64,000 nucleotides of DNA from Verrucomicrobium sp. BvORR034 (GCF_000739635.1 NZ_BATQ01000171.1:1-64000); one strand, 5' to 3'. Shown: positions 1 through 64,000, numbered from the stretch's first letter. Notes: generated by a model not told the origin, from the sequence alone. A program made the numbers and translations.

Positions 1-483
1 GTGGGCATCTTGGGATTCTCCGCCGGCACCGCCGAGGCGGTCTTTGCGCTGGAGGCTCTGCCTGAGTCCATGCAGGTGGAGCACGTCGTGCTGCTGGGTG
101 CATCCATCAGCCGGGACTACGACATGACGCAGGCGCTCAAGCGCGTGAAGCACCTCTACATCATCACCTCCACGCACGACCGCATGCTCAAGATCCTCAT
201 GCCCCTCTCCGGCACAGCGGACCGCAAGTTCCACGATCCCGGTGCCGGCATCAAAGGGTTCGTACTGCCAACCGGAGCCTCGCCCGCCACTCGTCGCCTG
301 TATGCGGAAAAGATCGTCACCATCCACTACAGCAAGGAGTTCCGGAAGGACGAGGACAAGGGCCACCACTTCGACAACGTGAAGGAGGACTTCATTCGCG
401 ACCAGGTGGCCCCGCTCTTCATGGGGCATCCTGCGCCCAAACCCGGTGCTCAGAACGCATCCACGCCGCCACCCGCACCTTAA
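1..483 (+). CDS. alpha/beta hydrolase-like protein, 5'-truncated by window edge
   Basis: The reading frame is open from the first base, so the gene almost certainly starts upstream of the window. The visible 160 residues begin with a nucleophile-elbow-like GFSAGT, which fits an alpha/beta hydrolase serine (G-x-S-x-G) near the start of the fragment. A later GHHFDN stretch could carry the catalytic histidine. The C-terminus is a short Pro/Ala-rich tail. The next gene, a lipoprotein hydrolase, starts 35 bp downstream in the same direction, so the two may be co-transcribed. Substrate is unknown. The family call rests on the elbow motif and overall pattern only. Confidence 0.6.
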   Translation: MGILGFSAGTAEAVFALEALPESMQVEHVVLLGASISRDYDMTQALKRVKHLYIITSTHDRMLKILMPLSGTADRKFHDPGAGIKGFVLPTGASPATRRLYAEKIVTIHYSKEFRKDEDKGHHFDNVKEDFIRDQVAPLFMGHPAPKPGAQNASTPPPAP

Positions 484-518
484 CGTTGATCGCGCCTCCC
501 TCCCGCAACTCCTGCCTC

Positions 519-1781
519 ATGCTTATGCAGACTTCCCTCCACTCTATTGCGCTTCTGCTGGCCCTTCCCCTGTTGAGCTCCTGCTCCCTGCTCGGCCTGC
601 GTAAACAGGTCGAAGCCCTGGAGGCCCAGGGTGGCGTGACCATTGAGGTGACCAATATGCCCGATGGCACCCGCCCCACCTACGCTTTGGCGTGGCGGAT
701 GGAGAACGGATTGCGCAAGGATTCCGCGGGCTTCCAGAAAGTCCGGCCCGACGGCATCGCCTCCTTCAACCTCAACCTCGACAGCACCTATCGCGTCGGG
801 GCTTTCACGGATGAGAACGACAACCATCACTATGATGCCGGCGAACCGCTCGACTTCGTCAAGGACGTGCAACCCCTGTCCCTCAGCGATCCGAAGGCAC
901 GGGTGAAAATCTGGAAACTCACCCTGCACCGCAACCATGACCTGGCACCCGGCACGGTCATCGAGATGCCTGTGGAAAACAAGGCGCTCGGAGGCGTCAC
1001 CCAGGTGGCACTGGGAGATGTTGCCTCATTGGATGAGCCACGTTTCGCCCCGGAGGTGGGCGGCAGCGGCCTCTGGCGGCCGCTCGACTTCCTCAGCACC
1101 AACACCCTCGGCCTCTACTTCACCGAGCCCTACGATCCGAGCCGCATCCCGGTGGTGTTTGTTTACGGCATCGGCGGCAGCCCACAGGACTGGCGTTATT
1201 TCATCGATCACTTTGACCGCAAACGCTACCAGCTCTGGTTTTACCACTACCCCAGTGGCATGCGGTTGGATCGCGTCTCCAGCGTGCTTGCCACGGGCCT
1301 CCGCGCGCTGCGTCAGCGACACCACTTCCCCGTCTGCTACGTGGTGGCGCACAGCATGGGCGGCCTGGTCTCCCGCACCGCCATCACCGAGGCCGTGAAG
1401 GATGAAGGCGTGAACTTTATCCCCAAGTTCGTCAGCATCTCCACGCCCTGGGGTGGCCATCAGGCCGCGGAGTCCGGCATCCGTCATCTGAAGAAGCCCG
1501 TCCCCTCCTGGCTGGACGTGCGTCCGGGCAGTGACTTCCTCCTGAACATCTACGCCACACCGCTGCCCAAGGGCACCGTGCATCACCTGATCTATGGTTC
1601 CATTGAAGGAGGGCCGTTCTACCTGAAGGGAGACAATGACGGCGTGGTCACCGTCGTCAGCGAGACCGACCTCCGGGTGAAAGAAGGCACCACCTCCTTC
1701 CGGCACCTGCTTCACGAGCATACCGAGATTCTCCAGAAGCAGGAGACGTTGGAATGGGTCATGGCATTATTGAAAAAATAG
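519..1781 (+). CDS. secreted lipoprotein alpha/beta hydrolase (lipase/PGAP1-like)
   Basis: This 420-residue protein has a lipoprotein signal: a hydrophobic run ending in LLSSC, so it is probably lipidated at that Cys and anchored in a membrane facing the periplasm or exterior. The C-terminal half is an alpha/beta hydrolase: an oxyanion-type VFVYGIGGS, then the nucleophile elbow AHSMGG (Ser), an Asp candidate in DNDGVV and a His candidate in LLHEHTE. The AHSMGG context resembles PGAP1-like or triacylglycerol lipase esterases. The region between residues 35 and 190 has no domain I recognise. The ATG at 519 (or 525) is preferred over the TTG at 486 because it places the signal peptide at the N-terminus. 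Substrate unknown. Confidence 0.8.
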   Translation: MLMQTSLHSIALLLALPLLSSCSLLGLRKQVEALEAQGGVTIEVTNMPDGTRPTYALAWRMENGLRKDSAGFQKVRPDGIASFNLNLDSTYRVGAFTDENDNHHYDAGEPLDFVKDVQPLSLSDPKARVKIWKLTLHRNHDLAPGTVIEMPVENKALGGVTQVALGDVASLDEPRFAPEVGGSGLWRPLDFLSTNTLGLYFTEPYDPSRIPVVFVYGIGGSPQDWRYFIDHFDRKRYQLWFYHYPSGMRLDRVSSVLATGLRALRQRHHFPVCYVVAHSMGGLVSRTAITEAVKDEGVNFIPKFVSISTPWGGHQAAESGIRHLKKPVPSWLDVRPGSDFLLNIYATPLPKGTVHHLIYGSIEGGPFYLKGDNDGVVTVVSETDLRVKEGTTSFRHLLHEHTEILQKQETLEWVMALLKK

Positions 1782-1840
1782 TGAATGGTATAAGCGACTC
1801 CAGCATCCACGCGCCCCATTCAACCCCAGCCCTCGCAGAC

Positions 1841-2221
1841 ATGCCCACCCTGTCCAACAGCTACGATCACTGCCAGCTTCTGAATCTGGGCGTCGGCCCC
1901 CAGGGACGCGGCCCCTTCCTCATCCGGCAGCAGGGTTCCGCCCCCGGCAGCACGACGCTGGATCAGATGCGCTACTTCCTGCGCAAGGATGGCACCTGGG
2001 TCCTGGGCCTGGCCGTCTATGTTCTGAGCGACGCCGAGCAGGAGGAGAACTTCCTCTATCCCACCAGCGCAGACGCCACCAATCTGCTCAGCTCCCTGAC
2101 GGGTGATCCCGTGGTGGATGACAAGCTCCCTCCGGACAAAAGCGCAGAGGAACTCATCCTCGCCGCCAAGAAGACCATCACCGGACTCTGGGGCCATCTG
2201 AACCGTCTGAACGAGGTTTAG
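1841..2221 (+). CDS. hypothetical protein, 126 aa
   Basis: Small soluble protein with no signal peptide or membrane segment. I do not recognise the family. It has a compact N-terminal part (hydrophobic core around GPFLIRQQ), a strand-like segment TWVLGLAVYVL and a charged C-terminal helix with KKTITGLWGHL. The ATG at 1841 is preferred to the upstream start at 1754, which would overlap the end of the preceding hydrolase and add an unstructured leader. It lies 59 bp after that gene on the same strand. Confidence 0.6.
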   Translation: MPTLSNSYDHCQLLNLGVGPQGRGPFLIRQQGSAPGSTTLDQMRYFLRKDGTWVLGLAVYVLSDAEQEENFLYPTSADATNLLSSLTGDPVVDDKLPPDKSAEELILAAKKTITGLWGHLNRLNEV

Positions 2222-2244
2222 CCCTCTCCAGATCCAAGACGAGA

Positions 2245-2335
2245 ACCCGGGTTCCTGAAATAACCTATACCCTCCTCCTCCTCACCGTTCATGCAAACGG
2301 TGAAAGAGGTTGCTTCAGAAATTTTGCAACCATTG
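2245..2335 (+). promoter_or_regulatory. hairpin-rich leader upstream of the Arg-rich secreted protein gene
   Basis: The gap before the gene at 2361 contains a 10-bp palindrome AACCCGGGTT, then a hairpin with CACCGTT/AACGGTG arms, then GGTTGC/GCAACC arms around an AT-rich loop. These could be a terminator remnant of the upstream gene or a structured 5' leader. No clear -35/-10 pair is visible. Confidence 0.3.
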
Positions 2336-2360
2336 CACGGGTGCGGTTTTCAACTCGTAC

Positions 2361-3305
2361 ATGAAGACACCACGCATCGTCTCGCTTCTCGCCGCCCTCA
2401 GTTTCACCACCGCCGCGTTCTCCCAGAGCCCTGGGCCCGGCCCCGATCAACCACCCGGCCCGCCTCCTCAACCCAGGAATAATGAAGGCCCGCGTGAGCG
2501 TGGAGACCAGGGCTCCGGCCCCCGTCACGACCAGGGTTTCCATCGCAACCCGCAGCAGCGCCCCGGTGATTCCCCGGAAAAACGCGAGCACATTGAAGAA
2601 GCGCTCAAACACCTCCGTGCCGCCGGTCTTGGCCACATGGCCGAGCGTATCCAGCAAGCCCTGAAGGACAACCCGCAAGGTCCGCAGGACCAGCAGAATC
2701 GCCGGGACTTCCGCCGCGGCCCGCGCAACCATGACCGCCGCCGTGAGGCCCCCTGGCAGTCCAATGCTGGCCCGCGCCGCTTCCACCACCCCCACCTTCC
2801 TTACGGCCCCGGCTTCGGATTCGGCTCAGGCCGCGACGGCCAGCCCGGCCCCTTCGGCCGGCCAAATTTCCAGGGTCGCGGTGAGCGCCGCCGCCACGGG
2901 TTCGAGGCACAACGCGCCGCCCGCCCCGGCAATCCTGGCACTCCCGGTGATGCCGATCTCCGCGCCGAGGTACAGCAGCTCAAGCGCGCCGTGGAAGAAC
3001 TGCGCCGTGCCCTCCCCAACCGCGACAACCGCGCCGACGGACCTGGCCCCGACCGCCAGCGCCGCCCAGAATTTGACCGCCAGGACCAGCAGCGCCGCGA
3101 ACAACCCCGTGGCAATGATCGCCGTGATGACGGCCCTCGTGCCGATGGCCCGCGCCATGAAGGCCCCCGCGGTGACGACCGCCGCCCCGAAGGCGCTCCC
3201 CAGTTTGGACCTCGCAATGAAGGACCTCGTCACGAAGGTCCCCGCCAGGACGGACCTCGCGGTGACAGCCCTCGTCATGAAGGCCCTCCCGGCGAGCGTC
3301 TGTGA
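2361..3305 (+). CDS. secreted low-complexity Arg/Pro/Gly-rich repeat protein
   Basis: The ATG at 2361 opens a clean signal peptide (MKTPRIVSLLAALSFTTAAF, cleavage probably after AFS). The mature part of about 290 residues is almost entirely low complexity: Arg, Gly, Pro, Gln, Asp and Asn dominate. Around residues 80-105 is a helical segment (EHIEEALKHLRAAGLGHMAE), and around 200-225 a second one (LRAEVQQLKRAVEELRRAL) that could be a short coiled coil. The C-terminal 60 residues are a degenerate tandem array of units like EGPR-x-DGPRGD. The protein is strongly basic, so it could bind acidic polymer or nucleic acid outside the cytoplasm; that is inference. Related helical segments occur in uncharacterised verrucomicrobial and planctomycete secreted proteins. 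Confidence 0.65.
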   Translation: MKTPRIVSLLAALSFTTAAFSQSPGPGPDQPPGPPPQPRNNEGPRERGDQGSGPRHDQGFHRNPQQRPGDSPEKREHIEEALKHLRAAGLGHMAERIQQALKDNPQGPQDQQNRRDFRRGPRNHDRRREAPWQSNAGPRRFHHPHLPYGPGFGFGSGRDGQPGPFGRPNFQGRGERRRHGFEAQRAARPGNPGTPGDADLRAEVQQLKRAVEELRRALPNRDNRADGPGPDRQRRPEFDRQDQQRREQPRGNDRRDDGPRADGPRHEGPRGDDRRPEGAPQFGPRNEGPRHEGPRQDGPRGDSPRHEGPPGERL

Positions 3306-3348
3306 TTCAGGCATTCAGGACTGAGAAATAACTTCATCTCTTCACCAG

Positions 3349-3394
3349 ACCCAAGGTCGACCAGCCGCGAACCGCGCGCGAGTCCACCTTGGGT
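3349..3394 (+). terminator. inverted repeat after the Arg-rich protein gene, possible terminator
   Basis: A 13-bp arm ACCCAAGGTCGAC pairs with GTCCACCTTGGGT with one mismatch, 44 bp after the stop codon. The loop itself is GC-rich and partly self-complementary. Only a weak T-rich stretch follows, so termination is plausible but unproven. Confidence 0.4.
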
Positions 3395-3519
3395 TTGTCA
3401 TTTTCGCGCCTCGTCCTCAGACGAAGCCACAAAGGGCTGTAACCCTCGCGGCCATGGGGCAGCCTTGGGCACGCGGATGTTTCCCACAGGTCAGACCTCG
3501 CATACGAGGAAACAAGTGC

Positions 3520-3684
3520 CTCCTCACGTCGACAACTACGACCGATGCGGCTGGCCAACCGGCAGAAGGCATTCTCAATTTCCCTCCGCATCCGCACACC
3601 CCCAGATGGCTCACGCCCCAACACTCACCCACCGGTCTTTGATCACCATCAACCCAGCGCCCCTGTAGTTGTCGACGTGAGGAG
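3520..3684. repeat. 165-bp segment bounded by perfect 20-bp inverted repeats
   Basis: The arm CTCCTCACGTCGACAACTAC at 3520-3539 is exactly repeated in inverse complement at 3665-3684. The 125-bp interior has no gene. The match stops abruptly at both ends of each arm. The shape resembles a miniature inverted-repeat element, but no target-site duplication is obvious and I see no second copy in the window. Confidence 0.8.
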
Positions 3685-3783
3685 AATGAACCAATCGCGC
3701 GCGTTTTGGGGTGGCCGCCAAGGAACCACCTGGAGGTGCCCTTCTCAGTTCGAAGTTGATCCCCAGCGGGGATCTCTAACACA

Positions 3784-3823
3784 GCCCAACGTTGGACGAG
3801 CCCTAAGCGAGTCAACGTTGGGT
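3784..3823. repeat. CCCAACGTTGG inverted repeat, copy 1
   Basis: GCCCAACGTTGG and CAACGTTGGGTGC form a 10-bp stem around a short GAGCCCTAAGCGAG loop. The second copy is at 20336-20375 with the same loop layout (CGAGCCTCAAGCGAG). It follows directly on the perfect hairpin at 3758-3774. Confidence 0.7.
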
Positions 3824-3924
3824 GCCTCCGCAGAGGATGATCAGGTGGGGAGGCCGACAGCATCCGCTTTCTCTCCTCTGCCATCAACGCCTCCACGTCA
3901 GGCGGATGCGATGTCATGCACTGC

Positions 3925-3981
3925 CTGACATTCGCGGCAAGATGCCGCGAACAGCACGCAGGGATGCGTGCGCTCCCCGAG
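3925..3981 (-). repeat. repeat family A (GGGGAGCGCA hairpins), minus-strand copy
   Basis: Read on the minus strand this is GGGGAGCGCACGCATCC followed by the rest of hairpin 1 and a second hairpin CGCGGCATCTTGCCGCG. In the copy at 34775 the second stem begins CTCGGCATC and ends TTGCCGAG, so a base pair differs on both arms in a compensating way. Confidence 0.7.
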
Positions 3982-4212
3982 CTTCCCAGGCAAAGGCCAC
4001 TTTGAGAAACGGCCAGACCACGTTTCACCACCCCAGGTTCCTTGGCAGGCACTAACTGAAGCGTCTGCAGTGTCGCCCTTGTATCATGTCACCAAGCGCC
4101 CCGGACGCCCCTGTGGGCTATGCCGACTCAGCAACCATAGCCGTCGCCCTACAACCCGGGGCATCCCCTCCTCCAACTCGGAGGCCTGCCAACATCCTCC
4201 CACCCCACATCC

Positions 4213-4270
4213 CCCAACGTCTGGCGGCGGTGCCGCTGTGGAGTGCGTGCGTGAAGCGCCGCTTTCGTGG
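4213..4270 (+). repeat. repeat family B copy 1
   Basis: Carries the conserved tail GGAGTGCGTGCGTGAAGC followed by GCCGCTTTCG. The variable palindrome before it is GCGGC-GGT-GCCGC, a hairpin with a three-base loop. Confidence 0.75.
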
Positions 4271-4388
4271 ATCGTCCGAGTTTTCTAGAACCTCAAAAGC
4301 TAAACAGGGTGCCAATCGCCCGCACGATCACCATCCCCCGCCGCCCCGGCGTTTCCTTCATCTCCTGGCCCCATCCGTCCGGCAGGAC

Positions 4389-4449
4389 AAAGCGGCGCTT
4401 CACGCCGCACTCCATCCCGACACGTCGGGACACACGGGGCCATGCGTTG
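4389..4449 (-). repeat. repeat family B copy 2, inverted
   Basis: Minus-strand copy. The variable palindrome is the TCCCGAC/GTCGGGA type with one disrupted pair in the middle. The conserved GGAGTGCG part is shortened relative to other copies. Confidence 0.65.
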
Positions 4450-4503
4450 GATGCTCAATCAAAGCAGATCATCTACTGGCCAGCCATCTCGAGTGGCCAT
4501 GCA

Positions 4504-4556
4504 ACTGACATGCCCGGCAGGATGTCGGCAACAGCACGCAGGATTCGCAAGCTTCC
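4504..4556 (-). repeat. repeat family A, degenerate minus-strand copy
   Basis: Retains CTGCGTGCTGTTG and a GCCGACATCCTGCCGGGC second stem when read on the minus strand, but the GGGGAGCGC edge has decayed. Confidence 0.5.
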
Positions 4557-4587
4557 CTATCATGACGCTCCAAGGTCAGTGGGGACC

Positions 4588-4628
4588 GCACGCTTCCAGC
4601 GTGCCACCTTCTGCATCCTGCAGAAGGT
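4588..4628. repeat. two adjacent perfect hairpins with TCC loops
   Basis: GCACGCT-TCC-AGCGTGC (4588-4604) is followed after one base by ACCTTCTGCA-TCC-TGCAGAAGGT (4606-4628). The first hairpin with its flanks recurs identically at 40225-40241. Confidence 0.8.
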
Positions 4629-4690
4629 TCAGGCTCACCGCACCCCAACATTCCCCTGCCACCCCCATCTCCCGCCTCACCCATCACCTC

Positions 4691-4728
4691 AAGTCTTGCG
4701 TCTTGTGTCTTCTAGTCTTGAGTCTTTT
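4691..4728 (-). repeat. GTCTT heptamer tract at the 3' end of the GH18 gene
   Basis: Plus-strand units GTCTTGC, GTCTTGT, GTCTTCTA, GTCTTGA follow each other. The tract overlaps the stop codon of the minus-strand GH18 gene, so the C-terminal KKTQD of that protein is encoded by repeat units. Related tracts sit at 20626, 28824 and 40511, each at a minus-strand gene end. Confidence 0.75.
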
Positions 4729-5734
4729 TGATCTCTCCATCAATCGCGCGCAACAACGACTCCGGCCCCGGCACATCCAGATCCAGAGACCAGATCATCA
4801 CACCTGCCAGACCTTTCTCCAGCGCCAGGCGCGTCTTGGCCTGGATCGTGGGAATGCCATTGTACCAGATGGTGCTGCCCACTTGATCCTTTGACGCAGC
4901 ATCCGGGTGCTGCGCCAGAATCGTCGCATACGGATAGTCGCGTTTCTTGAACGCTTCACCAAAGCCGTAGCCATAGAACGGCACCCCCAGCACGGCCTTG
5001 GCAGGCGGCAGCCCGCGCTTCAGCCAGTAGTCCACGCTCTCCCTGGCAAACTCCAGGGACGAATGCTGTCCCGGCCGGTCTGGCGACCAGTAGCCCGCGC
5101 CGTCATAGGCCATGATGTGGATGTAGTCCATCTGCGCCAGCACAGCATCCGGCACCCGGTCACCGCCATACCCTTTGGAAAGCGCCGCAGTCAGCAGATA
5201 GCCCTTCGCCTTCATGAGCGGAGCCAGTGCGGCAATGAAGGGTCCATAATCCTCGGTGATGGAAGGCCCTTCGATATCCACGTCCAGTCCATCGAATCCG
5301 TGGCGCTCCACATAGGCCACCAGGCGTTGCGCGAACGCCTCGCGCTGGCCCTCCCCCAGCAGCCGCCCATAGCGCGCTTTCAGCACCTTGTCTCCGGACG
5401 CCGATCCGCCTCCGATGGACACACACACTTTCACACCATGGCGCTTTGCCTCGCGCAGCAGCGCGGCGTTCGCCTCATAAAAGGAAAGCTCTCCCTCATC
5501 GTTCACCGGATTCTCAAACGCCACATTCAGATGCGTCACCCGCTCATACGGGATCTGGGTGGCGAAGGTCTTCAGATCGATCCAGTTCGGCACATAGGCC
5601 ACCACCATCTTCCGCCCCGGGGTCCCGACCTCGCCCATCAAGCCTGGCAGCGCCAATAACATCGCCACCGTCGCCCAAGCACAGCTCAGACAAAGGGATC
5701 GGGCACGGGATCGCAGTGATGCAGGGAGACACAT
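4712..5734 (-). CDS. secreted glycoside hydrolase family 18 protein (chitinase-like)
   Basis: GH18 enzymes hydrolyse beta-1,4-GlcNAc linkages by substrate-assisted catalysis. With the start at 5734 the protein has 340 residues and a signal-like hydrophobic stretch (about residues 12-34). A TIM-barrel domain follows: SIGGGS at about 106-111, and the catalytic DGLDVDIE at 148-155 with Glu155 as acid/base. Later features include IMAYD and a C-terminal GVMIWSLDLD strand. The length is that of a single catalytic domain without a carbohydrate-binding module. Upstream in-frame codons to 6043 are unlikely to be translated because they lie under the divergent DUF1592 gene. The last residues KKTQD derive from a dispersed heptamer repeat. 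Substrate could be chitin, peptidoglycan fragments or an N-glycan. Confidence 0.85.
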   Translation of the reverse strand: MCLPASLRSRARSLCLSCAWATVAMLLALPGLMGEVGTPGRKMVVAYVPNWIDLKTFATQIPYERVTHLNVAFENPVNDEGELSFYEANAALLREAKRHGVKVCVSIGGGSASGDKVLKARYGRLLGEGQREAFAQRLVAYVERHGFDGLDVDIEGPSITEDYGPFIAALAPLMKAKGYLLTAALSKGYGGDRVPDAVLAQMDYIHIMAYDGAGYWSPDRPGQHSSLEFARESVDYWLKRGLPPAKAVLGVPFYGYGFGEAFKKRDYPYATILAQHPDAASKDQVGSTIWYNGIPTIQAKTRLALEKGLAGVMIWSLDLDVPGPESLLRAIDGEIKKTQD

Positions 5735-5952
5735 CCCCGCAGCATGAGGGAAGCCGCCCGCCTCGACAAGCCTTCTGACCTCCCTCTCGGATTTCACTTC
5801 CGCATGAGTTTCCCGACTGCATCCCCTGGAGAAAGCAACTTTCCTCATGCTCATTCCCCGGCCTGCCTCGAATGGTGCAACACCGGGCAAAATCCCTCCG
5901 TTCAGGTGACAGCACCGCCGGGCCTGCCCCGTGCATCGCATTCCTCTGTCCC

Positions 5953-8466
5953 ATGTCCTCGCCTCGTTTGCCAGCTCTCTGCCTGCTCGCGCTTGCCCCC
6001 GCCACCACTTACGCGGCCCCAGCCCCCATGCCTCCGGCTGCATTCAACACCCAGGTGAGACCCCTGCTCGAAGCCCATTGCACAGACTGCCATGGGGAGG
6101 ACGTGCAGAAAGGCGGACTCCGGCTCGACAACCTCGCGACAGATTTTCAGGACGAAAAGCTGGCCGCCAAGTGGACCCACATACTGGACAAAATCACCTC
6201 AGGCGAGATGCCGCCCAAGAAACAGGAGCGGCCACCCCAGCCCGTCGCGGCCGCGGCCACCACTTACTTGCGGAGCCAGCTCCACGCCGTCTCGCTCACC
6301 CGGCAGCAGAAGTACGGTCGTGTCACACTGCGCCGGCTCAACGGTCGGGAGTATGAGAACACCCTCAACGACTTGCTGGGCACGAAGCTGTCCTTGAAGG
6401 ACATGCTTCCCGAAGACGCCACCACGGCGGGCTTCGACAACGTGAGCAGCGGGCTGGACCTCTCCGCCACGCACTTCCTCCTTTTTCAGGAAGCCGCTGC
6501 CAAGGCCGTTGCCGCGGTCATCCCGCCTCATCCACCCATGCCCTTCAGCAACACCCGGACGGGGCTCGAGATGACCCAGAAGGGTCCCAACTTCAAACAA
6601 GGCCTGGGCCGCAACTCCAGGCTTCAGGGTGACGCGCTCCTCATCTACAGCAAGCTCCCCCGCTACGGCCTCTGTTCCACCGCCCCCGTCCCGGCCGCGG
6701 GACGCTACCGCATCCAGATGAAAGCCTGCGCCGTGGGCGCGGAGGGCAAGCCCATCCCCGTCGGCTTCATGACCGTGATGAACAGCGGTCGCGAAGGCCC
6801 CATGTTGCGTGAAGTACGCGACATCCCGCAGGGAGAGCCGCAGGTCATCGCATTCGAGTTTGACCTCGAACGCAACCAGTCCTTCGTCGCCAATCTTCTC
6901 ACCAGTTGGGACATCCGCGGCTTCAAGAAACCCATCGAAGAATACACCGGTCCCGGCCTGCTGGTGGAGTGGCTCAAGATTGAAGGGCCGCTCGATGCCT
7001 TCCCCTCCCCTGCCTACAACACCCTCTTTGCAGGCGTGCTGCTCAAGCCCCGCTCTGTGGCCAAGGCGGAAAGCACCGGTGCCAAAGTGCCCAAGATCCC
7101 GGAGAACCGCAGCGAGTTCCAGTGGAACAACGACCCCCTGGTTCCTGTTTCCTCAAACCTCAAGGAGGATGCCACCCGGCTCATCCGTGCGTTCCTCCCC
7201 AGGGCTTTCCGCCGCCCCGTGGACGACGCCACCGCCCAGCACTATGTGCAGAAGGTGCGCCGCCGGCTGGATGAGGGCGCGTCCTTCCTCGATGCCATGA
7301 GCTACGGGTACAAGCTCATCCTCTCCTCGCCCGACTTCCTCTTCCTGGACAGCGCTCCGGCCGCCGCCCCTGCGCCAGATGGCACCCTGCCCAGCACCCG
7401 GCTGGATGACTACGCCCTCGCCGAGCGGCTCTCCTATTTTCTCTGGTCCAGCCTGCCCGATGAAGAGATGCTCACCCTCGCCGCCAGCAGGAAGCTCAGC
7501 AACCCCGATGTGCTCCATGCCCAGGTGGAGCGCCTGCTGAACTCGCCCAAGGCCGCACGGTTCACGGAAAACTTCGCCGGCCAGTGGCTGGACCTGCGCA
7601 AGATCGACTTCACCATCCCCGATCCCCAGCTCTACAGCGACTTCGACAACCTCCTCCTCTGGGCCATGCCCCTGGAGACCCAGGCGTTCTTTGATGAAGT
7701 CCTGCGCCACAATCTGAGCCTGCTCAATTTCGTGGACTCTGACTGGAGCATGCTCAACGAACGTCTCGCCGCGCTCTACGGGATTCCAGGAGTCAACGGC
7801 AGCACGCTCCGCAAGGTGAAGCTCCCCGCAGAGAGCCGCCGCGGCGGCGTGATGACCCAGGCTTCCGTGCTCAAGGTCACCGCAGACGGCACCCGCACCT
7901 CCCCCATCCTGCGGGGCAAATGGGTGCTGGAGCGCATCATTGGCAAGCCCCCCTCTCCCCCGCCGCCAGACATCCCCGCCATCGAGCCCGACATTCGCGG
8001 TGCCACCACCATTCGTCAGCAGCTCGATCTGCACCGGAACTCCACCGCCTGCGCCTCCTGCCATGTGCACATCGATCCACCCGGCTTCGCCCTGGAAAAC
8101 TACGATCCCATTGGCAACTGGCGCGACTTCTACCGCGTGACCACCCGCACCAAGGCAGGTGCAGTAAACCTGCCCTACACCAGCCGCGCCGTCTATCGAG
8201 GTCCCGATGTGGAGAAAGGCAGCGTCACCCATGAAGGGCGGGCTTTCAACGACATCACCGACTACAAGAAGATCCTGCTCGAGGACAAAGACCAACTCGC
8301 CCGCAGCCTCACCCAGAAGCTCATCATCTACGCCACCGGGGCCGACATCCAGTTCGCCGACCGCGAAGTCGTTGAAGCCATCATCACCAAGATCCGCCCC
8401 ACCCACTACGGCCTCCGCGATCTGGTTCATGAAATCACCCAAAGCCGCGTCTTCTTGAACAAGTAG
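5953..8466 (+). CDS. planctomycete-type cytochrome c protein with DUF1587/1595/1592/1588/1585 domains
   Basis: A large secreted protein (837 residues) of a family expanded in Planctomycetota and Verrucomicrobiota. After the signal peptide comes a cytochrome c module with haem motif CTDCH (residues about 37-41). DUF1587 follows (YGRVTLRRLNGREYENTLNDLLG), then DUF1595 (FLPRAFRRPVDD), DUF1592 (DDYALAERLSYFLWSSLPDEEM), DUF1588 (GGVMTQASVLKVTADGTRTSP) with a second C-x-x-C-H (CASCH), and DUF1585 at the C-terminus. The ATG at 5953 gives a clean signal peptide. It is followed 49 bp later by the DUF1552 gene, the usual partner. The biochemical role is unknown; redox chemistry on extracellular polymers has been proposed for the family. 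Confidence 0.92.
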   Translation: MSSPRLPALCLLALAPATTYAAPAPMPPAAFNTQVRPLLEAHCTDCHGEDVQKGGLRLDNLATDFQDEKLAAKWTHILDKITSGEMPPKKQERPPQPVAAAATTYLRSQLHAVSLTRQQKYGRVTLRRLNGREYENTLNDLLGTKLSLKDMLPEDATTAGFDNVSSGLDLSATHFLLFQEAAAKAVAAVIPPHPPMPFSNTRTGLEMTQKGPNFKQGLGRNSRLQGDALLIYSKLPRYGLCSTAPVPAAGRYRIQMKACAVGAEGKPIPVGFMTVMNSGREGPMLREVRDIPQGEPQVIAFEFDLERNQSFVANLLTSWDIRGFKKPIEEYTGPGLLVEWLKIEGPLDAFPSPAYNTLFAGVLLKPRSVAKAESTGAKVPKIPENRSEFQWNNDPLVPVSSNLKEDATRLIRAFLPRAFRRPVDDATAQHYVQKVRRRLDEGASFLDAMSYGYKLILSSPDFLFLDSAPAAAPAPDGTLPSTRLDDYALAERLSYFLWSSLPDEEMLTLAASRKLSNPDVLHAQVERLLNSPKAARFTENFAGQWLDLRKIDFTIPDPQLYSDFDNLLLWAMPLETQAFFDEVLRHNLSLLNFVDSDWSMLNERLAALYGIPGVNGSTLRKVKLPAESRRGGVMTQASVLKVTADGTRTSPILRGKWVLERIIGKPPSPPPPDIPAIEPDIRGATTIRQQLDLHRNSTACASCHVHIDPPGFALENYDPIGNWRDFYRVTTRTKAGAVNLPYTSRAVYRGPDVEKGSVTHEGRAFNDITDYKKILLEDKDQLARSLTQKLIIYATGADIQFADREVVEAIITKIRPTHYGLRDLVHEITQSRVFLNK

Positions 8467-8515
8467 CTCCCGGTTCCCTCTTCCCGCCTCCCTTACCCCT
8501 TTTCCCTCTCCCCCT

Positions 8516-9769
8516 ATGCTCGACCGCCGCACCTTCCTCCGCGCCTCGGGAGTCGCCATTGGCCTGCCCTTCCTCGAAGCCATGCTGCCCTCCCGTGCCA
8601 GTGCCAGTGCCAGCGCCGCTGCGGCAGGCCAGCCGCAGCGGATGGTCCTGGTGGGCCAGCCGCTCGGCATGTACGGGCCCAACTTCTTTCCGGAAAAGGC
8701 GGGCCGGGACTATGTGCCCAGCCGCTATCTCAAGAACATCGAGGCCTGTCGCGAGCAATTCACCGTCTTCTCCGGCATGTCTCACCGCTATGCCGCGGGG
8801 CACTTTGCGGAGGTGGGCCTGTTCACCGGCGTGGCCCCGGAGCTCATCCGGGACAAGGACATCAAGAACGGCATCTCGCTGGACCAGGAGGCCGCCTCCC
8901 ACATCGGCAACCAGACGCGCTTCCGCTCGCTCATCCTCGGTGGCGGCGATGTTTCATGGAACCGCCGCGGCGTCCGCCTCCCGGCCGAGAGCCGTGCCAC
9001 CCAGGTCTTCCGGAAGCTCTTCATCGCCGGCACACCGGAGGAGGAGACCCGGGAGCTGCAGCGCATCAAGGACGGCCAGAGCATCCTCGATGACGTGGGC
9101 GACCAGATCCGCGCCCTCAATCGCAAGGTGGGCCACCCTGACCGGGAGCGATTGGACCTCTTCCTCACCTCCGTGAGAGAGGCAGAACAATCCCTCCAGC
9201 AAGATGAGCACTGGAGCACCAGCCCCAAGCCCAAGGTGGAGCTCAAGCAGCCCACCACCGACTTCGGCGGCCCCCAACTGATCGAGCGCTCCCGCCAGTG
9301 GTATGACATCGTCCACCTCGCCCTGCAGACCGATTCCACCCGCGTGATCTCCCTATGGCTCGGCACCCAGGAGCGTCCTGAGATCGATGGCGTGAACCTC
9401 GGCCACCACGACGCCTCCCACCATGGGCTGGATCCCGCCAAGCTCGAGCAACTGGCCCTCATCGAGGAGGCGGAGATCAAGGTCTTCGGCGAGTTCCTCG
9501 CCAAGCTCAAGGCCACCACTGACGGAGATCGATCGCTCTTTGACCGCACCGCCGTGCTCTACGCCAGCAACCTTGGCAACTCCTCGAACCACGACAATAA
9601 CAACCTCCCCATCCTCCTCGCCGGCGGCTCCTTCAAGCACCAGGGCCACCTCGCCTTCGACACGAAGAACAACACCCTCATGTCGAATCTCTACGTGCGC
9701 ATGCTCCACCACATGGGCATCGAGACCTCCACCTTCGGCGCGAGCAACGGCATCATCAGCGAGGTGTAG
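8516..9769 (+). CDS. Tat-exported DUF1552 protein
   Basis: 417 residues. The N-terminus has a twin-arginine signal (RRTFLR then a hydrophobic run GVAIGLPFLEAML), so the protein is folded before export. A short Ala/Ser micro-repeat encoded by tandem GTGCCA units follows the signal. The body matches DUF1552, a family nearly always encoded beside DUF1592-type cytochromes, as here (49 bp downstream). Conserved-looking stretches include GMSHRYAAGHF, GHHDASHHG and LYASNLGNSSNHDNNNLP. The His/Asp-rich stretches suggest metal binding; this is inference. Function is unknown. Confidence 0.9.
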   Translation: MLDRRTFLRASGVAIGLPFLEAMLPSRASASASAAAAGQPQRMVLVGQPLGMYGPNFFPEKAGRDYVPSRYLKNIEACREQFTVFSGMSHRYAAGHFAEVGLFTGVAPELIRDKDIKNGISLDQEAASHIGNQTRFRSLILGGGDVSWNRRGVRLPAESRATQVFRKLFIAGTPEEETRELQRIKDGQSILDDVGDQIRALNRKVGHPDRERLDLFLTSVREAEQSLQQDEHWSTSPKPKVELKQPTTDFGGPQLIERSRQWYDIVHLALQTDSTRVISLWLGTQERPEIDGVNLGHHDASHHGLDPAKLEQLALIEEAEIKVFGEFLAKLKATTDGDRSLFDRTAVLYASNLGNSSNHDNNNLPILLAGGSFKHQGHLAFDTKNNTLMSNLYVRMLHHMGIETSTFGASNGIISEV

Positions 9770-9806
9770 GCTGGACAAGCCCCCCTCCTTCTTCCACAAA
9801 TAGCAC

Positions 9807-11045
9807 ATGAACCGCCGGCGCTTCCTTCACACCACTCTCGCATCCGCCACTCTGCCGTCCTTCGTTTCCGCCCAGGAGACCAAGGCAACAAAGCGCATCC
9901 TCCTCCGCTCCTCCTGGCAGACTGTGAACATCGGCGACATCGCCCACACCCCGGGCATGCTGCACCTGCTGGAGAAGCACCTGCCTGACTACGAGGTCAC
10001 CCTCTGGCCCAGCAGTGTGGAAAACGGTGTGGCCGAGATGCTGACCAAGCGCTTCCCCAAGCTCAAGATCCTCGCCGCCACTGCGGAGGCCAAGAAGGAG
10101 GCCTTCGCCACCCACGACTTCCTGCTGCATGGCTCCGGGCCCGGCATTGTCGGGCAGAAATCCATTGTTGAGTGGACGGAAAAGACCGGCAAACCCTACG
10201 GCATCGGCGGGGTCACCTGGAGCGGCGGCAAGGACAACGGCGAAGCCATCAAGGTCATCAGCGGCGGCAAGTTCGCCTTCTTTCGCGACTCCGTCTCCCT
10301 GGAGCTGGCCAAGTCAAAAGGTGCCACCTGCCCCATCATGGAGTTCGGCCCGGACGCCACCTTCGCCTGTGATCTGGTGAACGATGAACCCGCCGCCGCC
10401 TGGCTCAAGGAAGTCGGCCTGGAGGACGGCAAGTTCGTCTGCTGCATCCCCAAACTGCGCAACACTCCCTACTGGGAGATCAAAAAGGGCGTGAAGTTTG
10501 ACGAGAAGAAAAACGCCCGCAACGAGGAGATGAAAGAGCACGACATCGCCCCGCTGCGCAATGCCGTGATTGCCGTGGTTCAACAGACGTCCATGAAGGT
10601 GCTCCTCTGCCCGGAGGACGCCAGCCAGATGAAGCTCAACAAGGAGATGATCTACGACAAGCTTCCGGAAGACGTGAAGAAGAAAGTCGTCTGGCGGCAG
10701 GACTACTGGCTCACCGACTTCGCCCAGAGCGTGTACAACCGCAGCGCAGGCCTCTTTGGCAACGAGCAACACAGCCCCATCATGTGCATCGGCCACGGCA
10801 TTCCCGCCATCGTCTGCCGGTACAAGGAACAGACGAGCAAGGGTTTCATGTGGAAGGACATCGGCCTCAGCGAGTGGTTGTTCGACCACGACTTTGATGA
10901 AGCCGAAAAAGGCCTCACCACCGCTGTGCTCGCGATTGTGAACGATCCCGCCACCGCCAAGGCCAAGGCGCTGAAAGGCAAGGCCGTGGCAGATGACCGC
11001 ATGAAACGCATGATGGATGTGCTGCGGGCCAGCTTGGAAGGGTGA
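9807..11045 (+). CDS. Tat-exported polysaccharide pyruvyl transferase-like protein
   Basis: 412 residues with a Tat-type start (NRRRFLHTTLASATLPSF). The body resembles the polysaccharide pyruvyl transferase fold: GDIAHTPGMLHLLEKHLP near the start, HDFLLHGSGPGI, then a C-terminal half with glycosyltransferase-B-like segments (RSAGLFGNEQHSPIMCIGHGIPAIV). Known members use phosphoenolpyruvate in the cytoplasm or at the membrane, so a Tat-exported version is unusual and its donor is unclear. It sits 37 bp after the DUF1552 gene and is probably the third gene of that operon. Confidence 0.75.
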   Translation: MNRRRFLHTTLASATLPSFVSAQETKATKRILLRSSWQTVNIGDIAHTPGMLHLLEKHLPDYEVTLWPSSVENGVAEMLTKRFPKLKILAATAEAKKEAFATHDFLLHGSGPGIVGQKSIVEWTEKTGKPYGIGGVTWSGGKDNGEAIKVISGGKFAFFRDSVSLELAKSKGATCPIMEFGPDATFACDLVNDEPAAAWLKEVGLEDGKFVCCIPKLRNTPYWEIKKGVKFDEKKNARNEEMKEHDIAPLRNAVIAVVQQTSMKVLLCPEDASQMKLNKEMIYDKLPEDVKKKVVWRQDYWLTDFAQSVYNRSAGLFGNEQHSPIMCIGHGIPAIVCRYKEQTSKGFMWKDIGLSEWLFDHDFDEAEKGLTTAVLAIVNDPATAKAKALKGKAVADDRMKRMMDVLRASLEG

Positions 11046-11179
11046 ATGGTAAGCGGTTAGGGGTAAGTGGTGGGTGATGTTTAACCACAGAGAGCACAGA
11101 GGGTTTTGGAATGGGATTGGTGGGGTGTCGAAGGGCAAGCGACATCGCAAGCAATAGAACACCCCCCTCCTATCACCCC

Positions 11180-11250
11180 CAAACACCTGCTCCCACTTGT
11201 CCCGACGCGTCGGGATGGAGTGCGTGCACGACGCGCCGCTTTCGCGGCTC
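11180..11250 (+). repeat. repeat family B copy 3
   Basis: Variable palindrome TCCCGACG-CGTCGGGA (16 bp, perfect), then GGAGTGCGTGC, then a terminal hairpin GCCGC-TTTC-GCGGC that is complete only in this copy. Confidence 0.75.
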
Positions 11251-11345
11251 CCACCCGTTTCCTCGAACTTTGGATAGACGAGCAGGACGAGAGACATCCG
11301 CCCCCTCGCAGTCCAAAGCCTCCCTCCCACAACATCCCAGAGTCA

Positions 11346-11497
11346 TTGGGAAGCGCAGTCGGCTCGACTGCCGTTCTCGGCGGCCCGCCGGGAACTCAGC
11401 ATCGGAGAGACAGAGTTCGCTCAATGTCCAGGTGCCACCTGAACTGAGCTTCGGGCGCCCCCCCTTGCAGCAGTCGAGCCGACTGCTCTCTCCCCCG
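11346..11497 (+). repeat. repeat family A copy with reciprocal hairpins
   Basis: Starts TTGGGAAGCGC. Hairpin GCAGTC-GGCTC-GACTGC at the left has its exact reverse complement (GCAGTCGAGCCGACTGC) at the right end, so each can fold alone or pair with the other. The middle holds the stem CTCGGCGG/CCGCCGGG. Confidence 0.7.
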
Positions 11498-11569
11498 ACC
11501 TCACCCCTGCCAACACCTGGCGGCGTCCCGATGCATCACCGCACTTATAGTCGGCTCGACTACTCCCCC

Positions 11570-13237
11570 TCACCGTACCGAACCAGCCACGCCAGCTTTC
11601 ACAAACTCCTCCAGGCTCAGGACGCCATCATGATCGGTGTCAAATCGCTCAAACCGTTTCGGTGCCTCCTCAGGATCGCGCTGATTGCGCAGAAACTCTT
11701 CCTTGGTAAGTTTCGCATCGCCATCCTTGTCCTTGCCCTTGAACATCTCTTCACGCGTCATCTTCCCGGCTGCGGTGGGGGCTGGCACTTGAGCGGGTTT
11801 CGCCTTGCCTTTGATCTGCGGTCGGGGCTCAGGCTGTGACGCCAGCAGGGCCTTCAATCTGCCCAGTACTTCCGGCCGCTCGGGAGCGAGGTTCTTGTGC
11901 TCCTGCGGGTCAGCCTCATAGTCAAAAAGCTCGTACACAGCCTTCTCCGGCGCACCACCAATCTTGTTCCACTCCACGAGGCGATAGCGGTCATCACGCA
12001 CGGCCCTTCCGAGGAGCTCGTTGCGGGGATAGACATGCGTCACGTGATCGCGAAACTTCGAACCCGGATCGTCCAGGAGCGGGACGAAGCTTCTGCCATC
12101 AAGCCCCTGCGGCGCAGGCAGTCCGGCCAGGGCGGCAAGCGTGGGATAGATGTCCACCGTCTCCACCAGTGCTGAGGTAACACCGCCCTTTTTGCCGGGC
12201 ATCGCAATCATCAAAGGAATGCGCGCGGCGAGTTCGAAGTTGGTGTGCTTCCCCCAAATGCCGTGGTCGCCCAGATGGTAGCCATGATCACCCCACACAA
12301 CCACGATGGTGCTGTCGGCAAGCCCTGAGGCATCCAGTGCCTCCAGCACCCGGCCTACGCAGGCGTCCACATAGCTGGTCGCCGCATAGTAGCCGTGTAT
12401 GAGGTGCCGTTTCATCTCCGCGTCCAGCACCTGCCCGCCCTGGGGGATTTGTTTGTACTTCCGGAGTTCATCGGTGCCCGGCGCGGCAGCCGTCGGCGAA
12501 CCTTCCGGCAGAGCATCCGTCTCAAAGAGGGGCAGCTTGGTCGCATCAATGCCATCCCAATATTTCTTCGGCGCCACGAAGGGAAGATGCGGACAGCGAA
12601 AACCGGTGGCGAGGAAAAACGGCTTGCCCGCAGACTTGAGAGCCGCCATGCGCTTCACCGCCTCTGCCGCCGTGATCCCGTCGTCATAGGTGTCATCCGG
12701 CACGTCCGCACTCTCCGTGGCCGCACCGAACACGCCTGCTCCCCGGGATCCGCCTTCAACCTTCGACGGGCGGTTCTCCTCCCGGGCATAGTAGTCCGCC
12801 TTGGGATGGAAGGGCTTCTCAGACCAGGAGGCCGGATCGTCGTGGTTGCCATGGCCCGTGTGCAGGATCTTGCCCACGGCGGAGGTCTGGTAACCGTGGT
12901 CGCGGAAGTACTGCGCCAGGGTGACCGCCTCAGGCCGGGCGTCGCGAAAGTTCGTGGAAAGATCATAGATGCCAAGTGTCTGCGGACGCAGCCCGGTCAT
13001 GAGCGCATTGCGCGATGGCGCACACACGGCCTGGTTGCAATAGGCGCGATCCAGCCGGAGCGACCGCGCCGCCAGCCGGTCCAGGTTCGGAGTTCGGGCA
13101 TGGACATCCCCATAGCACCCCAGCGCGGGCTTGAGGTCATCGATGGCGATGAAGAGCACATTCGGGCGGGACGGGGCGGCTGCCTGGCCGAGGGTCGCCA
13201 GGATCAATGAAACAATCGTGAGCAGAAAAGACCTCAT
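11570..13237 (-). CDS. secreted sulfatase (iduronate-2-sulfatase-like) with C-terminal EF-hands
   Basis: Sulfatases hydrolyse sulfate esters using a formylglycine made from a Cys in C-x-P-S-R. Here the motif is CAPSR with Cys72, followed by NALMTG. Metal-binding IAIDDLKP lies at about residues 30-37, and the order of motifs (VVWGDHGYHLGDHGIWGKHT later) fits iduronate-2-sulfatase-like family S1 enzymes. The N-terminus is a signal peptide (MRSFLLTIVSLILATLGQAA), which fixes the start at 13237. The last 60 residues carry two EF-hand loops (DKDGDAKLTKEE and DTDHDGVLSLEE), suggesting calcium binding or a dockerin-like role. The gene lies 40 bp after another sulfatase gene and is probably co-transcribed with it. 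Confidence 0.93.
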   Translation of the reverse strand: MRSFLLTIVSLILATLGQAAAPSRPNVLFIAIDDLKPALGCYGDVHARTPNLDRLAARSLRLDRAYCNQAVCAPSRNALMTGLRPQTLGIYDLSTNFRDARPEAVTLAQYFRDHGYQTSAVGKILHTGHGNHDDPASWSEKPFHPKADYYAREENRPSKVEGGSRGAGVFGAATESADVPDDTYDDGITAAEAVKRMAALKSAGKPFFLATGFRCPHLPFVAPKKYWDGIDATKLPLFETDALPEGSPTAAAPGTDELRKYKQIPQGGQVLDAEMKRHLIHGYYAATSYVDACVGRVLEALDASGLADSTIVVVWGDHGYHLGDHGIWGKHTNFELAARIPLMIAMPGKKGGVTSALVETVDIYPTLAALAGLPAPQGLDGRSFVPLLDDPGSKFRDHVTHVYPRNELLGRAVRDDRYRLVEWNKIGGAPEKAVYELFDYEADPQEHKNLAPERPEVLGRLKALLASQPEPRPQIKGKAKPAQVPAPTAAGKMTREEMFKGKDKDGDAKLTKEEFLRNQRDPEEAPKRFERFDTDHDGVLSLEEFVKAGVAGSVR

Positions 13238-13277
13238 GGGTGGTGGGTAATGACAGTGAAGTTGGTCTGACAACGTC

Positions 13278-14786
13278 TCAACGGTTCTCCTGTGCGCGAA
13301 GCAGGGGAAAGAAGTCGATGTAATGCCCGCCATCGAATCCGGACTGCGTCTTGCGCAGCTCCGCGGCGGCTTTCTTCCGCAGCTCATTCAGCAGGGGCTT
13401 GTGCTCCGGGCTGGCGGCCAGGTTGACCAGCTCCTCAGGATCCGTCTTCAGATCATACACCTCCTCTTCGCGATCTTCTCCGGCGTAGGCCACATACTTG
13501 TACCGGCCGCTGCGGATCATGGTCCAGTCGTACATGGCATCCAGACCCTTCCCACCTTTCTGGATGAAGCGCCGGGTCCTCTCCATCATTCGTGGGATGT
13601 CCCCACCCATGGTGTTCTGCACGTTGGTCAGCAGCATGGCGTCGCGCGGCAGGACTGCCGTCGGAGTTTTGAGCAGGGGCACCAGACTCATGCCGTCCAT
13701 GGTCTCCAGCGGCTTCAGTCCCGTGATCTCGTGCAAGGTGCGGACCACATCGGTCTGGTTCACCGGCTCGTAGCTGACAGCATTCTCTGCATAGTGGCCG
13801 GGCCAGCGGAAGATCAGCGGGCCGCGCAGCGCGGCATCGTACGGCGCATCCTTTTTCCCTATCAGTGCGTGCTGGCCGTAGGCGATGCCTTGATCCGCCG
13901 CAAAGACCACCACCGTGTTCTCCAGTTGTCCCGACTCCTCCAGCGTGCGCATGAGACGACCCACGTTCTCGTCGATGGCCATCACACACTCATGGTACTG
14001 GCGGATCTGCGACTCCACCCTGTCCCACCGGGGCGTGGGCAGATCACGGATGTAGGCAGGCTTGCCTTCCCGGTGGGTCAGGCTGGTGGGTTGCGGAATG
14101 GGCCCTACAGCGGCCAGCGCCCCCTGATGACGTTCCGCCGGCTCGACCGGTTTGTGCACGCCGCAATAACACAGCCACAGCAACCACGGTTTGTCTCCTG
14201 CCGCCTTGTCCTTGATGAAATCCACCGCCAGATCGGTGTGGCGGTCCACGCTGTAGCCGCCCAGATCTACGGGTGTAGCCCCGTTGATGCTGACCTTCTG
14301 GCCGTGGTAGTAACCTCCAAAGGTCTCCGCGTCGCTCGTCCAGTGAATGGCAGTGTCCCAGTCAAGCCCCACCGCGGGTGGGCGTGGGTTGACGTGCCAT
14401 TTGCCTATGATGCCCGTGCGGTACCCGTTCTCCCTCAGACGCCGTGGCCACAGCGGATGTTCCTTTTCCTCCTGCGCCAGCGCCGCCGTGTCGAGCTTCG
14501 CCCCTGTGAAAGCGCCCCGGGCCGCATGGGGAAGGTTTCCCGTCAGGAAGCTCACGCGGGAAGGGACACAGTAAGCCGCCATGTACACATTGTGAAAGCG
14601 CACCCCTTTGGCCGCCAGCGCATCAATGTTCGGCGTCTTCACCCACGGATAGGCGTCGGGGTAGCAACCCACTGTCCGCACACTCTGATCATCGGTGAAG
14701 ATGTAGAGGACATTGGGCGGCGTACTGGCGGCGCTGACCATGCCTGCGGACATGATTAGAAGGAAGGCTGCCAAGATGGCTTGCAT
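13278..14786 (-). CDS. secreted sulfatase, family S1
   Basis: 502 residues from the ATG at 14786, which gives a signal peptide ending near VSAAS. The formylglycine motif is CVPSR (Cys73) followed by VSFLTG. Metal-binding residues are visible in YIFTDDQS near the start and VVFAADQGIAYGQHALIGKKD in the middle. The overall pattern resembles choline-sulfatase/heparan-type or arylsulfatase A-like proteins, but I cannot assign the substrate. It is the first gene of a two-sulfatase operon on the minus strand. Maturation needs a formylglycine-generating enzyme; the FGE-like gene at 35093 lacks the expected cysteines, so the true enzyme must be elsewhere. Confidence 0.92.
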   Translation of the reverse strand: MQAILAAFLLIMSAGMVSAASTPPNVLYIFTDDQSVRTVGCYPDAYPWVKTPNIDALAAKGVRFHNVYMAAYCVPSRVSFLTGNLPHAARGAFTGAKLDTAALAQEEKEHPLWPRRLRENGYRTGIIGKWHVNPRPPAVGLDWDTAIHWTSDAETFGGYYHGQKVSINGATPVDLGGYSVDRHTDLAVDFIKDKAAGDKPWLLWLCYCGVHKPVEPAERHQGALAAVGPIPQPTSLTHREGKPAYIRDLPTPRWDRVESQIRQYHECVMAIDENVGRLMRTLEESGQLENTVVVFAADQGIAYGQHALIGKKDAPYDAALRGPLIFRWPGHYAENAVSYEPVNQTDVVRTLHEITGLKPLETMDGMSLVPLLKTPTAVLPRDAMLLTNVQNTMGGDIPRMMERTRRFIQKGGKGLDAMYDWTMIRSGRYKYVAYAGEDREEEVYDLKTDPEELVNLAASPEHKPLLNELRKKAAAELRKTQSGFDGGHYIDFFPLLRAQENR

Positions 14787-15125
14787 AAGGAAACAGCAGA
14801 TGAGGGGAAGGTTGCGGTGTGCACAAGCCTGAAGATCCAGTCTGAAGCGTCTCATAGAGGGTGGTCAGTGTCCCGAAATGTCCTGCAGCGCGAAACGGTT
14901 GCACTTTTTCGCCAGGATTCAGGAAGTTGCCACCCGTGGCGCGATGGGAACCCAGCAGTGGCACGTTCGGGGGTCTGCCTGACTCGGGCGGCAGAAAATA
15001 ATTCGCACCTTTTTCGCAACCCTGTTCCCCACGTGAACATGCAGTGCGGTTGAGTGCCATCCTTTGACTCGAACGCCAGCGACTGGACCGACAGGGGATG
15101 GACGAATCCTCTCTCGTCCTTGTCC
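14787..15125. promoter_or_regulatory. divergent intergenic region, sulfatase operon / PEP-CTERM gene
   Basis: 339 bp between divergently transcribed genes, so it should hold both promoters. No sigma-70 box pair stands out. Two near-identical motifs, GCACTTTTTCGC (about 14898) and GCACCTTTTTCGC (about 15005), lie roughly 108 bp apart and could be paired protein-binding sites. Confidence 0.35.
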
Positions 15126-16861
15126 ATGAACCTACGTACCGAAAGAAAAGTTCTCCCAGCCATCTCCGCCCCGCTCATTCATGCCTGCATGGCCCTTTTG
15201 CTGGGCTCGGGCCTGGGCATCACCAGTGCCCATGCTGACAACCTCTATTGGGACTTCGCGCCTGGCACGGCCAACGGAGCGTCGAATGGAGGTGGCGCCA
15301 CCGCAACCCCTGGGGATTGGTTTGCTACCAACACCTGGGACCGGGGTACCGGACTTGGCTACCAGAGCTGGACTGATGGAAATGACGCCTTTCTCGCGGG
15401 CGCCTCTGCCCTGCAACTCACTGGCAACGTCACCGCCAATACGCTGAACATCACGTCGGGCAAAGTCATCATTCAATCGGATGCAGCGGCAAACAATCAC
15501 CTTCTCACCCTGACCAACGGTGGCACCATCGCCTCTTCTGCCTCCGTGACCTTTGGTGGTGAACTGGCCAATGGAGCAGGCAACGAACGGTCCCTGGAGG
15601 TCCGTCTGGGTGGCGACATCAACACCAGCGACACCTTCGGAGGCAACCTTGATTTGTTTGGTGGCAGCATACTTTCCTCAAACTCGACCACCAGCCGCAA
15701 CATCTATGCAAACGTGCGCATCGGGACCCCTCAGGCAACGCCGCAGCAGCCGCCTTTGGAGACAGTTCACGAACAGGCAGCCTTCTCATCCAGGGCAACC
15801 TCTCCACTTTCGGAGGCAACAGAACCATCGAGATCGTCACCGGGACCACGGTGGAGGTGGCTGGCACCTTCAATCTGCTGGGAGGCATGACGGTGGTTGG
15901 CAACGGCACTCTCAAAGTGGCCGCCATCACCACGAACAGCTCCGCCAACGGGTTCACCCTGGGCTCAGGATCCCAGACCGCCACCCTGGAACTCGGCAGG
16001 GGCGGGGTCATGAGCTCCACCGGCAGCCCCGCTGGCACGTTTGCAAACAACATCTCCCTCAGCTCGGCCAATACAACCCTCAGGCTCAATTCCTCCTTCG
16101 CCACCTCCGCGAGCCCGGGTGTGCAGACCCTCAGCGGCATCATTTCCGGCACGGGCAAGCTGGTGCAGCAAGGCACTGGCAGGATCGACCTGACCAATGC
16201 CAACAGCTACACGGGCACCACCACCGTGAGCAGCGGCACGCTCGCGCTAAGCGGCAGCGGCACCACCGGCACCGGCGCGGTCACAGTCCAGAACTCTGGC
16301 ACACTGCTGGGTACGGGCCTGGTGCGTGGCAGCACCTTCACCGCCCAGAGCGGCTCCGTCATCCATGCGGGCGAGGGCAGCCTGCAGACCAGCTACGGCA
16401 CTCTCAACTTCACTCCCACCTCCGGCAGTGGCAGCTTCGACTTTCAAAGCGGCAGCAAGATCATTCTAGGTATCAACCCTGGCGGGAGCGGAGACCTGCT
16501 CAACTTCGACGGGCTCGCCAGTGGCACGTTGCTCTTCAACGGCAACTTGCAAGTCACTGCGCCTGCGGGCTATGTGCCGACATCCCCCCAGACTTTCAAT
16601 CTGATCGACTGGGCGAACGTGGGCACCCTTTCGTTCGCCAGCCATTTCACCAGCAACCTGCTTCGGGATGGGTCGCTTGATGACGCATCGGGTTTTGATC
16701 TCCCAGACATCAGCGGCAGCGGCTACCAGTGGGACCTCAGCCAGTTCACCACCAACGGCACGATCAGTGTTGCCTTGATCCCCGAACCTGGACGCCCTCT
16801 GCTGCTGCTTGCTGCCATCGCGGGACTGACCCTGCGCCGTAGGCGCACGCGTCCCTCCTGA
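15126..16861 (+). pseudogene. PEP-CTERM autotransporter-associated repeat protein, frameshifted
   Basis: The N-terminal frame has a signal peptide (ending TSAHA) and beta-rich repeats such as NTLNITSGKVIIQ. It loses sense after RIGTPQ near 15727-15745. The rest continues in another frame: GNAAAAAFGDSS, LLIQGNLSTFGG, then autotransporter-type repeats (TGTTTVSSGTLALSG) and a C-terminal PEP-CTERM sorting signal (IPEPG, hydrophobic stretch, LRRRR). Adding one G to the short run in ATCGGGACC at about 15722 would join the frames as IGDPSGNAAAAAFG. So there is a one-base deletion, or a sequencing error. If intact, the protein would be exported and sorted by an exosortase to the cell surface. Confidence 0.8.
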
Positions 16862-16914
16862 GTGCCTCACAGAACTTCGGCGCGGCAGCTGGGATCTTTG
16901 AAACAACCTTCCCC

Positions 16915-17268
16915 TCACGCAAAATACGTATCCTCATGCGCATACGGCGGCGCACAGCAACACAGGAACCGCAGCTCCTTGCCCGCCGTGATTTGATGCC
17001 AAGCACCTGCGGGGATCAGGATCGCGTCGCCGGGTCTCACCTCACGGGTTTCGCCATCGATCTCCATGCTGCCTGAGCCTTCCAGGATGAAGTAAAACTC
17101 CTCGCTCAGCTTGTGATAGTGCCGGTCCGTGGCCCGCCCCACCGGCAGGGAGGCCTCTGCCAGGCTCTGGTTCTGCACTGGCGCATTGGTCCGGTCCAGG
17201 ATGCTGCGGATCGTGGAACCGTCTTTTGTGGTGAAAGGCGGCTGGTCGGAAAGGCGGTTGATTGTCAT
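16915..17268 (-). CDS. cupin domain protein
   Basis: A 117-residue single-domain cupin. Motif 1 is visible as RHYHKLSEEFYFILEGSGSM (His, His, Glu metal ligands) and motif 2 as GDAILIPAGAWHQI (His). Enzyme or sensor roles are both possible for the fold; substrate unknown. The ATG at 17268 is chosen because the cupin core begins soon after; upstream codons add no conserved sequence. It is divergent from the SDR gene, whose start lies 67 bp away. Confidence 0.85.
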   Translation of the reverse strand: MTINRLSDQPPFTTKDGSTIRSILDRTNAPVQNQSLAEASLPVGRATDRHYHKLSEEFYFILEGSGSMEIDGETREVRPGDAILIPAGAWHQITAGKELRFLCCCAPPYAHEDTYFA

Positions 17269-17335
17269 GGGCGGGTGCGCCATCCTTTCGCCTACCGCGC
17301 CCTGCTGCAAGCCGGATCCACCTCAATTCTCCCAC

Positions 17336-18226
17336 ATGGACACCGCCCCTCCCTCCACCAGCCCGGCGACCCCAGCCCCGCCCCTGTTGAGCGACGAAGC
17401 CCTGCAATTCTATCAAGGGGGCACCGCCATCATCACCGGAGCTTCCTCCGGTCTGGGCGTGGAGTTTGCCCGGCAGCTCTACCGGCACGTCTCCGTGCTG
17501 GTGCTGGCCGCCCGCCGGTTCGAGGCCATGCAGGCCCTGGCGGAGGAACTCAACGCCATTCACCCCGGCGTGCGCATCATCCCCTGCGCCTGCGACCTCT
17601 CCACCGATGCCGGCCGCGTGGCCCTGTGGGAAAAGGTGGACGGCCTGGGCCTCCAGCCCACCCTGCTCATCAACAACGCCGGCCTGGGCGACTACGGTGC
17701 CTTTGCCGATGCCGATGAACCGCGTATCCGCCAGCAGATCGAGGTCAACATCACCGGCCTCACCCTGCTGACACGTGACTTTGCCTATCGCGCCAAGGCC
17801 ACTGCGGACAAACCCGCCGCCGTGCTCAACGTGAGCTCCCTGGCCAGCACCGTGCCTGTCCCAGATCTGGCCGTGTACGCCGCCACCAAGTCCTATGTCT
17901 CCAGCTTGAGCGAGGCCCTGGCCATCGAGTTCGCCTCCAAGCACATCCGCGTGCTCTACGTCTGCCCTGGGCCCACGCCCACCAACTTCGGCCAAAACGC
18001 CCGCCGCCTGGACGACCGCGATATCGACCGCAGCGGCCAGAACCTCCTGGTGGTCACGCCCGATCGCGTGGTCGCAGCCGCACTGGGCGGCCTGGCTGAG
18101 AACAAAATCCGCGTCTTCCCCGGCAAACGCGTGCGTCTGGCCGCGTTGGTATTTGAACTCCTGCCCAAGCTTCTCGTCCGATTCATTCTGACACGTCGCT
18201 ATCGTCGAGCCCAGCACCAGCCCTGA
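17336..18226 (+). CDS. short-chain dehydrogenase/reductase
   Basis: 296 residues. The NAD(P)-binding motif is TGASSGLG (about residues 34-41), followed by INNAG and the catalytic YAATK (Tyr-x-x-x-Lys) with an upstream NVSSLAS serine. The overall layout and a hydrophobic basic C-terminal tail (LVFELLPKLLVRFILTRRYRR) match membrane-associated classical SDRs of the DltE/YqjQ type. Substrate unknown. The start at 17336 removes about 70 upstream codons that overlap the divergent cupin gene. It is followed 39 bp later by the GH75-like gene on the same strand. Confidence 0.88.
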   Translation: MDTAPPSTSPATPAPPLLSDEALQFYQGGTAIITGASSGLGVEFARQLYRHVSVLVLAARRFEAMQALAEELNAIHPGVRIIPCACDLSTDAGRVALWEKVDGLGLQPTLLINNAGLGDYGAFADADEPRIRQQIEVNITGLTLLTRDFAYRAKATADKPAAVLNVSSLASTVPVPDLAVYAATKSYVSSLSEALAIEFASKHIRVLYVCPGPTPTNFGQNARRLDDRDIDRSGQNLLVVTPDRVVAAALGGLAENKIRVFPGKRVRLAALVFELLPKLLVRFILTRRYRRAQHQP

Positions 18227-18265
18227 TGGGGCCTTCCCTGCTCATCCTTTTCTCTGCTTCCCCCA

Positions 18266-19930
18266 ATGGCCGAAAAAAACACCCCCAAGTCCCCCAAGCG
18301 TTCCGGTCGTGGCTCCGACCTCCCGCCCCCTGATGACGAACAAAACCTGCCTGAGCGCTGGCACCCGCGTCGTCGTGGCTTCTGGGGCAATCTGACCCGC
18401 TTCGTTTTCTTCACGACCCTTCTGCTGGCTCTCGTCCTGCCCTTCACGCCCTACGCTGGCAAGATCAAGCGCTCCCTCATCGAGATCGTGGAGAAGGCCC
18501 GCAGCGGCAAGGTCGTCGTACGTGACGTCACCAAGGAAGTGCCCGTGTACAAGGAGAAGACGGTGGAGAAGATCGTGGAGGTGGAAGTGCCCGCCCCACC
18601 ACCGCCACTCCCGTCCAAGTTCGTCGCACGCAAAGAGGTGGATGCCGCCACCCTCTTCAACGGCCTCACCATCCAGACCACCCTCCAGACGGAGGAGGGC
18701 AAGTATGCCAGCATCGAGCGCACGGACAAGGACGCGTACACCGTGGACTTCCAGCTCAAGATCCGCATCCCCAAGCCCAACGAGTCACTGGATGAGCTGG
18801 CCCGGATCAACCCGGAACTGCCCAAGGCCTTGCCCGGACTGAAGTCCATGCTGGACAACAACGCCAAGGTCTCCGGCTTCTACCACAAGCTCTATGAACG
18901 CAAGGCCAGCATGGTGCAGCAGAACCTGACCCGGCTGAACAAGATCCTCGACCGGCACAACTTCTTCGACTGCGAGACGATCCTCGAACTCACCCACCCG
19001 GTCTCAAAGCGCAACGTCCTCCTCATCCAGAGCGAGATGGACGTGGTGGCCGACGGCTCCGACGGCGACCGCATGCCGGTGATGAGCGCAGACATCTACA
19101 ACAGCGACTACTACCAGCCCTTCACCACCTACGAATGGGCCAAGAAAAGTTCTACCACGAACCCCCTCCTCCCCCGCTGGCAGGGCCGGTTCGAGTCTGC
19201 CAAGGCCGAGTATGGCAAGAAAGGCATCTCCAACGCCAAGAAAGCCGAATTCAAGTCCGAGATGGATGAGGCCGACCGCATCGTCAAAGCGCTCAAGAGC
19301 CGCAGCAGCCTCATTGCAGAGAAGGATCCCTTCATCGTGATTTCCCTGCTCTTCCGGGACTATCCCAAGGTCCACCCCCATGCCCCCAGCATTGGCGACT
19401 ATGCCGCGATCATTCACGGCAACCAGATCCTGCCCGCCATCTGCGGAGACTATGGCCCCACCATGAAAATGGGTGAGGCCTCCCTGATGGTGGCCAAGAA
19501 GATCAATGACAAGTCCACCCCCTACAACCGTCCGGAGAGTGATCTGAAGGTCACCTACCTCATCTTTCCCGGTACCGCCGAGCGTCCCTTCGGCCCACCG
19601 GATCTCCAGAAGTGGAGGGAGAAGGTGAACGCCTACCTCACCGATGTGGGCGGCGTGGGCGATGGCTACGTGCTGCACACTTGGGAGAACCCCTTCCCGC
19701 CCCCCGCCACGGTCACCCCACCTCCCCCGGCAACCACCTTGCCCGCCACCCCTCCCCTGGCGACCACACCTCCCGGCACCACGCCACCCGCTGCGACCTC
19801 GTCCCCGGTTCCGGTGTCGCCCGCCTCCAGCACCCCCACTCCAGTGAGCCCACCTGCTTCTCCGGTCTCCGCACCTTTGAAGCCTGCCGAGACAGTCATC
19901 CCCGCTACGAAGTCAACGCCAGCGTCGTAG
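18266..19930 (+). CDS. membrane-anchored GH75 chitosanase-like protein
   Basis: 554 residues. A basic, Pro-rich N-terminus precedes one membrane segment (about residues 46-64, FVFFTTLLLALVLPFTPYA), then a charged linker of Val/Glu/Lys. The main domain shows features I associate with GH75 chitosanases: an Asp-containing SEMDVVADGSDGDRMP, then YQPFTTYEWAKKS, PFIVISL and a late GDYGPTMKMGEASL. The C-terminal 70 residues are Pro/Thr/Ala-rich, like a wall- or polymer-spanning linker. The GH75 call is tentative; a structure-based search would settle it. Type II topology would put the enzyme domain outside the cytoplasmic membrane. Confidence 0.6.
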   Translation: MAEKNTPKSPKRSGRGSDLPPPDDEQNLPERWHPRRRGFWGNLTRFVFFTTLLLALVLPFTPYAGKIKRSLIEIVEKARSGKVVVRDVTKEVPVYKEKTVEKIVEVEVPAPPPPLPSKFVARKEVDAATLFNGLTIQTTLQTEEGKYASIERTDKDAYTVDFQLKIRIPKPNESLDELARINPELPKALPGLKSMLDNNAKVSGFYHKLYERKASMVQQNLTRLNKILDRHNFFDCETILELTHPVSKRNVLLIQSEMDVVADGSDGDRMPVMSADIYNSDYYQPFTTYEWAKKSSTTNPLLPRWQGRFESAKAEYGKKGISNAKKAEFKSEMDEADRIVKALKSRSSLIAEKDPFIVISLLFRDYPKVHPHAPSIGDYAAIIHGNQILPAICGDYGPTMKMGEASLMVAKKINDKSTPYNRPESDLKVTYLIFPGTAERPFGPPDLQKWREKVNAYLTDVGGVGDGYVLHTWENPFPPPATVTPPPPATTLPATPPLATTPPGTTPPAATSSPVPVSPASSTPTPVSPPASPVSAPLKPAETVIPATKSTPAS

Positions 19931-19976
19931 GGAGCGAGGGAGGATAGTTTGGGCAAATTGGCCGTGCCTCCCCGCG

Positions 19977-20059
19977 GCGACTGAGCCGACGGGGACCGTC
20001 GGACTACTCCCGCAGCGTTGCCTCGGGCGTAGTGCGGATGTGCCATCCGGCTCAGTCGC
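19977..20059. repeat. 83-nt cloverleaf-like palindromic element
   Basis: The outer arms GCGACTGAGCC (19977-19987) and GGCTCAGTCGC (20049-20059) are perfectly complementary. Inside are three hairpins: GACGG-GGA-CCGTC, an ACTAC/GTAGT stem with an inner CCCG/CGGG pair, and GGATG-TGC-CATCC. The segment CGGACTACTCCCGCA is identical at 49986-50000. Confidence 0.8.
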
Positions 20060-20148
20060 AGCCCCCTGAGATTCTTTCGCCTACAACCAACGCTCCTTCC
20101 CTCCCTGACTGATCCCAACACGACCTCATGGGACGTTTGGGGCAGATT

Positions 20149-20195
20149 GGGACAGGAATGCCCCTCCTTCTACTGACCGCTCAGTTGGTCGTCTC
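20149..20195 (+). repeat. GGGACAGGAATGCCCCTCC repeat, copy 1
   Basis: Shares GGGACA-R-GAATGCCCCTCC plus a downstream CTACTGA-type stretch with 28708-28760. The 3' part can fold weakly (GACC/GGTC). Function unknown. Confidence 0.6.
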
Positions 20196-20335
20196 ATGGT
20201 GGGCGCAAGTTCATCAAGTCTCGCTTGTTGAGGAGTCAGCTCGTTCAGTGTGATTGCCATCACCCCCTCCGCGACTGCTACCGACGGGGAAACAGGCTCA
20301 GTTGAAGCCTTTCCTCGAAGAGGATCTGGCCACAA

Positions 20336-20375
20336 GCCCAACGTTGGCGAGCCTCAAGCGAGCCTACGTTGGGGA
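20336..20375. repeat. CCCAACGTTGG inverted repeat, copy 2
   Basis: Same arrangement as 3784-3823: GCCCAACGTTGG, a CGAGCCT-CAAGCGAG loop, then CTACGTTGGGG. The loop sequence is better conserved than expected for a simple terminator. Confidence 0.7.
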
Positions 20376-20625
20376 CACGATAAGAGCCTTCTACTCCGAA
20401 GGAGTTGCGGCGGTCCCCTGTCGCAAGCGCCCAAGCACCCGCTGAAATGGCATGTGAATATTCCCTCGATCCCCATCCTCCGCTCACCTCTGCTCCTGCT
20501 CGAACCGGCTCTGGAAGCTGTTCGCAGTTCAAACTTTAGATTGCTCAGTCGGTCTGTCGCAAACTGAGGCAGACTAAAGTTCGCCATTACTTTACCACCG
20601 CATCACGCTACTCTGCTCGCCCCCG

Positions 20626-20665
20626 AGTCTTGCGTTTTAAAGTCTTCTGTCTCCCGCGTAGCGGG
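20626..20665 (-). repeat. heptamer/hairpin tail module overlapping the PPTase 3' end
   Basis: On the minus strand, hairpin CCCGC-TAC-GCGGG is followed by AGACAGAAGACT. The same module follows the stop codons at 28854 and 40564. Here it lies inside the reading frame and encodes the C-terminal residues RYAGDRRL. Confidence 0.7.
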
Positions 20666-21425
20666 CCGAGGTCGGCGTCAGCATCGCGACAAAGCTCGCC
20701 ACATGGCGCGGGCAAAACCGGATCCGCTCAAAGGCCCACCCGGGGCCCGGGAAAATGGGCCAGGCATTGCCCGCCGCATCGAAGTGCACCTGGATCTCAT
20801 GCGGTGAACCGTCCAGCCCGACGCCCAGGGCTTTCAGCGACGCTTCCTTGATGGTCCAGGCCTCCGCAAAGGCGCGTCGTCGTAACTCCGCTGGCAGGCA
20901 GGACCAGGCCAGAAACTCGTCCTCAGTGAAAGCGATCTCCAAATGCTCATCAGAAGGCTCATGCTCGTCTATTTCCTCGACATCCACCCCAATGCCCGCC
21001 GCCTCTCCCAGAATGATCAGCGAACATTCGTCTGAGTGGGCCACGCTGAAGTCCAGATCACTCGCCAGGGGATGCATGCAGCGAGGCTTCCCATGCACAT
21101 CCATCCTCAGCGGCACCATGTTCGGCGGCACGCCGATCTCACGGCCCAGCATCCGCCGCAGCTCCGCCCGAGTGCGAACCGCCAGCGCGCAGGTCCGGCG
21201 ATCTCGCAGCGTGGCGTGGTAGTGGGCCCGCTCTTCCAGGGTCAGCATGGCGGAGTCGATCGGGCAGACCTCATCCAGGTCCCGTCCATCAAGGATCCGG
21301 CAGAGCACAGATCGCTCCTCCATGGCGGAGGAAGTGGACCGCCTGCCGAGGGCGAAGTGGGCGAGCATCATGCCAAAGCGCCCGTTGGCTGTTTCCGAGG
21401 TCTCGTGAGTGGTCGTGGACGTCAT
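20637..21425 (-). CDS. 4'-phosphopantetheinyl transferase, Sfp/EntD type
   Basis: This enzyme moves phosphopantetheine from CoA to a serine of carrier proteins. The 262-residue protein has the family's signature order: GKPR (about residue 112), FSVAHSD (about 126-132), GIGVDVEEID with the Mg-binding Asp-x-Glu pair (about 145-154), and AWTIKEASLKALG (about 190-202). No carrier protein, PKS or NRPS gene is visible nearby, so it probably serves carriers encoded elsewhere. The final residues come from a dispersed repeat module, so the C-terminus was probably remodelled by repeat insertion. Confidence 0.93.
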   Translation of the reverse strand: MTSTTTHETSETANGRFGMMLAHFALGRRSTSSAMEERSVLCRILDGRDLDEVCPIDSAMLTLEERAHYHATLRDRRTCALAVRTRAELRRMLGREIGVPPNMVPLRMDVHGKPRCMHPLASDLDFSVAHSDECSLIILGEAAGIGVDVEEIDEHEPSDEHLEIAFTEDEFLAWSCLPAELRRRAFAEAWTIKEASLKALGVGLDGSPHEIQVHFDAAGNAWPIFPGPGWAFERIRFCPRHVASFVAMLTPTSARYAGDRRL

Positions 21426-21648
21426 GCGGAAGTTCCCCTTTGCGGGTTTGAGGAGCCATTTTCATGCCAGACGGCGGATCATGGAGAAACCCATTTTCAG
21501 CCAGCTCTAACAGGTATCGAGCCTTGGACATCCTTTGGCCGACAAATCCTCAAAAATATTTCAAAAAAACTTCACTTATTTGGTGCACCTCTCCATACCC
21601 CACATGAATGCCTGGGCATCCTCTTGTTCACTGGGATTGTTATTATAA

Positions 21649-21687
21649 AAAAAGAACCAGGTCGCATAGGGCAACCTGGTTCTTTTT
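21649..21687 (-). terminator. bidirectional rho-independent terminator
   Basis: Perfect 14-bp stem AAAAAGAACCAGGT/ACCTGGTTCTTTTT with an 11-base loop; the A and T runs serve both strands. It lies about 30 bp after the stop of the ROK regulator gene and ends that operon. It is far more canonical than the other hairpins in the window. Confidence 0.95.
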
Positions 21688-21716
21688 ATCTAAATTTGCA
21701 AATAACGGGCAGGCGA

Positions 21717-22877
21717 TCAGCCCACATCGGCAGGGCGCCATTTCTCCAACGCCAGAGCTGCTGCACCTACTGCGCCAGCGAACTCTCCGAGCTCCGAGAT
21801 CAGGATCGGCACACTGGGATGGTAGTCGCTCTCGAACTGCAGGGCGAAGTTGCGCACGGAGTCCAGGTAGAGATCGCCGAGCGCCGTCAATGGGCCGGCC
21901 ACCACCACGATTTCAGGGTCAATGAGCTGCACCATTTGGGCAATCGCCCAGCCGTGCACCGCCGCCACTTCACGCACAGCGGTCAGCGCGTGCGAGTCTC
22001 CCTGCTGGGCCTTCTCCAGAAAACCCTCCAGTTCCAGATCGGATCCACTCAGCGTGTTGTAGCGGGTCAGAGCCGCCGTCACGGAGGCGTACTTTTCAAA
22101 CGTGCCGCCGGAGCGCCACTCCCACTTCTCCTCCAGCGCGTTGTACACCGGGCAGTTCCAGCCGCGGATCTCTCCGCCCAGCTCCTGGTGACCGGTAGCC
22201 AGTTGGCCATCACGGATCACTCCAGCGGCGATCCCATAGCGAACACCGAGACAGACCAGATCCTGGCAGCCGCGGCCTTCGCCGAACCACCGCTCCGCGA
22301 GGGACATCGTGCGGATGTTGTTCTCGATGTACACCGGCGCGTTCACCGCGTCACTGATGATCGAGGACAGGGGCACATTCTCCCAGCCCGGTACATGCAC
22401 ATACTTCAGACCCACACCGCGGCGGGTATCCACGCGCCCCGGGACGGCCAGCCCCACGGCCAGCAGCGGCAGGTGGGTTTCTCTGGCCAGTTCCGCCAGA
22501 GCGGCCGTGATCTCACGCAACACCGACTCCACGCCCATCTGGCCCTGCAGGGGCACCTTTCGCTGCGCGATGGTTTCCTGTGCGAAGTTCACGGCCGTGG
22601 CGAACATCATGTCTGCATAGAAATCCACGCCAAGGAAACATCCTCGCGCCGGATTCGGTCGCAGTCGGGTCGGCGGGCGTCCCGCCTCCTTCGTCGGTTC
22701 CACACTTTCTGTGAAATATCCCGTGGCCACCAGAGCATCCACATGCCGTCCGATGGTCGATGCGGCAACGCCAATGACACGTGCGAGTTCTACTCGCGAC
22801 AGGCCACTGTGTTCCCTCACCCTCCGAATAATTTCGGCACCAAAATCCGCGTTGTCCTGAACTTTCAATCCCAGCAT
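21717..22877 (-). CDS. ROK-family transcriptional repressor
   Basis: 386 residues. An N-terminal winged helix-turn-helix (GLSRVELARVIGVAASTIGRHVDAL, about residues 25-49) is followed by a ROK sugar-kinase-like domain with GCFLGVDFYADMM, GRVDTRRGVGLKYVHVPGW and ENNIRTMSLAERWFG. The zinc-type Cys/His cluster is reduced. ROK repressors of the NagC/Mlc/XylR group bind operator DNA and are released by sugars or sugar phosphates. The ATG lies 7 bp downstream of the MFS gene stop, so it is the last gene of a five-gene operon and probably regulates it. Confidence 0.9.
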   Translation of the reverse strand: MLGLKVQDNADFGAEIIRRVREHSGLSRVELARVIGVAASTIGRHVDALVATGYFTESVEPTKEAGRPPTRLRPNPARGCFLGVDFYADMMFATAVNFAQETIAQRKVPLQGQMGVESVLREITAALAELARETHLPLLAVGLAVPGRVDTRRGVGLKYVHVPGWENVPLSSIISDAVNAPVYIENNIRTMSLAERWFGEGRGCQDLVCLGVRYGIAAGVIRDGQLATGHQELGGEIRGWNCPVYNALEEKWEWRSGGTFEKYASVTAALTRYNTLSGSDLELEGFLEKAQQGDSHALTAVREVAAVHGWAIAQMVQLIDPEIVVVAGPLTALGDLYLDSVRNFALQFESDYHPSVPILISELGEFAGAVGAAALALEKWRPADVG

Positions 22878-22884
22878 AACCTTA

Positions 22885-24180
22885 TTAATCCGGTAGTTCT
22901 TCCCCTTTGGTCTCAGGAAGAAATACCAGAATCAATAATCCGACCAGAAAAAATCCAGATAAGATTGAAATAGCGGTCGAAAGAGCGAATGCCGCTTTGA
23001 GTCCGCCAGACAGCCAAAACAGCACTGGCGCGGCCAAAACTCTTCCCGTGTTGAAGCAAAAACCCGCTCCTGTGGCGCGCAGATGCGTAGGGAACAGCTC
23101 TGGGAAATACACGGCATAACCAGAGTGCATGCCCAGTGCAAAGAAGCCAAAAACAGGCAGCAGACACAGCAGCAGCGGATAGCTGTTGTACATCTGAGGC
23201 AGCCAGCACACGGCAGGTGTGATGATGATCGCGCCAATATGCATTAGCGCAAATGCTCCTCTCCGACCGAGCCTCACACTCAATGGGCCGAACGAAAGCA
23301 TGCCCAATGCTGCTCCCAGAGTTTGAATAAATCCATACGCAAACTTTGCCTCAGTCGCAGCTTCGCCAGATGAATGACCTTGAGCAAGCAGGAGTTCCCT
23401 TGCCAGATCCTGCCCCGCAATGACCACACCCCAGAAAGTGGCCAGTCCGACCATCGCCAGAAAGGCACCCAGGACAGCCCGCTTTCTGGAGAAGGGATCC
23501 ATCAAGAGCTCCTTGAAGCTGCCCAGACGCCCCTGGCGCTGAATGCGGGCCTGCTGCCAAGGCTCTGGCTCTCGAATGCCGGCGCGCACCCAGATCACCA
23601 ACAGCGCAGGCAGGATCCCCACCAGGTAAGCCAGACGCCAATCCGTCCCCACCACGATCCCCACCACGGCGGCGAGCCACAGACCGATGACGCTGGAGGA
23701 ATGGTAGATGCCCGCCGCCCGGGCACGGGACTCTTGCGGGAACACCTCTGCCACCAGCGCGGCCCCCACCGCCCACTCCCCGGCCACGCCCATGGCCACC
23801 AGGAATCGCAGCACTCCCACCTGCCAGAGCTCAGTGGCAAAGGACATCAACCCCGAGAAGAGGGAGTAAAACAGAATGGTCAGGATCATCACCGGCCGCC
23901 GCCCCCAGCGGTCCGCCAGTGAGCCAAAGAGCCAGCCACCCACGGTACCCCCGATGAGGAAGATACCCAGGAACCGCTCTCCCCAGAGCTTGATCGCCTC
24001 CGGCTCCCCCGTTCCCAGGATCGCCGGCAGCATGTCAGCCCGGGTCACGTTGAAGAGCTGACCTTCAAACGCATCAAACACCCATCCCGCCGAGGCGATG
24101 AGGAGCACCATCCATTGGTAGCGGGTCACTCCGTGCCACCAATGGTGCGGGACATTCAGGGCATCACTTGCCTGAGCCAT
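22885..24180 (-). CDS. MFS transporter (metabolite:H+ symporter-like)
   Basis: 431 residues with about 12 hydrophobic segments. The MFS signature GSLADRWGRRPVM lies in the loop between segments 2 and 3, and FAYLV-type and PLSVRLGRRG repeats mark the second half. FPQESRARAAG and FPTHLRATGAG are typical of the MHS/sialate/aromatic-acid type. It overlaps the upstream cytochrome gene by 17 bp and abuts the ROK gene. In this context it is the candidate importer of the sulfonated substrate (or a product exporter); this is inference. The substrate cannot be read from sequence. Confidence 0.88.
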   Translation of the reverse strand: MAQASDALNVPHHWWHGVTRYQWMVLLIASAGWVFDAFEGQLFNVTRADMLPAILGTGEPEAIKLWGERFLGIFLIGGTVGGWLFGSLADRWGRRPVMILTILFYSLFSGLMSFATELWQVGVLRFLVAMGVAGEWAVGAALVAEVFPQESRARAAGIYHSSSVIGLWLAAVVGIVVGTDWRLAYLVGILPALLVIWVRAGIREPEPWQQARIQRQGRLGSFKELLMDPFSRKRAVLGAFLAMVGLATFWGVVIAGQDLARELLLAQGHSSGEAATEAKFAYGFIQTLGAALGMLSFGPLSVRLGRRGAFALMHIGAIIITPAVCWLPQMYNSYPLLLCLLPVFGFFALGMHSGYAVYFPELFPTHLRATGAGFCFNTGRVLAAPVLFWLSGGLKAAFALSTAISILSGFFLVGLLILVFLPETKGEELPD

Positions 24181-24484
24181 AGGTCGTGGTCAGATAATCC
24201 ACCAGCGCGGTGGTCTCATCCGGCAGCGGAGCGCCATATTTGTCTTTCATCTTCTTCACCACCCCGTCCCAGAACTTCCGGGGGAGCGGCGGCTGGGTGG
24301 AGACATACTCCACCGAGTGGCAGGTGATGCAGAGGGACTGGGCCAGCTCCACGCCCGGTCCGGATTTGTAGGTGCCGGTCTCGGCGGGCCAGTCCTCTTC
24401 CTTCGGCAGCGGCGCAGCGGAGCCGGGGACGAGAAAAGCGGTGCCAAGCAGGGCAAAGGGAAGTGCAAGAAGGGAAAGTCTCAT
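24164..24484 (-). CDS. sorB: c-type cytochrome, sulfite dehydrogenase subunit B-like
   Basis: A 106-residue secreted monohaem cytochrome: signal peptide (MRLSLLALPFALLGTAFLVP), haem motif CITCH at about residues 51-55, and a distal Met candidate late in the chain (KKMKDKYG). Size and position directly after the molybdenum sulfite dehydrogenase gene (43 bp) match SorB, which accepts electrons from sulfite oxidation in the periplasm. It overlaps the MFS gene start by 17 bp, so translation is probably coupled. Confidence 0.8.
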   Translation of the reverse strand: MRLSLLALPFALLGTAFLVPGSAAPLPKEEDWPAETGTYKSGPGVELAQSLCITCHSVEYVSTQPPLPRKFWDGVVKKMKDKYGAPLPDETTALVDYLTTTYGSGK

Positions 24485-24527
24485 GGGAAGGGGGAAATGA
24501 GGTTGGAGGAAATAACGGATCATCAGC

Positions 24528-25736
24528 TTAGGCCGCGGAGACCTTCACGGTCTCCACCACATTGCGCAGGTAGCCTGCCGGGTTCCACAGCGGCTCCATC
24601 GGCTGGGTCTGACCCACGCGGTTCGTGGCGCGACAGCGCAGCTCCCACGCGCCCTTCTTCGACGGCGTCCACGCAAAGCTCCACGGGCGGAAGGAGTACT
24701 TTCCATGATCCTTGCCCAGTTCCGCGCCCCGCCAGGTGCGGCCGCCATCATCAGAGAAGGTCACCTCCGTGATGCCCTCACCACCATCAAACGCGATGCC
24801 TTGCACGACGGTGGCCTGCCCGGCCGTCACCGTGGCCCCATCCCCCAGACTCGTGATGAAGGAGCGGATCGTAAACTTGTTGATAGGGATCGTGCTGGCG
24901 GGTGTGGTCCCGGGCTCCACGCAGCCGCCAGGTGTGGCAGGGATGCGGTAACCCGTGGCCATGAAGAAGCCGTCGAAGGCATCCTTCACCACCGTGAGCT
25001 CATTCAGGTGCTTGATCCAGTACGTACCGTAGTAGCCCGGCACCACGAGACGCAGGGGGTAGCCGTTCAGCAGCGGCAGCGGCTCGCCATTCATCTCCCA
25101 GGCCAGCAGGATCTCGCCGTCCAGCGCGTGGTCCATCTCCAGCGCCTTGATGAAATCCGGAGTCTGCGGCACCGGCGGTGTGTCCAGCCCGTTGCACACC
25201 ACCTGCTTCGCCCCGGCCTGCACACCCGCCTTCTGCAGCACATCCTTCAGCCGCACGCCTTTCCAGCGCGCATTGCCCATTGCTCCATGGCCCAGCTGAC
25301 CACCACCCACGCGGGGTTTGAAGAATCCCCGGCTGTTCCCGGAACACTGGTTCACGGCAATAACTTCCACCTGCTCAAAGTCCTTCTTGAGCTCGTCGAG
25401 GGACAGCTTCAAGGGCGCATTGACCAGCCCTTTCACCTCCAGCCGGAACGCTTTCTCATCCACCGTCCTGGGGATGTTGGAGAGGTGATACCGCACAAAG
25501 AATGCATCATTCGGAGTGATTACATCCTTGAACACCTCAAACGGGGTCTCCAGTTGCGGAGGACGGTGCGTAAGCAGAATGAGAGGCCGCTTTTGGGGGA
25601 ATTTCACCAGACGGCGCTCACCATTCTCAAACGGCAGCACCACGCTGTCGGCAGCACCGAGAGTACCGGCGAGACCAAGGGTGGCCAGACCTGCTTTTTG
25701 GAGAAAGTGACGTCGGGAGGGGGCGTGGGAGGGCAT
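24528..25736 (-). CDS. sorA: sulfite dehydrogenase molybdopterin subunit, SorA-like
   Basis: Oxidises sulfite to sulfate at a molybdenum centre in the periplasm. The 402-residue protein starts with a Tat signal (SRRHFLQKAG), as expected for a cofactor-loaded protein. The molybdenum ligand Cys131 lies in NQCSGNSRG; RYHLSNIP and GAMGNARWKGVRL are further family landmarks. The C-terminal dimerisation domain has TEVTFSDDGGRTW. Neighbours are a small cytochrome c (SorB-like), an MFS transporter, a Gfo/Idh oxidoreductase and a divergent SsuD-like monooxygenase that would release sulfite. The start at 25736 gives the Tat signal directly. Confidence 0.92.
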   Translation of the reverse strand: MPSHAPSRRHFLQKAGLATLGLAGTLGAADSVVLPFENGERRLVKFPQKRPLILLTHRPPQLETPFEVFKDVITPNDAFFVRYHLSNIPRTVDEKAFRLEVKGLVNAPLKLSLDELKKDFEQVEVIAVNQCSGNSRGFFKPRVGGGQLGHGAMGNARWKGVRLKDVLQKAGVQAGAKQVVCNGLDTPPVPQTPDFIKALEMDHALDGEILLAWEMNGEPLPLLNGYPLRLVVPGYYGTYWIKHLNELTVVKDAFDGFFMATGYRIPATPGGCVEPGTTPASTIPINKFTIRSFITSLGDGATVTAGQATVVQGIAFDGGEGITEVTFSDDGGRTWRGAELGKDHGKYSFRPWSFAWTPSKKGAWELRCRATNRVGQTQPMEPLWNPAGYLRNVVETVKVSAA

Positions 25737-25782
25737 AAGATGGGAACGCACAATCACCGGCTAGTTTTAGGGATTTCCCTCC

Positions 25783-26856
25783 TCATTGATGGATAGGGGT
25801 ACCACCATGGAGGAAGCCATCCAGTTCGATAATTCCCCTCGATTGGGTGGAGGCCCCTGCCGCCAGGCAAAGAGCCACCCCCCACAGCCCATCGTTCGCA
25901 TTCACCGCAGGTGGGATTCCCTCCTTCACCATCCGGATGCAGTGGGCGATTTCCTGCCGGAGTTCGATCAGTTCCCCGGAGGGAATATGCAGCTCCAGGT
26001 CCTCCACCGACTGACCATCGTAAACCCGCAGGGTGCAGACAGGGTCTGGCACCCGATCCGTCGCCCCGCTCCAGCTGGCCCAGATGGCCCCCTTGCTGCC
26101 CGTCACCTTCACCGTCTGATGATGGCCAAAGGCCGCCAGCGTCTGGCAGATGGTCGCCTGGGCTCCAGACGCATGCCGCACGATGGCGGTCACATTGTCG
26201 TGCAGGGTGGGGCGGAGTGGGTCTACCGCATTGGCTGAGGCATACACCGTCGCTGGCTCTCCATGCTGCTCCAGGTACCAGCGGGCCAGGTCAAAGAAAT
26301 GCACCGGCTCCTCCAACATCCAGTCCCCCACCCGCTCCGGGTCATACCGCCAACCGTCTGAGCCCAGGCGGTAGGGCCGACGGGACAGCTCCACCAGCAC
26401 ATTCCAAGGCACCCCGATCACGCCCTGATCAATGATCTCCTTGATGCGCCCCCACTGGGAGGACAACCGCAGTTCATGCCCCACCAGGATCTGCCGGCCC
26501 TCCTGCTTTGCCAGCGCAATGAGCGCGTGGCAGTCCGGCAGCGTGGTCGCCATTGGCTTCTCCAGCAGCACGTGACATCCCGCCTTCAGGGCTGCCGCCG
26601 CGATGGGGAAATGCACATGATTGGGGGCTGCTACGTCCACCACCTCCACCGCAAGCGTTTCCAGCATCTGTTGGGCCGTCGCAAACACCTCCACCCCAGG
26701 AAAGTGCTCCCGCGCCAGCTCTCGTGAGGTCTCCGAAGGTGCCACCACCGCCGTCAGCTCCGCTTCCGGGTGGGCAGCGATGACCCGTGCGTGGTGCCTG
26801 CCCCACGCTCCATATCCAACCAGGCCAAATCTCACTTTATGTGGTGTCGATGGCAT
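25783..26856 (-). CDS. Gfo/Idh/MocA family oxidoreductase
   Basis: 357 residues. The N-terminal Rossmann fold shows GLVGYGAWGRHHARV; the family's EKP motif appears as LLEKPMA (about residues 98-104). The second half is the mixed alpha/beta substrate domain (DWMLEEPVHFFDLARWYL with conserved Asp and His). Members act on sugars, sugar acids or cyclitols with NAD(P). It is the first gene of the operon with sulfite dehydrogenase, MFS and ROK genes, and its start faces the SsuD-like monooxygenase gene across 70 bp. An attractive role would be reducing or oxidising the aldehyde sugar left after desulfonation; this is inference. Confidence 0.88.
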   Translation of the reverse strand: MPSTPHKVRFGLVGYGAWGRHHARVIAAHPEAELTAVVAPSETSRELAREHFPGVEVFATAQQMLETLAVEVVDVAAPNHVHFPIAAAALKAGCHVLLEKPMATTLPDCHALIALAKQEGRQILVGHELRLSSQWGRIKEIIDQGVIGVPWNVLVELSRRPYRLGSDGWRYDPERVGDWMLEEPVHFFDLARWYLEQHGEPATVYASANAVDPLRPTLHDNVTAIVRHASGAQATICQTLAAFGHHQTVKVTGSKGAIWASWSGATDRVPDPVCTLRVYDGQSVEDLELHIPSGELIELRQEIAHCIRMVKEGIPPAVNANDGLWGVALCLAAGASTQSRGIIELDGFLHGGTPIHQ

Positions 26857-26926
26857 CTCACCCAGCCTAACCAATCGGATAGCTGAAAGGAAAATTCTTT
26901 GTGAAGGGAATAAATTGGGTTATTTT
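26857..26926. promoter_or_regulatory. divergent promoter region of the sulfonate-type locus
   Basis: 70 bp separates the Gfo/Idh operon from the monooxygenase gene. It is AT-rich compared with its surroundings and must hold both promoters and probably a ROK operator. No perfect palindrome is visible. GAAGGGAA at 26903-26910 is a good ribosome-binding site for the TTG at 26915 but is distant from the ATG at 26927. Confidence 0.5.
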
Positions 26927-28123
26927 ATGAAAAACCATAATTCCGTCGCCATGGTGCCCCCTTCCACACCTGTCGATCCCGCGCAAGGAATCCGGATTCG
27001 AACTCGCCGCCGTCAGGCCGAGATTGCGTGGTTTGGAGCGTTGTGCTCCGATGACTGCGAGTTCCTGGGCGACCCGGCCCCGCATCACCGCAGCAGTTTT
27101 GAGCACTGCTCAGAGATCGTCCGCCGGGCCGATGAGCATGGTTATCAAAACGTTCTCCTGTCCTCCGGCTGGACAGAGGGGCAGGACGCCCTTGGGTTCG
27201 CCTTCTCCATGGCCGTGCTCACCCGGCAGATCCACCAGCTCGTGGCCCTGCGCATGGGAGAGGTGCACCCGCCCATGCTGGCCCGTGCCATTGCCACCCT
27301 GGACCACATCGCCCGCGGTCGTCTGGCGTTGAACATCATCTCCTCCAACCTCCCGGGCATGGACCAGGACAACGAGGCCCGCTACGCCCGCAGCGCGGAG
27401 GTGCTGCAGATCCTCAAGCAATGCTGGACTCAGGACGAGCTGGCCTTCAAAGGCGACTTCTACGATATCGCCCGCATCCGCACCGATGCCGCCCGCCCCT
27501 TCCAGCAGAACGGCGGCCCCTTGCTCTATTTTGGTGGCATCTCCCCGCGCGCCCAGGAGCTCTGCGCCCGCTTCTGTGATGTCTTCCTGATGTGGCCGGA
27601 GACACTGCCTCAACTGGCCGACACCATGCGTTCCCTCTCCCGGCAAGCGTCTGGCTTCGGCCGAACCATCGACTTTGGGCTCCGGATTCATGTGATCGTT
27701 CGTGAGACAGAGTCCCAAGCGCGGGATGCCGCCCGCAAGCTCATCTCCCGCCTGGACGATGCCCGGGCCTGCGAGATGAAATGCCGGTCGCTGGACCACC
27801 AGTCCGCCGGCGTCCTCCGCCAGGATGCCCTCCGCGCCCATGCCGATGACGAAGGCTACATCGAAGACCACCTCTGGAGCGGCATTGGCCGCGGTCGTAG
27901 CGGCTGCGGCAGCGCCATCGTCGGCGATCCCGACCAGGTCTATGCCAAGCTCCAGCAATACATGGATCTGGGCATGCGCTCCTTCATCCTCAGCGGGTAC
28001 CCCCACCTGCACGAGTGCGACCTCTTCGCCAAATACGTCCTCCCCCGCCTCCAGACCTGCCGTCTGAATGAGGTGAACGGCCGCCTGCCCCGCGTGCCCG
28101 TGGAGCAGTTCGCAATGGCTTGA
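26927..28123 (+). CDS. SsuD-like FMNH2-dependent alkanesulfonate/sulfoquinovose-type monooxygenase
   Basis: 398 residues of the bacterial luciferase-like family. It follows E. coli SsuD (compared from memory) closely in key places: LRIHVIVRETE (SsuD Arg226/His228 region), SGIGRGRSGCGSAIVG (Arg297 region) and FILSGYPHL (Tyr331 region). Where SsuD has Cys54 (TGRSCED) this protein has SSGWTEGQD, without the Cys. The enzyme would use FMNH2 and O2 to cleave a C-S bond, giving an aldehyde and sulfite. No flavin reductase gene is adjacent. It is divergent from the sulfite dehydrogenase operon. The start could be TTG 26915, which has better ribosome-binding spacing. Confidence 0.88.
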   Translation: MKNHNSVAMVPPSTPVDPAQGIRIRTRRRQAEIAWFGALCSDDCEFLGDPAPHHRSSFEHCSEIVRRADEHGYQNVLLSSGWTEGQDALGFAFSMAVLTRQIHQLVALRMGEVHPPMLARAIATLDHIARGRLALNIISSNLPGMDQDNEARYARSAEVLQILKQCWTQDELAFKGDFYDIARIRTDAARPFQQNGGPLLYFGGISPRAQELCARFCDVFLMWPETLPQLADTMRSLSRQASGFGRTIDFGLRIHVIVRETESQARDAARKLISRLDDARACEMKCRSLDHQSAGVLRQDALRAHADDEGYIEDHLWSGIGRGRSGCGSAIVGDPDQVYAKLQQYMDLGMRSFILSGYPHLHECDLFAKYVLPRLQTCRLNEVNGRLPRVPVEQFAMA

Positions 28124-28134
28124 GGTCGGAGGGT

Positions 28135-28160
28135 CAGTTGGCAGTTGGCAGTTGGCAGTG
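28135..28160. repeat. AGTTGGC heptamer repeat
   Basis: Three tandem AGTTGGC units plus partial ones lie directly after the monooxygenase stop codon. Confidence 0.75.
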
Positions 28161-28252
28161 AAGGTGTTGAAGCCGTCATTGGTCGGAGCACGGGCCTCAG
28201 CTTGCGGACGTTGGATGCTTGAAGCTTCTTTCGATGGCAGCACATCAATGCA

Positions 28253-28401
28253 TTGGGGAGCGCAGTCGGCTCGACTGCCGTTCCCGGCGGCTCGCCGGGA
28301 AATTCATGAGCGGAGCGAAGTCGCGCCTCCTTCGTATGCGCCCTGAACTGAGCTGCGGGCGAGCCGCCCTTGCAGCAGGCGGGCCGCCTGCGCTCCCCCA
28401 A
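28253..28401 (+). repeat. repeat family A, most complete copy
   Basis: Outer arms TTGGGGAGCGC and GCGCTCCCCCAA pair with one bulge. Inside: GCAGTCG-GCT-CGACTGC, then CCGGCG-GCT-CGCCGG, then GGGCG-AGC-CGCCC and GCAGGCG-GGC-CGCCTGC. All four inner hairpins have three-base loops. Confidence 0.8.
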
Positions 28402-28468
28402 GTTTTCTTAGCAGCGTCCCATCCCCCTGCTACTCTCCCAAGGTTCAAGGCAACAATCTCGATCCACA

Positions 28469-28532
28469 AAAGCGGCGCTTCACGCACGCACTCCATCCCG
28501 ACGCGTCGGGACAAGCGGGGCCAGGTGTTGGC
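28469..28532 (-). repeat. repeat family B copy 4, inverted
   Basis: Minus-strand CCAACACCTGG, then the 16-bp palindrome TCCCGACGCGTCGGGA, then GGAGTGCGTGCGTGAAGC and GCCGCTTT. Confidence 0.8.
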
Positions 28533-28599
28533 CAACTCCAGTCATCAGGCTCCTCGCACAGCTTGCACCATCCCTTGCACGTTCGCCTCGATCATCAAA

Positions 28600-28629
28600 C
28601 CTTCGTGCCTTTGTGCCTTCGTGTGAGAA
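28600..28629. repeat. CCTTCGTG octamer repeat, copy 1
   Basis: CTTCGTGC, CTTTGTGC, CTTCGTGT then GAGAA. Shorter copies occur at 40453 and 47863. Reverse translation gives the HEGTKAR-like strings often seen in spurious ORFs. Confidence 0.7.
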
Positions 28630-28633
28630 TATC

Positions 28634-28696
28634 AGACTCCCGCTCCACCGGACACCGCCGATTGCCAATCTGCGGTGTCTGGTGGAGCGGGACTCT
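28634..28696. repeat. 63-bp near-perfect palindrome with GCC loop
   Basis: Left arm from AGACTCCCGCTCCACC and right arm GGTGGAGCGGGACTCT pair, then GACACCGC/GCGGTGTC and GATT-GCC-AATC at the centre (28665). Only three positions per arm fail to pair, so it is a roughly 27-bp hairpin with a three-base loop. Confidence 0.9.
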
Positions 28697-28707
28697 TGGC
28701 ACGGACC

Positions 28708-28760
28708 GGGACAAGAATGCCCCTCCCTCCTTTTACTGATCACTCCGCTGGGCTCGTCCT
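28708..28760 (+). repeat. GGGACAAGAATGCCCCTCC repeat, copy 2
   Basis: Matches 20149-20195 over the GGGACA-R-GAATGCCCCTCC core and a degenerate downstream half. Confidence 0.6.
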
Positions 28761-28823
28761 CCGTTGCGTCCGCTCAAGTCTGGCATCTGATGTCTGGCAG
28801 TCTGGCGTCTCCGCGAAGCGGTC

Positions 28824-28853
28824 AAGTCTTCTGTCTCCCGAGCAACGCGCGGG
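28824..28853 (-). repeat. heptamer/hairpin tail module after the DUF4407 gene
   Basis: Begins immediately after the TGA stop. On the minus strand a CCCG...CGGG hairpin is followed by AGACAGAAGACTTG, as at 40511-40560. Confidence 0.65.
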
Positions 28854-30578
28854 TCACACCGAACTCGCGGGCTTGGTCGTCCCCTGGTCAAAGAACTGCT
28901 CCATGCGACCGCGCAGGTCGCCGTAGAACGTGTCTGCCATGTGCCGCAGCATTGCCTGACGTTCCGCGCTGGAGAAATGCGCACTGGCCCCGGCCAGAGT
29001 CTCCTCCTGCGAGCGCATGCGCTCCTGAAAGGTCTTCTCCAGGTCCATGAGAGTTTCCAGGAATTCCTTGGCTGCCTTGGAGCGATCCACGCCTTCAATC
29101 AGTGCCTGCTCGAGCGGCTTGTTGCGCGTCAGGTGCAGGAGCCGGCCGTTGGCCAGCTCATCCATATACCGATGGTAGCTTTTCAAGAAGGCCTCACGCT
29201 CCTTGTCGAACCGCACCTCATCACAATCCACCAGCGTGTCATACGGCCCCGGCTTGGCGAAGAATTTCACCATCAGAGGAATCGTGTCCACCAGCATGAA
29301 CAGCAGTGAAAGCACCACATACGCCGTAAGGGCGAACTGGCCACCTTCGGATCCTTCGCGAAACACCCGGTGCAGCGCCAGCGTCTGCTTGAGGATGTCG
29401 CGCCGCGGTTCATCGCGGATCTTGTCCATGCGCGCTCGTTCATCCTCGCCGATCTTCGCCAGCTCCTTTTGCATCTGTTCCATCTGCTCCAGCCGGGTGT
29501 CGATCTGGGTCTTGAGCGTGGCGCGCATTTGGTTCTGCTGATCCACAAACTGATCCGCCTGCTGCTGCTGCACCTGCTGGCGGAGGCCTTCGATCCGGGC
29601 CTGCTCCTGCTTCACCTTCACTGCCTGCTCCGTGGCCTTTACCTCGGCGGCTGCGGTCAGGGTCTGCTCGATGCTCAGCGACTCCGCCTGCAACTGGGTG
29701 CGCTCCAGCGTGCGAGCCTCCAACATGCCTGCCACACGCTTGCTTTCATCCCGACGCCAGGCCAGCTGATCACTCTGGATGCTCTTGGCTCGCGGCCCCA
29801 GGCCGATGATGCCGCTCCGCTGCCCGTTCAGCTCGCGCTCGAACTCCTTCTGCCAGAAATCCAGCTCCGACTGCAAACGGACAGACTGCGTGGTGAGATC
29901 CATTATTTCCTTTTCCGCCGCCTTCAGTTTTTCCACCGTGGGGGCCTTGGCTTCGGCGATCTGCTTTTCGAGCTCCGCCTTGGCGCGTCTTTCCTCGTCG
30001 GTGAGCGGCTTCTTGTCCCCGTGGCTTTCGTCACCCACCAGGAACTTGGCGTTGAAGCTCTCGTCCCATTTCTGCCGCGCCTTGGCGATCTCCCCATCCA
30101 GGGCGGTGATCTTCTCCTCCACCACCTTCTTCTGCTCCACCGCTGTGGTCCGCACGGCGTTAAGTTCGATCTCCCGATCTTTCTCGATCACCGACGAAAT
30201 GGTGTCCTTGAAGAGCAGCAAGGTCAGCGGGTGGGAGATGGTGATGCCCATGAGCCCTGCCACCACGAGACGGAGGAAAAACTGGCTGACCTTCCGGAAG
30301 AACGACTGATAGGCGCGATACGTGGCCAGCAGCGCCCGGTCCACGGTGAGGATGATAAAGGCCCAGACCGTGGCCACGCCGAAGATGACATTCCAGTCCG
30401 TGGTGAGCGTGGAGATGGCGTAAGCCGCCGCGATGAAGGCGAACACGCAAGGCACCAGCACCGTCGCGCCAAAGGCCACATACTTGCGCACCTCCCACGG
30501 CGGGCACTCGCGCAGATTCACATCACTGGCGCCGGAAAGCCAGACGAAGACACGGGCGAAGAAACCAGGCTGGTTCAT
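28854..30578 (-). CDS. DUF4407 membrane protein with long coiled coil
   Basis: 574 residues from the ATG at 30578. The N-terminal LSGASDVNLRECPPWEVRKYVAFGA is the hallmark start of DUF4407. Three membrane segments follow (about residues 29-55, 62-82 and 100-124). Next comes a predicted coiled coil of about 250 residues rich in Glu, Lys, Ala and Gln, then a fourth membrane segment (FALTAYVVLSLLFMLVDTIPL, about 420-440) and a soluble tail. Function of the family is unknown. The gene follows the ABC exporter genes on the same strand after 173 bp. Confidence 0.85.
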   Translation of the reverse strand: MNQPGFFARVFVWLSGASDVNLRECPPWEVRKYVAFGATVLVPCVFAFIAAAYAISTLTTDWNVIFGVATVWAFIILTVDRALLATYRAYQSFFRKVSQFFLRLVVAGLMGITISHPLTLLLFKDTISSVIEKDREIELNAVRTTAVEQKKVVEEKITALDGEIAKARQKWDESFNAKFLVGDESHGDKKPLTDEERRAKAELEKQIAEAKAPTVEKLKAAEKEIMDLTTQSVRLQSELDFWQKEFERELNGQRSGIIGLGPRAKSIQSDQLAWRRDESKRVAGMLEARTLERTQLQAESLSIEQTLTAAAEVKATEQAVKVKQEQARIEGLRQQVQQQQADQFVDQQNQMRATLKTQIDTRLEQMEQMQKELAKIGEDERARMDKIRDEPRRDILKQTLALHRVFREGSEGGQFALTAYVVLSLLFMLVDTIPLMVKFFAKPGPYDTLVDCDEVRFDKEREAFLKSYHRYMDELANGRLLHLTRNKPLEQALIEGVDRSKAAKEFLETLMDLEKTFQERMRSQEETLAGASAHFSSAERQAMLRHMADTFYGDLRGRMEQFFDQGTTKPASSV

Positions 30579-30751
30579 GGTAGGAGACGACAAGAGGTCA
30601 AAAAGGCACGCAGGCGGGATGTTATCAATCGAGGAGGCTGTGCCGGGGTTCCTCCGCCCGCGGGCAAAGTTTTGCGCAGGCCAGTTATACTCGTCCGAAA
30701 GGTCCCCTGCAAGAAGTAGCGAAACCTCAGACTCCCGGGCAGCCGGGAAAT

Positions 30752-31945
30752 TCAATTCAAACTCATCCGGACCAGCCCTGCCCCCAGCTCCCAAACCAGC
30801 GCGGTGATGCCCCCGGCCAATCCTGCCGCCAGCACCCCCACCATCACCACTTCTGCCGCCTTTACCGTCGCAATGCGCCAGCGGCTGATGCCCAGATCCT
30901 CCAGCGTGGCGAACTCACGCCGCCGCATCTTGAAGGACAGGGCAAACACCAGTGAGGAGATCAGAATGACCACGACGCCCAGCACCCCCAGCAAGACCAC
31001 GGTGAACCGCTCCGCCTGCACGAGGGTGGCCAGCAGCGCATCCATCTCCACGACCGGCTGCACCAACTGGTGGGCCATCTCCGGCTTTTGATAGCGCCCC
31101 AGCAGGATGGCCTGCGCCTTCTCATCCTTCGGCACCACGAGGATGGCGGTGAGCGGGAAATCATCCGGATTCCCGTGAAAGTGAAACGACTTCAGATTCT
31201 CGGCCGTGACCTCGTTGTACATCCGCACGGCCTTGCTCCCCACCACATTTTGATCCGTGCGCGACAGCACTGCATTGGGATCTTCCGCCGTCACCAGATC
31301 CTCATGCCCATGCGCTTTCCCCTCGATCAACCAGGCGGTTTTGACGTCCACAAAGATCGCGTGGTCATCGGCCGTTCCCGACTCCGCAAGCACTCCGGTG
31401 ACGGTCATCCGCAGCGGGTAGATCCCCGCCAGATCAAACACCTGCTCAGGTGAGGAGCTCACCTTGCCCCCCACCTGCCAGCCCCGCTCCCGCGCCACTC
31501 TCGCGCCCACCACACAATCTCCCAACCGGCCCAGCGTGCGCCCCTGGGCGATGGGCAGACCGCGGTAGGCAAAGTACTCCAGACTCGTTCCCACGATCGG
31601 GGCCTGCTGGGCATGGTAACGCACGTACAAAGGAATGGCCGTTGCCAGACCGCTGGACCGGATCGCCTGCACCTGTTTCTGCGGAATCTCCCCCGCGCCC
31701 CGTCGGCGGAAATAGAGGGCATTGAGCACCAGTTCCAGCGGACTGCCCTTTGCCCCCAGGACCAGCGGGGTAGCAGCTGCCCGGGATCGCATTTCCGCCT
31801 GGGCGATCTGCACCAGCCCCCGCACGGCCAGCGGCAACGCGAGCGTCAACCCGAGTGCGAGGATCAACAGAAGCGTGCGCACGCGGTAGTGCGCGACGTA
31901 CTGCCAGGCGAGTTGCAACGGCCCTTTCACGACGGCTGGCTCCAC
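30752..31945 (-). CDS. ABC transporter permease, FtsX/MacB type
   Basis: 397 residues with an N-terminal membrane segment (LLLILALGLTLALPLAV, about residues 26-42), a large extracytoplasmic domain (about 50-270), and three C-terminal membrane segments, the topology of MacB/FtsX-like permeases. MRRREFATLEDLGISRWRI fits the cytoplasmic coupling loop of the family. Such systems extrude lipoproteins, peptides or lipids, or act as mechanotransmitters; the substrate is unknown. It overlaps the ATPase gene by 19 bp, so the pair is translationally coupled. Confidence 0.88.
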   Translation of the reverse strand: MEPAVVKGPLQLAWQYVAHYRVRTLLLILALGLTLALPLAVRGLVQIAQAEMRSRAAATPLVLGAKGSPLELVLNALYFRRRGAGEIPQKQVQAIRSSGLATAIPLYVRYHAQQAPIVGTSLEYFAYRGLPIAQGRTLGRLGDCVVGARVARERGWQVGGKVSSSPEQVFDLAGIYPLRMTVTGVLAESGTADDHAIFVDVKTAWLIEGKAHGHEDLVTAEDPNAVLSRTDQNVVGSKAVRMYNEVTAENLKSFHFHGNPDDFPLTAILVVPKDEKAQAILLGRYQKPEMAHQLVQPVVEMDALLATLVQAERFTVVLLGVLGVVVILISSLVFALSFKMRRREFATLEDLGISRWRIATVKAAEVVMVGVLAAGLAGGITALVWELGAGLVRMSLN

Positions 31946-32562
31946 GCCTCCACGCTGAGTTTCTGCTGGGCCTGCTCGTGCAACTCCAGGTCATGCGTCA
32001 CCAGCACCAGCATCGTGCCGTGCTCGTGCAGCTCCTTTTGCAGCAGATCCGCCACCATGTTGCGCCGCCGGGTGTCCAGCGCAGAGGTTGGCTCATCCGC
32101 CAGCAGCAACGCCGGACGATGCAGCAAAGCCCGCACCACCGCGATGCGCTGACGCTCGCCTTGAGACAGCTGGGAGACCAAGTGCTCCCGGTGCCCCGCC
32201 ATCTCCACCGCTTCCAACAGCGATTCCGCGCGCGTCTCGTGATCCTTTTGCAGACGCCCCGTGAGACGCAGTGGCAGCAGCACGTTGTCCCAGGCCGTCA
32301 GGTATTCGATCAGGGCGAAGTCCTGAAACACGAGTCCCGTGCGGGCCAGACGCACCGCCCGGTCCGGCACCGCACCCTCGATCTGGACGCAGCCGCCCTG
32401 CGCCGCCAGGATGCCGGAGAAAAGCTTGAGCACCGTCGTCTTCCCGGCGCCGCTCGGCCCGCCCAACCCCAGACTCTGTCCCGGCCTCAGGATCAGCTCC
32501 GGGATGTGCAGGGAAAAGCCGCCCCCGCCATAGGCAAAACGGAGGTCGCGGACTTCGAGCAT
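31927..32562 (-). CDS. ABC transporter ATP-binding protein, LolD/MacB type
   Basis: 211 residues with all nucleotide-binding motifs: Walker A GPSGAGKTT (about residues 35-43), Q-loop in VFQDFALIEYLTAWDN, signature LSQGERQR, Walker B ALLLADEPTSALD and the switch His in VTHD. The length and the LTAWDNVLLPLRL segment match exporters partnering FtsX-like permeases, which is the overlapping next gene. It starts 33 bp after the ABC-F gene ends on the same strand. Confidence 0.93.
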   Translation of the reverse strand: MLEVRDLRFAYGGGGFSLHIPELILRPGQSLGLGGPSGAGKTTVLKLFSGILAAQGGCVQIEGAVPDRAVRLARTGLVFQDFALIEYLTAWDNVLLPLRLTGRLQKDHETRAESLLEAVEMAGHREHLVSQLSQGERQRIAVVRALLHRPALLLADEPTSALDTRRRNMVADLLQKELHEHGTMLVLVTHDLELHEQAQQKLSVEAWSQPS

Positions 32563-32595
32563 GGGGAATTCAGGTTCGAGGTTCCTACATCCGCG

Positions 32596-34590
32596 TCAGG
32601 CGAACTCCTTCTCAGCACTCTCAATGGCCTCGCTCACTTCCGACCATTGAGAGAAGGCCTTTTCCAGGGAGCTTTCGATGGTGGAGAAGCGGCTTGTCGT
32701 CTCCATCACCTCCCCGGCATCCGTGCCAAAGGAGGCGCTGTTCATCTTCTTCACCAGCTCGGTCTTGTCCTGCTCCAGGCTCGCGATCTGCCCCTCCACC
32801 GCCTCCAGCTTCTCCTGCAGCGGCTTCAGGATGTGCGCCCGTTGCTGGCGCTTCTGCGCCTCGATCCGCCGGCGCTCCTTGGAGTTGTTGTCGATCTCCA
32901 CCGGCATGGCCGTGGGTTTGACGACTGCGGCGGGGCTGCTGAAACTGATGCTGCTGGTCGCGGCCAGCTTTGCCTTCTCCTCCGCCTTCTTCTCCAGATA
33001 GTAGCTCAGGTTGCCATGGTAGAGCCGGGGGGACTCGCCCACACGGAACTCCAGCGTCTTCGTCACCACGGGATCAAGAAAATCACGATTGTGGGAGACG
33101 ATGGCGTAGCTGCCGGAGTAGTCCAGCAGCGCCTGCTGCAGCACCGACTGGGAGCGCATGTCCAGGTGGTTGGTCGGTTCGTCCAGCACCAGGAAGTTGG
33201 AGGGAGTGAGCAGCATGTTGGCCAGGGCCAGACGTCCCCGCTCCCCGCCGCTCAGCACCTTCACCAGCTTGAAGACGTCATCCCCGCGGAAGAGGAAACA
33301 TCCCAGCAGGGTGCGGAGCTGCGCCTCGGACATTCCCTTTGCGGATTTCTCAATCGTTTCCAGCACCGTTTTGGCGCCGTCCAGCGCATCGGCGTGGTCC
33401 TGCGAGTAGTAGCCCACCCGCACGTTGTGCCCCAGCTCCCGGGTGCCACCTGTGGCCTTTTCCACCCCGGCCAGGATCTTGCTGAACGTGGTCTTGCCTG
33501 CGCCGTTCACACCCACAATCGCCAGCCGGTCGCCCTTGTTGATTTCGAAGTCGAAGGGCTTCAGGACATAACGCACGCCATCATAGCTCTTGGCGACCCC
33601 CTCCATGCGCATCACCGTGTGACCGCTCGCCGGAGGCTGCGGGAACTTGAAGCCGATTTCGTCACCCTCCACTTCCAGCTCGATCCGCTCCACCTTGTCG
33701 AGCGCCTTGATGCGGCTCTGGACCATGGACGCCTTGTTGGCCTGGGCGCGGAAACGGTCGATGAACTGCTGCGTCTTGGCGATCTCGCGGTCCTGGTTCT
33801 TCTTGGCGCGCTCCAGCTGCTCGCGACGCGCCGCACTCTCCCGGACAAAGAAGGAGTAGTTCCCCTGGTACTGGGTGGCCCGGGCACCAGGCTCGAAGGC
33901 CAGAGTGCGGTTCGTCAGGTTGTCGAGGAGACGCCGGTCGTGGCTGATCAGGATGATCGCACCGGGGTAGTTCTTCAAATAGTCTTCCAGCCAGACCACC
34001 GTCTCGATGTCCAGGTGGTTCGTCGGTTCATCCAGCAGCAGCACGCTGGGCTCTGCGAGGAGCAGCTTGGCCAGGGCGATGCGCATCTGCCAGCCGCCGC
34101 TGAATTCATCCGTGAGCCGGTCCAGATCCTTGTGGGCGAAACCCAGGCCCATCAGCACTCGCTCGATGCGCGGCTTCATTTTCGACAGGTCGTGGTGCTC
34201 CAGGCGGATCTGCAGGTCCCCAAAGACCTCCAGGGCGTCGATGTACTCGCTGGAAGACGTGTCGTAGGTCCCCAGAGCCTCGCTGGCCTCGTCAAACTGG
34301 CGCTGCAGTTCCATCGCGTCCTCAAACGCCGTTTCCGCCTCCGCCATGAGGGTACGCCCCTTCACCTCCACCCCTTCCTGGGGCAGGTACCCGACCGTCA
34401 CAGACTTGGCCTTGATGATCTTCCCCTCGTCCTGCTGCTCGATCCCGGCGATGATCTTCATCAAGGTGGACTTGCCCGCCCCGTTGGGCCCGGCCAGGGA
34501 AAAGCGCTCCCCGGCGCGGATGGTGAAGTTCAATTCTCCAAACAGACGGCGGGGGCCATATGAGATACCAAGGTTTTCTGCGGCAAGCAT
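32596..34590 (-). CDS. ABC-F family ATPase (Uup/YheS-like)
   Basis: 664 residues with two ABC domains and no membrane segments. Domain 1: GPNGAGKST, FSGGWQMRIALAKLLL, LLLDEPTNHLD. Domain 2: GVNGAGKTT, LSGGERGRLALA, LVLDEPTNHLD. The linker between them (about residues 240-300) is Arg/Lys/Gln-rich as in ribosome-binding ABC-F proteins, and the C-terminal 100 residues form a charged coiled coil as in Uup. Members act on the ribosome in translation or in antibiotic protection. The start at 34590 is preferred because the ABC fold begins at once (MLAAENLGISYG). Confidence 0.93.
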   Translation of the reverse strand: MLAAENLGISYGPRRLFGELNFTIRAGERFSLAGPNGAGKSTLMKIIAGIEQQDEGKIIKAKSVTVGYLPQEGVEVKGRTLMAEAETAFEDAMELQRQFDEASEALGTYDTSSSEYIDALEVFGDLQIRLEHHDLSKMKPRIERVLMGLGFAHKDLDRLTDEFSGGWQMRIALAKLLLAEPSVLLLDEPTNHLDIETVVWLEDYLKNYPGAIILISHDRRLLDNLTNRTLAFEPGARATQYQGNYSFFVRESAARREQLERAKKNQDREIAKTQQFIDRFRAQANKASMVQSRIKALDKVERIELEVEGDEIGFKFPQPPASGHTVMRMEGVAKSYDGVRYVLKPFDFEINKGDRLAIVGVNGAGKTTFSKILAGVEKATGGTRELGHNVRVGYYSQDHADALDGAKTVLETIEKSAKGMSEAQLRTLLGCFLFRGDDVFKLVKVLSGGERGRLALANMLLTPSNFLVLDEPTNHLDMRSQSVLQQALLDYSGSYAIVSHNRDFLDPVVTKTLEFRVGESPRLYHGNLSYYLEKKAEEKAKLAATSSISFSSPAAVVKPTAMPVEIDNNSKERRRIEAQKRQQRAHILKPLQEKLEAVEGQIASLEQDKTELVKKMNSASFGTDAGEVMETTSRFSTIESSLEKAFSQWSEVSEAIESAEKEFA

Positions 34591-34774
34591 GGGAGAGCAC
34601 CCATGCCATGAGGTGGAGGGGGATGCAAAGGGTGGAGGGACAAAAGTAGTGCTGGGTTTTGGCCTGGCTTCCCCGCGCTGGGCCAAAAGGCAACCCCACG
34701 CCAACGGCGTCAGACAAAATACCCTCGCGTGGAGCGAGACGGAGGCCTAGCAACGCCTCCCCGCGCAACACGGA

Positions 34775-34875
34775 TGTTGGGGAGCGCACGCATCCTGCGT
34801 GCTGTTCTCGGCATCTTGCCGAGGACGACGATTTTGCAAAGTCTCTGAAGGGTCTCCAGCCAAAGCCCCCCAACA
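34775..34875 (+). repeat. repeat family A copy closed by TGTTGGGG/CCCCAACA
   Basis: Outer arms TGTTGGGG and CCCCAACA enclose GCACGCA-TCC-TGCGTGC and CTCGGCA-TCT-TGCCGAG, both with three-base loops, then a less structured third part. Confidence 0.75.
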
Positions 34876-34936
34876 CCTGGCCCCGCTTGTCCCGACGCGT
34901 CGGGATGGAGTGCGTGCGTGAAGCACCGCTTTCGCG
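34870..34936 (+). repeat. repeat family B copy 5
   Basis: CCAACACCTGG, CCCCGCTTG, palindrome TCCCGACGCGTCGGGA, then GGAGTGCGTGCGTGAAGC and ACCGCTTTCG. Nearly identical to the inverse of the copy at 28469. Confidence 0.8.
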
Positions 34937-35092
34937 CCCCCATGACATCCTCACATCCTGCATCTTGAACAGGGCGATTCCATCCTTCTCCGATCCCCCG
35001 CCCCCAAATCCAGCAAAGACCCCAGTTGTCTCCACGTACTCCCCAAGCCCGCAAAACCGCCCCCACCGCCTTCGCCCCTCGCTCTTTTTGCC

Positions 35093-37153
35093 ATGCTCTC
35101 TTCCCGCGCCCTCCCCTGGCTCTTCGCCCCGCTCCTCACAGCGATCCCACTCCACTCCGCGAGCGCACAGGACACCGCCCCTGCCCCCACCCTCACCAAC
35201 TCCGTCGGCATGACGCTCGTGCGCATCCAACCGGGCACCCTCACCATGGGCCAGGACGGACCGCCCTCCGACTACCGGCTCTCCAAACACCCGGAGAAGT
35301 TTGACGATGCGGATTGGGACGAAAAGCCGGCCCATCAGGTCACGCTCACCCAGCCCTTCTCCATGGGGGCCACGGAGGTCACGATCGGCCAGTACCGGCA
35401 AAGCAATCCGGACTTCCGTAAGAGCCAGCCAGACGATGACGCCGTGACCGCCATCACCTGGCACCAGGCGGTGAAGTACTGCGAATGGCTGTCCCAGAAG
35501 GAGGGGCGCACCTACCGCCTGCCCACCGAGGCGGAGTGGGAATACGCCTGCCGCGCAGGCACCACCACCTTGTTTTCCACAGGCAACGCCCTGCCGGACA
35601 ACTTCCAGCCCTGGACCGGAACCACCGGGCACGTTCCCCTGGCACGCCCCAACGGCACCCTTCCTCCCCCTTACCGTCAGGAGGCCAAGGTCAGCCTCCG
35701 CGTGGCGCAGTCTCCCGCCAATGCCTGGGGCCTGTATGACATGCACAGCAATGTGGCCGAGTGGTGCAGCGACTGGTACGGCCCCTATGAAGCCGGTGCC
35801 CAGACCGATCCCATCGGCCGGTCTGACGGCGACTTCCGCATCATTCGGGGCGGATATCACTCCAACTTCGCCCGCTATCTCCGCAGTGCCAACCGTGCGG
35901 CCTGGCTCCCAGAGTCGCGCCACAGCCGTACCGGGTTCCGTGTCGTGCTCGCCGACGCGCCAAAGAGTCAACCACTGCCACCTGCCCCCGCCCCGCTGCA
36001 CGCCCGGGAGGTGAAGCACGGGTCCATGAAAATCGAAAAGGGCCCCCAGCACCTCCCCCATTTCTCCGGTCCCAAGCCCTACGTGAAGATCGAGCCCAGC
36101 TCCGTCGGCCCCCTTTTCTTCACGCACAATCACAGCCCCTCCATCACCGAGTGCCCCAATGGCGATCTGCTGGCCGTGTGGTACTCCTGCGCGGAGGAAC
36201 CCGGCGCGGAACTCAGCAACCTGGCCAGCCGTCTGCGCCACGGTGCCACGGAGTGGGAACCCGCTTCGCCCTTCTGGGATGGCCCGGACATCAACGACCA
36301 CGCGCCCAAGGTCTGGTGGGACGGCCAGTCCACGCTCTACCATTTTGTGAAAGGTCGCGATGAAAACCTGTTCCGCACCTCCACCGACAACGGCGCGACC
36401 TGGACCAAGGCCCGCCTCATCCAGCCTGCGGGCGAGTACGGCAATCAGGTGCTGCGCCTTGCCGACGGCACCCTGGTTCTTGGAAATGACACGCGCCAGT
36501 GCAGCCTCGTGTACAGCCGCGACCACGGGGCCACCTGGAGCTACAACGACGTGAAGCAGCGGGCCAGCGACTTCCGGCCCGGAGGCCAGGGCTTCCGCTA
36601 CCCCGGTATCCACGCCCCCATGGTGCAGCTCAAGGACGGCCGCATCATGGCCGTGAGCCGCAACGACCAGGAGGCGGACCATGCAAAGTTTGACCACAAG
36701 ACCCCGGCCAGCTTCACCAGTGACCTTGGCAAGACCTGGACCTATGAAACTACCGAATTCCCCGCCATCAGCACCGTGCAGCGCGCCGCCATGATCCGGC
36801 TTCAGGAGGGCGGCATCCTGCTGTGCAGCTTCACCGACCAGTGGCGCGACTGGAAGAACCGCAAGGGGATGAAGTTCCATACCGCCGACGGCAGGGAATT
36901 CACCGGCTACGGGATGTTTGCCGCCGTGTCTTATGACGAGGGTAAAACCTGGCCGGTGAAGCGATTGGTCACGCCCGGCGGCGCGACACGGTCCATCAAC
37001 GCCATTGATCGTGTCATGGTGGAGGTCAGCGACACCCTGGCCGAGCCCTGCGGCTACCTGGCGGTGACCCAGACGCGGGACGGGAACATCCAGCTCCTCA
37101 CCAGCAAGAATCACTACGCGTTCAACCTGGCGTGGCTGGAGGGGCGGAAGTAG
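35093..37153 (+). CDS. secreted fusion of FGE-sulfatase-like domain and sialidase-like beta-propeller
   Basis: 686 residues. A signal peptide (ending HSASAQ) is followed by a formylglycine-generating-enzyme-like domain (about residues 35-285): MGATEVTIGQYR, YRLPTEAEWEYACRAGT, GLYDMHSNVAEWCSDWYG, IIRGGYHSN and SRTGFRVVL. The cysteine pair of true FGE enzymes in the segment after RGG is missing (YHSNFARYL). The second half (about 310-686) is a sialidase-like propeller with Asp-box motifs STDNGATW, SRDHGATW, SDLGKTW and SYDEGKTW. It is probably a secreted glycan-binding or glycosidic protein; exo-sialidase activity is not certain because the Arg triad is not obvious. Confidence 0.85.
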   Translation: MLSSRALPWLFAPLLTAIPLHSASAQDTAPAPTLTNSVGMTLVRIQPGTLTMGQDGPPSDYRLSKHPEKFDDADWDEKPAHQVTLTQPFSMGATEVTIGQYRQSNPDFRKSQPDDDAVTAITWHQAVKYCEWLSQKEGRTYRLPTEAEWEYACRAGTTTLFSTGNALPDNFQPWTGTTGHVPLARPNGTLPPPYRQEAKVSLRVAQSPANAWGLYDMHSNVAEWCSDWYGPYEAGAQTDPIGRSDGDFRIIRGGYHSNFARYLRSANRAAWLPESRHSRTGFRVVLADAPKSQPLPPAPAPLHAREVKHGSMKIEKGPQHLPHFSGPKPYVKIEPSSVGPLFFTHNHSPSITECPNGDLLAVWYSCAEEPGAELSNLASRLRHGATEWEPASPFWDGPDINDHAPKVWWDGQSTLYHFVKGRDENLFRTSTDNGATWTKARLIQPAGEYGNQVLRLADGTLVLGNDTRQCSLVYSRDHGATWSYNDVKQRASDFRPGGQGFRYPGIHAPMVQLKDGRIMAVSRNDQEADHAKFDHKTPASFTSDLGKTWTYETTEFPAISTVQRAAMIRLQEGGILLCSFTDQWRDWKNRKGMKFHTADGREFTGYGMFAAVSYDEGKTWPVKRLVTPGGATRSINAIDRVMVEVSDTLAEPCGYLAVTQTRDGNIQLLTSKNHYAFNLAWLEGRK

Positions 37154-37317
37154 AGCCACCGGCCCAAGTTCAATGCCGGCTAGTCCCCCGCTCAGGAGGC
37201 CCCAACATCCAGCCTCCTCCCCCCTGCCCATGAGGTCCCTCCCTGAACAACGGCAGGCCACGTTTGGCAGATCCCATCAGACAAAAAGGCTTGGTTTATT
37301 CCAAGGAATGCCCTAGC

Positions 37318-37788
37318 ATGCCCCCCATGTCACCGCGAGACCTTGCCCTTCGCTGGTTCCACGAAGTGTGGAATGAACGCAGACCCGACGCTATTCGGGA
37401 GATGCTGGCCCCGGATGCCATCGGCCATACCGAAGGGGGCGAGATGGTGGGGCCTGAGGCCTTCATTGAACTTTTCCACCGCCCCTTCCTCACGGCGTTT
37501 CCGGACGTCGAGGTGAAGGTGAATGCCGTGATCGAGTCTGGCGCCGAAGTGGCCGTACGCTGGACAGCCCGCTGCACCCATACGGGCGACGCCTTCGGGA
37601 TCGGTGCCACCGGGCGCAAACTGACCTTCAACGGCGTCAGCTGGTTCACGGTCCAGGATGATCTCTTTGTCGAAGGCTGGGATCACTGGAACTTCAGCGG
37701 GTTCATGCAGGCCCTCTCCAGCGGCACTGGCACGGCCAGCATTTTGGTGGAGAATGCCCCTGACTCCGAGCCCAGCAACGTGGCCTGA
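37318..37788 (+). CDS. SnoaL-like polyketide cyclase/ester cyclase family protein
   Basis: 156 residues with the cone-shaped SnoaL/NTF2-like pattern: LALRWFHEVWNERRPDAIREMLAPDAIGHTEG near the start, FPDVEVKVNAVIESGAEVAVRWTARCTHTG in the middle, and a C-terminal strand NGVSWFTVQDDLFVEGWDHWN. The family includes small-molecule cyclases and many uncharacterised proteins; no substrate can be named. The ATG at 37318 follows AAGGAA-type sequence at a suitable distance; the upstream frame to 37264 is probably untranslated. A Cys-free, Ser/Gly-rich tail follows the domain. Confidence 0.8.
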   Translation: MPPMSPRDLALRWFHEVWNERRPDAIREMLAPDAIGHTEGGEMVGPEAFIELFHRPFLTAFPDVEVKVNAVIESGAEVAVRWTARCTHTGDAFGIGATGRKLTFNGVSWFTVQDDLFVEGWDHWNFSGFMQALSSGTGTASILVENAPDSEPSNVA

Positions 37789-37910
37789 GTTCCGATTGCC
37801 CCGATCCAGGCTTCTCAGGTCAATTTGTGTTCACACCCTGAGGCGTGATTCTCCTGAAGCCAGGGTTGCAACTTCCTCTGGGGCGGAGTTGAGTGCCCTT
37901 CTCAAGCATC

Positions 37911-38813
37911 ATGCATATTCGCGACATCTTCGCCCAACGCCGCCCGACGTTCTCGTTTGAGTTCTTCCCGCCCAAGACCGCCGAGACCTCTCAGGCGCTC
38001 TACGAAACCATCAGTGAGTTGGAAGCTTTCAAGCCGGACTTCGTGAGCGTGACCTACGGCGCGGGCGGAACCACGCGCGAGTTGACCCATGATCTGGTGG
38101 TGCGCATCAAGCAGACCACCTCCCTCGACCCCATCCCTCACCTCACATGTGTGTGTCACAGTGAGGAGGACATCGGCAGCATCCTGCAGCGCTATGCCGA
38201 AGCCGGCGTGAGCAACATCCTCGCCCTCGGCGGGGATCCTCCGCGCGGTCTGGCCAACTACGAAAAATCCAAGGACGCCTTCCAGCAGGCCTCCGATCTG
38301 GTGCGCTTCATCCGCAACTTCTCCGGCCATCCTGACAATCGCGGCTTTGGCATCGGTGTGGCCGGCTTCCCTGAGGGCCACCCCACTACGCCGAACCGCC
38401 TTCTCGAGATGGATTACCTCAAGGCCAAGGTGGATGCCGGCGCAGACTACATCTGCACCCAGCTCTTTTTCGACAATCGCGATTTCCTCGATTTCCGCGA
38501 TCGCTGCCACCTCGCAGGCATCAATGTCCCTATCATCGCGGGCATCATGCCCATCAGCAGCGCCTCCGGCATGAAGCGCATGGCCGAGCTGGCCGCGGGA
38601 GCCCGGTTCCCCGCCAAGCTGCTGAAGGCCATCTCCCGATGCAATGGCGATGAAGCCGCTGTGGAGCGCGTGGGCATTCACTACGCCACCGAGCAGTGCG
38701 CTGACCTTCTGGACCATCAGGTTGACGGCTTCCACTTCTACACGCTCAACAAGAGCCGTGCGACGCGGGAGATCTACGCCAGCCTGGGCCTGAAAGACTC
38801 CCGGTCGCTCTGA
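37911..38813 (+). CDS. metF: 5,10-methylenetetrahydrofolate reductase
   Basis: Reduces 5,10-methylene-THF to 5-methyl-THF for methionine synthesis, with FAD. The 300-residue length is that of the bacterial single-domain enzyme. Landmarks in order: FSFEFFPPKT (about residues 14-23), VSVTYGAGGTTRE, HLTCVCHS, ILALGGDPPRG, GVAGFPEGHP, DYICTQLFFD and PIIAGIMPISSASG. The start at 37911 is preferred over the ATG at 37893, which would add six residues before the conserved fold. It stands alone between a SnoaL-like gene and a sugar kinase gene. Confidence 0.95.
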   Translation: MHIRDIFAQRRPTFSFEFFPPKTAETSQALYETISELEAFKPDFVSVTYGAGGTTRELTHDLVVRIKQTTSLDPIPHLTCVCHSEEDIGSILQRYAEAGVSNILALGGDPPRGLANYEKSKDAFQQASDLVRFIRNFSGHPDNRGFGIGVAGFPEGHPTTPNRLLEMDYLKAKVDAGADYICTQLFFDNRDFLDFRDRCHLAGINVPIIAGIMPISSASGMKRMAELAAGARFPAKLLKAISRCNGDEAAVERVGIHYATEQCADLLDHQVDGFHFYTLNKSRATREIYASLGLKDSRSL

Positions 38814-38922
38814 ATCGGTCTGAATCGAAAGATTCAAACCGATCCGGACCGGCGTTCCGATCTCCTGCAAGTCACCGGCTTGCCTCGAACCCTACTGCAA
38901 CTCCCCTGCCCCCAAGTCCCGC

Positions 38923-39825
38923 ATGAAGTCTGATCTGATCGCCGCCATCGAAGCCGGAGGAACCAAGTTCAATTGTGCCGTAGGAACGGGGCCCGACGAC
39001 ATCCGCATGCGCACGCGCATCGAGACGACGGACCCGACGGAAACGCTGCGTGAGGTCTTCGCGTTCCTGGACCAGGCCTCCAAGCAGGTGGGGAAGTTCA
39101 GCGCCATTGGCGTGGGGTCGTTTGGCCCCGTGGACCTCAATCGCAGCAGTGACACCTACGGCTACATCACCACCACACCCAAGCCCGGCTGGAAGTACAC
39201 CGATCTCCTGGGCTCACTGGGAGAGATCTTCCACGTCCCCGTCGGCTTCGACACCGATGTGAACGCCGCTGCGCTGGGCGAGTACACCTGGGGCCATGGC
39301 CGCGCCTGCGAGCCCCTCATCTACATCACCGTCGGCACCGGGATCGGCGGCGGCGTGCTCATCAACGGCAAGCCGCTGCACGGCGCGTTGCACCCGGAGA
39401 TCGGCCACCTCCTCATTCCCGCCATCATGTCGGATGCGCCCGAGCCCGACGGCATCTGCCCCTATCATGGGAGCTGCCTCGAAGGCCTCATCAGCGGCCC
39501 CGCCATCGCTGCCCGCTGGGGATTCCCGGCCGAGACGTATGCCCCCGATCATGCCTGCTGGGGCGAGTTCTCCACCCTCATGGCTCTGGGCCTCTCCAAT
39601 CTCATCCTCACCCTCTCACCGCAACGCATCATCCTCGGCGGCGGCGTCATGCACCAGTACCACCTCTTCCCCATGATCCGGGAGGAAGTGCAGCGCCTGC
39701 TGAATGGTTACATCCAGACCCGCGAGTTGATCGAGGATATCGAAAGCTACATCACCTCCCCTGGTTTGGGCGACGATTCAGGATTGCTCGGTGCCATGGC
39801 ATTGGGGATCGGGGCGCTGAAGTAG
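38923..39825 (+). CDS. ROK-family sugar kinase, fructokinase-like
   Basis: 300 residues. The N-terminal phosphate loop is AAIEAGGTKFNCAVG; the second nucleotide motif is TVGTGIGGGVLING. The ROK zinc site is visible as HPEIGHLLIP followed by CPYHGSCLEGLISGP. The pattern of SFGPVDLN and TPKPGW matches bacterial ROK fructokinases rather than glucokinases or regulators; there is no DNA-binding domain. It would phosphorylate fructose (or mannose) in the cytoplasm. No transporter or hydrolase gene for sucrose is adjacent. Confidence 0.9.
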   Translation: MKSDLIAAIEAGGTKFNCAVGTGPDDIRMRTRIETTDPTETLREVFAFLDQASKQVGKFSAIGVGSFGPVDLNRSSDTYGYITTTPKPGWKYTDLLGSLGEIFHVPVGFDTDVNAAALGEYTWGHGRACEPLIYITVGTGIGGGVLINGKPLHGALHPEIGHLLIPAIMSDAPEPDGICPYHGSCLEGLISGPAIAARWGFPAETYAPDHACWGEFSTLMALGLSNLILTLSPQRIILGGGVMHQYHLFPMIREEVQRLLNGYIQTRELIEDIESYITSPGLGDDSGLLGAMALGIGALK

Positions 39826-39918
39826 CGGGTCGGGGGTGGCCACTTGCCACGTAAATTGTTTCCACCAACCCGACTCTCGACTTCGGAGGCCGGGCAGTGT
39901 CCACCAACTGGAGCACCT

Positions 39919-39971
39919 CCAACACCTGGCGGCGCAGCCGCTGTGGAGTGCGTGCGTGAAGCGCCGCTTTC
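39919..39971 (+). repeat. repeat family B copy 6
   Basis: CCAACACCTGG, then palindrome GCGGC-GCA-GCCGC in place of the TCCCGACG type, then the constant GGAGTGCGTGCGTGAAGC and GCCGCTTTC. Confidence 0.8.
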
Positions 39972-39978
39972 AGGACAC

Positions 39979-40009
39979 CTTGTGAGGTTCGAACCCCTCA
40001 CAGGTGACA
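39979..40009. repeat. imperfect hairpin with TTCGAAC loop
   Basis: CACCTTGTGAGG and CCTCACAGGTG pair with one bulged T around TTCGAACC. The loop looks like a tRNA T-loop but no other tRNA part is present. Confidence 0.6.
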
Positions 40010-40266
40010 GCGGAGCCCACTCCTCCGCTTCTGCCACATCGTAAACAGCCCGACACAGGACTCCCCAAAGCGGCAATCCTTGCCGCACTCCCAAAATCCC
40101 GCAAGCGGGATCAGGTGGAGGACGTCGATGGGAATGACACGTCCCATCGGCCTGAGAAGCCGCCAAAACGTGCGACTGAAGTTCCCGGCATCCACGCCAC
40201 AACACTTCACAGTCATTGAGGACCGCACGCTTCCAGCGTGCCCCCGATACCGAAGGCATCACAGAA

Positions 40267-40346
40267 GGTAGCCGGGGGTCGAAGGAGCGTAGCGACTGAC
40301 ACCCCCGGCTACCTCCAAGAGTCTCCCGACCCTGAAGGGGTCGCAG
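40267..40346 (+). repeat. GAAGGAGCGTAGCGACTGA element, copy 1
   Basis: GGTAGCCGGGGGT and ACCCCCGGCTACC pair around GAAGGAGCGTAGCGACTGA, followed by AGTCTCCCGACCC, TGAA and GGGGTCGCAG. The second copy is at 51812-51880 with a different outer stem. Confidence 0.75.
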
Positions 40347-40452
40347 AATCGTCCGCTCCACCTCACACTCCCACGCCACCTCATCAGACGCTCGACTGAG
40401 CGGAGCTAGGAACCCCCGCCTCCTTTACCGGCTCAGACTCTTCCTCACCAAA

Positions 40453-40474
40453 CCTTCGTGCCTTCGTGTGAGAA
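40453..40474. repeat. CCTTCGTG octamer repeat, copy 2
   Basis: CCTTCGTG, CCTTCGTG then TGAGAA, two units. Confidence 0.65.
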
Positions 40475-40485
40475 AAATTCCCCCG

Positions 40486-40560
40486 CCCCAGACCCCAGAC
40501 CCCAGACCTCAGGTCTTGAGTCTTGTGTCTTCCAGTCTTCTGTCTCCCGCCGAAGGCGGG
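40486..40560 (-). repeat. heptamer tracts and hairpin tail after the LpxH-like gene
   Basis: Three CCCAGAC units (40486-40507), then GTCTTGA, GTCTTGT, GTCTTCCA, GTCTTCT units and the hairpin CCCGCC-GAA-GGCGGG (40546-40560), four bases from the stop codon of the minus-strand gene. Confidence 0.75.
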
Positions 40561-40563
40561 CTC

Positions 40564-41409
40564 TCACACCGCCGTCCCGGACAACGACAACTCCGCATCC
40601 TCCTCCAACTCCGGCGCGGTCGGGGTGTTCAGCAGCAGGCCCTTCGGCTCGCGGTTGGCCCTACGGCACCAGTCTTCATAGGTGATCACCTCGAACGTCC
40701 TGTCCAAGTGCTCCACTACGGCAGTCATGGATTCTACCCAGTCCCCGGAGTTCAAATAGTGCACGTCCCCCACCTGCTTGTCCGCAGGGGTGTGGATGTG
40801 GCCGCAGATGATGCCCTTGCAGCCTTTGCTGTGGGCCAGCTGCTGGAGTTGTTCCTCGTACTTGCCCACGAAGCTCACCGCACCCTTCACCTTGGCCTTC
40901 ACCCACTTGGCGAACGAGAACGGCTCCTTGCCACGCCAGTGGCGGTAGGCGTTGTAGGCCCGGTTCAGCTTGAGCAGCGTGTTATACCCCACCGCACCCA
41001 CCTCGGCCATCCACTTGTGGTTCGTGGTCACGTGGTCAAAGCCATCCCCGTGCACCACCAGGTACTTCCCGTGCGGCGACTCGTGCACGTGATCAAACAC
41101 GATGCTGAAGTTGTCCAGCGAGATGGGCAGGAAGCGCTCCAGCACATCGTCATGGTTGCCGCGAGTGTAGATGACTTCCACGTTCTCCTTCTCCATCTTC
41201 CGCAGCACGGTGCGGACGAAGTGCGTGTGCGCCTTGGTCCACTTGCCATCGCGTTGCAGCGCCCAGGCGTCGATGATGTCGCCGTTGAGCACCAGTTTCT
41301 CGCAGATCGAGTTCCTCAGAAAATGACTCACCTGGGCTGCCTTGCACTCCTGAACCCCCAAGTGGACATCTGAGATAAAGATGGTCTTGAAGCGTAGTTT
41401 TCGTTTCAT
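40564..41409 (-). CDS. LpxH-like metallophosphoesterase (UDP-2,3-diacylglucosamine diphosphatase family)
   Basis: 281 residues with all metal-ligand motifs of calcineurin-like phosphoesterases: ISDVHLG (about residues 11-17), NGDIIDAW, GNHDD, VVHGDGFDHV and GHIHTP (about 207-212). The DAWALQRDGKW segment and size match the LpxH/YbbF-like family that cleaves lipid-linked or nucleotide diphosphates. It follows a GT4 glycosyltransferase gene by 80 bp on the same strand; such pairs occur in bacteria where the phosphatase acts on a glycolipid precursor. True LpxH function in lipid A synthesis is not proven. Confidence 0.85.
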   Translation of the reverse strand: MKRKLRFKTIFISDVHLGVQECKAAQVSHFLRNSICEKLVLNGDIIDAWALQRDGKWTKAHTHFVRTVLRKMEKENVEVIYTRGNHDDVLERFLPISLDNFSIVFDHVHESPHGKYLVVHGDGFDHVTTNHKWMAEVGAVGYNTLLKLNRAYNAYRHWRGKEPFSFAKWVKAKVKGAVSFVGKYEEQLQQLAHSKGCKGIICGHIHTPADKQVGDVHYLNSGDWVESMTAVVEHLDRTFEVITYEDWCRRANREPKGLLLNTPTAPELEEDAELSLSGTAV

Positions 41410-41489
41410 GATGGGTCGGCCGAAGCCTGTTGCGTAATGTGTCGGGTGTTGTGTGGTGGGGGCTTGGGGGGGGAAAGAGGAAACAAATG

Positions 41490-42644
41490 TCAAACACGCA
41501 CCTCAGCGCCGTTCAAGGCCGCCGCCGGTATCGTGCCGAGCAGCTCCTGCTCGAACTGCTCGATGATGGAGTTCCAGGAAAGTCTCAAGGCGGTGGCGTG
41601 GGCCGCGGTGCGCACATCGGAATCACGCCAGTGCTGCAGGGCCAGCTCTGTCGCTGCCAGAAAAGCCGCCTCATCCTTCTCCGGTGCCACATAGCCATTC
41701 ACGCCATGACGCACAAACTGACGCGCAGCCGCATAGTCGTAGCTCACCGTCACCAGGCGGCTCGCCAGAGCCTCCGTCAGCACGTTGCCAAAGGTCTCTG
41801 ACAGGCTGGGAAAGACAAACAGATCCGCACTGGCGTAGTGCCGGGCCAGGTCCTCACCCGTGCGTGCCCCGGCGTGGATGAACTCCGGGTGCTGCTGCTT
41901 CAGCCACGCGGCCTTGGGCCCATCCCCCACGAACACCGCCCGCGCCTTGGGCTGGAGTTGCTGAATCCTCTGAAATGCCCTCACCGCCAGCGGCAGGTTC
42001 TTCTCCGCCGCGATGCGCCCTACAAACAGGGCTACCGGAGTGTCTTCCTCCGCCCCCCAGGAGCGACGCAGTTCGGCATCTCGACGTTCTGGATTGAAAA
42101 GATCCGTATCCACCCCTCGTCCCAGCACACCGACGTTCTTGATGCCCAGACCGCGCAACTGCTCGGCGGTGCTTTCGGAGGGGGTCAAGGTCCGCGCCGT
42201 GCGGTTGTGGATCCACTGGAGGTACCACATGGCCGCCCGCTTGAAGAAGGGCAGACGATAGTCGTCAGAGTAGCTGTGAAAGTTCGTGTGGAACCCGGAA
42301 ACCACCCGCTTGGCACAATGATGGGCAGCACGAATGGCATTGCACCCCATGAGCGTCTCCACGGCCACGTAGATCCCGTCGGGCTTGAAGTCGCCGATCC
42401 TCCGGCTGAAAAACCGCCGCGTGGCCAGCCCCATGCGGATGCCAGCGTAGCCGGGCACCGGCAGGGAATTGATCGCCTTTACCTCCACCCCGTGGCTCAG
42501 ATTCTCACCGCCCGCCCCTTCCGTGGTCGTCAGCACAGAGACCTGATGACCGCGTCGGGCAAGACCGCGGGCCAAGGTTTGGAGCGTCCGCGCCACACCG
42601 TTGATGTCCGGTGGGAACGTGTCTGAGATGATCATGAATTTCAT
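41490..42644 (-). CDS. glycosyltransferase family 4 (GT-B fold)
   Basis: 384 residues. The N-terminal domain begins FMIISDTFPPDINGVARTLQTLARGL, typical of GDP-mannose- or UDP-sugar-dependent GT4 enzymes of lipid glycosylation. The C-terminal nucleotide-sugar domain has FVGRIAAEKNL, VFVGDGP and the E-x7-E-type SLSETFGNVLTEALA. It resembles sulfoquinovosyl/mannosyl lipid transferases in the first helix, but the acceptor cannot be assigned. It is followed by the LpxH-like phosphoesterase gene. Confidence 0.9.
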   Translation of the reverse strand: MKFMIISDTFPPDINGVARTLQTLARGLARRGHQVSVLTTTEGAGGENLSHGVEVKAINSLPVPGYAGIRMGLATRRFFSRRIGDFKPDGIYVAVETLMGCNAIRAAHHCAKRVVSGFHTNFHSYSDDYRLPFFKRAAMWYLQWIHNRTARTLTPSESTAEQLRGLGIKNVGVLGRGVDTDLFNPERRDAELRRSWGAEEDTPVALFVGRIAAEKNLPLAVRAFQRIQQLQPKARAVFVGDGPKAAWLKQQHPEFIHAGARTGEDLARHYASADLFVFPSLSETFGNVLTEALASRLVTVSYDYAAARQFVRHGVNGYVAPEKDEAAFLAATELALQHWRDSDVRTAAHATALRLSWNSIIEQFEQELLGTIPAAALNGAEVRV

Positions 42645-42765
42645 CCGGCAGGGCCTTCCTCAGAGTATTCCTGAATTGCCGCGGCAAAATCCGCAGGTGG
42701 TGACTTTTCCGTCACCCACACCATCCTTCACTTTCCAGACATCACATGGGGAAACTTCCGTGCCC

Positions 42766-43554
42766 TCACTTCTTCCAGAGCACAAACATGCCCGCGAAGG
42801 TGTTGGGCGTGACCGTGGCTCCAGCGGGCGGATTGACCAGGACATCGGAAATGTCGCCGTCCAGAAACAGGGCATCCTGACAGCCCAGATGCAGGAAGAA
42901 GAGAGACAGTTGGTGAAAGGTCACCCGCCCCTTGACCCGGTCTTCGCGGTCAGACATGACAAACACGACCTGCCCATCTGAGGCTCGTACCCCCACCGCA
43001 TTGCGCAGGCGCCGGTTGGGTGAATTGACGTTGAAGGCCGGATGGATCTTCCCCTGACGCAGGAGGATGGGACCGCTCTGCGTGGCCAGACGCGGCTGCA
43101 GCCCGCTCTTCCCATACTCCTCCCCGGTCATCACCCCCGCGCCCCGCTTGTCATCCAGAAAGAACACCCCATTCGGGTGCAGGTAGAAGTTCCCCTCCCC
43201 CTTGGCCAGATTCAGCGGCACCAGCTCCTTGCCGTCGGTAATCGTCAGCCCGCAGGGCTTGGGCCCCCGCTCGTAGATCCCCGCATTGGTCGCAAATTCG
43301 ATCTGTCGCCCTTCCTTGGCCGCTTCCTGCAGGAGCGGGCCAAAACTGCCCAGCGGCTTGCCATCCTGCCCCAGCCACCGCAGATCCAGGCGGGGAAAGT
43401 CTGCCCGGTCCACCCGCAGCACGTGATAGATCGCCCCCTCAAACTCGATGCGTTCCAGGTTCGCGGCGTGCCCCACATGGCTGAACGAAACCCCCAAGAC
43501 TGAGGCAAACCACCCCAGCACACGACCTCTGGAAAGACGGAACATCCCCTTCAT
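42766..43554 (-). CDS. secreted phosphodiester glycosidase (NAGPA/DUF2233) family protein
   Basis: 262 residues with a signal peptide (about residues 1-31, ending GHAA). The domain shows FATNAGIYERGPKPCGLTITDG, GNFYLHPNGVFFL, ATQSGPILLRQGK and NRRLRNAVGVRASDGQVVFVMSD, the pattern of the NAGPA-type phosphodiester glycosidases that remove GlcNAc from phosphodiester-linked sugars. The late DALFLDGDISDVLV contains the usual aspartates. Natural substrate in bacteria is unknown. It lies between a TPR gene and the GT4 gene on the minus strand, possibly in one transcript. Confidence 0.87.
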   Translation of the reverse strand: MKGMFRLSRGRVLGWFASVLGVSFSHVGHAANLERIEFEGAIYHVLRVDRADFPRLDLRWLGQDGKPLGSFGPLLQEAAKEGRQIEFATNAGIYERGPKPCGLTITDGKELVPLNLAKGEGNFYLHPNGVFFLDDKRGAGVMTGEEYGKSGLQPRLATQSGPILLRQGKIHPAFNVNSPNRRLRNAVGVRASDGQVVFVMSDREDRVKGRVTFHQLSLFFLHLGCQDALFLDGDISDVLVNPPAGATVTPNTFAGMFVLWKK

Positions 43555-43582
43555 ACGGTGAATGAATGGGAAAAATCACCGG

Positions 43583-44467
43583 TCAATTGCGACCCAGCAC
43601 CTTCTCCATGCGCTTGCGCAGGGAGGCCGCCTTCTTGGGCTCACCCAGATTCTCCAGCACGGCGATGTAGTCCTCCCCAGTCTGCTCATAGGAGTCACTG
43701 TGAGTGTCCAGATGCTGCTCCAGGATCCGCAGGCTCTTTTCGTAGTTCTCCTGCACCCCGGCATCATCCTCCAGATCGTAGCAGGCGGTGGCCAGGTTCG
43801 TGTAGCTCTGGGCGACCTCTGCATGCTCCGCTCCCAGTACCTGCTGGCGGATGTCCAACGCCTCCACATGCATCTCCTTGGCCTGCTCCGGGAACCCGGC
43901 CGTGTAGTAGAGGCTGCCCAGATTGTTGAAGACGGCGGCAACGCGCTCGCTATCGCGGCCATAGAGGCGCTCCAGAGACTCCAGCGACATCAGATAATGC
44001 TGCTCTGCCAGGGCATAGCGGCCCAGGCTCTTGTAGATCATGGCCAGATTGTTCCGCAACTCGGCGGACTCCTTGGACTTGGGCGGCGTCACCGACTCAT
44101 AGTCCAGAATGGCCTGATCATAGAGAGGAATGGCAGCCTCCTCACGCTGGCTGAAGTCATACAGCATGGCCAGCCCGCTGCGCAGCCGTGCCAGCTGCTC
44201 CTGCTGTACCCGGCACTTGGCGGCTGTTTCCAGCGCTTCCTGGTAGAGGGACTCAGACTTGGCAAAGTCCCCCCCTTGACGGTTGAGGTTGGCCAGAATC
44301 TCCAGTGCATTCACCAACACGGGATAGTTGGCCTCATCATCCTCCACGGCCTGCCGCGCATTGCGCAAGGCCGTCCCCGCCACCCGCAGCGCGTCGTCCA
44401 GCTTGCCAGCCTCGTACAGGCTGGCCACATGCCCTTCCAGCAGCGTGTTGAGATTCTCTGAAGACAT
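43583..44467 (-). CDS. tetratricopeptide repeat protein
   Basis: 294 residues made of about six TPR units with the canonical Leu-Gly-Tyr-Ala spacing, for example NNLAMIYKSLGRYALAEQHYLMSLE, NNLGSLYYTAGFPEQAKEMH and TNLATACYDLEDDAGVQENYEKSL. No signal peptide, so it is probably a cytoplasmic scaffold. The start at 44467 gives MSSENLN, and the upstream frame overlaps recO. The repeats resemble kinesin-light-chain-type TPRs. Partner proteins are unknown. Confidence 0.85.
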   Translation of the reverse strand: MSSENLNTLLEGHVASLYEAGKLDDALRVAGTALRNARQAVEDDEANYPVLVNALEILANLNRQGGDFAKSESLYQEALETAAKCRVQQEQLARLRSGLAMLYDFSQREEAAIPLYDQAILDYESVTPPKSKESAELRNNLAMIYKSLGRYALAEQHYLMSLESLERLYGRDSERVAAVFNNLGSLYYTAGFPEQAKEMHVEALDIRQQVLGAEHAEVAQSYTNLATACYDLEDDAGVQENYEKSLRILEQHLDTHSDSYEQTGEDYIAVLENLGEPKKAASLRKRMEKVLGRN

Positions 44468-44528
44468 ACGATAAAAGCAACCAGCAGTGCCCGAGGGCTC
44501 GACATAACAAGGCAGGACCTCGCCCGCA

Positions 44529-45107
44529 TCAAGTAAAATCGTGGCGAGGAACAGCAGCATCTGCACCATCCGCCTCTTCCAGCACCTCCAGAAGTTGTGC
44601 CCGCTGTAGTGGAAGCGGGCGGTGAAAGGTCTCGTGCAACAACCCCGCAGCCCCGGCCGACACTTGGCCCAGGCCGAGTTCCTCGCAGAGTTTGTTCTCA
44701 AACCGATGGACCAGCCGGGTGCTGGGCTCGTGCCCTTCCAGGTAGTCCAGACTTTTTTGTAACAACTCGTACACACTTCCCAGCGGCGTCTCCCGCTCCA
44801 CCACGAGTTCCACGAGTTTTGAGAAATAAGTGCCCGCCAGCACCCTGGCGTAGCTGTTCCGCATCTGCAGTCGCGGCTGCACCAGATGCACCTCCTTCAG
44901 GGAGTGCAGATCACTCTTCGTGCTGGGCAGGAAGACTACCTCACAGGTGACAAACAAGTCGAGCCGCCCAGCAAAAGCAGATTGCGGGCGCAGCGCCCCT
45001 TTGGCCACCGTCTTGAAGAGACCTAGGTCAGGAGCACACCAGTGCACAATGAGGCTGCTCTCCGTCAGGCGATGACGGTTGATCAGGATCGCAGTTGTAC
45101 TGTCCAC
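44529..45107 (-). CDS. recO: DNA repair protein RecO
   Basis: RecO loads RecA onto SSB-coated gaps with RecF and RecR. The N-terminal OB-fold pattern is AILINRHRLTESSLIVHWCAPDLGLFKTVAKGALRPQS, with AGRLDLF close behind; RNSYARVLAGTYFSKLVELVV marks the helical domain. The usual zinc cysteines are mostly missing, as in some RecO proteins. A GTG at 45107 places the start where the family normally starts; a GTG at 45188 would add 27 residues of no conserved pattern. From 45107 it has 192 residues, somewhat short. Confidence 0.85.
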   Translation of the reverse strand: MDSTTAILINRHRLTESSLIVHWCAPDLGLFKTVAKGALRPQSAFAGRLDLFVTCEVVFLPSTKSDLHSLKEVHLVQPRLQMRNSYARVLAGTYFSKLVELVVERETPLGSVYELLQKSLDYLEGHEPSTRLVHRFENKLCEELGLGQVSAGAAGLLHETFHRPLPLQRAQLLEVLEEADGADAAVPRHDFT

Positions 45108-45223
45108 CGGGGTTTCAAGAGCTCTGTGTTGCGGCTGAGCCGGTTGTTCAATACACGCCCCCTCTCCATCTGCCACCGGAACCTCCACCTGCCATGGATG
45201 ATGCGGCGGAAAAGGGAGGCAGG

Positions 45224-45679
45224 ATGTTTTTTTCTCAGCACAATGTCGGGCCGTCCCTCTTTCCCACCATGTCCCAGCCGCTCCAGATCCTCCACCATCA
45301 CGCTGGCACCCCCTCCATTCGCGCCAAGCTGGGGCCCTATGAGATTGAGTCCCTCATCCCCGTGGCGGACGAGGGAGCTGGCACCGCCTACCGCGTCCGC
45401 ATCGAGCCCCATCAGACCACCAGCGTGAGTTATCACAAGATCGCGGAGGAGTACTATTACGTCCTGTCCGGTCGCGGCACCGCCATCCTCAACGGCACCT
45501 CGTATCCGCTGGAGACAGGTGATTTCCTCCGACTGCCCCCCGGCACCACCCACGGCTTCATCACGGGGGATGAGCCCCTCGTCATGCTGGACATCCACGC
45601 CCCCGGCTCCCGGCCGGACCGGGATGTGTACTTCGTAGGCGATACCCCCTCTGGCTTCACCGTTCCCCCTGCTTCATGA
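45224..45679 (+). CDS. cupin domain protein
   Basis: A 151-residue cupin. Metal-binding motif 1 appears as VSYHKIAEEYYYVLSGRGTA (His, Glu) and motif 2 as GDFLRLPPGTTHGF (His). The ATG at 45224 follows a strong GGGAGGCAGG ribosome-binding site; ATGs at 45194 and 45269 are alternatives. It is divergent from recO and resembles the cupin at 16915 only in fold. Function unknown. Confidence 0.85.
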   Translation: MFFSQHNVGPSLFPTMSQPLQILHHHAGTPSIRAKLGPYEIESLIPVADEGAGTAYRVRIEPHQTTSVSYHKIAEEYYYVLSGRGTAILNGTSYPLETGDFLRLPPGTTHGFITGDEPLVMLDIHAPGSRPDRDVYFVGDTPSGFTVPPAS

Positions 45680-45712
45680 TCGCTTGAGTTTCGCTTGCCT
45701 CCCCGGCCCGCG

Positions 45713-45725
45713 GGTTTATTAAACC
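45713..45725. promoter_or_regulatory. GGTTTATTAAACC palindrome before prfB
   Basis: Perfect 13-bp palindrome centred on T, ending three bases before the prfB ATG, where a Shine-Dalgarno sequence would normally lie. It could be an operator or an mRNA hairpin that limits initiation. Confidence 0.4.
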
Positions 45726-45728
45726 TTC

Positions 45729-46875
45729 ATGGACAAGGCCAAAACCGTCATCACCGATCTGCAAGCGTTCGACACGGAGAGCCTCAAGGGCCGCCTTGGC
45801 GGGCTCCGGAGGTATCTTTGACGTCGGGAAACTAAAATCCGACCTCGAAACGCTGGAAGACGAGCTGGCCCGCCCTGAGTTCTGGGACAACCAGGAACGT
45901 GCGCGCAAGACGATCGACACCGTCAACAACCTCAAGAACAGGATCCTCCCTCTCGAAGAACTCGAGCGGCGTCTGGAGGACTTCTTTGTCTTGGGTGAGA
46001 TTGCCCAGCATGAAAACGACCTCGCCTCCTGGACGGAGGTCGAGAAGGAGTATCACGCCATGGAGAAGGCGCTCAGCGACTTTGAGCTGGCCATGCTCCT
46101 GACCGGTGAGCTGGACAAGAAGGGCGCCTTCGTCACCATCCACTGCGGTGCCGGTGGCACGGAGTCCTGCGACTGGGCCGACATGCTCCTGCGCATGTAC
46201 CAGCGCTGGTGCGAGCGCAGCGGCTACAAGACCGAGATGGTGGACTTCGCCCCTGGTGAAGAAGTAGGCGTGCGCAGCGCCGTCTTCCGCGTCACGGGTG
46301 ACTACGCCTTTGGCAAGCTCAACTGCGAACGCGGTGTGCATCGCCTCGTGCGCATCTCCCCCTTCGACTCCGCCAAGCGTCGCCACACCAGCTTCGCCAG
46401 CGTGGACGTCACTCCGGAAGTCGATGAGGACATCGGCATCGAGCTCAACGAAGCCGACATCAAGTTCGAGACCTATCGTTCCGGCGGCAAAGGCGGCCAG
46501 AACGTGAACAAGGTGGAAACCGCCGTCCGGCTCATTCACGAACCCACCGGCATCATCGTGAACTGCCAGGTGCAGCGCTCCCAGGGCAAAAACCGGGAGA
46601 TGGCCATGAACATGCTCAAGGCCAAGCTGTACCAGCTCGAGCAGGACAAGAAGAAGACGGAAATGGAACGCCAGTACGGCGAGAAGGGCGACGTCGCCTG
46701 GGGCAGCCAGATCCGATCCTACGTCTTCCAGCCCTACCAGATGGTCAAAGACCACCGCACCGGGGAAAAGACCGGCAACGTGGGCAATGTCATGGACGGC
46801 GATCTGGATCCCTTCATCGAAGCCAAGCTCCGCGGCCGCAAGGCAGGCGACGGCGATGACGACGAGGACGTGTAG
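45729..46875 (+). CDS. prfB: peptide chain release factor 2, made by programmed +1 frameshift
   Basis: RF2 ends translation at UGA and UAA. The frame from ATG 45729 runs 30 codons (ending LRRYL) to an in-frame TGA at 45819; moving one base forward at CTT-TGA-C gives Asp and then the full RF2 body ([24 protein letters not shown]). The joined product has 381 residues. Peptide-recognition motif SPF is in [11 protein letters not shown], and the catalytic GGQ is in [21 protein letters not shown] sequence three bases before CTT acts as the frameshift stimulator. The C-terminus carries an acidic DGDDDEDV tail beyond the usual end. Confidence 0.97.
45808..45822 (+). promoter_or_regulatory. prfB programmed frameshift signal
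   Basis: CGGAGG-TAT-CTT-TGA-C: an internal Shine-Dalgarno, the slippery CTT codon and a weak TGA-C stop context, the same layout as in E. coli. It makes RF2 synthesis depend on RF2 level. Confidence 0.97.
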
Positions 46876-46910
46876 ACCATTTCGGAATTTGGAATTTTGA
46901 TTTGTGATTG

Positions 46911-46944
46911 AGAGGGTTCGCTGAAAGGCGGACCCTCTTTTTTT
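46911..46944 (+). terminator. rho-independent terminator of prfB
   Basis: AGAGGGTTCGC/GCGGACCCTCT stem of 11 bp with one G-T pair and a six-base loop, followed by seven T. Confidence 0.92.
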
Positions 46945-47025
46945 GCTTCGGAACATCGAATAGAGATTGGCCGTTTACGTCTTTGGTGTTGTCATTCGAA
47001 TCACCATCTCGCCTCAGATAAACCC

Positions 47026-47655
47026 ATGAAAACTCTCTTCGCCCTCCTTGGCGGTGCCGTCCTCGGTGCCGCAGCCGTGTACTTCGGGTTCACCCAGCAG
47101 TTGGTGAAGCAGGGGATCGGAAGCGGGAACCAACGTCTCGTGCAGATCAACCGCTTCACTGGCGAAGCCAGAGAGGTTTTCGTCTCGTCTTTCGATGCGA
47201 ATCGCCTGTCCGAAGCAGAGGATGCCAAAGATAGCGCTGCCTCTGAAGCATTCGAAGGCGCCCAACTGGCCAAGCAACCGCCCGCCCCATCGACACAGGC
47301 AACCCCAGAGTCCACCTCATGGAAAGAGCTTCCCAAGGAGGAGATCGACAAGCTGGGCATCCGTTTTCAGTTCTCGCAAGGCCGCTACTACGCGCGCTGG
47401 CACAACCATCTCGACAAACCGATCCGCATTGAGACGATCCGCGCGGAGGTCCCCGCCGCCGAGGGAAGAGAAGCCGTGAACCGCACCTACCGGGTGGACT
47501 GGGAAACCCGCGGTCTGACTGATGATGGTCGCAATCTGGAAGCGAGCTTGAGCGACTATCCAGAAGGCACCGTGAAGCTCACGCCCGTGAAGGTGTCGGT
47601 GCTTGAGAAAAACACCAAGACCGCCGACTCCCCCAGTCCCTTCGCTCCTCAGTGA
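47026..47655 (+). CDS. hypothetical membrane-anchored protein
   Basis: 209 residues. The first 25 form a hydrophobic anchor (TLFALLGGAVLGAAAVYFGF). The middle is low-complexity and acidic (SEAEDAKDSAASEAFEG then PPAPSTQATPES). The C-terminal part is a beta-rich domain (FQFSQGRYYARWHNHLDKPIRIETIRAEV) that may bind a partner outside the membrane. I do not recognise the family. Confidence 0.7.
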   Translation: MKTLFALLGGAVLGAAAVYFGFTQQLVKQGIGSGNQRLVQINRFTGEAREVFVSSFDANRLSEAEDAKDSAASEAFEGAQLAKQPPAPSTQATPESTSWKELPKEEIDKLGIRFQFSQGRYYARWHNHLDKPIRIETIRAEVPAAEGREAVNRTYRVDWETRGLTDDGRNLEASLSDYPEGTVKLTPVKVSVLEKNTKTADSPSPFAPQ

Positions 47656-47727
47656 CTTAGGACCAGCCTCCAACATTGGAAGCGCGGGGTCCCCAATGCC
47701 CCCCCAAGCCGAAGCTGCGAAGGAAGC

Positions 47728-47753
47728 TTGGGGAGCGCACGCATCCTTCGTGC
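47728..47753 (+). repeat. repeat family A, truncated copy
   Basis: TTGGGGAGCGC followed by GCACG-CATCCTT-CGTGC only; the second hairpin is replaced by unrelated sequence. Confidence 0.6.
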
Positions 47754-47862
47754 TCGGACGCCAGCCAGACACGTCGTCCCCACTCGCAGCCGAACCTCCG
47801 GGTTCAACTCCATCTGCTTCGAAGTCACCCCTTCCCTCCACTCCATCTCCATCGTTCCTCCC

Positions 47863-47883
47863 CTTTGTGCCTTCGTGTGAGAA
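47863..47883. repeat. CCTTTGTG octamer repeat, copy 3
   Basis: CCTTTGTG, CCTTCGTG then TGAGAA, as at 28600 and 40453. Confidence 0.65.
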
Positions 47884-47902
47884 CCAATCATCGAACACCC
47901 CA

Positions 47903-47943
47903 CCACTACTCCACTACTCCACTACTCCACTACTCCACCACTC
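47903..47943. repeat. CTACTCCA eight-base tandem repeat
   Basis: Four tandem ACTACTCC units with two degenerate flanking ones, 45 bp before trmD. Tracts of this kind can change length by slippage. Confidence 0.85.
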
Positions 47944-47987
47944 CCCGCCCCTTGCACCGCGCTCCTGCCTCCCTACTTTGAGCCGCC

Positions 47988-48674
47988 ATGCAAGTCGATG
48001 TCATCACGCTGTTCCCCGAAGTCGTCACGGTGCCGCTGGGCGCGAGCATCATGGGACGTGCCCGGGAGAAGGGTGTGCTGGACCTCCGGGTGCATGACCT
48101 GCGGAAGCACGGCATGGGCAAGTACCGTCAGGTGGATGATGCCCCCTTTGGCGGCGGTCCGGGCATGGTGATGCGGCCAGAGCCCATCGCGGCCATGCTC
48201 GACGAAGTCCGCACCCCGCAGAGCAAGGTCATCTTCATGACCCCGCAGGGCAAACCCTTCGATCAAGCCACCGCCCGCCGACTCAGCACCGAGCCCCATC
48301 TCATCTTCCTCTGCGGCCACTACGAAGGCGTGGACCAACGCATCGTGGACACTTGTGTGGACGAGGAAATCAGCCTCGGCGACTACGTCCTCACCAACGG
48401 GGCCATCGCCGCCGCCGTGGTGGTGGACGCCATCGTGCGCCTCGTGCCCGGTGTGCTGGGCGATGACGAATCCGCCATCCAGGAAAGCTTCACCGAATCC
48501 GGTCTGCTGGACCATCCCCACTACACCCGCCCCGCTGAGTGGCAGGGGCAAAAGGTGCCGGATATCCTTCTCTCCGGTGACCACGGCAAGGTCGCCAAAT
48601 GGCGGAAGGAGCAGGCCAAAGAGCGGACCCGGAAGAACCGTCCGGACCTCCTGCCGCCCAATCAGAAGGCTTAG
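47988..48674 (+). CDS. trmD: tRNA (guanine-N1)-methyltransferase
   Basis: Methylates G37 of tRNAs with S-adenosylmethionine. The 228-residue protein has the SPOUT trefoil-knot landmarks: DVITLFPEV at the start, DDAPFGGGPGMVM, FLCGHYEGVDQRI and YVLTNGAIAAAVVVDAIVRLVPGVLGDDES. The catalytic Asp lies in the VLGDDES part. The usual neighbours rpsP, rimM and rplS are not present; it is flanked by short hypothetical genes. Confidence 0.97.
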   Translation: MQVDVITLFPEVVTVPLGASIMGRAREKGVLDLRVHDLRKHGMGKYRQVDDAPFGGGPGMVMRPEPIAAMLDEVRTPQSKVIFMTPQGKPFDQATARRLSTEPHLIFLCGHYEGVDQRIVDTCVDEEISLGDYVLTNGAIAAAVVVDAIVRLVPGVLGDDESAIQESFTESGLLDHPHYTRPAEWQGQKVPDILLSGDHGKVAKWRKEQAKERTRKNRPDLLPPNQKA

Positions 48675-48702
48675 CGAAAAGCCACCGCCCGCCTCCAATC
48701 TC

Positions 48703-48957
48703 ATGGACATCACTTCCCCGAAGATCCTGAAGCTCAAGGGGGCGTTGTTCCTCTTCCTTGGCGTCTTGTCCGGAGCTCTTCTTCTGTTTCCAGACTACGA
48801 CCCACGAAGGCTTGTCCTCTTTGCGATCACCCTCTGGGCGTTCTGCCGAGCCTACTACTTTTGCTTCTATGTGCTGCACCACTATGCCGATCCCAGCTTC
48901 CGCTACGCCGGTCTGTGGTCGATCGTGCAGTACCTCTTCAAAAAACGGAAACCCTGA
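48703..48957 (+). CDS. small membrane protein, 84 aa
   Basis: Two hydrophobic segments (GALFLFLGVLSGALLLF, about residues 12-28, and LVLFAITLWAFCRAYYFCFYVL, about 35-56) followed by a basic tail (KKRKP). It starts 28 bp after trmD and is probably co-transcribed with it. I do not recognise the family. Confidence 0.75.
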   Translation: MDITSPKILKLKGALFLFLGVLSGALLLFPDYDPRRLVLFAITLWAFCRAYYFCFYVLHHYADPSFRYAGLWSIVQYLFKKRKP

Positions 48958-48971
48958 ACCCCGCACACGTC

Positions 48972-49352
48972 ATGCTGCATCACCTCTCCTTTGCCGTGGA
49001 GGATCTGGCCCGTTCCGCCAAATTCTATGATGCCGCCCTGGCACCGTTGGGCTATGGCAGGGTCTGGAGCGATGACACCGCCGTAGGCTACGGCACCATC
49101 GAGGGTCAGGACAAGTTTGCCATCCGCCTCCGCCCGGATCGTCAGCCCCCTCCCAGAGATGGGTTTCATGTGGCCTTCAGCGCCCCCAGCCAGGAGGCGG
49201 CCGCCGCCTTCTACAAAGCCGCGCTGGCCCATGGAGGTCAGGACAATGGAGCCCCCAGTCTGTGCCCGGAATACGGACCCGGCTACTACGCCGCGTTTGT
49301 CATCGATCCCGATGGCTACCGCATCGAGGCGGTGATCATCGGAGCAGCATGA
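48972..49352 (+). CDS. VOC (glyoxalase/bleomycin resistance) family protein
   Basis: 126 residues forming one vicinal-oxygen-chelate fold: MLHHLSFAVEDLARSAKFYDAALAPLGYG at the start and GYYAAFVIDPDGYRIEAVI at the end, with His and Glu metal-ligand positions. The GFHVAFSAPSQEAAAAFY segment resembles lactoylglutathione lyase-like proteins of unknown substrate. It starts 14 bp after the preceding small gene. Confidence 0.88.
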   Translation: MLHHLSFAVEDLARSAKFYDAALAPLGYGRVWSDDTAVGYGTIEGQDKFAIRLRPDRQPPPRDGFHVAFSAPSQEAAAAFYKAALAHGGQDNGAPSLCPEYGPGYYAAFVIDPDGYRIEAVIIGAA

Positions 49353-49416
49353 TGGGATTCGCGAGCTATCGCTTGCACAAGATTGTTCCACGCGCCTTCA
49401 TTGCGACCACATCCCC

Positions 49417-49974
49417 ATGGTCACCCTCTCCAGCCCCCCGTACACCATCCAGTTGCGCGAAGGCTTTCCCCGGGCAATTGCCCCCTCCAGGCCGGATGCA
49501 GAGCTCATTCTTCTGGATGACATCCCGGCTGAGCCCACCTCCTGCCACCGGATTGAGGTCCTTCAGGAATCCCAGCTCGTGGCCCAGGTCCAACTGCAAA
49601 CCTCCAAAGGGGAAACCGGAGTTCACGACCAGTCCGCCGTTGTGGCCGACGACACCCTCTTCATTGCTTGTGGTGCCTCGGTTACCGCGCTTCAGCTCCC
49701 GGATTTGCAGTTGATGTGGACGACCCAAGTGGACGAACTGACCTGCTTCGGCGTACATCACAATCCCATCCACCACTGCCTCATCACCCACGGAGAGCTG
49801 GCCATTGCACGCATCAATTTCGACGGATCCCTTGTGTGGCAGGCCGTCGGCGAGTCCCCCTTTACCGGCCCGCTCGAAGCCCAAGGTGAATCCGTCATCG
49901 TCACCGACGACGCCGGCCAGGAACATGTCTTTGAAGTGTCCACGGGTGCCACAGCTACCCGGGCACCCGTCTGA
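49417..49974 (+). CDS. hypothetical beta-propeller-like protein
   Basis: 185 residues, no signal peptide. Alternating strands such as DTLFIACGASVTALQLPDLQLMWTTQVDELTCFGVHH and GELAIARINFDGSLVWQAVGESPFTGPL resemble PQQ- or WD-type propeller blades, too few for a closed propeller. I do not recognise the family. It may be an isolated cytoplasmic sensor or an immunity-like protein; neither can be supported further. Confidence 0.65.
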   Translation: MVTLSSPPYTIQLREGFPRAIAPSRPDAELILLDDIPAEPTSCHRIEVLQESQLVAQVQLQTSKGETGVHDQSAVVADDTLFIACGASVTALQLPDLQLMWTTQVDELTCFGVHHNPIHHCLITHGELAIARINFDGSLVWQAVGESPFTGPLEAQGESVIVTDDAGQEHVFEVSTGATATRAPV

Positions 49975-49980
49975 AGCAGA

Positions 49981-50032
49981 CCATTCGGACTACTCCCGCA
50001 AGATTGACGGAGGCAGGCGGGTTGGTGAATGG
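49981..50032. repeat. hairpin sharing 15 bp with the 83-nt cloverleaf element
   Basis: CCATTC/GAATGG outer arms and CCCGC/GCGGG inner arms; contains CGGACTACTCCCGCA identical to 20000-20014. It lies in the leader of the GH71/99-like gene. Confidence 0.65.
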
Positions 50033-50050
50033 ACTAACGCGCGCCCTCTC

Positions 50051-51301
50051 ATGAAATCTGCCCTGCTCCTCCTCTTCTGCACCCTGGTCTTCGCCACCAC
50101 TTCCTCCTGGGCCGAAGGCTTGGACGGCAAAATCATGTGCGGCTACCAGGGCTGGTTTCGCACGCCCGATGACGGCACCAACACCGGCTGGCATCACTAC
50201 GGCGGCCGGAACTTCGGCCCCGGCAATTGCAGCATCGACCTCTGGCCGGACGTGCGCGAGATCTCCGCGGCCGACCGCACCCCCACCCCGTTCAAATTCG
50301 CCGACGGCACCACTGCGGACGTGTACAGCTCGGTAAAACCCTCCGTCGTCAACCTCCATCACCAGTGGATGAAGGAGTACGGTGTCGATGGCGTGTTCCT
50401 CCAGCGCTTCGTCGTCTCCACCAAGGACCCGCGTCATGCCAAAGCGCAGGATCTGGTTCTGGAAACAACCCGCACCGCCGCCCGCGACCACGGTCGTGAG
50501 TGGGTGCTCATGTATGACCTCTCCGGCCTCAAACCCGGCGAGACCCAGCTTCTGATCAACGACTGGAAGCGTCTCGTGGACACCTACCACTTCGCCGATG
50601 CCAAAGAAAACCCCGCCTACCTCCGGCACCGCGGCAAACCCCTCGTCGCCCTCTGGGGTCTCGGCTTCTCCGACCGCGCCCCCATGCTGGATGAGTGGAA
50701 ACAACTCATCGATTTCTTCAAAAGCGATCCGCAATACGGCAACGTCTCCCTCATGCTGGGCGTTCCCGCCTACTGGCGGACGCTGACCCGCGACAGCATC
50801 GCCGATCCCGAGCTGCACACCCTCATTGCCAAAGCAGACGTCGTCAGCCCCTGGACCATCGGCCGATTCAACAACCCCAAGAACGCGACTTCACACTTTG
50901 AAAAGACTGCCGCGCCAGACCTGGCCTGGTGCAAGGAAAGAAACCTCGACTACCTGCCCGTGGCCTTCCCCGGATTCAGCTGGCACAACCTGCAAAAAGG
51001 CCGCGGCAAAGAAGCCCCGGTCAACGCCATCCCACGGTTGGGCGGCGAGTTCATCTGGTCCCAGTTTGCCCAGACCAAGAAGCTCGGCGTGCGGATGCAG
51101 TACGTGGCCATGTTTGACGAACTCGACGAAGGCACCGCCATCTTCAAGACTCGCCAGGACCCACCCGTCGGCGAAAGCCCCTTCGCCACCGAGCCCGGCG
51201 TGCCGGAGGACCACTACCTGTGGCTCACCGGCCAGGCTGGCAAGATGCTGCGCGGGGAACTGCCAGAAGATAGCGTAGCGATGCCCGTGCGAGCGAAGTA
51301 A
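50051..51301 (+). CDS. secreted GH71/GH99-like protein
   Basis: 416 residues with a signal peptide (KSALLLLFCTLVFATTSSWA). The mature start GKIMCGYQGWFRTPDDGTNTGW, the barrel strands HGREWVLMYDLSGL and GKPLVALWGLGFSDRAP, and the later PVAFPGFSWHNL and GVRMQYVAMFDELDEGTAIFK fit the GH71/GH99-like (endo-alpha-mannanase/alpha-glucanase fold) proteins common in Bacteroidota and Verrucomicrobiota. The catalytic acids are probably in the MFDELDEG region. Substrate is unknown; a surface or periplasmic glycan is likely. Confidence 0.82.
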   Translation: MKSALLLLFCTLVFATTSSWAEGLDGKIMCGYQGWFRTPDDGTNTGWHHYGGRNFGPGNCSIDLWPDVREISAADRTPTPFKFADGTTADVYSSVKPSVVNLHHQWMKEYGVDGVFLQRFVVSTKDPRHAKAQDLVLETTRTAARDHGREWVLMYDLSGLKPGETQLLINDWKRLVDTYHFADAKENPAYLRHRGKPLVALWGLGFSDRAPMLDEWKQLIDFFKSDPQYGNVSLMLGVPAYWRTLTRDSIADPELHTLIAKADVVSPWTIGRFNNPKNATSHFEKTAAPDLAWCKERNLDYLPVAFPGFSWHNLQKGRGKEAPVNAIPRLGGEFIWSQFAQTKKLGVRMQYVAMFDELDEGTAIFKTRQDPPVGESPFATEPGVPEDHYLWLTGQAGKMLRGELPEDSVAMPVRAK

Positions 51302-51330
51302 AGAAAGCTCGTCCACGCCGCGAGCTGCCC

Positions 51331-51390
51331 GCGGATGTAGCGCAGATTGTCAATCTGCTGTGCCGCCGATTGGCAATCGGCACCATCCGC
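51331..51390. repeat. closed two-hairpin element
   Basis: Outer arms GCGGATG/CATCCGC (7 bp) enclose GCAGATT-GTC-AATCTGC and GCCGATT-GGC-AATCGGC. The two hairpins look like diverged copies of one another. Confidence 0.8.
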
Positions 51391-51811
51391 CCTCGCTGAA
51401 AACAAGCCATTCTCCTGTAAGCGACAGAGAAGGCCGGGGTTTCCAACCCCGCTCAGTCGCACGTCCCAACAACAGCTTCGCCGCTTGAACGCGAAACTCC
51501 AACCCTCTCCGGCCCCGCCGGCAGGGTTGGAGTTCCGTCCCGCATGCGGGACAGATCAGGAGCCACATACCCAGCGTTCCCCAACCACAAGCGACTTCAA
51601 TGTTGGAGCACTGACTTCAGTCGGCCGAAGTTCCTCCCCGCCTTTCTCACCTCGCCTCTCTACCAACACACCCGGCGCACGCCTGAACGGCGATTGGAAC
51701 CCTCACCTCTATTACCGGCCATCATCCCTTGGGTTAACCACGTCCCCACCTTCGATGACCGTCTGCATTCCCTGTTTCCGATGCCGGAGGCATCCCAGCC
51801 ATTAGACGGAA

Positions 51812-51880
51812 GGTTGAAGGAGCGTAGCGACTGATACCTCCGGTTTCGTCAAATAGTCTCCCCGACCCCGGAGGGGTCGC
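51812..51880 (+). repeat. GAAGGAGCGTAGCGACTGA element, copy 2
   Basis: Core GAAGGAGCGTAGCGACTGA then AGTCTCCCC and GACCCC-GGA-GGGGTC. The outer stem differs from copy 1 and is only partly paired here. Confidence 0.65.
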
Positions 51881-52090
51881 AGCGTCGGCCCATCCCCCGA
51901 TTCACCCTACCCGCCCTTTGGCCGCACTGGGCCTACCGCTCTGCGGTAGAAATCCCCACCCCATGGATAGTCCTCGCTCCGCTCGGCCGACCTATGGCTA
52001 CGCATGGTGAACCCTCCGGGTTCAAGGCATAACTCACCCAAGTGAACCAAGAACCCTTGTTCTGAAATCTCCATTCCTCTCCTGAGGAAA

Positions 52091-52176
52091 TGGTGGGCAG
52101 GGATGGGTTCGAACCATCGTAGGCGTAAGCCAGTGGATTTACAGTCCACCCCGTTTGACCGCTCCGGCACCTACCC
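52091..52176 (-). tRNA. tRNA-Tyr (anticodon GTA)
   Basis: On the minus strand the 5' GGGTAGG pairs with 3' CCTGCCC, followed by A and an encoded CCA. The anticodon GTA lies in a GACTGTAAATC loop on a GTGGA/TCCAC stem. A long variable arm is present, as in bacterial type II tRNA-Tyr. The T-arm is GATGG-TTCGAAC-CCATC. Length 86 nt. Confidence 0.97.
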
Positions 52177-52541
52177 GTCGTTCCGCGTGAGACACGCTAG
52201 AAGCGAGCCCTTAAATTGCTCGTGACGGCAAAACATGCAAGCGGATTTTGAAGGGTTTCCGCAAGTTTTTTGAGGCCCCGGCATTTGTCCTGCGCTTCTT
52301 AAAGAGCTGGCGCTCATCCAGATGCCAAAATCGTCAGAACTCACTGGATGACCGGGCCAAACACCGGCGCATCTTGCCCCCGCCCCGGGGGCGTTTCTCT
52401 GGGGGAACAGGGTGTCGGTTTTATGCAGTGAGCCGCCCTCGGCACACTCCCTGCTTGCTAACTTGCCTGTTCTTGACTAGTTTGGCTCCCCCCTTTTCCC
52501 GAGCGGGCAAAGGGGCGAACCTCGCATCCCCTTGTGGCCAC
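52177..52541. promoter_or_regulatory. leader region between tRNA-Tyr and gltB
   Basis: 365 bp without a gene; it should contain the promoters of both flanking genes. TCATCCAG/CTGGATGA (about 52315-52349) forms an 8-bp hairpin, and AAGGGG...CCCCTT lies just before the gltB start. TTGACT at about 52474 could be a -35 box but no matching -10 is evident. Confidence 0.4.
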
Positions 52542-55500
52542 ATGACCAAGCATCCCTATTACGACGAACCAATTCCGAATGAAGGCACGCTCCATAACAT
52601 GGATATGGAACGCGACGCCTGCGGTGTGGGCTTTGTAGCGCAGGTGGATGGTAAACGTAGTCGTAAAATTCTTGATTACGCCTTGGGTGGCTGTTGTGCC
52701 GTGGTGCACCGCGGGGCCATGGAGGCTGACATGAAGACCGGTGACGGCGCTGGTGTCCTCACCCAGATCCCCCACAAGCTCCTCCTCCCTGAGGTCGAAA
52801 AATTTGGCGTAAAGCTGGAGCATGAGCTCGACCTCGGTGTCGGCATGTTCTTCCTTCCGCAGGACGAGACCGCCCGCCTGCGCATCCAGCTCGTGGCTGA
52901 GAGCGTTGTCGACAAGCGCGACGTCACCGTCATCGGCTGGCGCAAGGTGCCGGTCAACGAGCGCGAGTTGGGCGAAAAAGCCCGCCGCACCATGCCCTTC
53001 ATCACCCAGCTGCTGGTTCGGCGGCCGGAAGACATGGATGACGCCGCTTTCGAGCGCGCCCTCTTCCTCGCCCGGCGCGAGATCGAGCTGAAAGGCAAGC
53101 AACAGGGCTTGGCGGACTTCTATGTCCCCTCCATGTCCCACCGCACGGTCATCTACAAGGCCCTCGTCGTCGCGACCGCCCTGGAGAAGTTCTACTACGA
53201 CCTGCAGGACGAGAACTACGAGACAGCTCTGGCGGTGTTCCACCAGCGCTTCTCCACGAACACGTTCCCGACCTGGGCGCTGTCCCACCCCTTCCGCATG
53301 CTGGCCCACAACGGTGAGATCAACACCGTGCGTGGCAACCGCAACTGGATGGCCTCCCGCGCCAGCGACTTCGAGCACCCCTGGTGGGAGGGCGATGAGC
53401 ACCTCCTCAAAGGGCTGTGCGATCCCAAGCAGAGTGACTCTGCGTCTCTCGACGCTGCTCTGGAACTGCTCGTCCTTTCCGGCCGCAGCGTGACGGAGTC
53501 CATGTCCATGCTGGTTCCCCCGGCGTACGGCATCGATCCCACCACCACGGAGGAAGAGAAGTCCTATTACGAGTACCACTCCTGCTTCAGCGAGCCCTGG
53601 GACGGCCCCGCCGGCCTCATCTACACGGATGGCCGCGTCATCGCCGCCACTCTGGACCGCAATGGTCTGCGCCCCTCCCGCTACAAGCTCACCGAAGACG
53701 GCGTCTTCGCCCTCGGTTCTGAAGTCGGCATCGTGCCGCTGGATGATGCCAAGGTCATCAAGAAAGGCCGCCTCTCCCCCGGAGAGATGATCAGCGTGGA
53801 CATCGCAAAAGGCGTGGTGACCTACAACGAGGAGATCAAGCAGCAGCTCGTGTCCCGCCAGCCCTATGGCGAGTGGCTCAAGGAGCAGCGCGTGGAACTC
53901 ACCGCACAAGCCCCGCACGCCCCCAAGGAAGATCTCGACATCCTCAGCCTGTCTCAAAAGCAGGTCACCTTCGGCTGGAACAAAGAAGAGGTCGAAATGG
54001 CCTTCGCCCCCATGCTCGCTCGTGGTGAGGAAGCCGTCTACTCCATGGGTGACGACGCGGCCCTGTCGATCCTTTCCAAGCAGCCCAAGCTGCTCTTCAC
54101 CTACTTCAAGCAGCTCTTCGCGCAGGTCACCAACCCGCCGATCGACCCCATCCGCGAACGCGGCGTGATGTCGCTCGACGTCGTGCTCGGCTGGCAGCGC
54201 AACTGGCTCGCCGAGACGCCGGAGCATGCCCACGTGGTGCACCTGACCTCGCCGTTCCTCTTTGAGAACGAGCTCGAGACCCTGAAGGGGCTCAAGGACT
54301 TCCCCTGCCGCGTGCTCGACATCACCTTCCCGGTGAGCGAAGGCCCCGAGGGTCTGAAGAAGGCAGTCGATCGCCTCTGCAGCGAGGCCGAACAGGCCGT
54401 CAATGACGATATCCGCATCCTCATCCTGAGCGACCGCGCCGTCGATCACACCCGCGTGCCCGTGCCTTCGCTCATGGCCACCGGTGCCGTGCACCATCAC
54501 CTGAACCGCAAGCAGGTGCGCATGCGCCTCAGCATCGTGGTGGATTCCGGCGAAGCCCGCGACACCCACCAGATGGCCCTGCTGTTTGGCTTCGGTGCCT
54601 CCGCCGTGTGCCCCTACCTTGCCTTTGAGACCGTCCAGGAAGTGCTGGAGAAGGACAAGACCGCCCGCAAGCCCATCCTCGAAGGCTTTGACTTCGCCAA
54701 GGCCCTCACCTACTACCGCAAGGGGCTGGAGAAGGGCGTGCTGAAGATCATGTCCAAGATGGGCATCAGCGTGCTCAGCAGCTACACGGGAGCCCAGATC
54801 TTCGAGGCCGTTGGTCTCGGCAAGGAGCTCATGGACAAGTGCTTCACCGGCTCCCCATCCCAGATCGCCGGCATTGGCTTCAATGAGGTGGCTGAGGAAA
54901 GCTTCGCCCGTCACGCGGCTGGCTACGGCACCGCCGTGCCGGAAGCAGGCGCAATCGAACTCGCTGACCCGGGCTTCTACCGCCCGCGTCGTGAAGGCGA
55001 AGTGCACGCCGTCACCGGCCCAGTGATCAAGAATTTTCACACCTTCGTGAAGTCCGGCAAGTCCGAGGACTACGAGACCTACGTGAAGGCCCAGCTTGAG
55101 AACACCCCGGTGGCTCTCAAGGACCTGATGGAATTCGTGCCGTCCTCCGATGGCCCGATCCCGCTGGATGAGGTGGAGCCTATCGAAGACATCCGCGTCC
55201 GGTTCACCACCGCCGCCATGTCACTCGGTGCGATTTCGCCTGAGGCTCACGAAGCCCTCGCCATTGCCATGAACAGCATCGGCGGCAAGTCAGACTCCGG
55301 TGAAGGCGGTGAAGACCCGCGCCGGTTCAAACCGTTTGAAAACGGCGACTGGGCCATGAGCAAGATCAAGCAGGTGGCCTCCGGCCGCTTTGGCGTGACC
55401 GCAGAGTACCTGGCCAATGCCTGGGAACTCGAGATCAAGATGGCTCAGGGTGCCAAGCCCGGCGAAGGCGGCCAGCTCCCGGCCATGAAGGTGAACCGGC

Positions 55501-57134
55501 TCATCGCCCGCCTGCGTAACACGCAGCCCGGCGTGACCCTCATCAGCCCGCCCCCGCACCACGACATCTACTCCATCGAAGACCTTGCCCAGCTCATTCA
55601 CGACCTGAAGGAAGTGAACCCACGCGCCCGTGTGTGCGTGAAGCTGGTGGCAGAGTCTGGCGTGGGTACGGTGGCCGCCGGTGTGGCCAAGGCCAACGCG
55701 GACATCATTCTCATCTCCGGCCACGACGGTGGTACGGGCGCCTCCCCGTTGAGCAGCATCAAGCACGCCGGCCTCCCCTGGGAACTCGGCCTGGCTGAAG
55801 CTCAGCAGGTGCTCATGCTCAACGGTCTGCGTGACCGTGTGACTCTGCGCACCGACGGCGGTCTCCGCAACGGTCGCGACATCGCCATGGCCGCCATCCT
55901 GGGTGCGGAAGAGTTCAACTTCGGCACCATCGCCCTCATCGCACTCGGCTGTGTGTACGTGCGCCAGTGCCACTTGAACAACTGCCCGGTCGGCGTCGCC
56001 ACCACGGATCCGAAGTTCCGCCAGAAGTTCAAAGGCAAGCCAGAGCATGTGGTGAACTTCTTCAATTCCGTGGCTCACGAAGTGCGCCAGATCATGGCCC
56101 AGCTCGGCATCGCGAAGATGAACGACCTCATCGGTCGTCCGGAATTCCTCCGCCAGCGCCATGTGCCGGATCACAAGAAGGCCAACCTGCTGGATCTCTC
56201 CCGCATCCTCCGCGACGTGGGCAAGGAGGCGGATGAAGATCTGCCGCGCATCTGCCGCGTGAACAGCAACGAGCGCATCAACAACCACCCGCTGGACGAC
56301 AAAATCCTCCAGGCGGCCCAGGTGGCGATCAGCGACAAGCGCAAGATCAAGCCCCTCTCCTACAAGGTCGTTAACACGAACCGCAACATCGGCACCGGTC
56401 TCTCCGGCGAGATCGCCTTCCACCATGGCAACCACGGTCTGCCCGACGGCACGATCGAGGTGAACCTGGAAGGCAGCGCTGGCCAGAGCTTCGGCACCTT
56501 CCTGTGTGGCGGCGTGAAGCTGAACCTCACCGGGGAAGCGAACGACTACGTCGGCAAGGGCCTCTGCGGTGGCGAGATCGTCATCCGAACCCCCAACAAG
56601 ACGCACCCGAGCTTCAAGTCCTGGGAAAACTCCATCCTCGGCAACACCGTCATGTACGGAGCCACCAGCGGCAGCCTCTATGCTGCTGGTCGCGCTGGCG
56701 AACGCTTCTGCGTCCGTAACTCCGGCGGTACCGCCGTCGTGGAAGGCATCGGTGACCATGGTTGCGAGTACATGACCAACGGTCTCGTGGCGGTTCTCGG
56801 CAGCTTCGGCAAGAACTTCGGTGCCGGCATGAGCGGAGGCATCGCCTACCTGCTGGATGAAGCAGGCATGTTCGACAAGCTCCACAACCCGGAGATGATC
56901 CGCGGCGTGCAGGTGTCCGAGCCCGAAGACATCAAACAGCTTCAGCAGCTCATCTACAGCCACCTCGAGAAGACGGACAGCGCCCGCGCCAAGGACCTCC
57001 TTGACCGCTGGGATCACTTCCGCCCGCTCTTCGTCAAGGTGACGCCCAAAGTCGAGCCTGTGGCCCTGCCGCCGGAAGACGAAGGTGAGGCCGCTCCTGC
57101 CAGCCCTGACAACAAGGCTGCGGCCAAGGTGTAG
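52542..57134 (+). CDS. gltB: glutamate synthase large subunit
   Basis: Makes two glutamates from glutamine and 2-oxoglutarate. The 1530-residue protein starts with a short propeptide; the mature N-terminal nucleophile is Cys27 in ERDACGVGF. The glutaminase domain (about 27-430) is followed by the central and FMN-binding synthase domains (SLGAISPEAHEALAIAMNSIGGKSDSGEGG), a 3Fe-4S motif CVYVRQCHLNNCPVG, and the C-terminal beta-helix (GGEIVIRTP, GATSGSLYAAGRAGERF). Upstream in-frame codons back to 52248 are unlikely. No gltD gene follows, so the electron donor is encoded elsewhere or is ferredoxin. Confidence 0.96.
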   Translation: MTKHPYYDEPIPNEGTLHNMDMERDACGVGFVAQVDGKRSRKILDYALGGCCAVVHRGAMEADMKTGDGAGVLTQIPHKLLLPEVEKFGVKLEHELDLGVGMFFLPQDETARLRIQLVAESVVDKRDVTVIGWRKVPVNERELGEKARRTMPFITQLLVRRPEDMDDAAFERALFLARREIELKGKQQGLADFYVPSMSHRTVIYKALVVATALEKFYYDLQDENYETALAVFHQRFSTNTFPTWALSHPFRMLAHNGEINTVRGNRNWMASRASDFEHPWWEGDEHLLKGLCDPKQSDSASLDAALELLVLSGRSVTESMSMLVPPAYGIDPTTTEEEKSYYEYHSCFSEPWDGPAGLIYTDGRVIAATLDRNGLRPSRYKLTEDGVFALGSEVGIVPLDDAKVIKKGRLSPGEMISVDIAKGVVTYNEEIKQQLVSRQPYGEWLKEQRVELTAQAPHAPKEDLDILSLSQKQVTFGWNKEEVEMAFAPMLARGEEAVYSMGDDAALSILSKQPKLLFTYFKQLFAQVTNPPIDPIRERGVMSLDVVLGWQRNWLAETPEHAHVVHLTSPFLFENELETLKGLKDFPCRVLDITFPVSEGPEGLKKAVDRLCSEAEQAVNDDIRILILSDRAVDHTRVPVPSLMATGAVHHHLNRKQVRMRLSIVVDSGEARDTHQMALLFGFGASAVCPYLAFETVQEVLEKDKTARKPILEGFDFAKALTYYRKGLEKGVLKIMSKMGISVLSSYTGAQIFEAVGLGKELMDKCFTGSPSQIAGIGFNEVAEESFARHAAGYGTAVPEAGAIELADPGFYRPRREGEVHAVTGPVIKNFHTFVKSGKSEDYETYVKAQLENTPVALKDLMEFVPSSDGPIPLDEVEPIEDIRVRFTTAAMSLGAISPEAHEALAIAMNSIGGKSDSGEGGEDPRRFKPFENGDWAMSKIKQVASGRFGVTAEYLANAWELEIKMAQGAKPGEGGQLPAMKVNRLIARLRNTQPGVTLISPPPHHDIYSIEDLAQLIHDLKEVNPRARVCVKLVAESGVGTVAAGVAKANADIILISGHDGGTGASPLSSIKHAGLPWELGLAEAQQVLMLNGLRDRVTLRTDGGLRNGRDIAMAAILGAEEFNFGTIALIALGCVYVRQCHLNNCPVGVATTDPKFRQKFKGKPEHVVNFFNSVAHEVRQIMAQLGIAKMNDLIGRPEFLRQRHVPDHKKANLLDLSRILRDVGKEADEDLPRICRVNSNERINNHPLDDKILQAAQVAISDKRKIKPLSYKVVNTNRNIGTGLSGEIAFHHGNHGLPDGTIEVNLEGSAGQSFGTFLCGGVKLNLTGEANDYVGKGLCGGEIVIRTPNKTHPSFKSWENSILGNTVMYGATSGSLYAAGRAGERFCVRNSGGTAVVEGIGDHGCEYMTNGLVAVLGSFGKNFGAGMSGGIAYLLDEAGMFDKLHNPEMIRGVQVSEPEDIKQLQQLIYSHLEKTDSARAKDLLDRWDHFRPLFVKVTPKVEPVALPPEDEGEAAPASPDNKAAAKV

Positions 57135-57164
57135 CCCCTCGGTTCTCCAGCTTGAACCCTATTC

Positions 57165-57197
57165 AAAGAGCGGACCCTGCCAGGGTCCGCTCTTTTT
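57165..57197 (+). terminator. rho-independent terminator of gltB
   Basis: AAAGAGCGGACCCTG and CAGGGTCCGCTCTTT pair perfectly over 15 bp with almost no loop, followed by T residues. Works on both strands in principle. Confidence 0.92.
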
Positions 57198-57272
57198 TGT
57201 GTTTCCCATCCAAGGATTGACACTGCCGCAAAAAGCTGTGCGTTGTAGTGCCCCAACTCCGCAACCCCCGGC

Positions 57273-60200
57273 GTGGAAAAAAACTACAAACTCAAGGATG
57301 GCTTCACCACGGACCGACGCGTATCGGTGCCCGGTGAAGTGGTGCAGCAGGTTCGAGCCGCCTATGACAGCGGCCGCTACATGGATGCCTATGCGCTCGC
57401 CATGGCCGAAGCAGGTCCCTTGCAGGCCTGGCGCGGACATGAGGCCCAGGTCATTGCCGCCCGGCTCAGCAACAACCTGGGTGCCGACCGCCTGAGCAGC
57501 CTTCTCCTGACCCGCGCCCACCGGGAGCGCCCGCAAGATGCCGAGACGCGGCTTCACTACGGCTACCATGTGTTGCACCGGCGCGGTCCCATGTCCGCCT
57601 GGTCCCTTGCCGCGAAACCGGAATCTTGTGAGAATCTCACCCCGGAGCTTCATGCCGACCTGATCGCCCTGCGGGCCGCCGTGGCCGTGCTCTACCGGGA
57701 CTTCAACGTCGCCGAATCCCTGCTCGCCTCCGCGCTGAAGCTGGATCCGGAATCTGCCTGGCTGGCCACCGAGCAGGCCCGCTTCCTCCAGGCGCAGGAG
57801 AAGCGTGGAGAAGCACTGTGCCGGCTCGACGAAGCGCTCCAATTCCGGCCGTGGTTTCGGCCCGCCGTCCAACATCGCGCCCGCCTGCTTCACCTGCTGA
57901 ACCGGCATGGCGAGGCCGTTGAATACCTGACGGAGGCCCTGAATCATCTGCAAAGCGGTGCGGTGGCGATGCAACTGGCCGTGCTCAAGCGCGAGATCGA
58001 TGACGACGCAGGCATGCTGGAGCTGCTGGATCTGTGCGAGCAATGGACTCCCATGCCCTCCCTGCAGCATCGGGAGTGGCTGGCCGCCTGCCGCAGTGAC
58101 GCCTACTACATGCGCGGCGACTTGGCCGCCGCCGCAGAGCAGGCGGAGAAACTGGGAGGCGAGTACTACGAGGCCCTGGCGAACCGCTACCGCAACACCA
58201 CCTCGTCCGGCCCCCGCGTGCGCCTGCCTGTCAGCTTCGTGCTTCAGGGTCACCGCACCTGCGGTCCTGCCACCCTGGCGCTCATCGCTCAATTCTGGCA
58301 CCATCCTGCGACCCAGGAACAGATTGCACAGGCCATCTGCTACGACGGCACCTACGACTACTCCGAACGCCAGTGGTGCGAGGAAAACGGGTTTGCCGCC
58401 CGCGAGTTTCACGTCACGTGGGACAGCCTGCGGCTCCTGCTGAACGCCGGGGTGCCCTTTGCCCTCGCCACGGTGGAGGTTGGCTCCGCGCACCTCCAGA
58501 CCGTCATCGGGTACGATGAAATAAGAAAGACGCTGCTCATCCAGGATCCCGGTGAGCCCCACTACCGGGAGGTCGTGGCGGAGGAGTTTCTGGGCCGCTA
58601 CAAGCTCACCGGACCGCGGGGCATGGCCGTCGTTCCCGCAGACCGCCGGGCCTGGGTCAATTCCCTTCCCCTGCCGGACGCAGATTTCTACGATCTGAAC
58701 TTCGCCTTCAACCGTGCCCTGGCCCGCCACTCGCGCGATGAAGCATGCGGCATTCTGGAGAGGATGACTGCCCTGGATCCTCTCCACCGGCTCACCCTTT
58801 TCGCAAGGCTCAGCCTCGCCGGGTTTGATCGCAACACCCAGGAGCACCACCAGGTGCTGCTGGACATGCTTACCCAGTATCCAGACGACATGCGGCTCTT
58901 GCATTGGCATGTGCAGTCCCTGCGGGAACTCGGCCGGCCTGAGGAGCGGTTGCGCCTGCTGCGCCGGATCATCACCCTGGAGCAAGCCCATCCCAGCTTC
59001 CTTCGGGAACTGGCGGTGGAGCTGTCTGAAGACTACCGGCACCGCCACGAAACCCGGCGGCTCCTCTGGTGGGCTCATCGTTGCAGCCCGGTGGACTCGG
59101 CCGTGCTCTCAGCCCTGGCTGTGTGGCACTGGCGGGAACCCCGGCGCCAGGAGGCCCTCGACTTCTTCCGGTTTGCAGCCGCGCTTTCTGACAAGGTGGA
59201 GGCCTGGTCCGTCCAGTGGTTCAACGCCTGCGTGGCCCTCAACCGCTCAGAGGAGGCGCTGGCATGGCTTCGCCAGCGTAATCAAGCCTACGGCGATCAG
59301 TCCTCCGGCCCGGCCCTGACGCTGGCCGTGTGTCTGGAGCGCCTCTGCCTTACCGAGGAAAGCCTGGCAGTGGTAGAGGAAGCGGTGCGCCGCCGTCCGG
59401 ATGACGGGGAACTCCTGGTGCATGCCTCGCGTCTGGCCGCGCGGTTTGGCAAGATGTACGAAGCCCAGCTCCGCCTCCAGCGCGCCCGGCAGAAATGTTC
59501 CCACGGCCAATGGCTGCGTGCGGATGCCGCCCTGGCCGGCCGGGAGGGCGACCATGCGCGCCAGCTTGCGATCTGGCGGGAGATCCTGCAGACCGAGCCG
59601 CTGGCCATGGATGCCCATCAGTCCATGGTGGCCCTCCTTGAGTTGGTTCAAGGAACCGCGGCCGCAGGCGCACATCTGCAGGAGGCATGCACCCGCTTCC
59701 CGCAGCACTACGAGCTCAACCAGACCTACATCACCTGGCTCAGGGAGCACGCTCCGGAGGAGGCCCGCCCCCCGGCCCTCGCCATGCTGGACCACTTCCC
59801 GGACGATGCCTGGCTGCACCGCGAAATCGCCCACATCTGCCAGGCCACCGGCGGGTTCGAGGAAGCCATGACCCATGCGACGGCGGCGCTCAATCTCGCT
59901 CCCCGCGCACCGCAGAGCCTGGCAACCATGGCCATGGTCCTCCAGGCCATGAGCCGCACGGCCGAGGCAGAGGAGCACTGCCGCAAGGCCTTGCAGGAGG
60001 ACATCAATTTCGGCACCGCGCTCATCCAGCTGCTGGAGTGCACCAACGGTTCGACGCAGCGGGACGGCGCGCTCGATTTCATCCGGCATGAAATGATCGT
60101 CCAGGTGCTCAACGGCGAGACCCTGCACATTTACCGTGTCCTTGCCTATGGCCTGATCGAGCCCCGCGAACTGATGGCTCATCTTCGGGAAGTATGGCAG

Positions 60201-62735
60201 GCACGCCCCGACCTGTGGGAGGCGTGGTCCGTGCTCATCTCCCAAGCCCAGGACGCAGGCGAGCTGGAAGAAGCCGCCCGGCTGGCGGAGGAGGCCAGCC
60301 GCCGCTTTCCCCTGCTGCCCGGTGCCTGGCGTGATCTGGGGCAGATCATGCGGCTGCAGGGGCGCAATGAGGAGTCCCTGCGGGCCTACCGTCGCACCAC
60401 CGAGCTCAACCCTGACTGGGACCAGGCCTGGCAGGATCTCGCCCAGCTTCAGGAAGACCTGGGGCAGGCGGAGGACGCCCTCCACACCGTACGCACCGCC
60501 CTGAAGCGCATGCCGCGGGAGAACAACCTGCGTATGCTGCTGGCGATCTTCCTCTGGCGCGCTGGCGAGCGGCAGGAGCCCTGGGAACTGGTGGAATCCT
60601 GCCTGCGGGATGATCCCACTCTGCAGAGAGCCTGGGGCATCCTCTCCGCCTGGGCACCCCTCCTGCACCGCCAGCAGTCGCTCGAAGATCTGGCACGCTC
60701 CGTCACCCGCGAGCACCCCGCCCAGGCCCGCCTCTGGATGATGCTGGCCCGCATTCTCGGACCTGAGGCTGTGGAAGAACGTCTTCAGGCGGTGGACCGC
60801 GCCCTGGCCATCCGACCGCGCCTCGCGGAGGCCTACGACTTCAAAGCCATCCTCCTGTCGGAGCAGGGCAAGTTCGAGGAAGCACGCAAGGCCCTGTGGT
60901 CCGGCCCCTGGGGCACTGACCGCCCCGCCCAGCTGGCGGGCCGCGAGGCCTGGCTGCTCGTCCTTGAGGGCAAGCCTCAGGAGGGCATGATCGTCCTGCG
61001 CAAGGTGCTGAAAAAACACCGCGACTTCCACTGGGGCTGGGAGCGGCTCTATGAACTGGCTGAACACGTGGAGCAGCCCCTGGCGATGCGCGAAGCCGCA
61101 CGTGAGCTGCTGCGACTGAGCCCGCGCGATCCTGATGCGTGCAGCCGCGCCGCCCTGGTGGAGCTGGGCGCCGGCGGCAATGAAGCCCGTGCCGTGCAGC
61201 ACCTGGAGCGCGCATTGCACCTCGAACCCGCCCACGACTTCTCCGCCCGGCAGCTGCTCGATCTCTACTGGCGGCGCAAGGATCTGGCCGGGCTGGAAAA
61301 AGCCTCCACCCTGATGCTGGCCACCGGCCCCACAGGCTGGGTGCGGAAGGCTTACTCCGTGCTGGCCCACTGCCATCGCCGGAACCTGGAAGGTGCACGT
61401 GCGGGACTGAAGGAGCTCGTGGAGTGCCAGGACGACATCTTCGATCTGCTGGGCCTCTTTGACACCACCGTGCTCAACGATACCCGGTACAAGAAGGCCC
61501 TCGTGGAGGTGATGGACGCCGCTGTCGCCGCGGACACCATTGGGCCCGCCTTCGCCCTGCTCTGGATCCGCGAGCAGGCCCGGCAGGGCAAGTGGCAGTG
61601 CTGGCGGCATTTCGGCACGTGGATCCCGCGCATGCAGCAGCGAGCGGTGCCTGCCATCCACCAGCTCATCGATCTGGCGGCAGATACGTCAAAGGCGGGT
61701 GCCTTCCTGCCCGAGCTCCTGAGAGAGCACCGTGATTTCATCCATCCCAACACCGAGCTTTGGGCCGCGGCCGGCCGCGCTCTGGCCACCTCCAACCTCG
61801 AAGTGGAAGCCGTGAACTGGATGAAGGGGGCCGAGACCCGCCCCGACATCCGCGGCTGGATGCTCGCCATCTACGAGATCGCTCTGAACCAGTTGAACCG
61901 CGGCCCGGAGGCCACGGAAATCAGCCTCGCCGCCGTGAGGCTGGGAGTGCGGGACGACACTTGGCCCCTGCACGTGAGTCAAGCTGGCTTTGGCACTGCT
62001 CTGGCTGGCGATCATGACCAGGCCCAGTCCCTGCTCAAGCTGGTCCCACCGGGGGATGTGCCGCCCCAATGGCGTCTGCTGCACACCCTGGGGGATGCAC
62101 TGACCAAAGTGATGCCTCTGCCACCCCACGAAGCCAAGGCGGCCTACAAGGTGCAGATCAACCGGCTCCGCGGTCTGGCCAAATCCCTCCCTGCACCTAC
62201 TCCCATCCTGTCAGGACAGTACACCCAGGCCGTTGAAGCGATGGCCGGCCACGCTGGGGTCGGGCTCTGGTCCTGGCAGAGGAAGTCACCCAAACCCAAG
62301 CGACAGACCGAAGGCGCGGGCAGCTCCCTGGCCAGCATCGGCCCCTTTCCCATTATCGCGATTGTGGTGCTGCTGTTCCAGGTGCTGCGGCACTGTGACC
62401 CAGTCCGCACCGGGTCAAGCTACGCCCCGATGCCGTCCCACGAAGAAAAAGATCGCAGCGCACGGAGGCTCCGTGAACTCCGTCAGGCGGTGGAGCAGCA
62501 GAAACTCCAGGACAGGCTTCTCACGCCTTCGCCTCTTCCTCAGGTCTTGCCAGTGATTCCGCCAGGGCTGAATGGCAGGGACACCGCCCCACCCGCCCCT
62601 CTGCAGGGGACACCAGTGCCGGTCTCTCCGTCTCAGGCGGACTTCGAGCGCTGGCTGGATCAAAAGCCCCACCAGCGCGGTGACACCCTGACTCCGCCGC
62701 CCCTTCCCCTGGTGCCTTCCCTGCAAGGAGATTGA
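57273..62735 (+). CDS. giant TPR protein with embedded C39-like peptidase domain
   Basis: 1820 residues from a GTG start. Residues 1-300 are TPR-like helices. A C39-like papain-fold domain lies at about 310-460: catalytic Cys330 in GHRTCGPATLALIAQ, His407 in SAHLQTVIGYD and Asp425 in IQDPGEP. From about 470 to 1640 come some 25-30 TPR units (for example DQAWQDLAQLQEDLGQAEDALHTVRTAL). A single hydrophobic segment (about 1690-1708, FPIIAIVVLLFQVL) precedes a Pro-rich tail. With no signal peptide and one C-terminal anchor, the bulk is probably cytoplasmic. C39 domains usually cleave double-glycine leaders; no such small gene is evident here. Confidence 0.88.
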   Translation: MEKNYKLKDGFTTDRRVSVPGEVVQQVRAAYDSGRYMDAYALAMAEAGPLQAWRGHEAQVIAARLSNNLGADRLSSLLLTRAHRERPQDAETRLHYGYHVLHRRGPMSAWSLAAKPESCENLTPELHADLIALRAAVAVLYRDFNVAESLLASALKLDPESAWLATEQARFLQAQEKRGEALCRLDEALQFRPWFRPAVQHRARLLHLLNRHGEAVEYLTEALNHLQSGAVAMQLAVLKREIDDDAGMLELLDLCEQWTPMPSLQHREWLAACRSDAYYMRGDLAAAAEQAEKLGGEYYEALANRYRNTTSSGPRVRLPVSFVLQGHRTCGPATLALIAQFWHHPATQEQIAQAICYDGTYDYSERQWCEENGFAAREFHVTWDSLRLLLNAGVPFALATVEVGSAHLQTVIGYDEIRKTLLIQDPGEPHYREVVAEEFLGRYKLTGPRGMAVVPADRRAWVNSLPLPDADFYDLNFAFNRALARHSRDEACGILERMTALDPLHRLTLFARLSLAGFDRNTQEHHQVLLDMLTQYPDDMRLLHWHVQSLRELGRPEERLRLLRRIITLEQAHPSFLRELAVELSEDYRHRHETRRLLWWAHRCSPVDSAVLSALAVWHWREPRRQEALDFFRFAAALSDKVEAWSVQWFNACVALNRSEEALAWLRQRNQAYGDQSSGPALTLAVCLERLCLTEESLAVVEEAVRRRPDDGELLVHASRLAARFGKMYEAQLRLQRARQKCSHGQWLRADAALAGREGDHARQLAIWREILQTEPLAMDAHQSMVALLELVQGTAAAGAHLQEACTRFPQHYELNQTYITWLREHAPEEARPPALAMLDHFPDDAWLHREIAHICQATGGFEEAMTHATAALNLAPRAPQSLATMAMVLQAMSRTAEAEEHCRKALQEDINFGTALIQLLECTNGSTQRDGALDFIRHEMIVQVLNGETLHIYRVLAYGLIEPRELMAHLREVWQARPDLWEAWSVLISQAQDAGELEEAARLAEEASRRFPLLPGAWRDLGQIMRLQGRNEESLRAYRRTTELNPDWDQAWQDLAQLQEDLGQAEDALHTVRTALKRMPRENNLRMLLAIFLWRAGERQEPWELVESCLRDDPTLQRAWGILSAWAPLLHRQQSLEDLARSVTREHPAQARLWMMLARILGPEAVEERLQAVDRALAIRPRLAEAYDFKAILLSEQGKFEEARKALWSGPWGTDRPAQLAGREAWLLVLEGKPQEGMIVLRKVLKKHRDFHWGWERLYELAEHVEQPLAMREAARELLRLSPRDPDACSRAALVELGAGGNEARAVQHLERALHLEPAHDFSARQLLDLYWRRKDLAGLEKASTLMLATGPTGWVRKAYSVLAHCHRRNLEGARAGLKELVECQDDIFDLLGLFDTTVLNDTRYKKALVEVMDAAVAADTIGPAFALLWIREQARQGKWQCWRHFGTWIPRMQQRAVPAIHQLIDLAADTSKAGAFLPELLREHRDFIHPNTELWAAAGRALATSNLEVEAVNWMKGAETRPDIRGWMLAIYEIALNQLNRGPEATEISLAAVRLGVRDDTWPLHVSQAGFGTALAGDHDQAQSLLKLVPPGDVPPQWRLLHTLGDALTKVMPLPPHEAKAAYKVQINRLRGLAKSLPAPTPILSGQYTQAVEAMAGHAGVGLWSWQRKSPKPKRQTEGAGSSLASIGPFPIIAIVVLLFQVLRHCDPVRTGSSYAPMPSHEEKDRSARRLRELRQAVEQQKLQDRLLTPSPLPQVLPVIPPGLNGRDTAPPAPLQGTPVPVSPSQADFERWLDQKPHQRGDTLTPPPLPLVPSLQGD

Positions 62736-62810
62736 AATCCAACCTTTTTGTCAGTGGCCAGCTTCCTGCTAGCAGGCAAAGTGGTGCCATTCACAGAGGA
62801 TGAACTGGGT

Positions 62811-64000
62811 ATGAGAGGACTGTTTTCCAAACTATCAACACTGTGTCTGGGGGATGACGCTCTGGTCGCGGCGCGACAGATGGCCGTCTCCCGGCAGACA
62901 CCCGACCACCTGGGTGCCACCATCGTCGAAGGCGGCGTCCATTTCAGCATCTACTCCCGGGCGGCAGATGGGGTGGACCTCTGCCTGTTCGACCCGGCGG
63001 AGCCCTCGGAGGAGACCGGCCGGGTGCGCATGACGCGGGACGATGATGATGTCTGGCACGCCTTCGTGCCTGGGCTCACCGCTGGAGCCGTGTACGGCTA
63101 CCGCGCCCGCGGCCCTTGGTCGCCAACGCAGGGCAAGTGGTTCAACCCCCACAAACTCCTGCTGGACCCCTACGCCAAGGCCCTCCTGGGAGAGCCCATC
63201 TGGCAGGAGACCTACCAGAATGTCAGCGAAAAAACCGTCCGCGATTTCCATGACAGCGGTCCGGCCGCGTTGAAATCCGTCGTGATCTCAGATGAGTTCG
63301 ACTGGGAGGGAGATGCCCTGCCCGCAGTCCCCTGGCAGAACACCGTGATCTATGAGCTGCACGTCAAAGGGATGACCATGCAGCACCCGGATGTGCCCCC
63401 GGACAAGCGGGGCACGTACGCCGGGCTGGCAGATCCGGCCATCATCACCTACCTCAAGTCCATCGGCGTCACCTCCGTGCAGCTGCTGCCCGTGCACCAG
63501 CACCTGGACGATGGATTCCTCCTTGCCAAAGGTCTGACGAATTACTGGGGCTACAACACGATCGGCTTCTTTGCCCCGCACAGTGAATACGCCGGCACCC
63601 GCGACCCCCAGGCCCAGGTGGCGGAGTTCAAGACGATGGTTCGAGAACTTCACAAGGCAGGAATCGAGGTCATCCTTGACGTGGTGTACAACCACACCGC
63701 GGAGGGGGATGAGAACGGGCCCATGCTCTTCCTCCGCGGCCTGGACAATGCCGGGTACTACCTCCTGAACAACGACCACAAGGTGGTGAACTACACCGGC
63801 TGCGGCAACACGCTGAACGCGGCCAGCCCGCCCGCCTTGCGCCTGGTCATGGACAGCCTGCGGTACTGGGTTCAGGAAATGCACATCGACGGCTTCCGCT
63901 TCGACCTGGGGGCCACCATGGGACGTCGCGGTGAGCTATTCGACATCGGCTGCTCCTTCTTCCAGGGGCTCGCACAGGACCCCGTGCTGCGCCGCGTGAA
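62811..64000 (+). CDS. glgX: glycogen debranching enzyme GlgX/isoamylase, 3'-truncated by window edge
   Basis: 396 codons are visible from ATG 62811, with no stop before the window ends. An N-terminal CBM48-type domain (HLGATIVEGGVHFSIYSRAADGVDLCLF) leads into the GH13 barrel: YELHVKGMT, YWGYNTIGFFAPHSEYAG, and the conserved region I DVVYNHTAEG. Region II DGFRFDLGATMG carries the nucleophile Asp. This order and spacing match GlgX-type debranching enzymes that remove alpha-1,6 branches from glycogen. It begins 75 bp after the TPR/C39 gene. Confidence 0.93.
   Translation, partial: MRGLFSKLSTLCLGDDALVAARQMAVSRQTPDHLGATIVEGGVHFSIYSRAADGVDLCLFDPAEPSEETGRVRMTRDDDDVWHAFVPGLTAGAVYGYRARGPWSPTQGKWFNPHKLLLDPYAKALLGEPIWQETYQNVSEKTVRDFHDSGPAALKSVVISDEFDWEGDALPAVPWQNTVIYELHVKGMTMQHPDVPPDKRGTYAGLADPAIITYLKSIGVTSVQLLPVHQHLDDGFLLAKGLTNYWGYNTIGFFAPHSEYAGTRDPQAQVAEFKTMVRELHKAGIEVILDVVYNHTAEGDENGPMLFLRGLDNAGYYLLNNDHKVVNYTGCGNTLNAASPPALRLVMDSLRYWVQEMHIDGFRFDLGATMGRRGELFDIGCSFFQGLAQDPVLRRV

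Follow-up and report, generated by a model that had tools for sequence, protein, structure and literature searches.

What kind of element is a short repeat that stands between the genes of a verrucomicrobial genome, folds into hairpins and keeps its stems paired when their bases change? The question is raised by a repeat, here family A, in a 64,000-nt stretch of DNA from Verrucomicrobium sp. BvORR034, which we analyzed as a whole and refer to as the window. The initial annotation of this DNA offered a structured RNA, a mobile palindromic element and a DNA cruciform site as readings. REPs have been known for decades; whether RAYTs, the REP-associated tyrosine transposases, move REPs, and by what means RAYTs are maintained, is still debated. 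The account we arrived at, with a probability of roughly 0.85, is that family A is REP/REPIN-like non-autonomous DNA that spreads by single-strand DNA transposition with a cognate RAYT nested in other genes.

Anatomy and copies of the family A unit

A family A unit is about 57 nt long and consists of a 5′ tag, reading GGGG-A-(G/C)-C and invariant, followed by two hairpins (TTGGGGAGC-hp1-hp2), as seen when 32 units, almost all picked by the 12-base tag alone, were aligned. A covariance model built from this alignment, with E ≤ 0.1 as the threshold, found nine units in the window, of which two score weakly (Table 1). Exact copies of TTGGGGAGCGC stand at 28253, 34777 and 47728, and the copy at 11346 differs in one letter; all four were listed in the initial annotation, which had placed the one at 34777 at 34775. 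With up to one mismatch allowed the window holds nine matches where 3.0 are expected, and none of 100 shuffles reached nine. Genome-wide, TTGGGGAGCGCA occurs 30 times and its reversed control not once. BLAST extents among the copies mostly have one edge at the tag and the other 40-60 nt further.

Table 1. Family A units and remnants in the window (positions counted from its first letter; scores are those of the covariance model).
Position	Strand	Feature	Evidence
3922-3980	-	Unit, A1 type, tag TCGGGGAGCGC, within a longer mosaic repeat	71.4 bits, E 5e-13
4508-4556	-	Degenerate unit without tag	Read by eye; not recovered by the covariance model
4579-4636	+	Unit, GGGGACCGC variant	42.7 bits, E 9.6e-7
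11346-11403	+	A2-type unit on the left of a decayed dimer	62.6 bits, E 4.1e-11
11440-11498	-	Decayed inverted partner of the 11346 unit	21.1 bits, E 0.05, weak
28253-28310	+	A2-type unit on the left of the closed inverted dimer 28253-28400	69.9 bits, E 1e-12; exact tag
28344-28400	-	Inverted partner unit closing the dimer 28253-28400	52.6 bits, E 6.6e-9
34777-34834	+	Unit, A1 type, single	75.6 bits, E 6e-14
40187-40196	-	Remnant after deletion of a unit, place approximate	Alignment: unit intact in G002, deletion at a GCA repeat
40216-40245	+	Hairpin 1 alone (GGACCGCACGCTTCCAGCGTGC)	20.1 bits, E 0.085, weak
47728-47780	+	Unit, truncated, hairpin 2 lost	50.4 bits, E 1.9e-8

The copy first reported at 3925 is the minus-strand family A unit 3922-3980. 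That at 4504 can be read by eye as a degenerate minus-strand unit, but it has no tag and the covariance model missed it. The original list also lacked the units at 28344-28400 (-) and 4579-4636 (+) and the weak ones at 11440-11498 (-) and 40216 (+). The serial hairpin layout described for the copies holds in the form of two hairpins per unit, with the exception of 47728, which is without hairpin 2.

The window copies are intergenic and lie mostly between convergent genes. Some A1 units are embedded in a mosaic of about 430 nt together with hairpins of the ends of the L001 RAYT. The idea of a CGTC-tagged REP, based on AACGTCAG at the 3′ end of the unit, was rejected since both strand and position are wrong for the published CGTC families; AACGTCAG at this place is not conserved beyond Verrucomicrobium.

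Stem covariation and inverted pairing

Compensatory change had been proposed from three variants of stem 2. All three are present, and the compensation extends to the whole alignment of 32 units, in which 89.4% of the cells are paired (76.9% in shuffles) and 51 double changes were counted against 14.7 in shuffles, a number that 0 of 500 shuffles reached. Slid controls were 30-45% paired. A cross-genus set, pre-screened for the hairpin-1 stem, was 96% paired with 102 double changes. The covarying structure is real; we read it as the hairpin of a Y1/HUH single-strand DNA transposase, because units flank such a transposase as its inverted ends, tandem pairs are lacking and the number of units tracks the transposase (below).

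The repeat had also been described as closing on a 3′ edge of its own. At 28253 the closing edge exists and is a second unit in inverted orientation, at 28344-28400; the 34777 unit has no partner, and CCCCAACA found there is part of a different repeat (family D8) that starts near 34866. The "closed" element is an inverted dimer of two units, REPIN/BIME-like, without its own 3′ edge, and the dimer 28253-28400 folds as one long hairpin. Unit pairs less than 300 bp apart number 17 in this genome, against a random expectation of about 0.35. Thirteen of them are (+-) with the tags outward, four are (-+) with the tags inward and none is in tandem. Unpaired units make up 69 of the 100 found in the genome, single units being at least as common as dimers.

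Distribution across genomes

Searching the genome and its relatives with a covariance model, as had been suggested initially, returned at least 100 units in the 8.58-Mb genome and matches in 36 of 115 related genomes, patchily and almost all in one family; unit counts per genome are lower bounds, with a maximum of 48 or 150 candidates scored in each. The core hairpin GGGGAGCRCACGCRTCYYGCGTGY was scanned for exactly in 84,980 prokaryote species genomes (GTDB), where it occurs in at least 113 stretches. Among the matches listed, all that carry the name of a phylum or lower group are Verrucomicrobiota (Verrucomicrobiales, Opitutales, Chthoniobacterales, Limisphaerales, Methylacidiphilum, Puniceicoccales and Akkermansia), and one isolate is named merely "bacterium". 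Hairpin 2 was outside the search pattern; its stem is no shorter than 6 bp in 78 of the 118 distinct sequences from these listed matches, compared to 2.3 when shuffled, with 62 different stem arms and a loop that is mostly TCY.

Two congeners are referred to below: G002 is Verrucomicrobium sp. BvORR106, and G003, a single contig of 8,220,857 bases, is presumably Verrucomicrobium spinosum (DSM 4136). Alignments place the 34777 unit in the same position in G002 and partly in G003, and the place orthologous to the 47728 site holds an intact unit in G003. When the window and two more regions were set against two congeners, none of the sites proved to be a clean empty one with defined ends. Units were conserved, were partly deleted, as at the GCA repeat near 40190, or had disappeared from spacers that were reshuffled, and for this reason no target rule could be read from the comparison. 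No target-site duplication was seen at the units. By eye, the orientation of the units along the single-contig congener genome has no clear strand bias.

A RAYT nested in frame in housekeeping genes

This genome encodes six other RAYT genes (L001-L006). Here and in 12 relatives none of the stand-alone RAYTs is bordered by family A, and most have as flanks their own multi-hairpin inverted repeats of about 100 nt. The nested family nearly escaped a profile made from stand-alone RAYTs: run on phylum-wide loci, the profile gave one weak match, by which the family was noticed. The match lies between two inverted family A units, in a frame that runs on as alanyl-tRNA synthetase. Using this nested RAYT domain (A-RAYT), tblastn found eight further loci, each in frame with alaS, thrS or the DNA repair gene recG. 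At L303, L292, L374 and L411 both border units were found by the tag pattern as inverted ends of the RAYT. The frame passes into the insert through GSARVPRA... and leaves it through ...TRDACAP, with variants of both. In other nests one or both ends have drifted in DNA with the peptide kept (e.g., SARVPRAV ... STRDACAP).

To see the family without regard to context, we searched the proteins of 388 genomes of the phylum. This search gave 8 matches at E ≤ 1e-20, every one within a frame 730-1479 aa long: alaS is the host of five and recG of two, and the eighth, which is more distant, sits in a Snf2-like helicase. The 115 relatives, searched with a profile, yielded 14 strong matches (E ≤ 2.4e-67), again all in long frames, 13 of recG and one of alaS. 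Some 490 genomes were sampled for nests. All 24 distinct family-A RAYTs are in frame within housekeeping genes (15 recG, 8 alaS, 1 thrS), and none of these frames is shorter than 700 aa. The nested alaS of G184 is split over two contigs, with its N-terminal side on the other contig. Frames of 700 aa or more were found for only 2 of 59 Y1 transposases detected with Pfam in 12 related genomes.

Pfam places host domains on both sides of Y1_Tnp in the nested proteins. Both recG and alaS are single copy; a weaker second recG match in each genome (about 40% identical, mostly in frames of about 1,100 aa) we read as mfd. The alaS site has about 20 residues when free of the insert and about 213 when nested. 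In searches of the open-access literature we came across no description of a RAYT inside recG or a tRNA synthetase gene, nor of single-copy housekeeping genes as a hiding place for one.

Identity and conservation of A-RAYT

A-RAYT is a REP-associated tyrosine transposase by NCBIfam NF047646, which four of four sequences passed (81-84 bits, cut-off 80). The HUH motif (H-V-H) and one tyrosine are invariant in 12 rows. Its confidently predicted structure (pLDDT 85.5) has as best PDB match 4er8 (E 9.9e-7), a RAYT bound to a REP hairpin. A-RAYT is under purifying selection, with a dN/dS in the nested insert of 0.05-0.24, similar to RecG, values that are rough as dS is often above 1. In a tree the family-A RAYTs are grouped (96/96) and the host genes need 7 label changes. 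The recG insertion site is common to several genera. There may have been a single entry into recG or alaS.

Probable loss of the enzyme from this genome

A-RAYT is absent from the window's genome, and the cognate transposase was therefore invisible to the initial annotation. In G003, recG contains a full nested RAYT between two units with GCACGCTTCCAGCGTGC as hairpin 1, identical to hairpin 1 of the window copy at 4579. In the recG of the window genome all that is left is ...FDAECRTLEACAPQIPAADRGPD..., which is what remains, in frame, of the downstream unit (C54; L384:1438), and the recG of G002 has only ...ESCAPQI... as a scar. With A-RAYT absent and only the in-frame remnant left in recG, the family A copies of the window have probably been orphaned by the loss of a RAYT that was nested in recG.

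All 14 genomes with A-RAYT among the 115 relatives have units. The number of units is higher with A-RAYT when the nested pair is subtracted (p = 7e-9, kinship ignored and counts being lower bounds), although part of this association is inherent, as the nest brings units of its own. Many units are present without a detected A-RAYT in G008 (at least 32) and G017 (18); those must be orphans or have moved in trans.

Weighing other explanations

We are close to certain that family A is REP-like mobile DNA and not primarily RNA. A regulatory RNA selected for its folded transcript, whether terminator, attenuator or small RNA, would agree with the strong covariation and with the intergenic position of the window units, mostly between convergent genes, but a DNA hairpin for a single-strand transposase would covary equally. 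The units stand in either orientation, form inverted dimers, turn over between congeners and are also found within coding frames beside the transposase. They have no Rfam match, the sole Rfam match of the window being a tRNA. These points make RNA as the primary nature of the repeat highly improbable. Scarcely credible is a MITE with a DDE transposase, or a non-mobile cruciform or protein-binding site. Inverted dimers that fold as one long hairpin do resemble terminal inverted repeats, but the prevalence of single units and the lack of a visible target-site duplication speak against it, and the enzyme bordered by the units is Y1/HUH, not DDE. Among the readings offered initially, the mobile palindromic element is retained, and the RNA and the DNA cruciform are not.

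The units could instead have been moved in trans by other RAYTs, the nested A-RAYT being incidental. The six RAYT genes here, the absence of A-RAYT from this genome and the A1 units inside the mosaic with L001 RAYT-end hairpins all suggest such a course; we consider it very unlikely, since L001-L006 have different inverted ends of their own and it is A-RAYT that the units border and that their number follows. It is unlikely, too, that the nested RAYT is a domesticated RecG or AlaRS domain with a host function, with family A left as a relic or binding-site family. The shared recG site in several genera and the purifying selection are consistent with domestication, and RAYTs are known as single-copy, vertically kept genes (PMC6006769). 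However, three host genes are used, with units at the borders; the insert has been lost by in-frame deletion within one genus and is patchy (8 of 388 genomes); repeats are more numerous where the RAYT is present; and the HUH motif and tyrosine are invariant. We thus prefer transposition of family A by its cognate nested A-RAYT.

Relation to known systems

REP, BIME and REPIN repeats with their RAYTs (TnpA_REP) have been described as the E. coli REPtron and in Pseudomonas (PMC3116915, PMC2817692, PMC8266576). Like them, family A has a tag and hairpin, inverted and not tandem dimers (13, 4 and 0 as given above), and a RAYT bordered by repeats, the latter in G003 and other relatives and not in this genome. 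It is likewise a high-copy short palindrome that is mostly extragenic, with at least 100 units in 8.58 Mb and intergenic copies in the window. Family A differs in having two hairpins per unit and the tag GGGGAGC instead of GTAG. Neither GTAG nor GTGG or near variants are found 5′ of its hairpin foot, where GGGG-A-(G/C)-C takes the same position. Its core is common to a phylum, not a species, and its transposase is nested in housekeeping genes.

TIRYTs of TIRtrons are RAYTs in separate genes with inverted multi-hairpin ends, some double-palindromic (De Nocera 2013, PMC3733652). Family A is similar in having a RAYT with such ends, and the ordinary RAYTs of this bacterial family (L001-L006, L144-L173) resemble TIRtrons more than family A does. 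The TIRtron motif GGGGWSAS does not fit, as GGGGAGCR of family A has C instead of A at position 7. Intragenic REPs and Rickettsia palindromic elements are in-frame repeats of 20-82 aa, including in repair genes and tRNA synthetases (PMC3733652), whereas here a whole transposase domain is inserted, about 200 aa with its ends. Inteins and homing endonucleases also place a selfish enzyme in frame in a conserved housekeeping gene, but the family A enzyme is Y1/HUH and its repeats have spread beyond the host gene. The Pfam hits of seven nested proteins include no intein domain, and by eye the junctions have no splicing motifs.

A model for family A and its transposase

The nested A-RAYT very probably is or was the enzyme of family A. 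As a Y1/HUH enzyme it would recognize single-stranded hairpins and cut and join DNA; it presumably cuts the family A hairpin, with the tag as its likely guide. The units would multiply singly or as inverted dimers, in this window between genes. A-RAYT, bounded by units, would be translated as an internal domain of its host enzyme, RecG, AlaRS or ThrS. In the window genome the recG-nested A-RAYT would have been deleted, leaving the intergenic copies as slowly decaying orphans.

Carried in frame inside a housekeeping gene, A-RAYT would not be easily lost. We infer that this is what favors the nest and that host enzyme and transposase could both work as a chimera; the chances are about even that selection has favored nesting as a strategy and that the chimera works. 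We are equally divided over a broader scheme, in which the transposase lineage regularly nests in recG, alaS and thrS (other lineages in leuS), becomes a domain of a working helicase or tRNA synthetase so that its deletion is penalized, and spreads its repeats from there. RecG would perhaps take the transposase to forks that have stalled and at which hairpins form.

A repeat core conserved across a phylum, together with an identified cognate RAYT in housekeeping genes, would be a concrete answer to how RAYTs persist, and natural RecG-transposase and AlaRS-transposase chimeras are available for testing. Nested RAYTs are easily overlooked by surveys that drop long proteins. One survey of the superfamily threw out Y1 proteins that were longer than expected, taking them for fusions or errors of annotation (PMC6006769).

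Other RAYT genes and their ends

Most of the ordinary RAYT genes in the Verrucomicrobiaceae (L001-L006, in the genome of the window, and L144-L173) are bordered by inverted multi-hairpin ends of about 100 nt, with each RAYT having its own type of end. Leucyl-tRNA synthetase carries in-frame nested RAYTs of other lineages (L418 in G094:C57 and L420 in G089:C12), and their repeat ends (GFQPM.../...GQDAHAT; TGLRPV.../...) differ from those of family A. In the window's own genome, RAYT L012 (G000:C154:5033), with repeat ends of TGFQPV/GCKPV, forms one open frame with a NUDIX hydrolase downstream. A more distant RAYT with GSAGVPPA-type ends is found in frame within a Snf2-like helicase (L375, G445:C83). 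In genome G010, alaS (L400, G010:C9) has a different insert of more than 100 extra residues; it contains no RAYT and occupies the site where other genomes have their nested RAYTs.

Additional repeats

Verrucomicrobium carries tens of copies of a mosaic repeat of about 430 nt, in which a family A unit is joined to hairpins of the L001 RAYT ends and the closing sequences are TGCCAAGGAACC/GGTTCCTTGGC. The window contains a second hairpin repeat family, in which GGAG likewise precedes a hairpin, and repeated tracts recurring close to gene ends.

Positions of the additional repeats
Feature	Sequence	Location	Positions
Mosaic repeat, ~430 nt		L248	13560-14034
Sequence related to the mosaic repeat		window	3850-4050
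Second hairpin repeat family	contains GGAGTGCGTGCGTGAAGCGCCGC	window	4195-4266, 11186-11251, 28470-28531, 34866-34941, 39900-39971
Repeated tracts	AAGTCTTGCGTCTTGTGTCTTCCAGTCTT-type	window	4679-4725, 20640-20666, 28764-28850, 40499-40559
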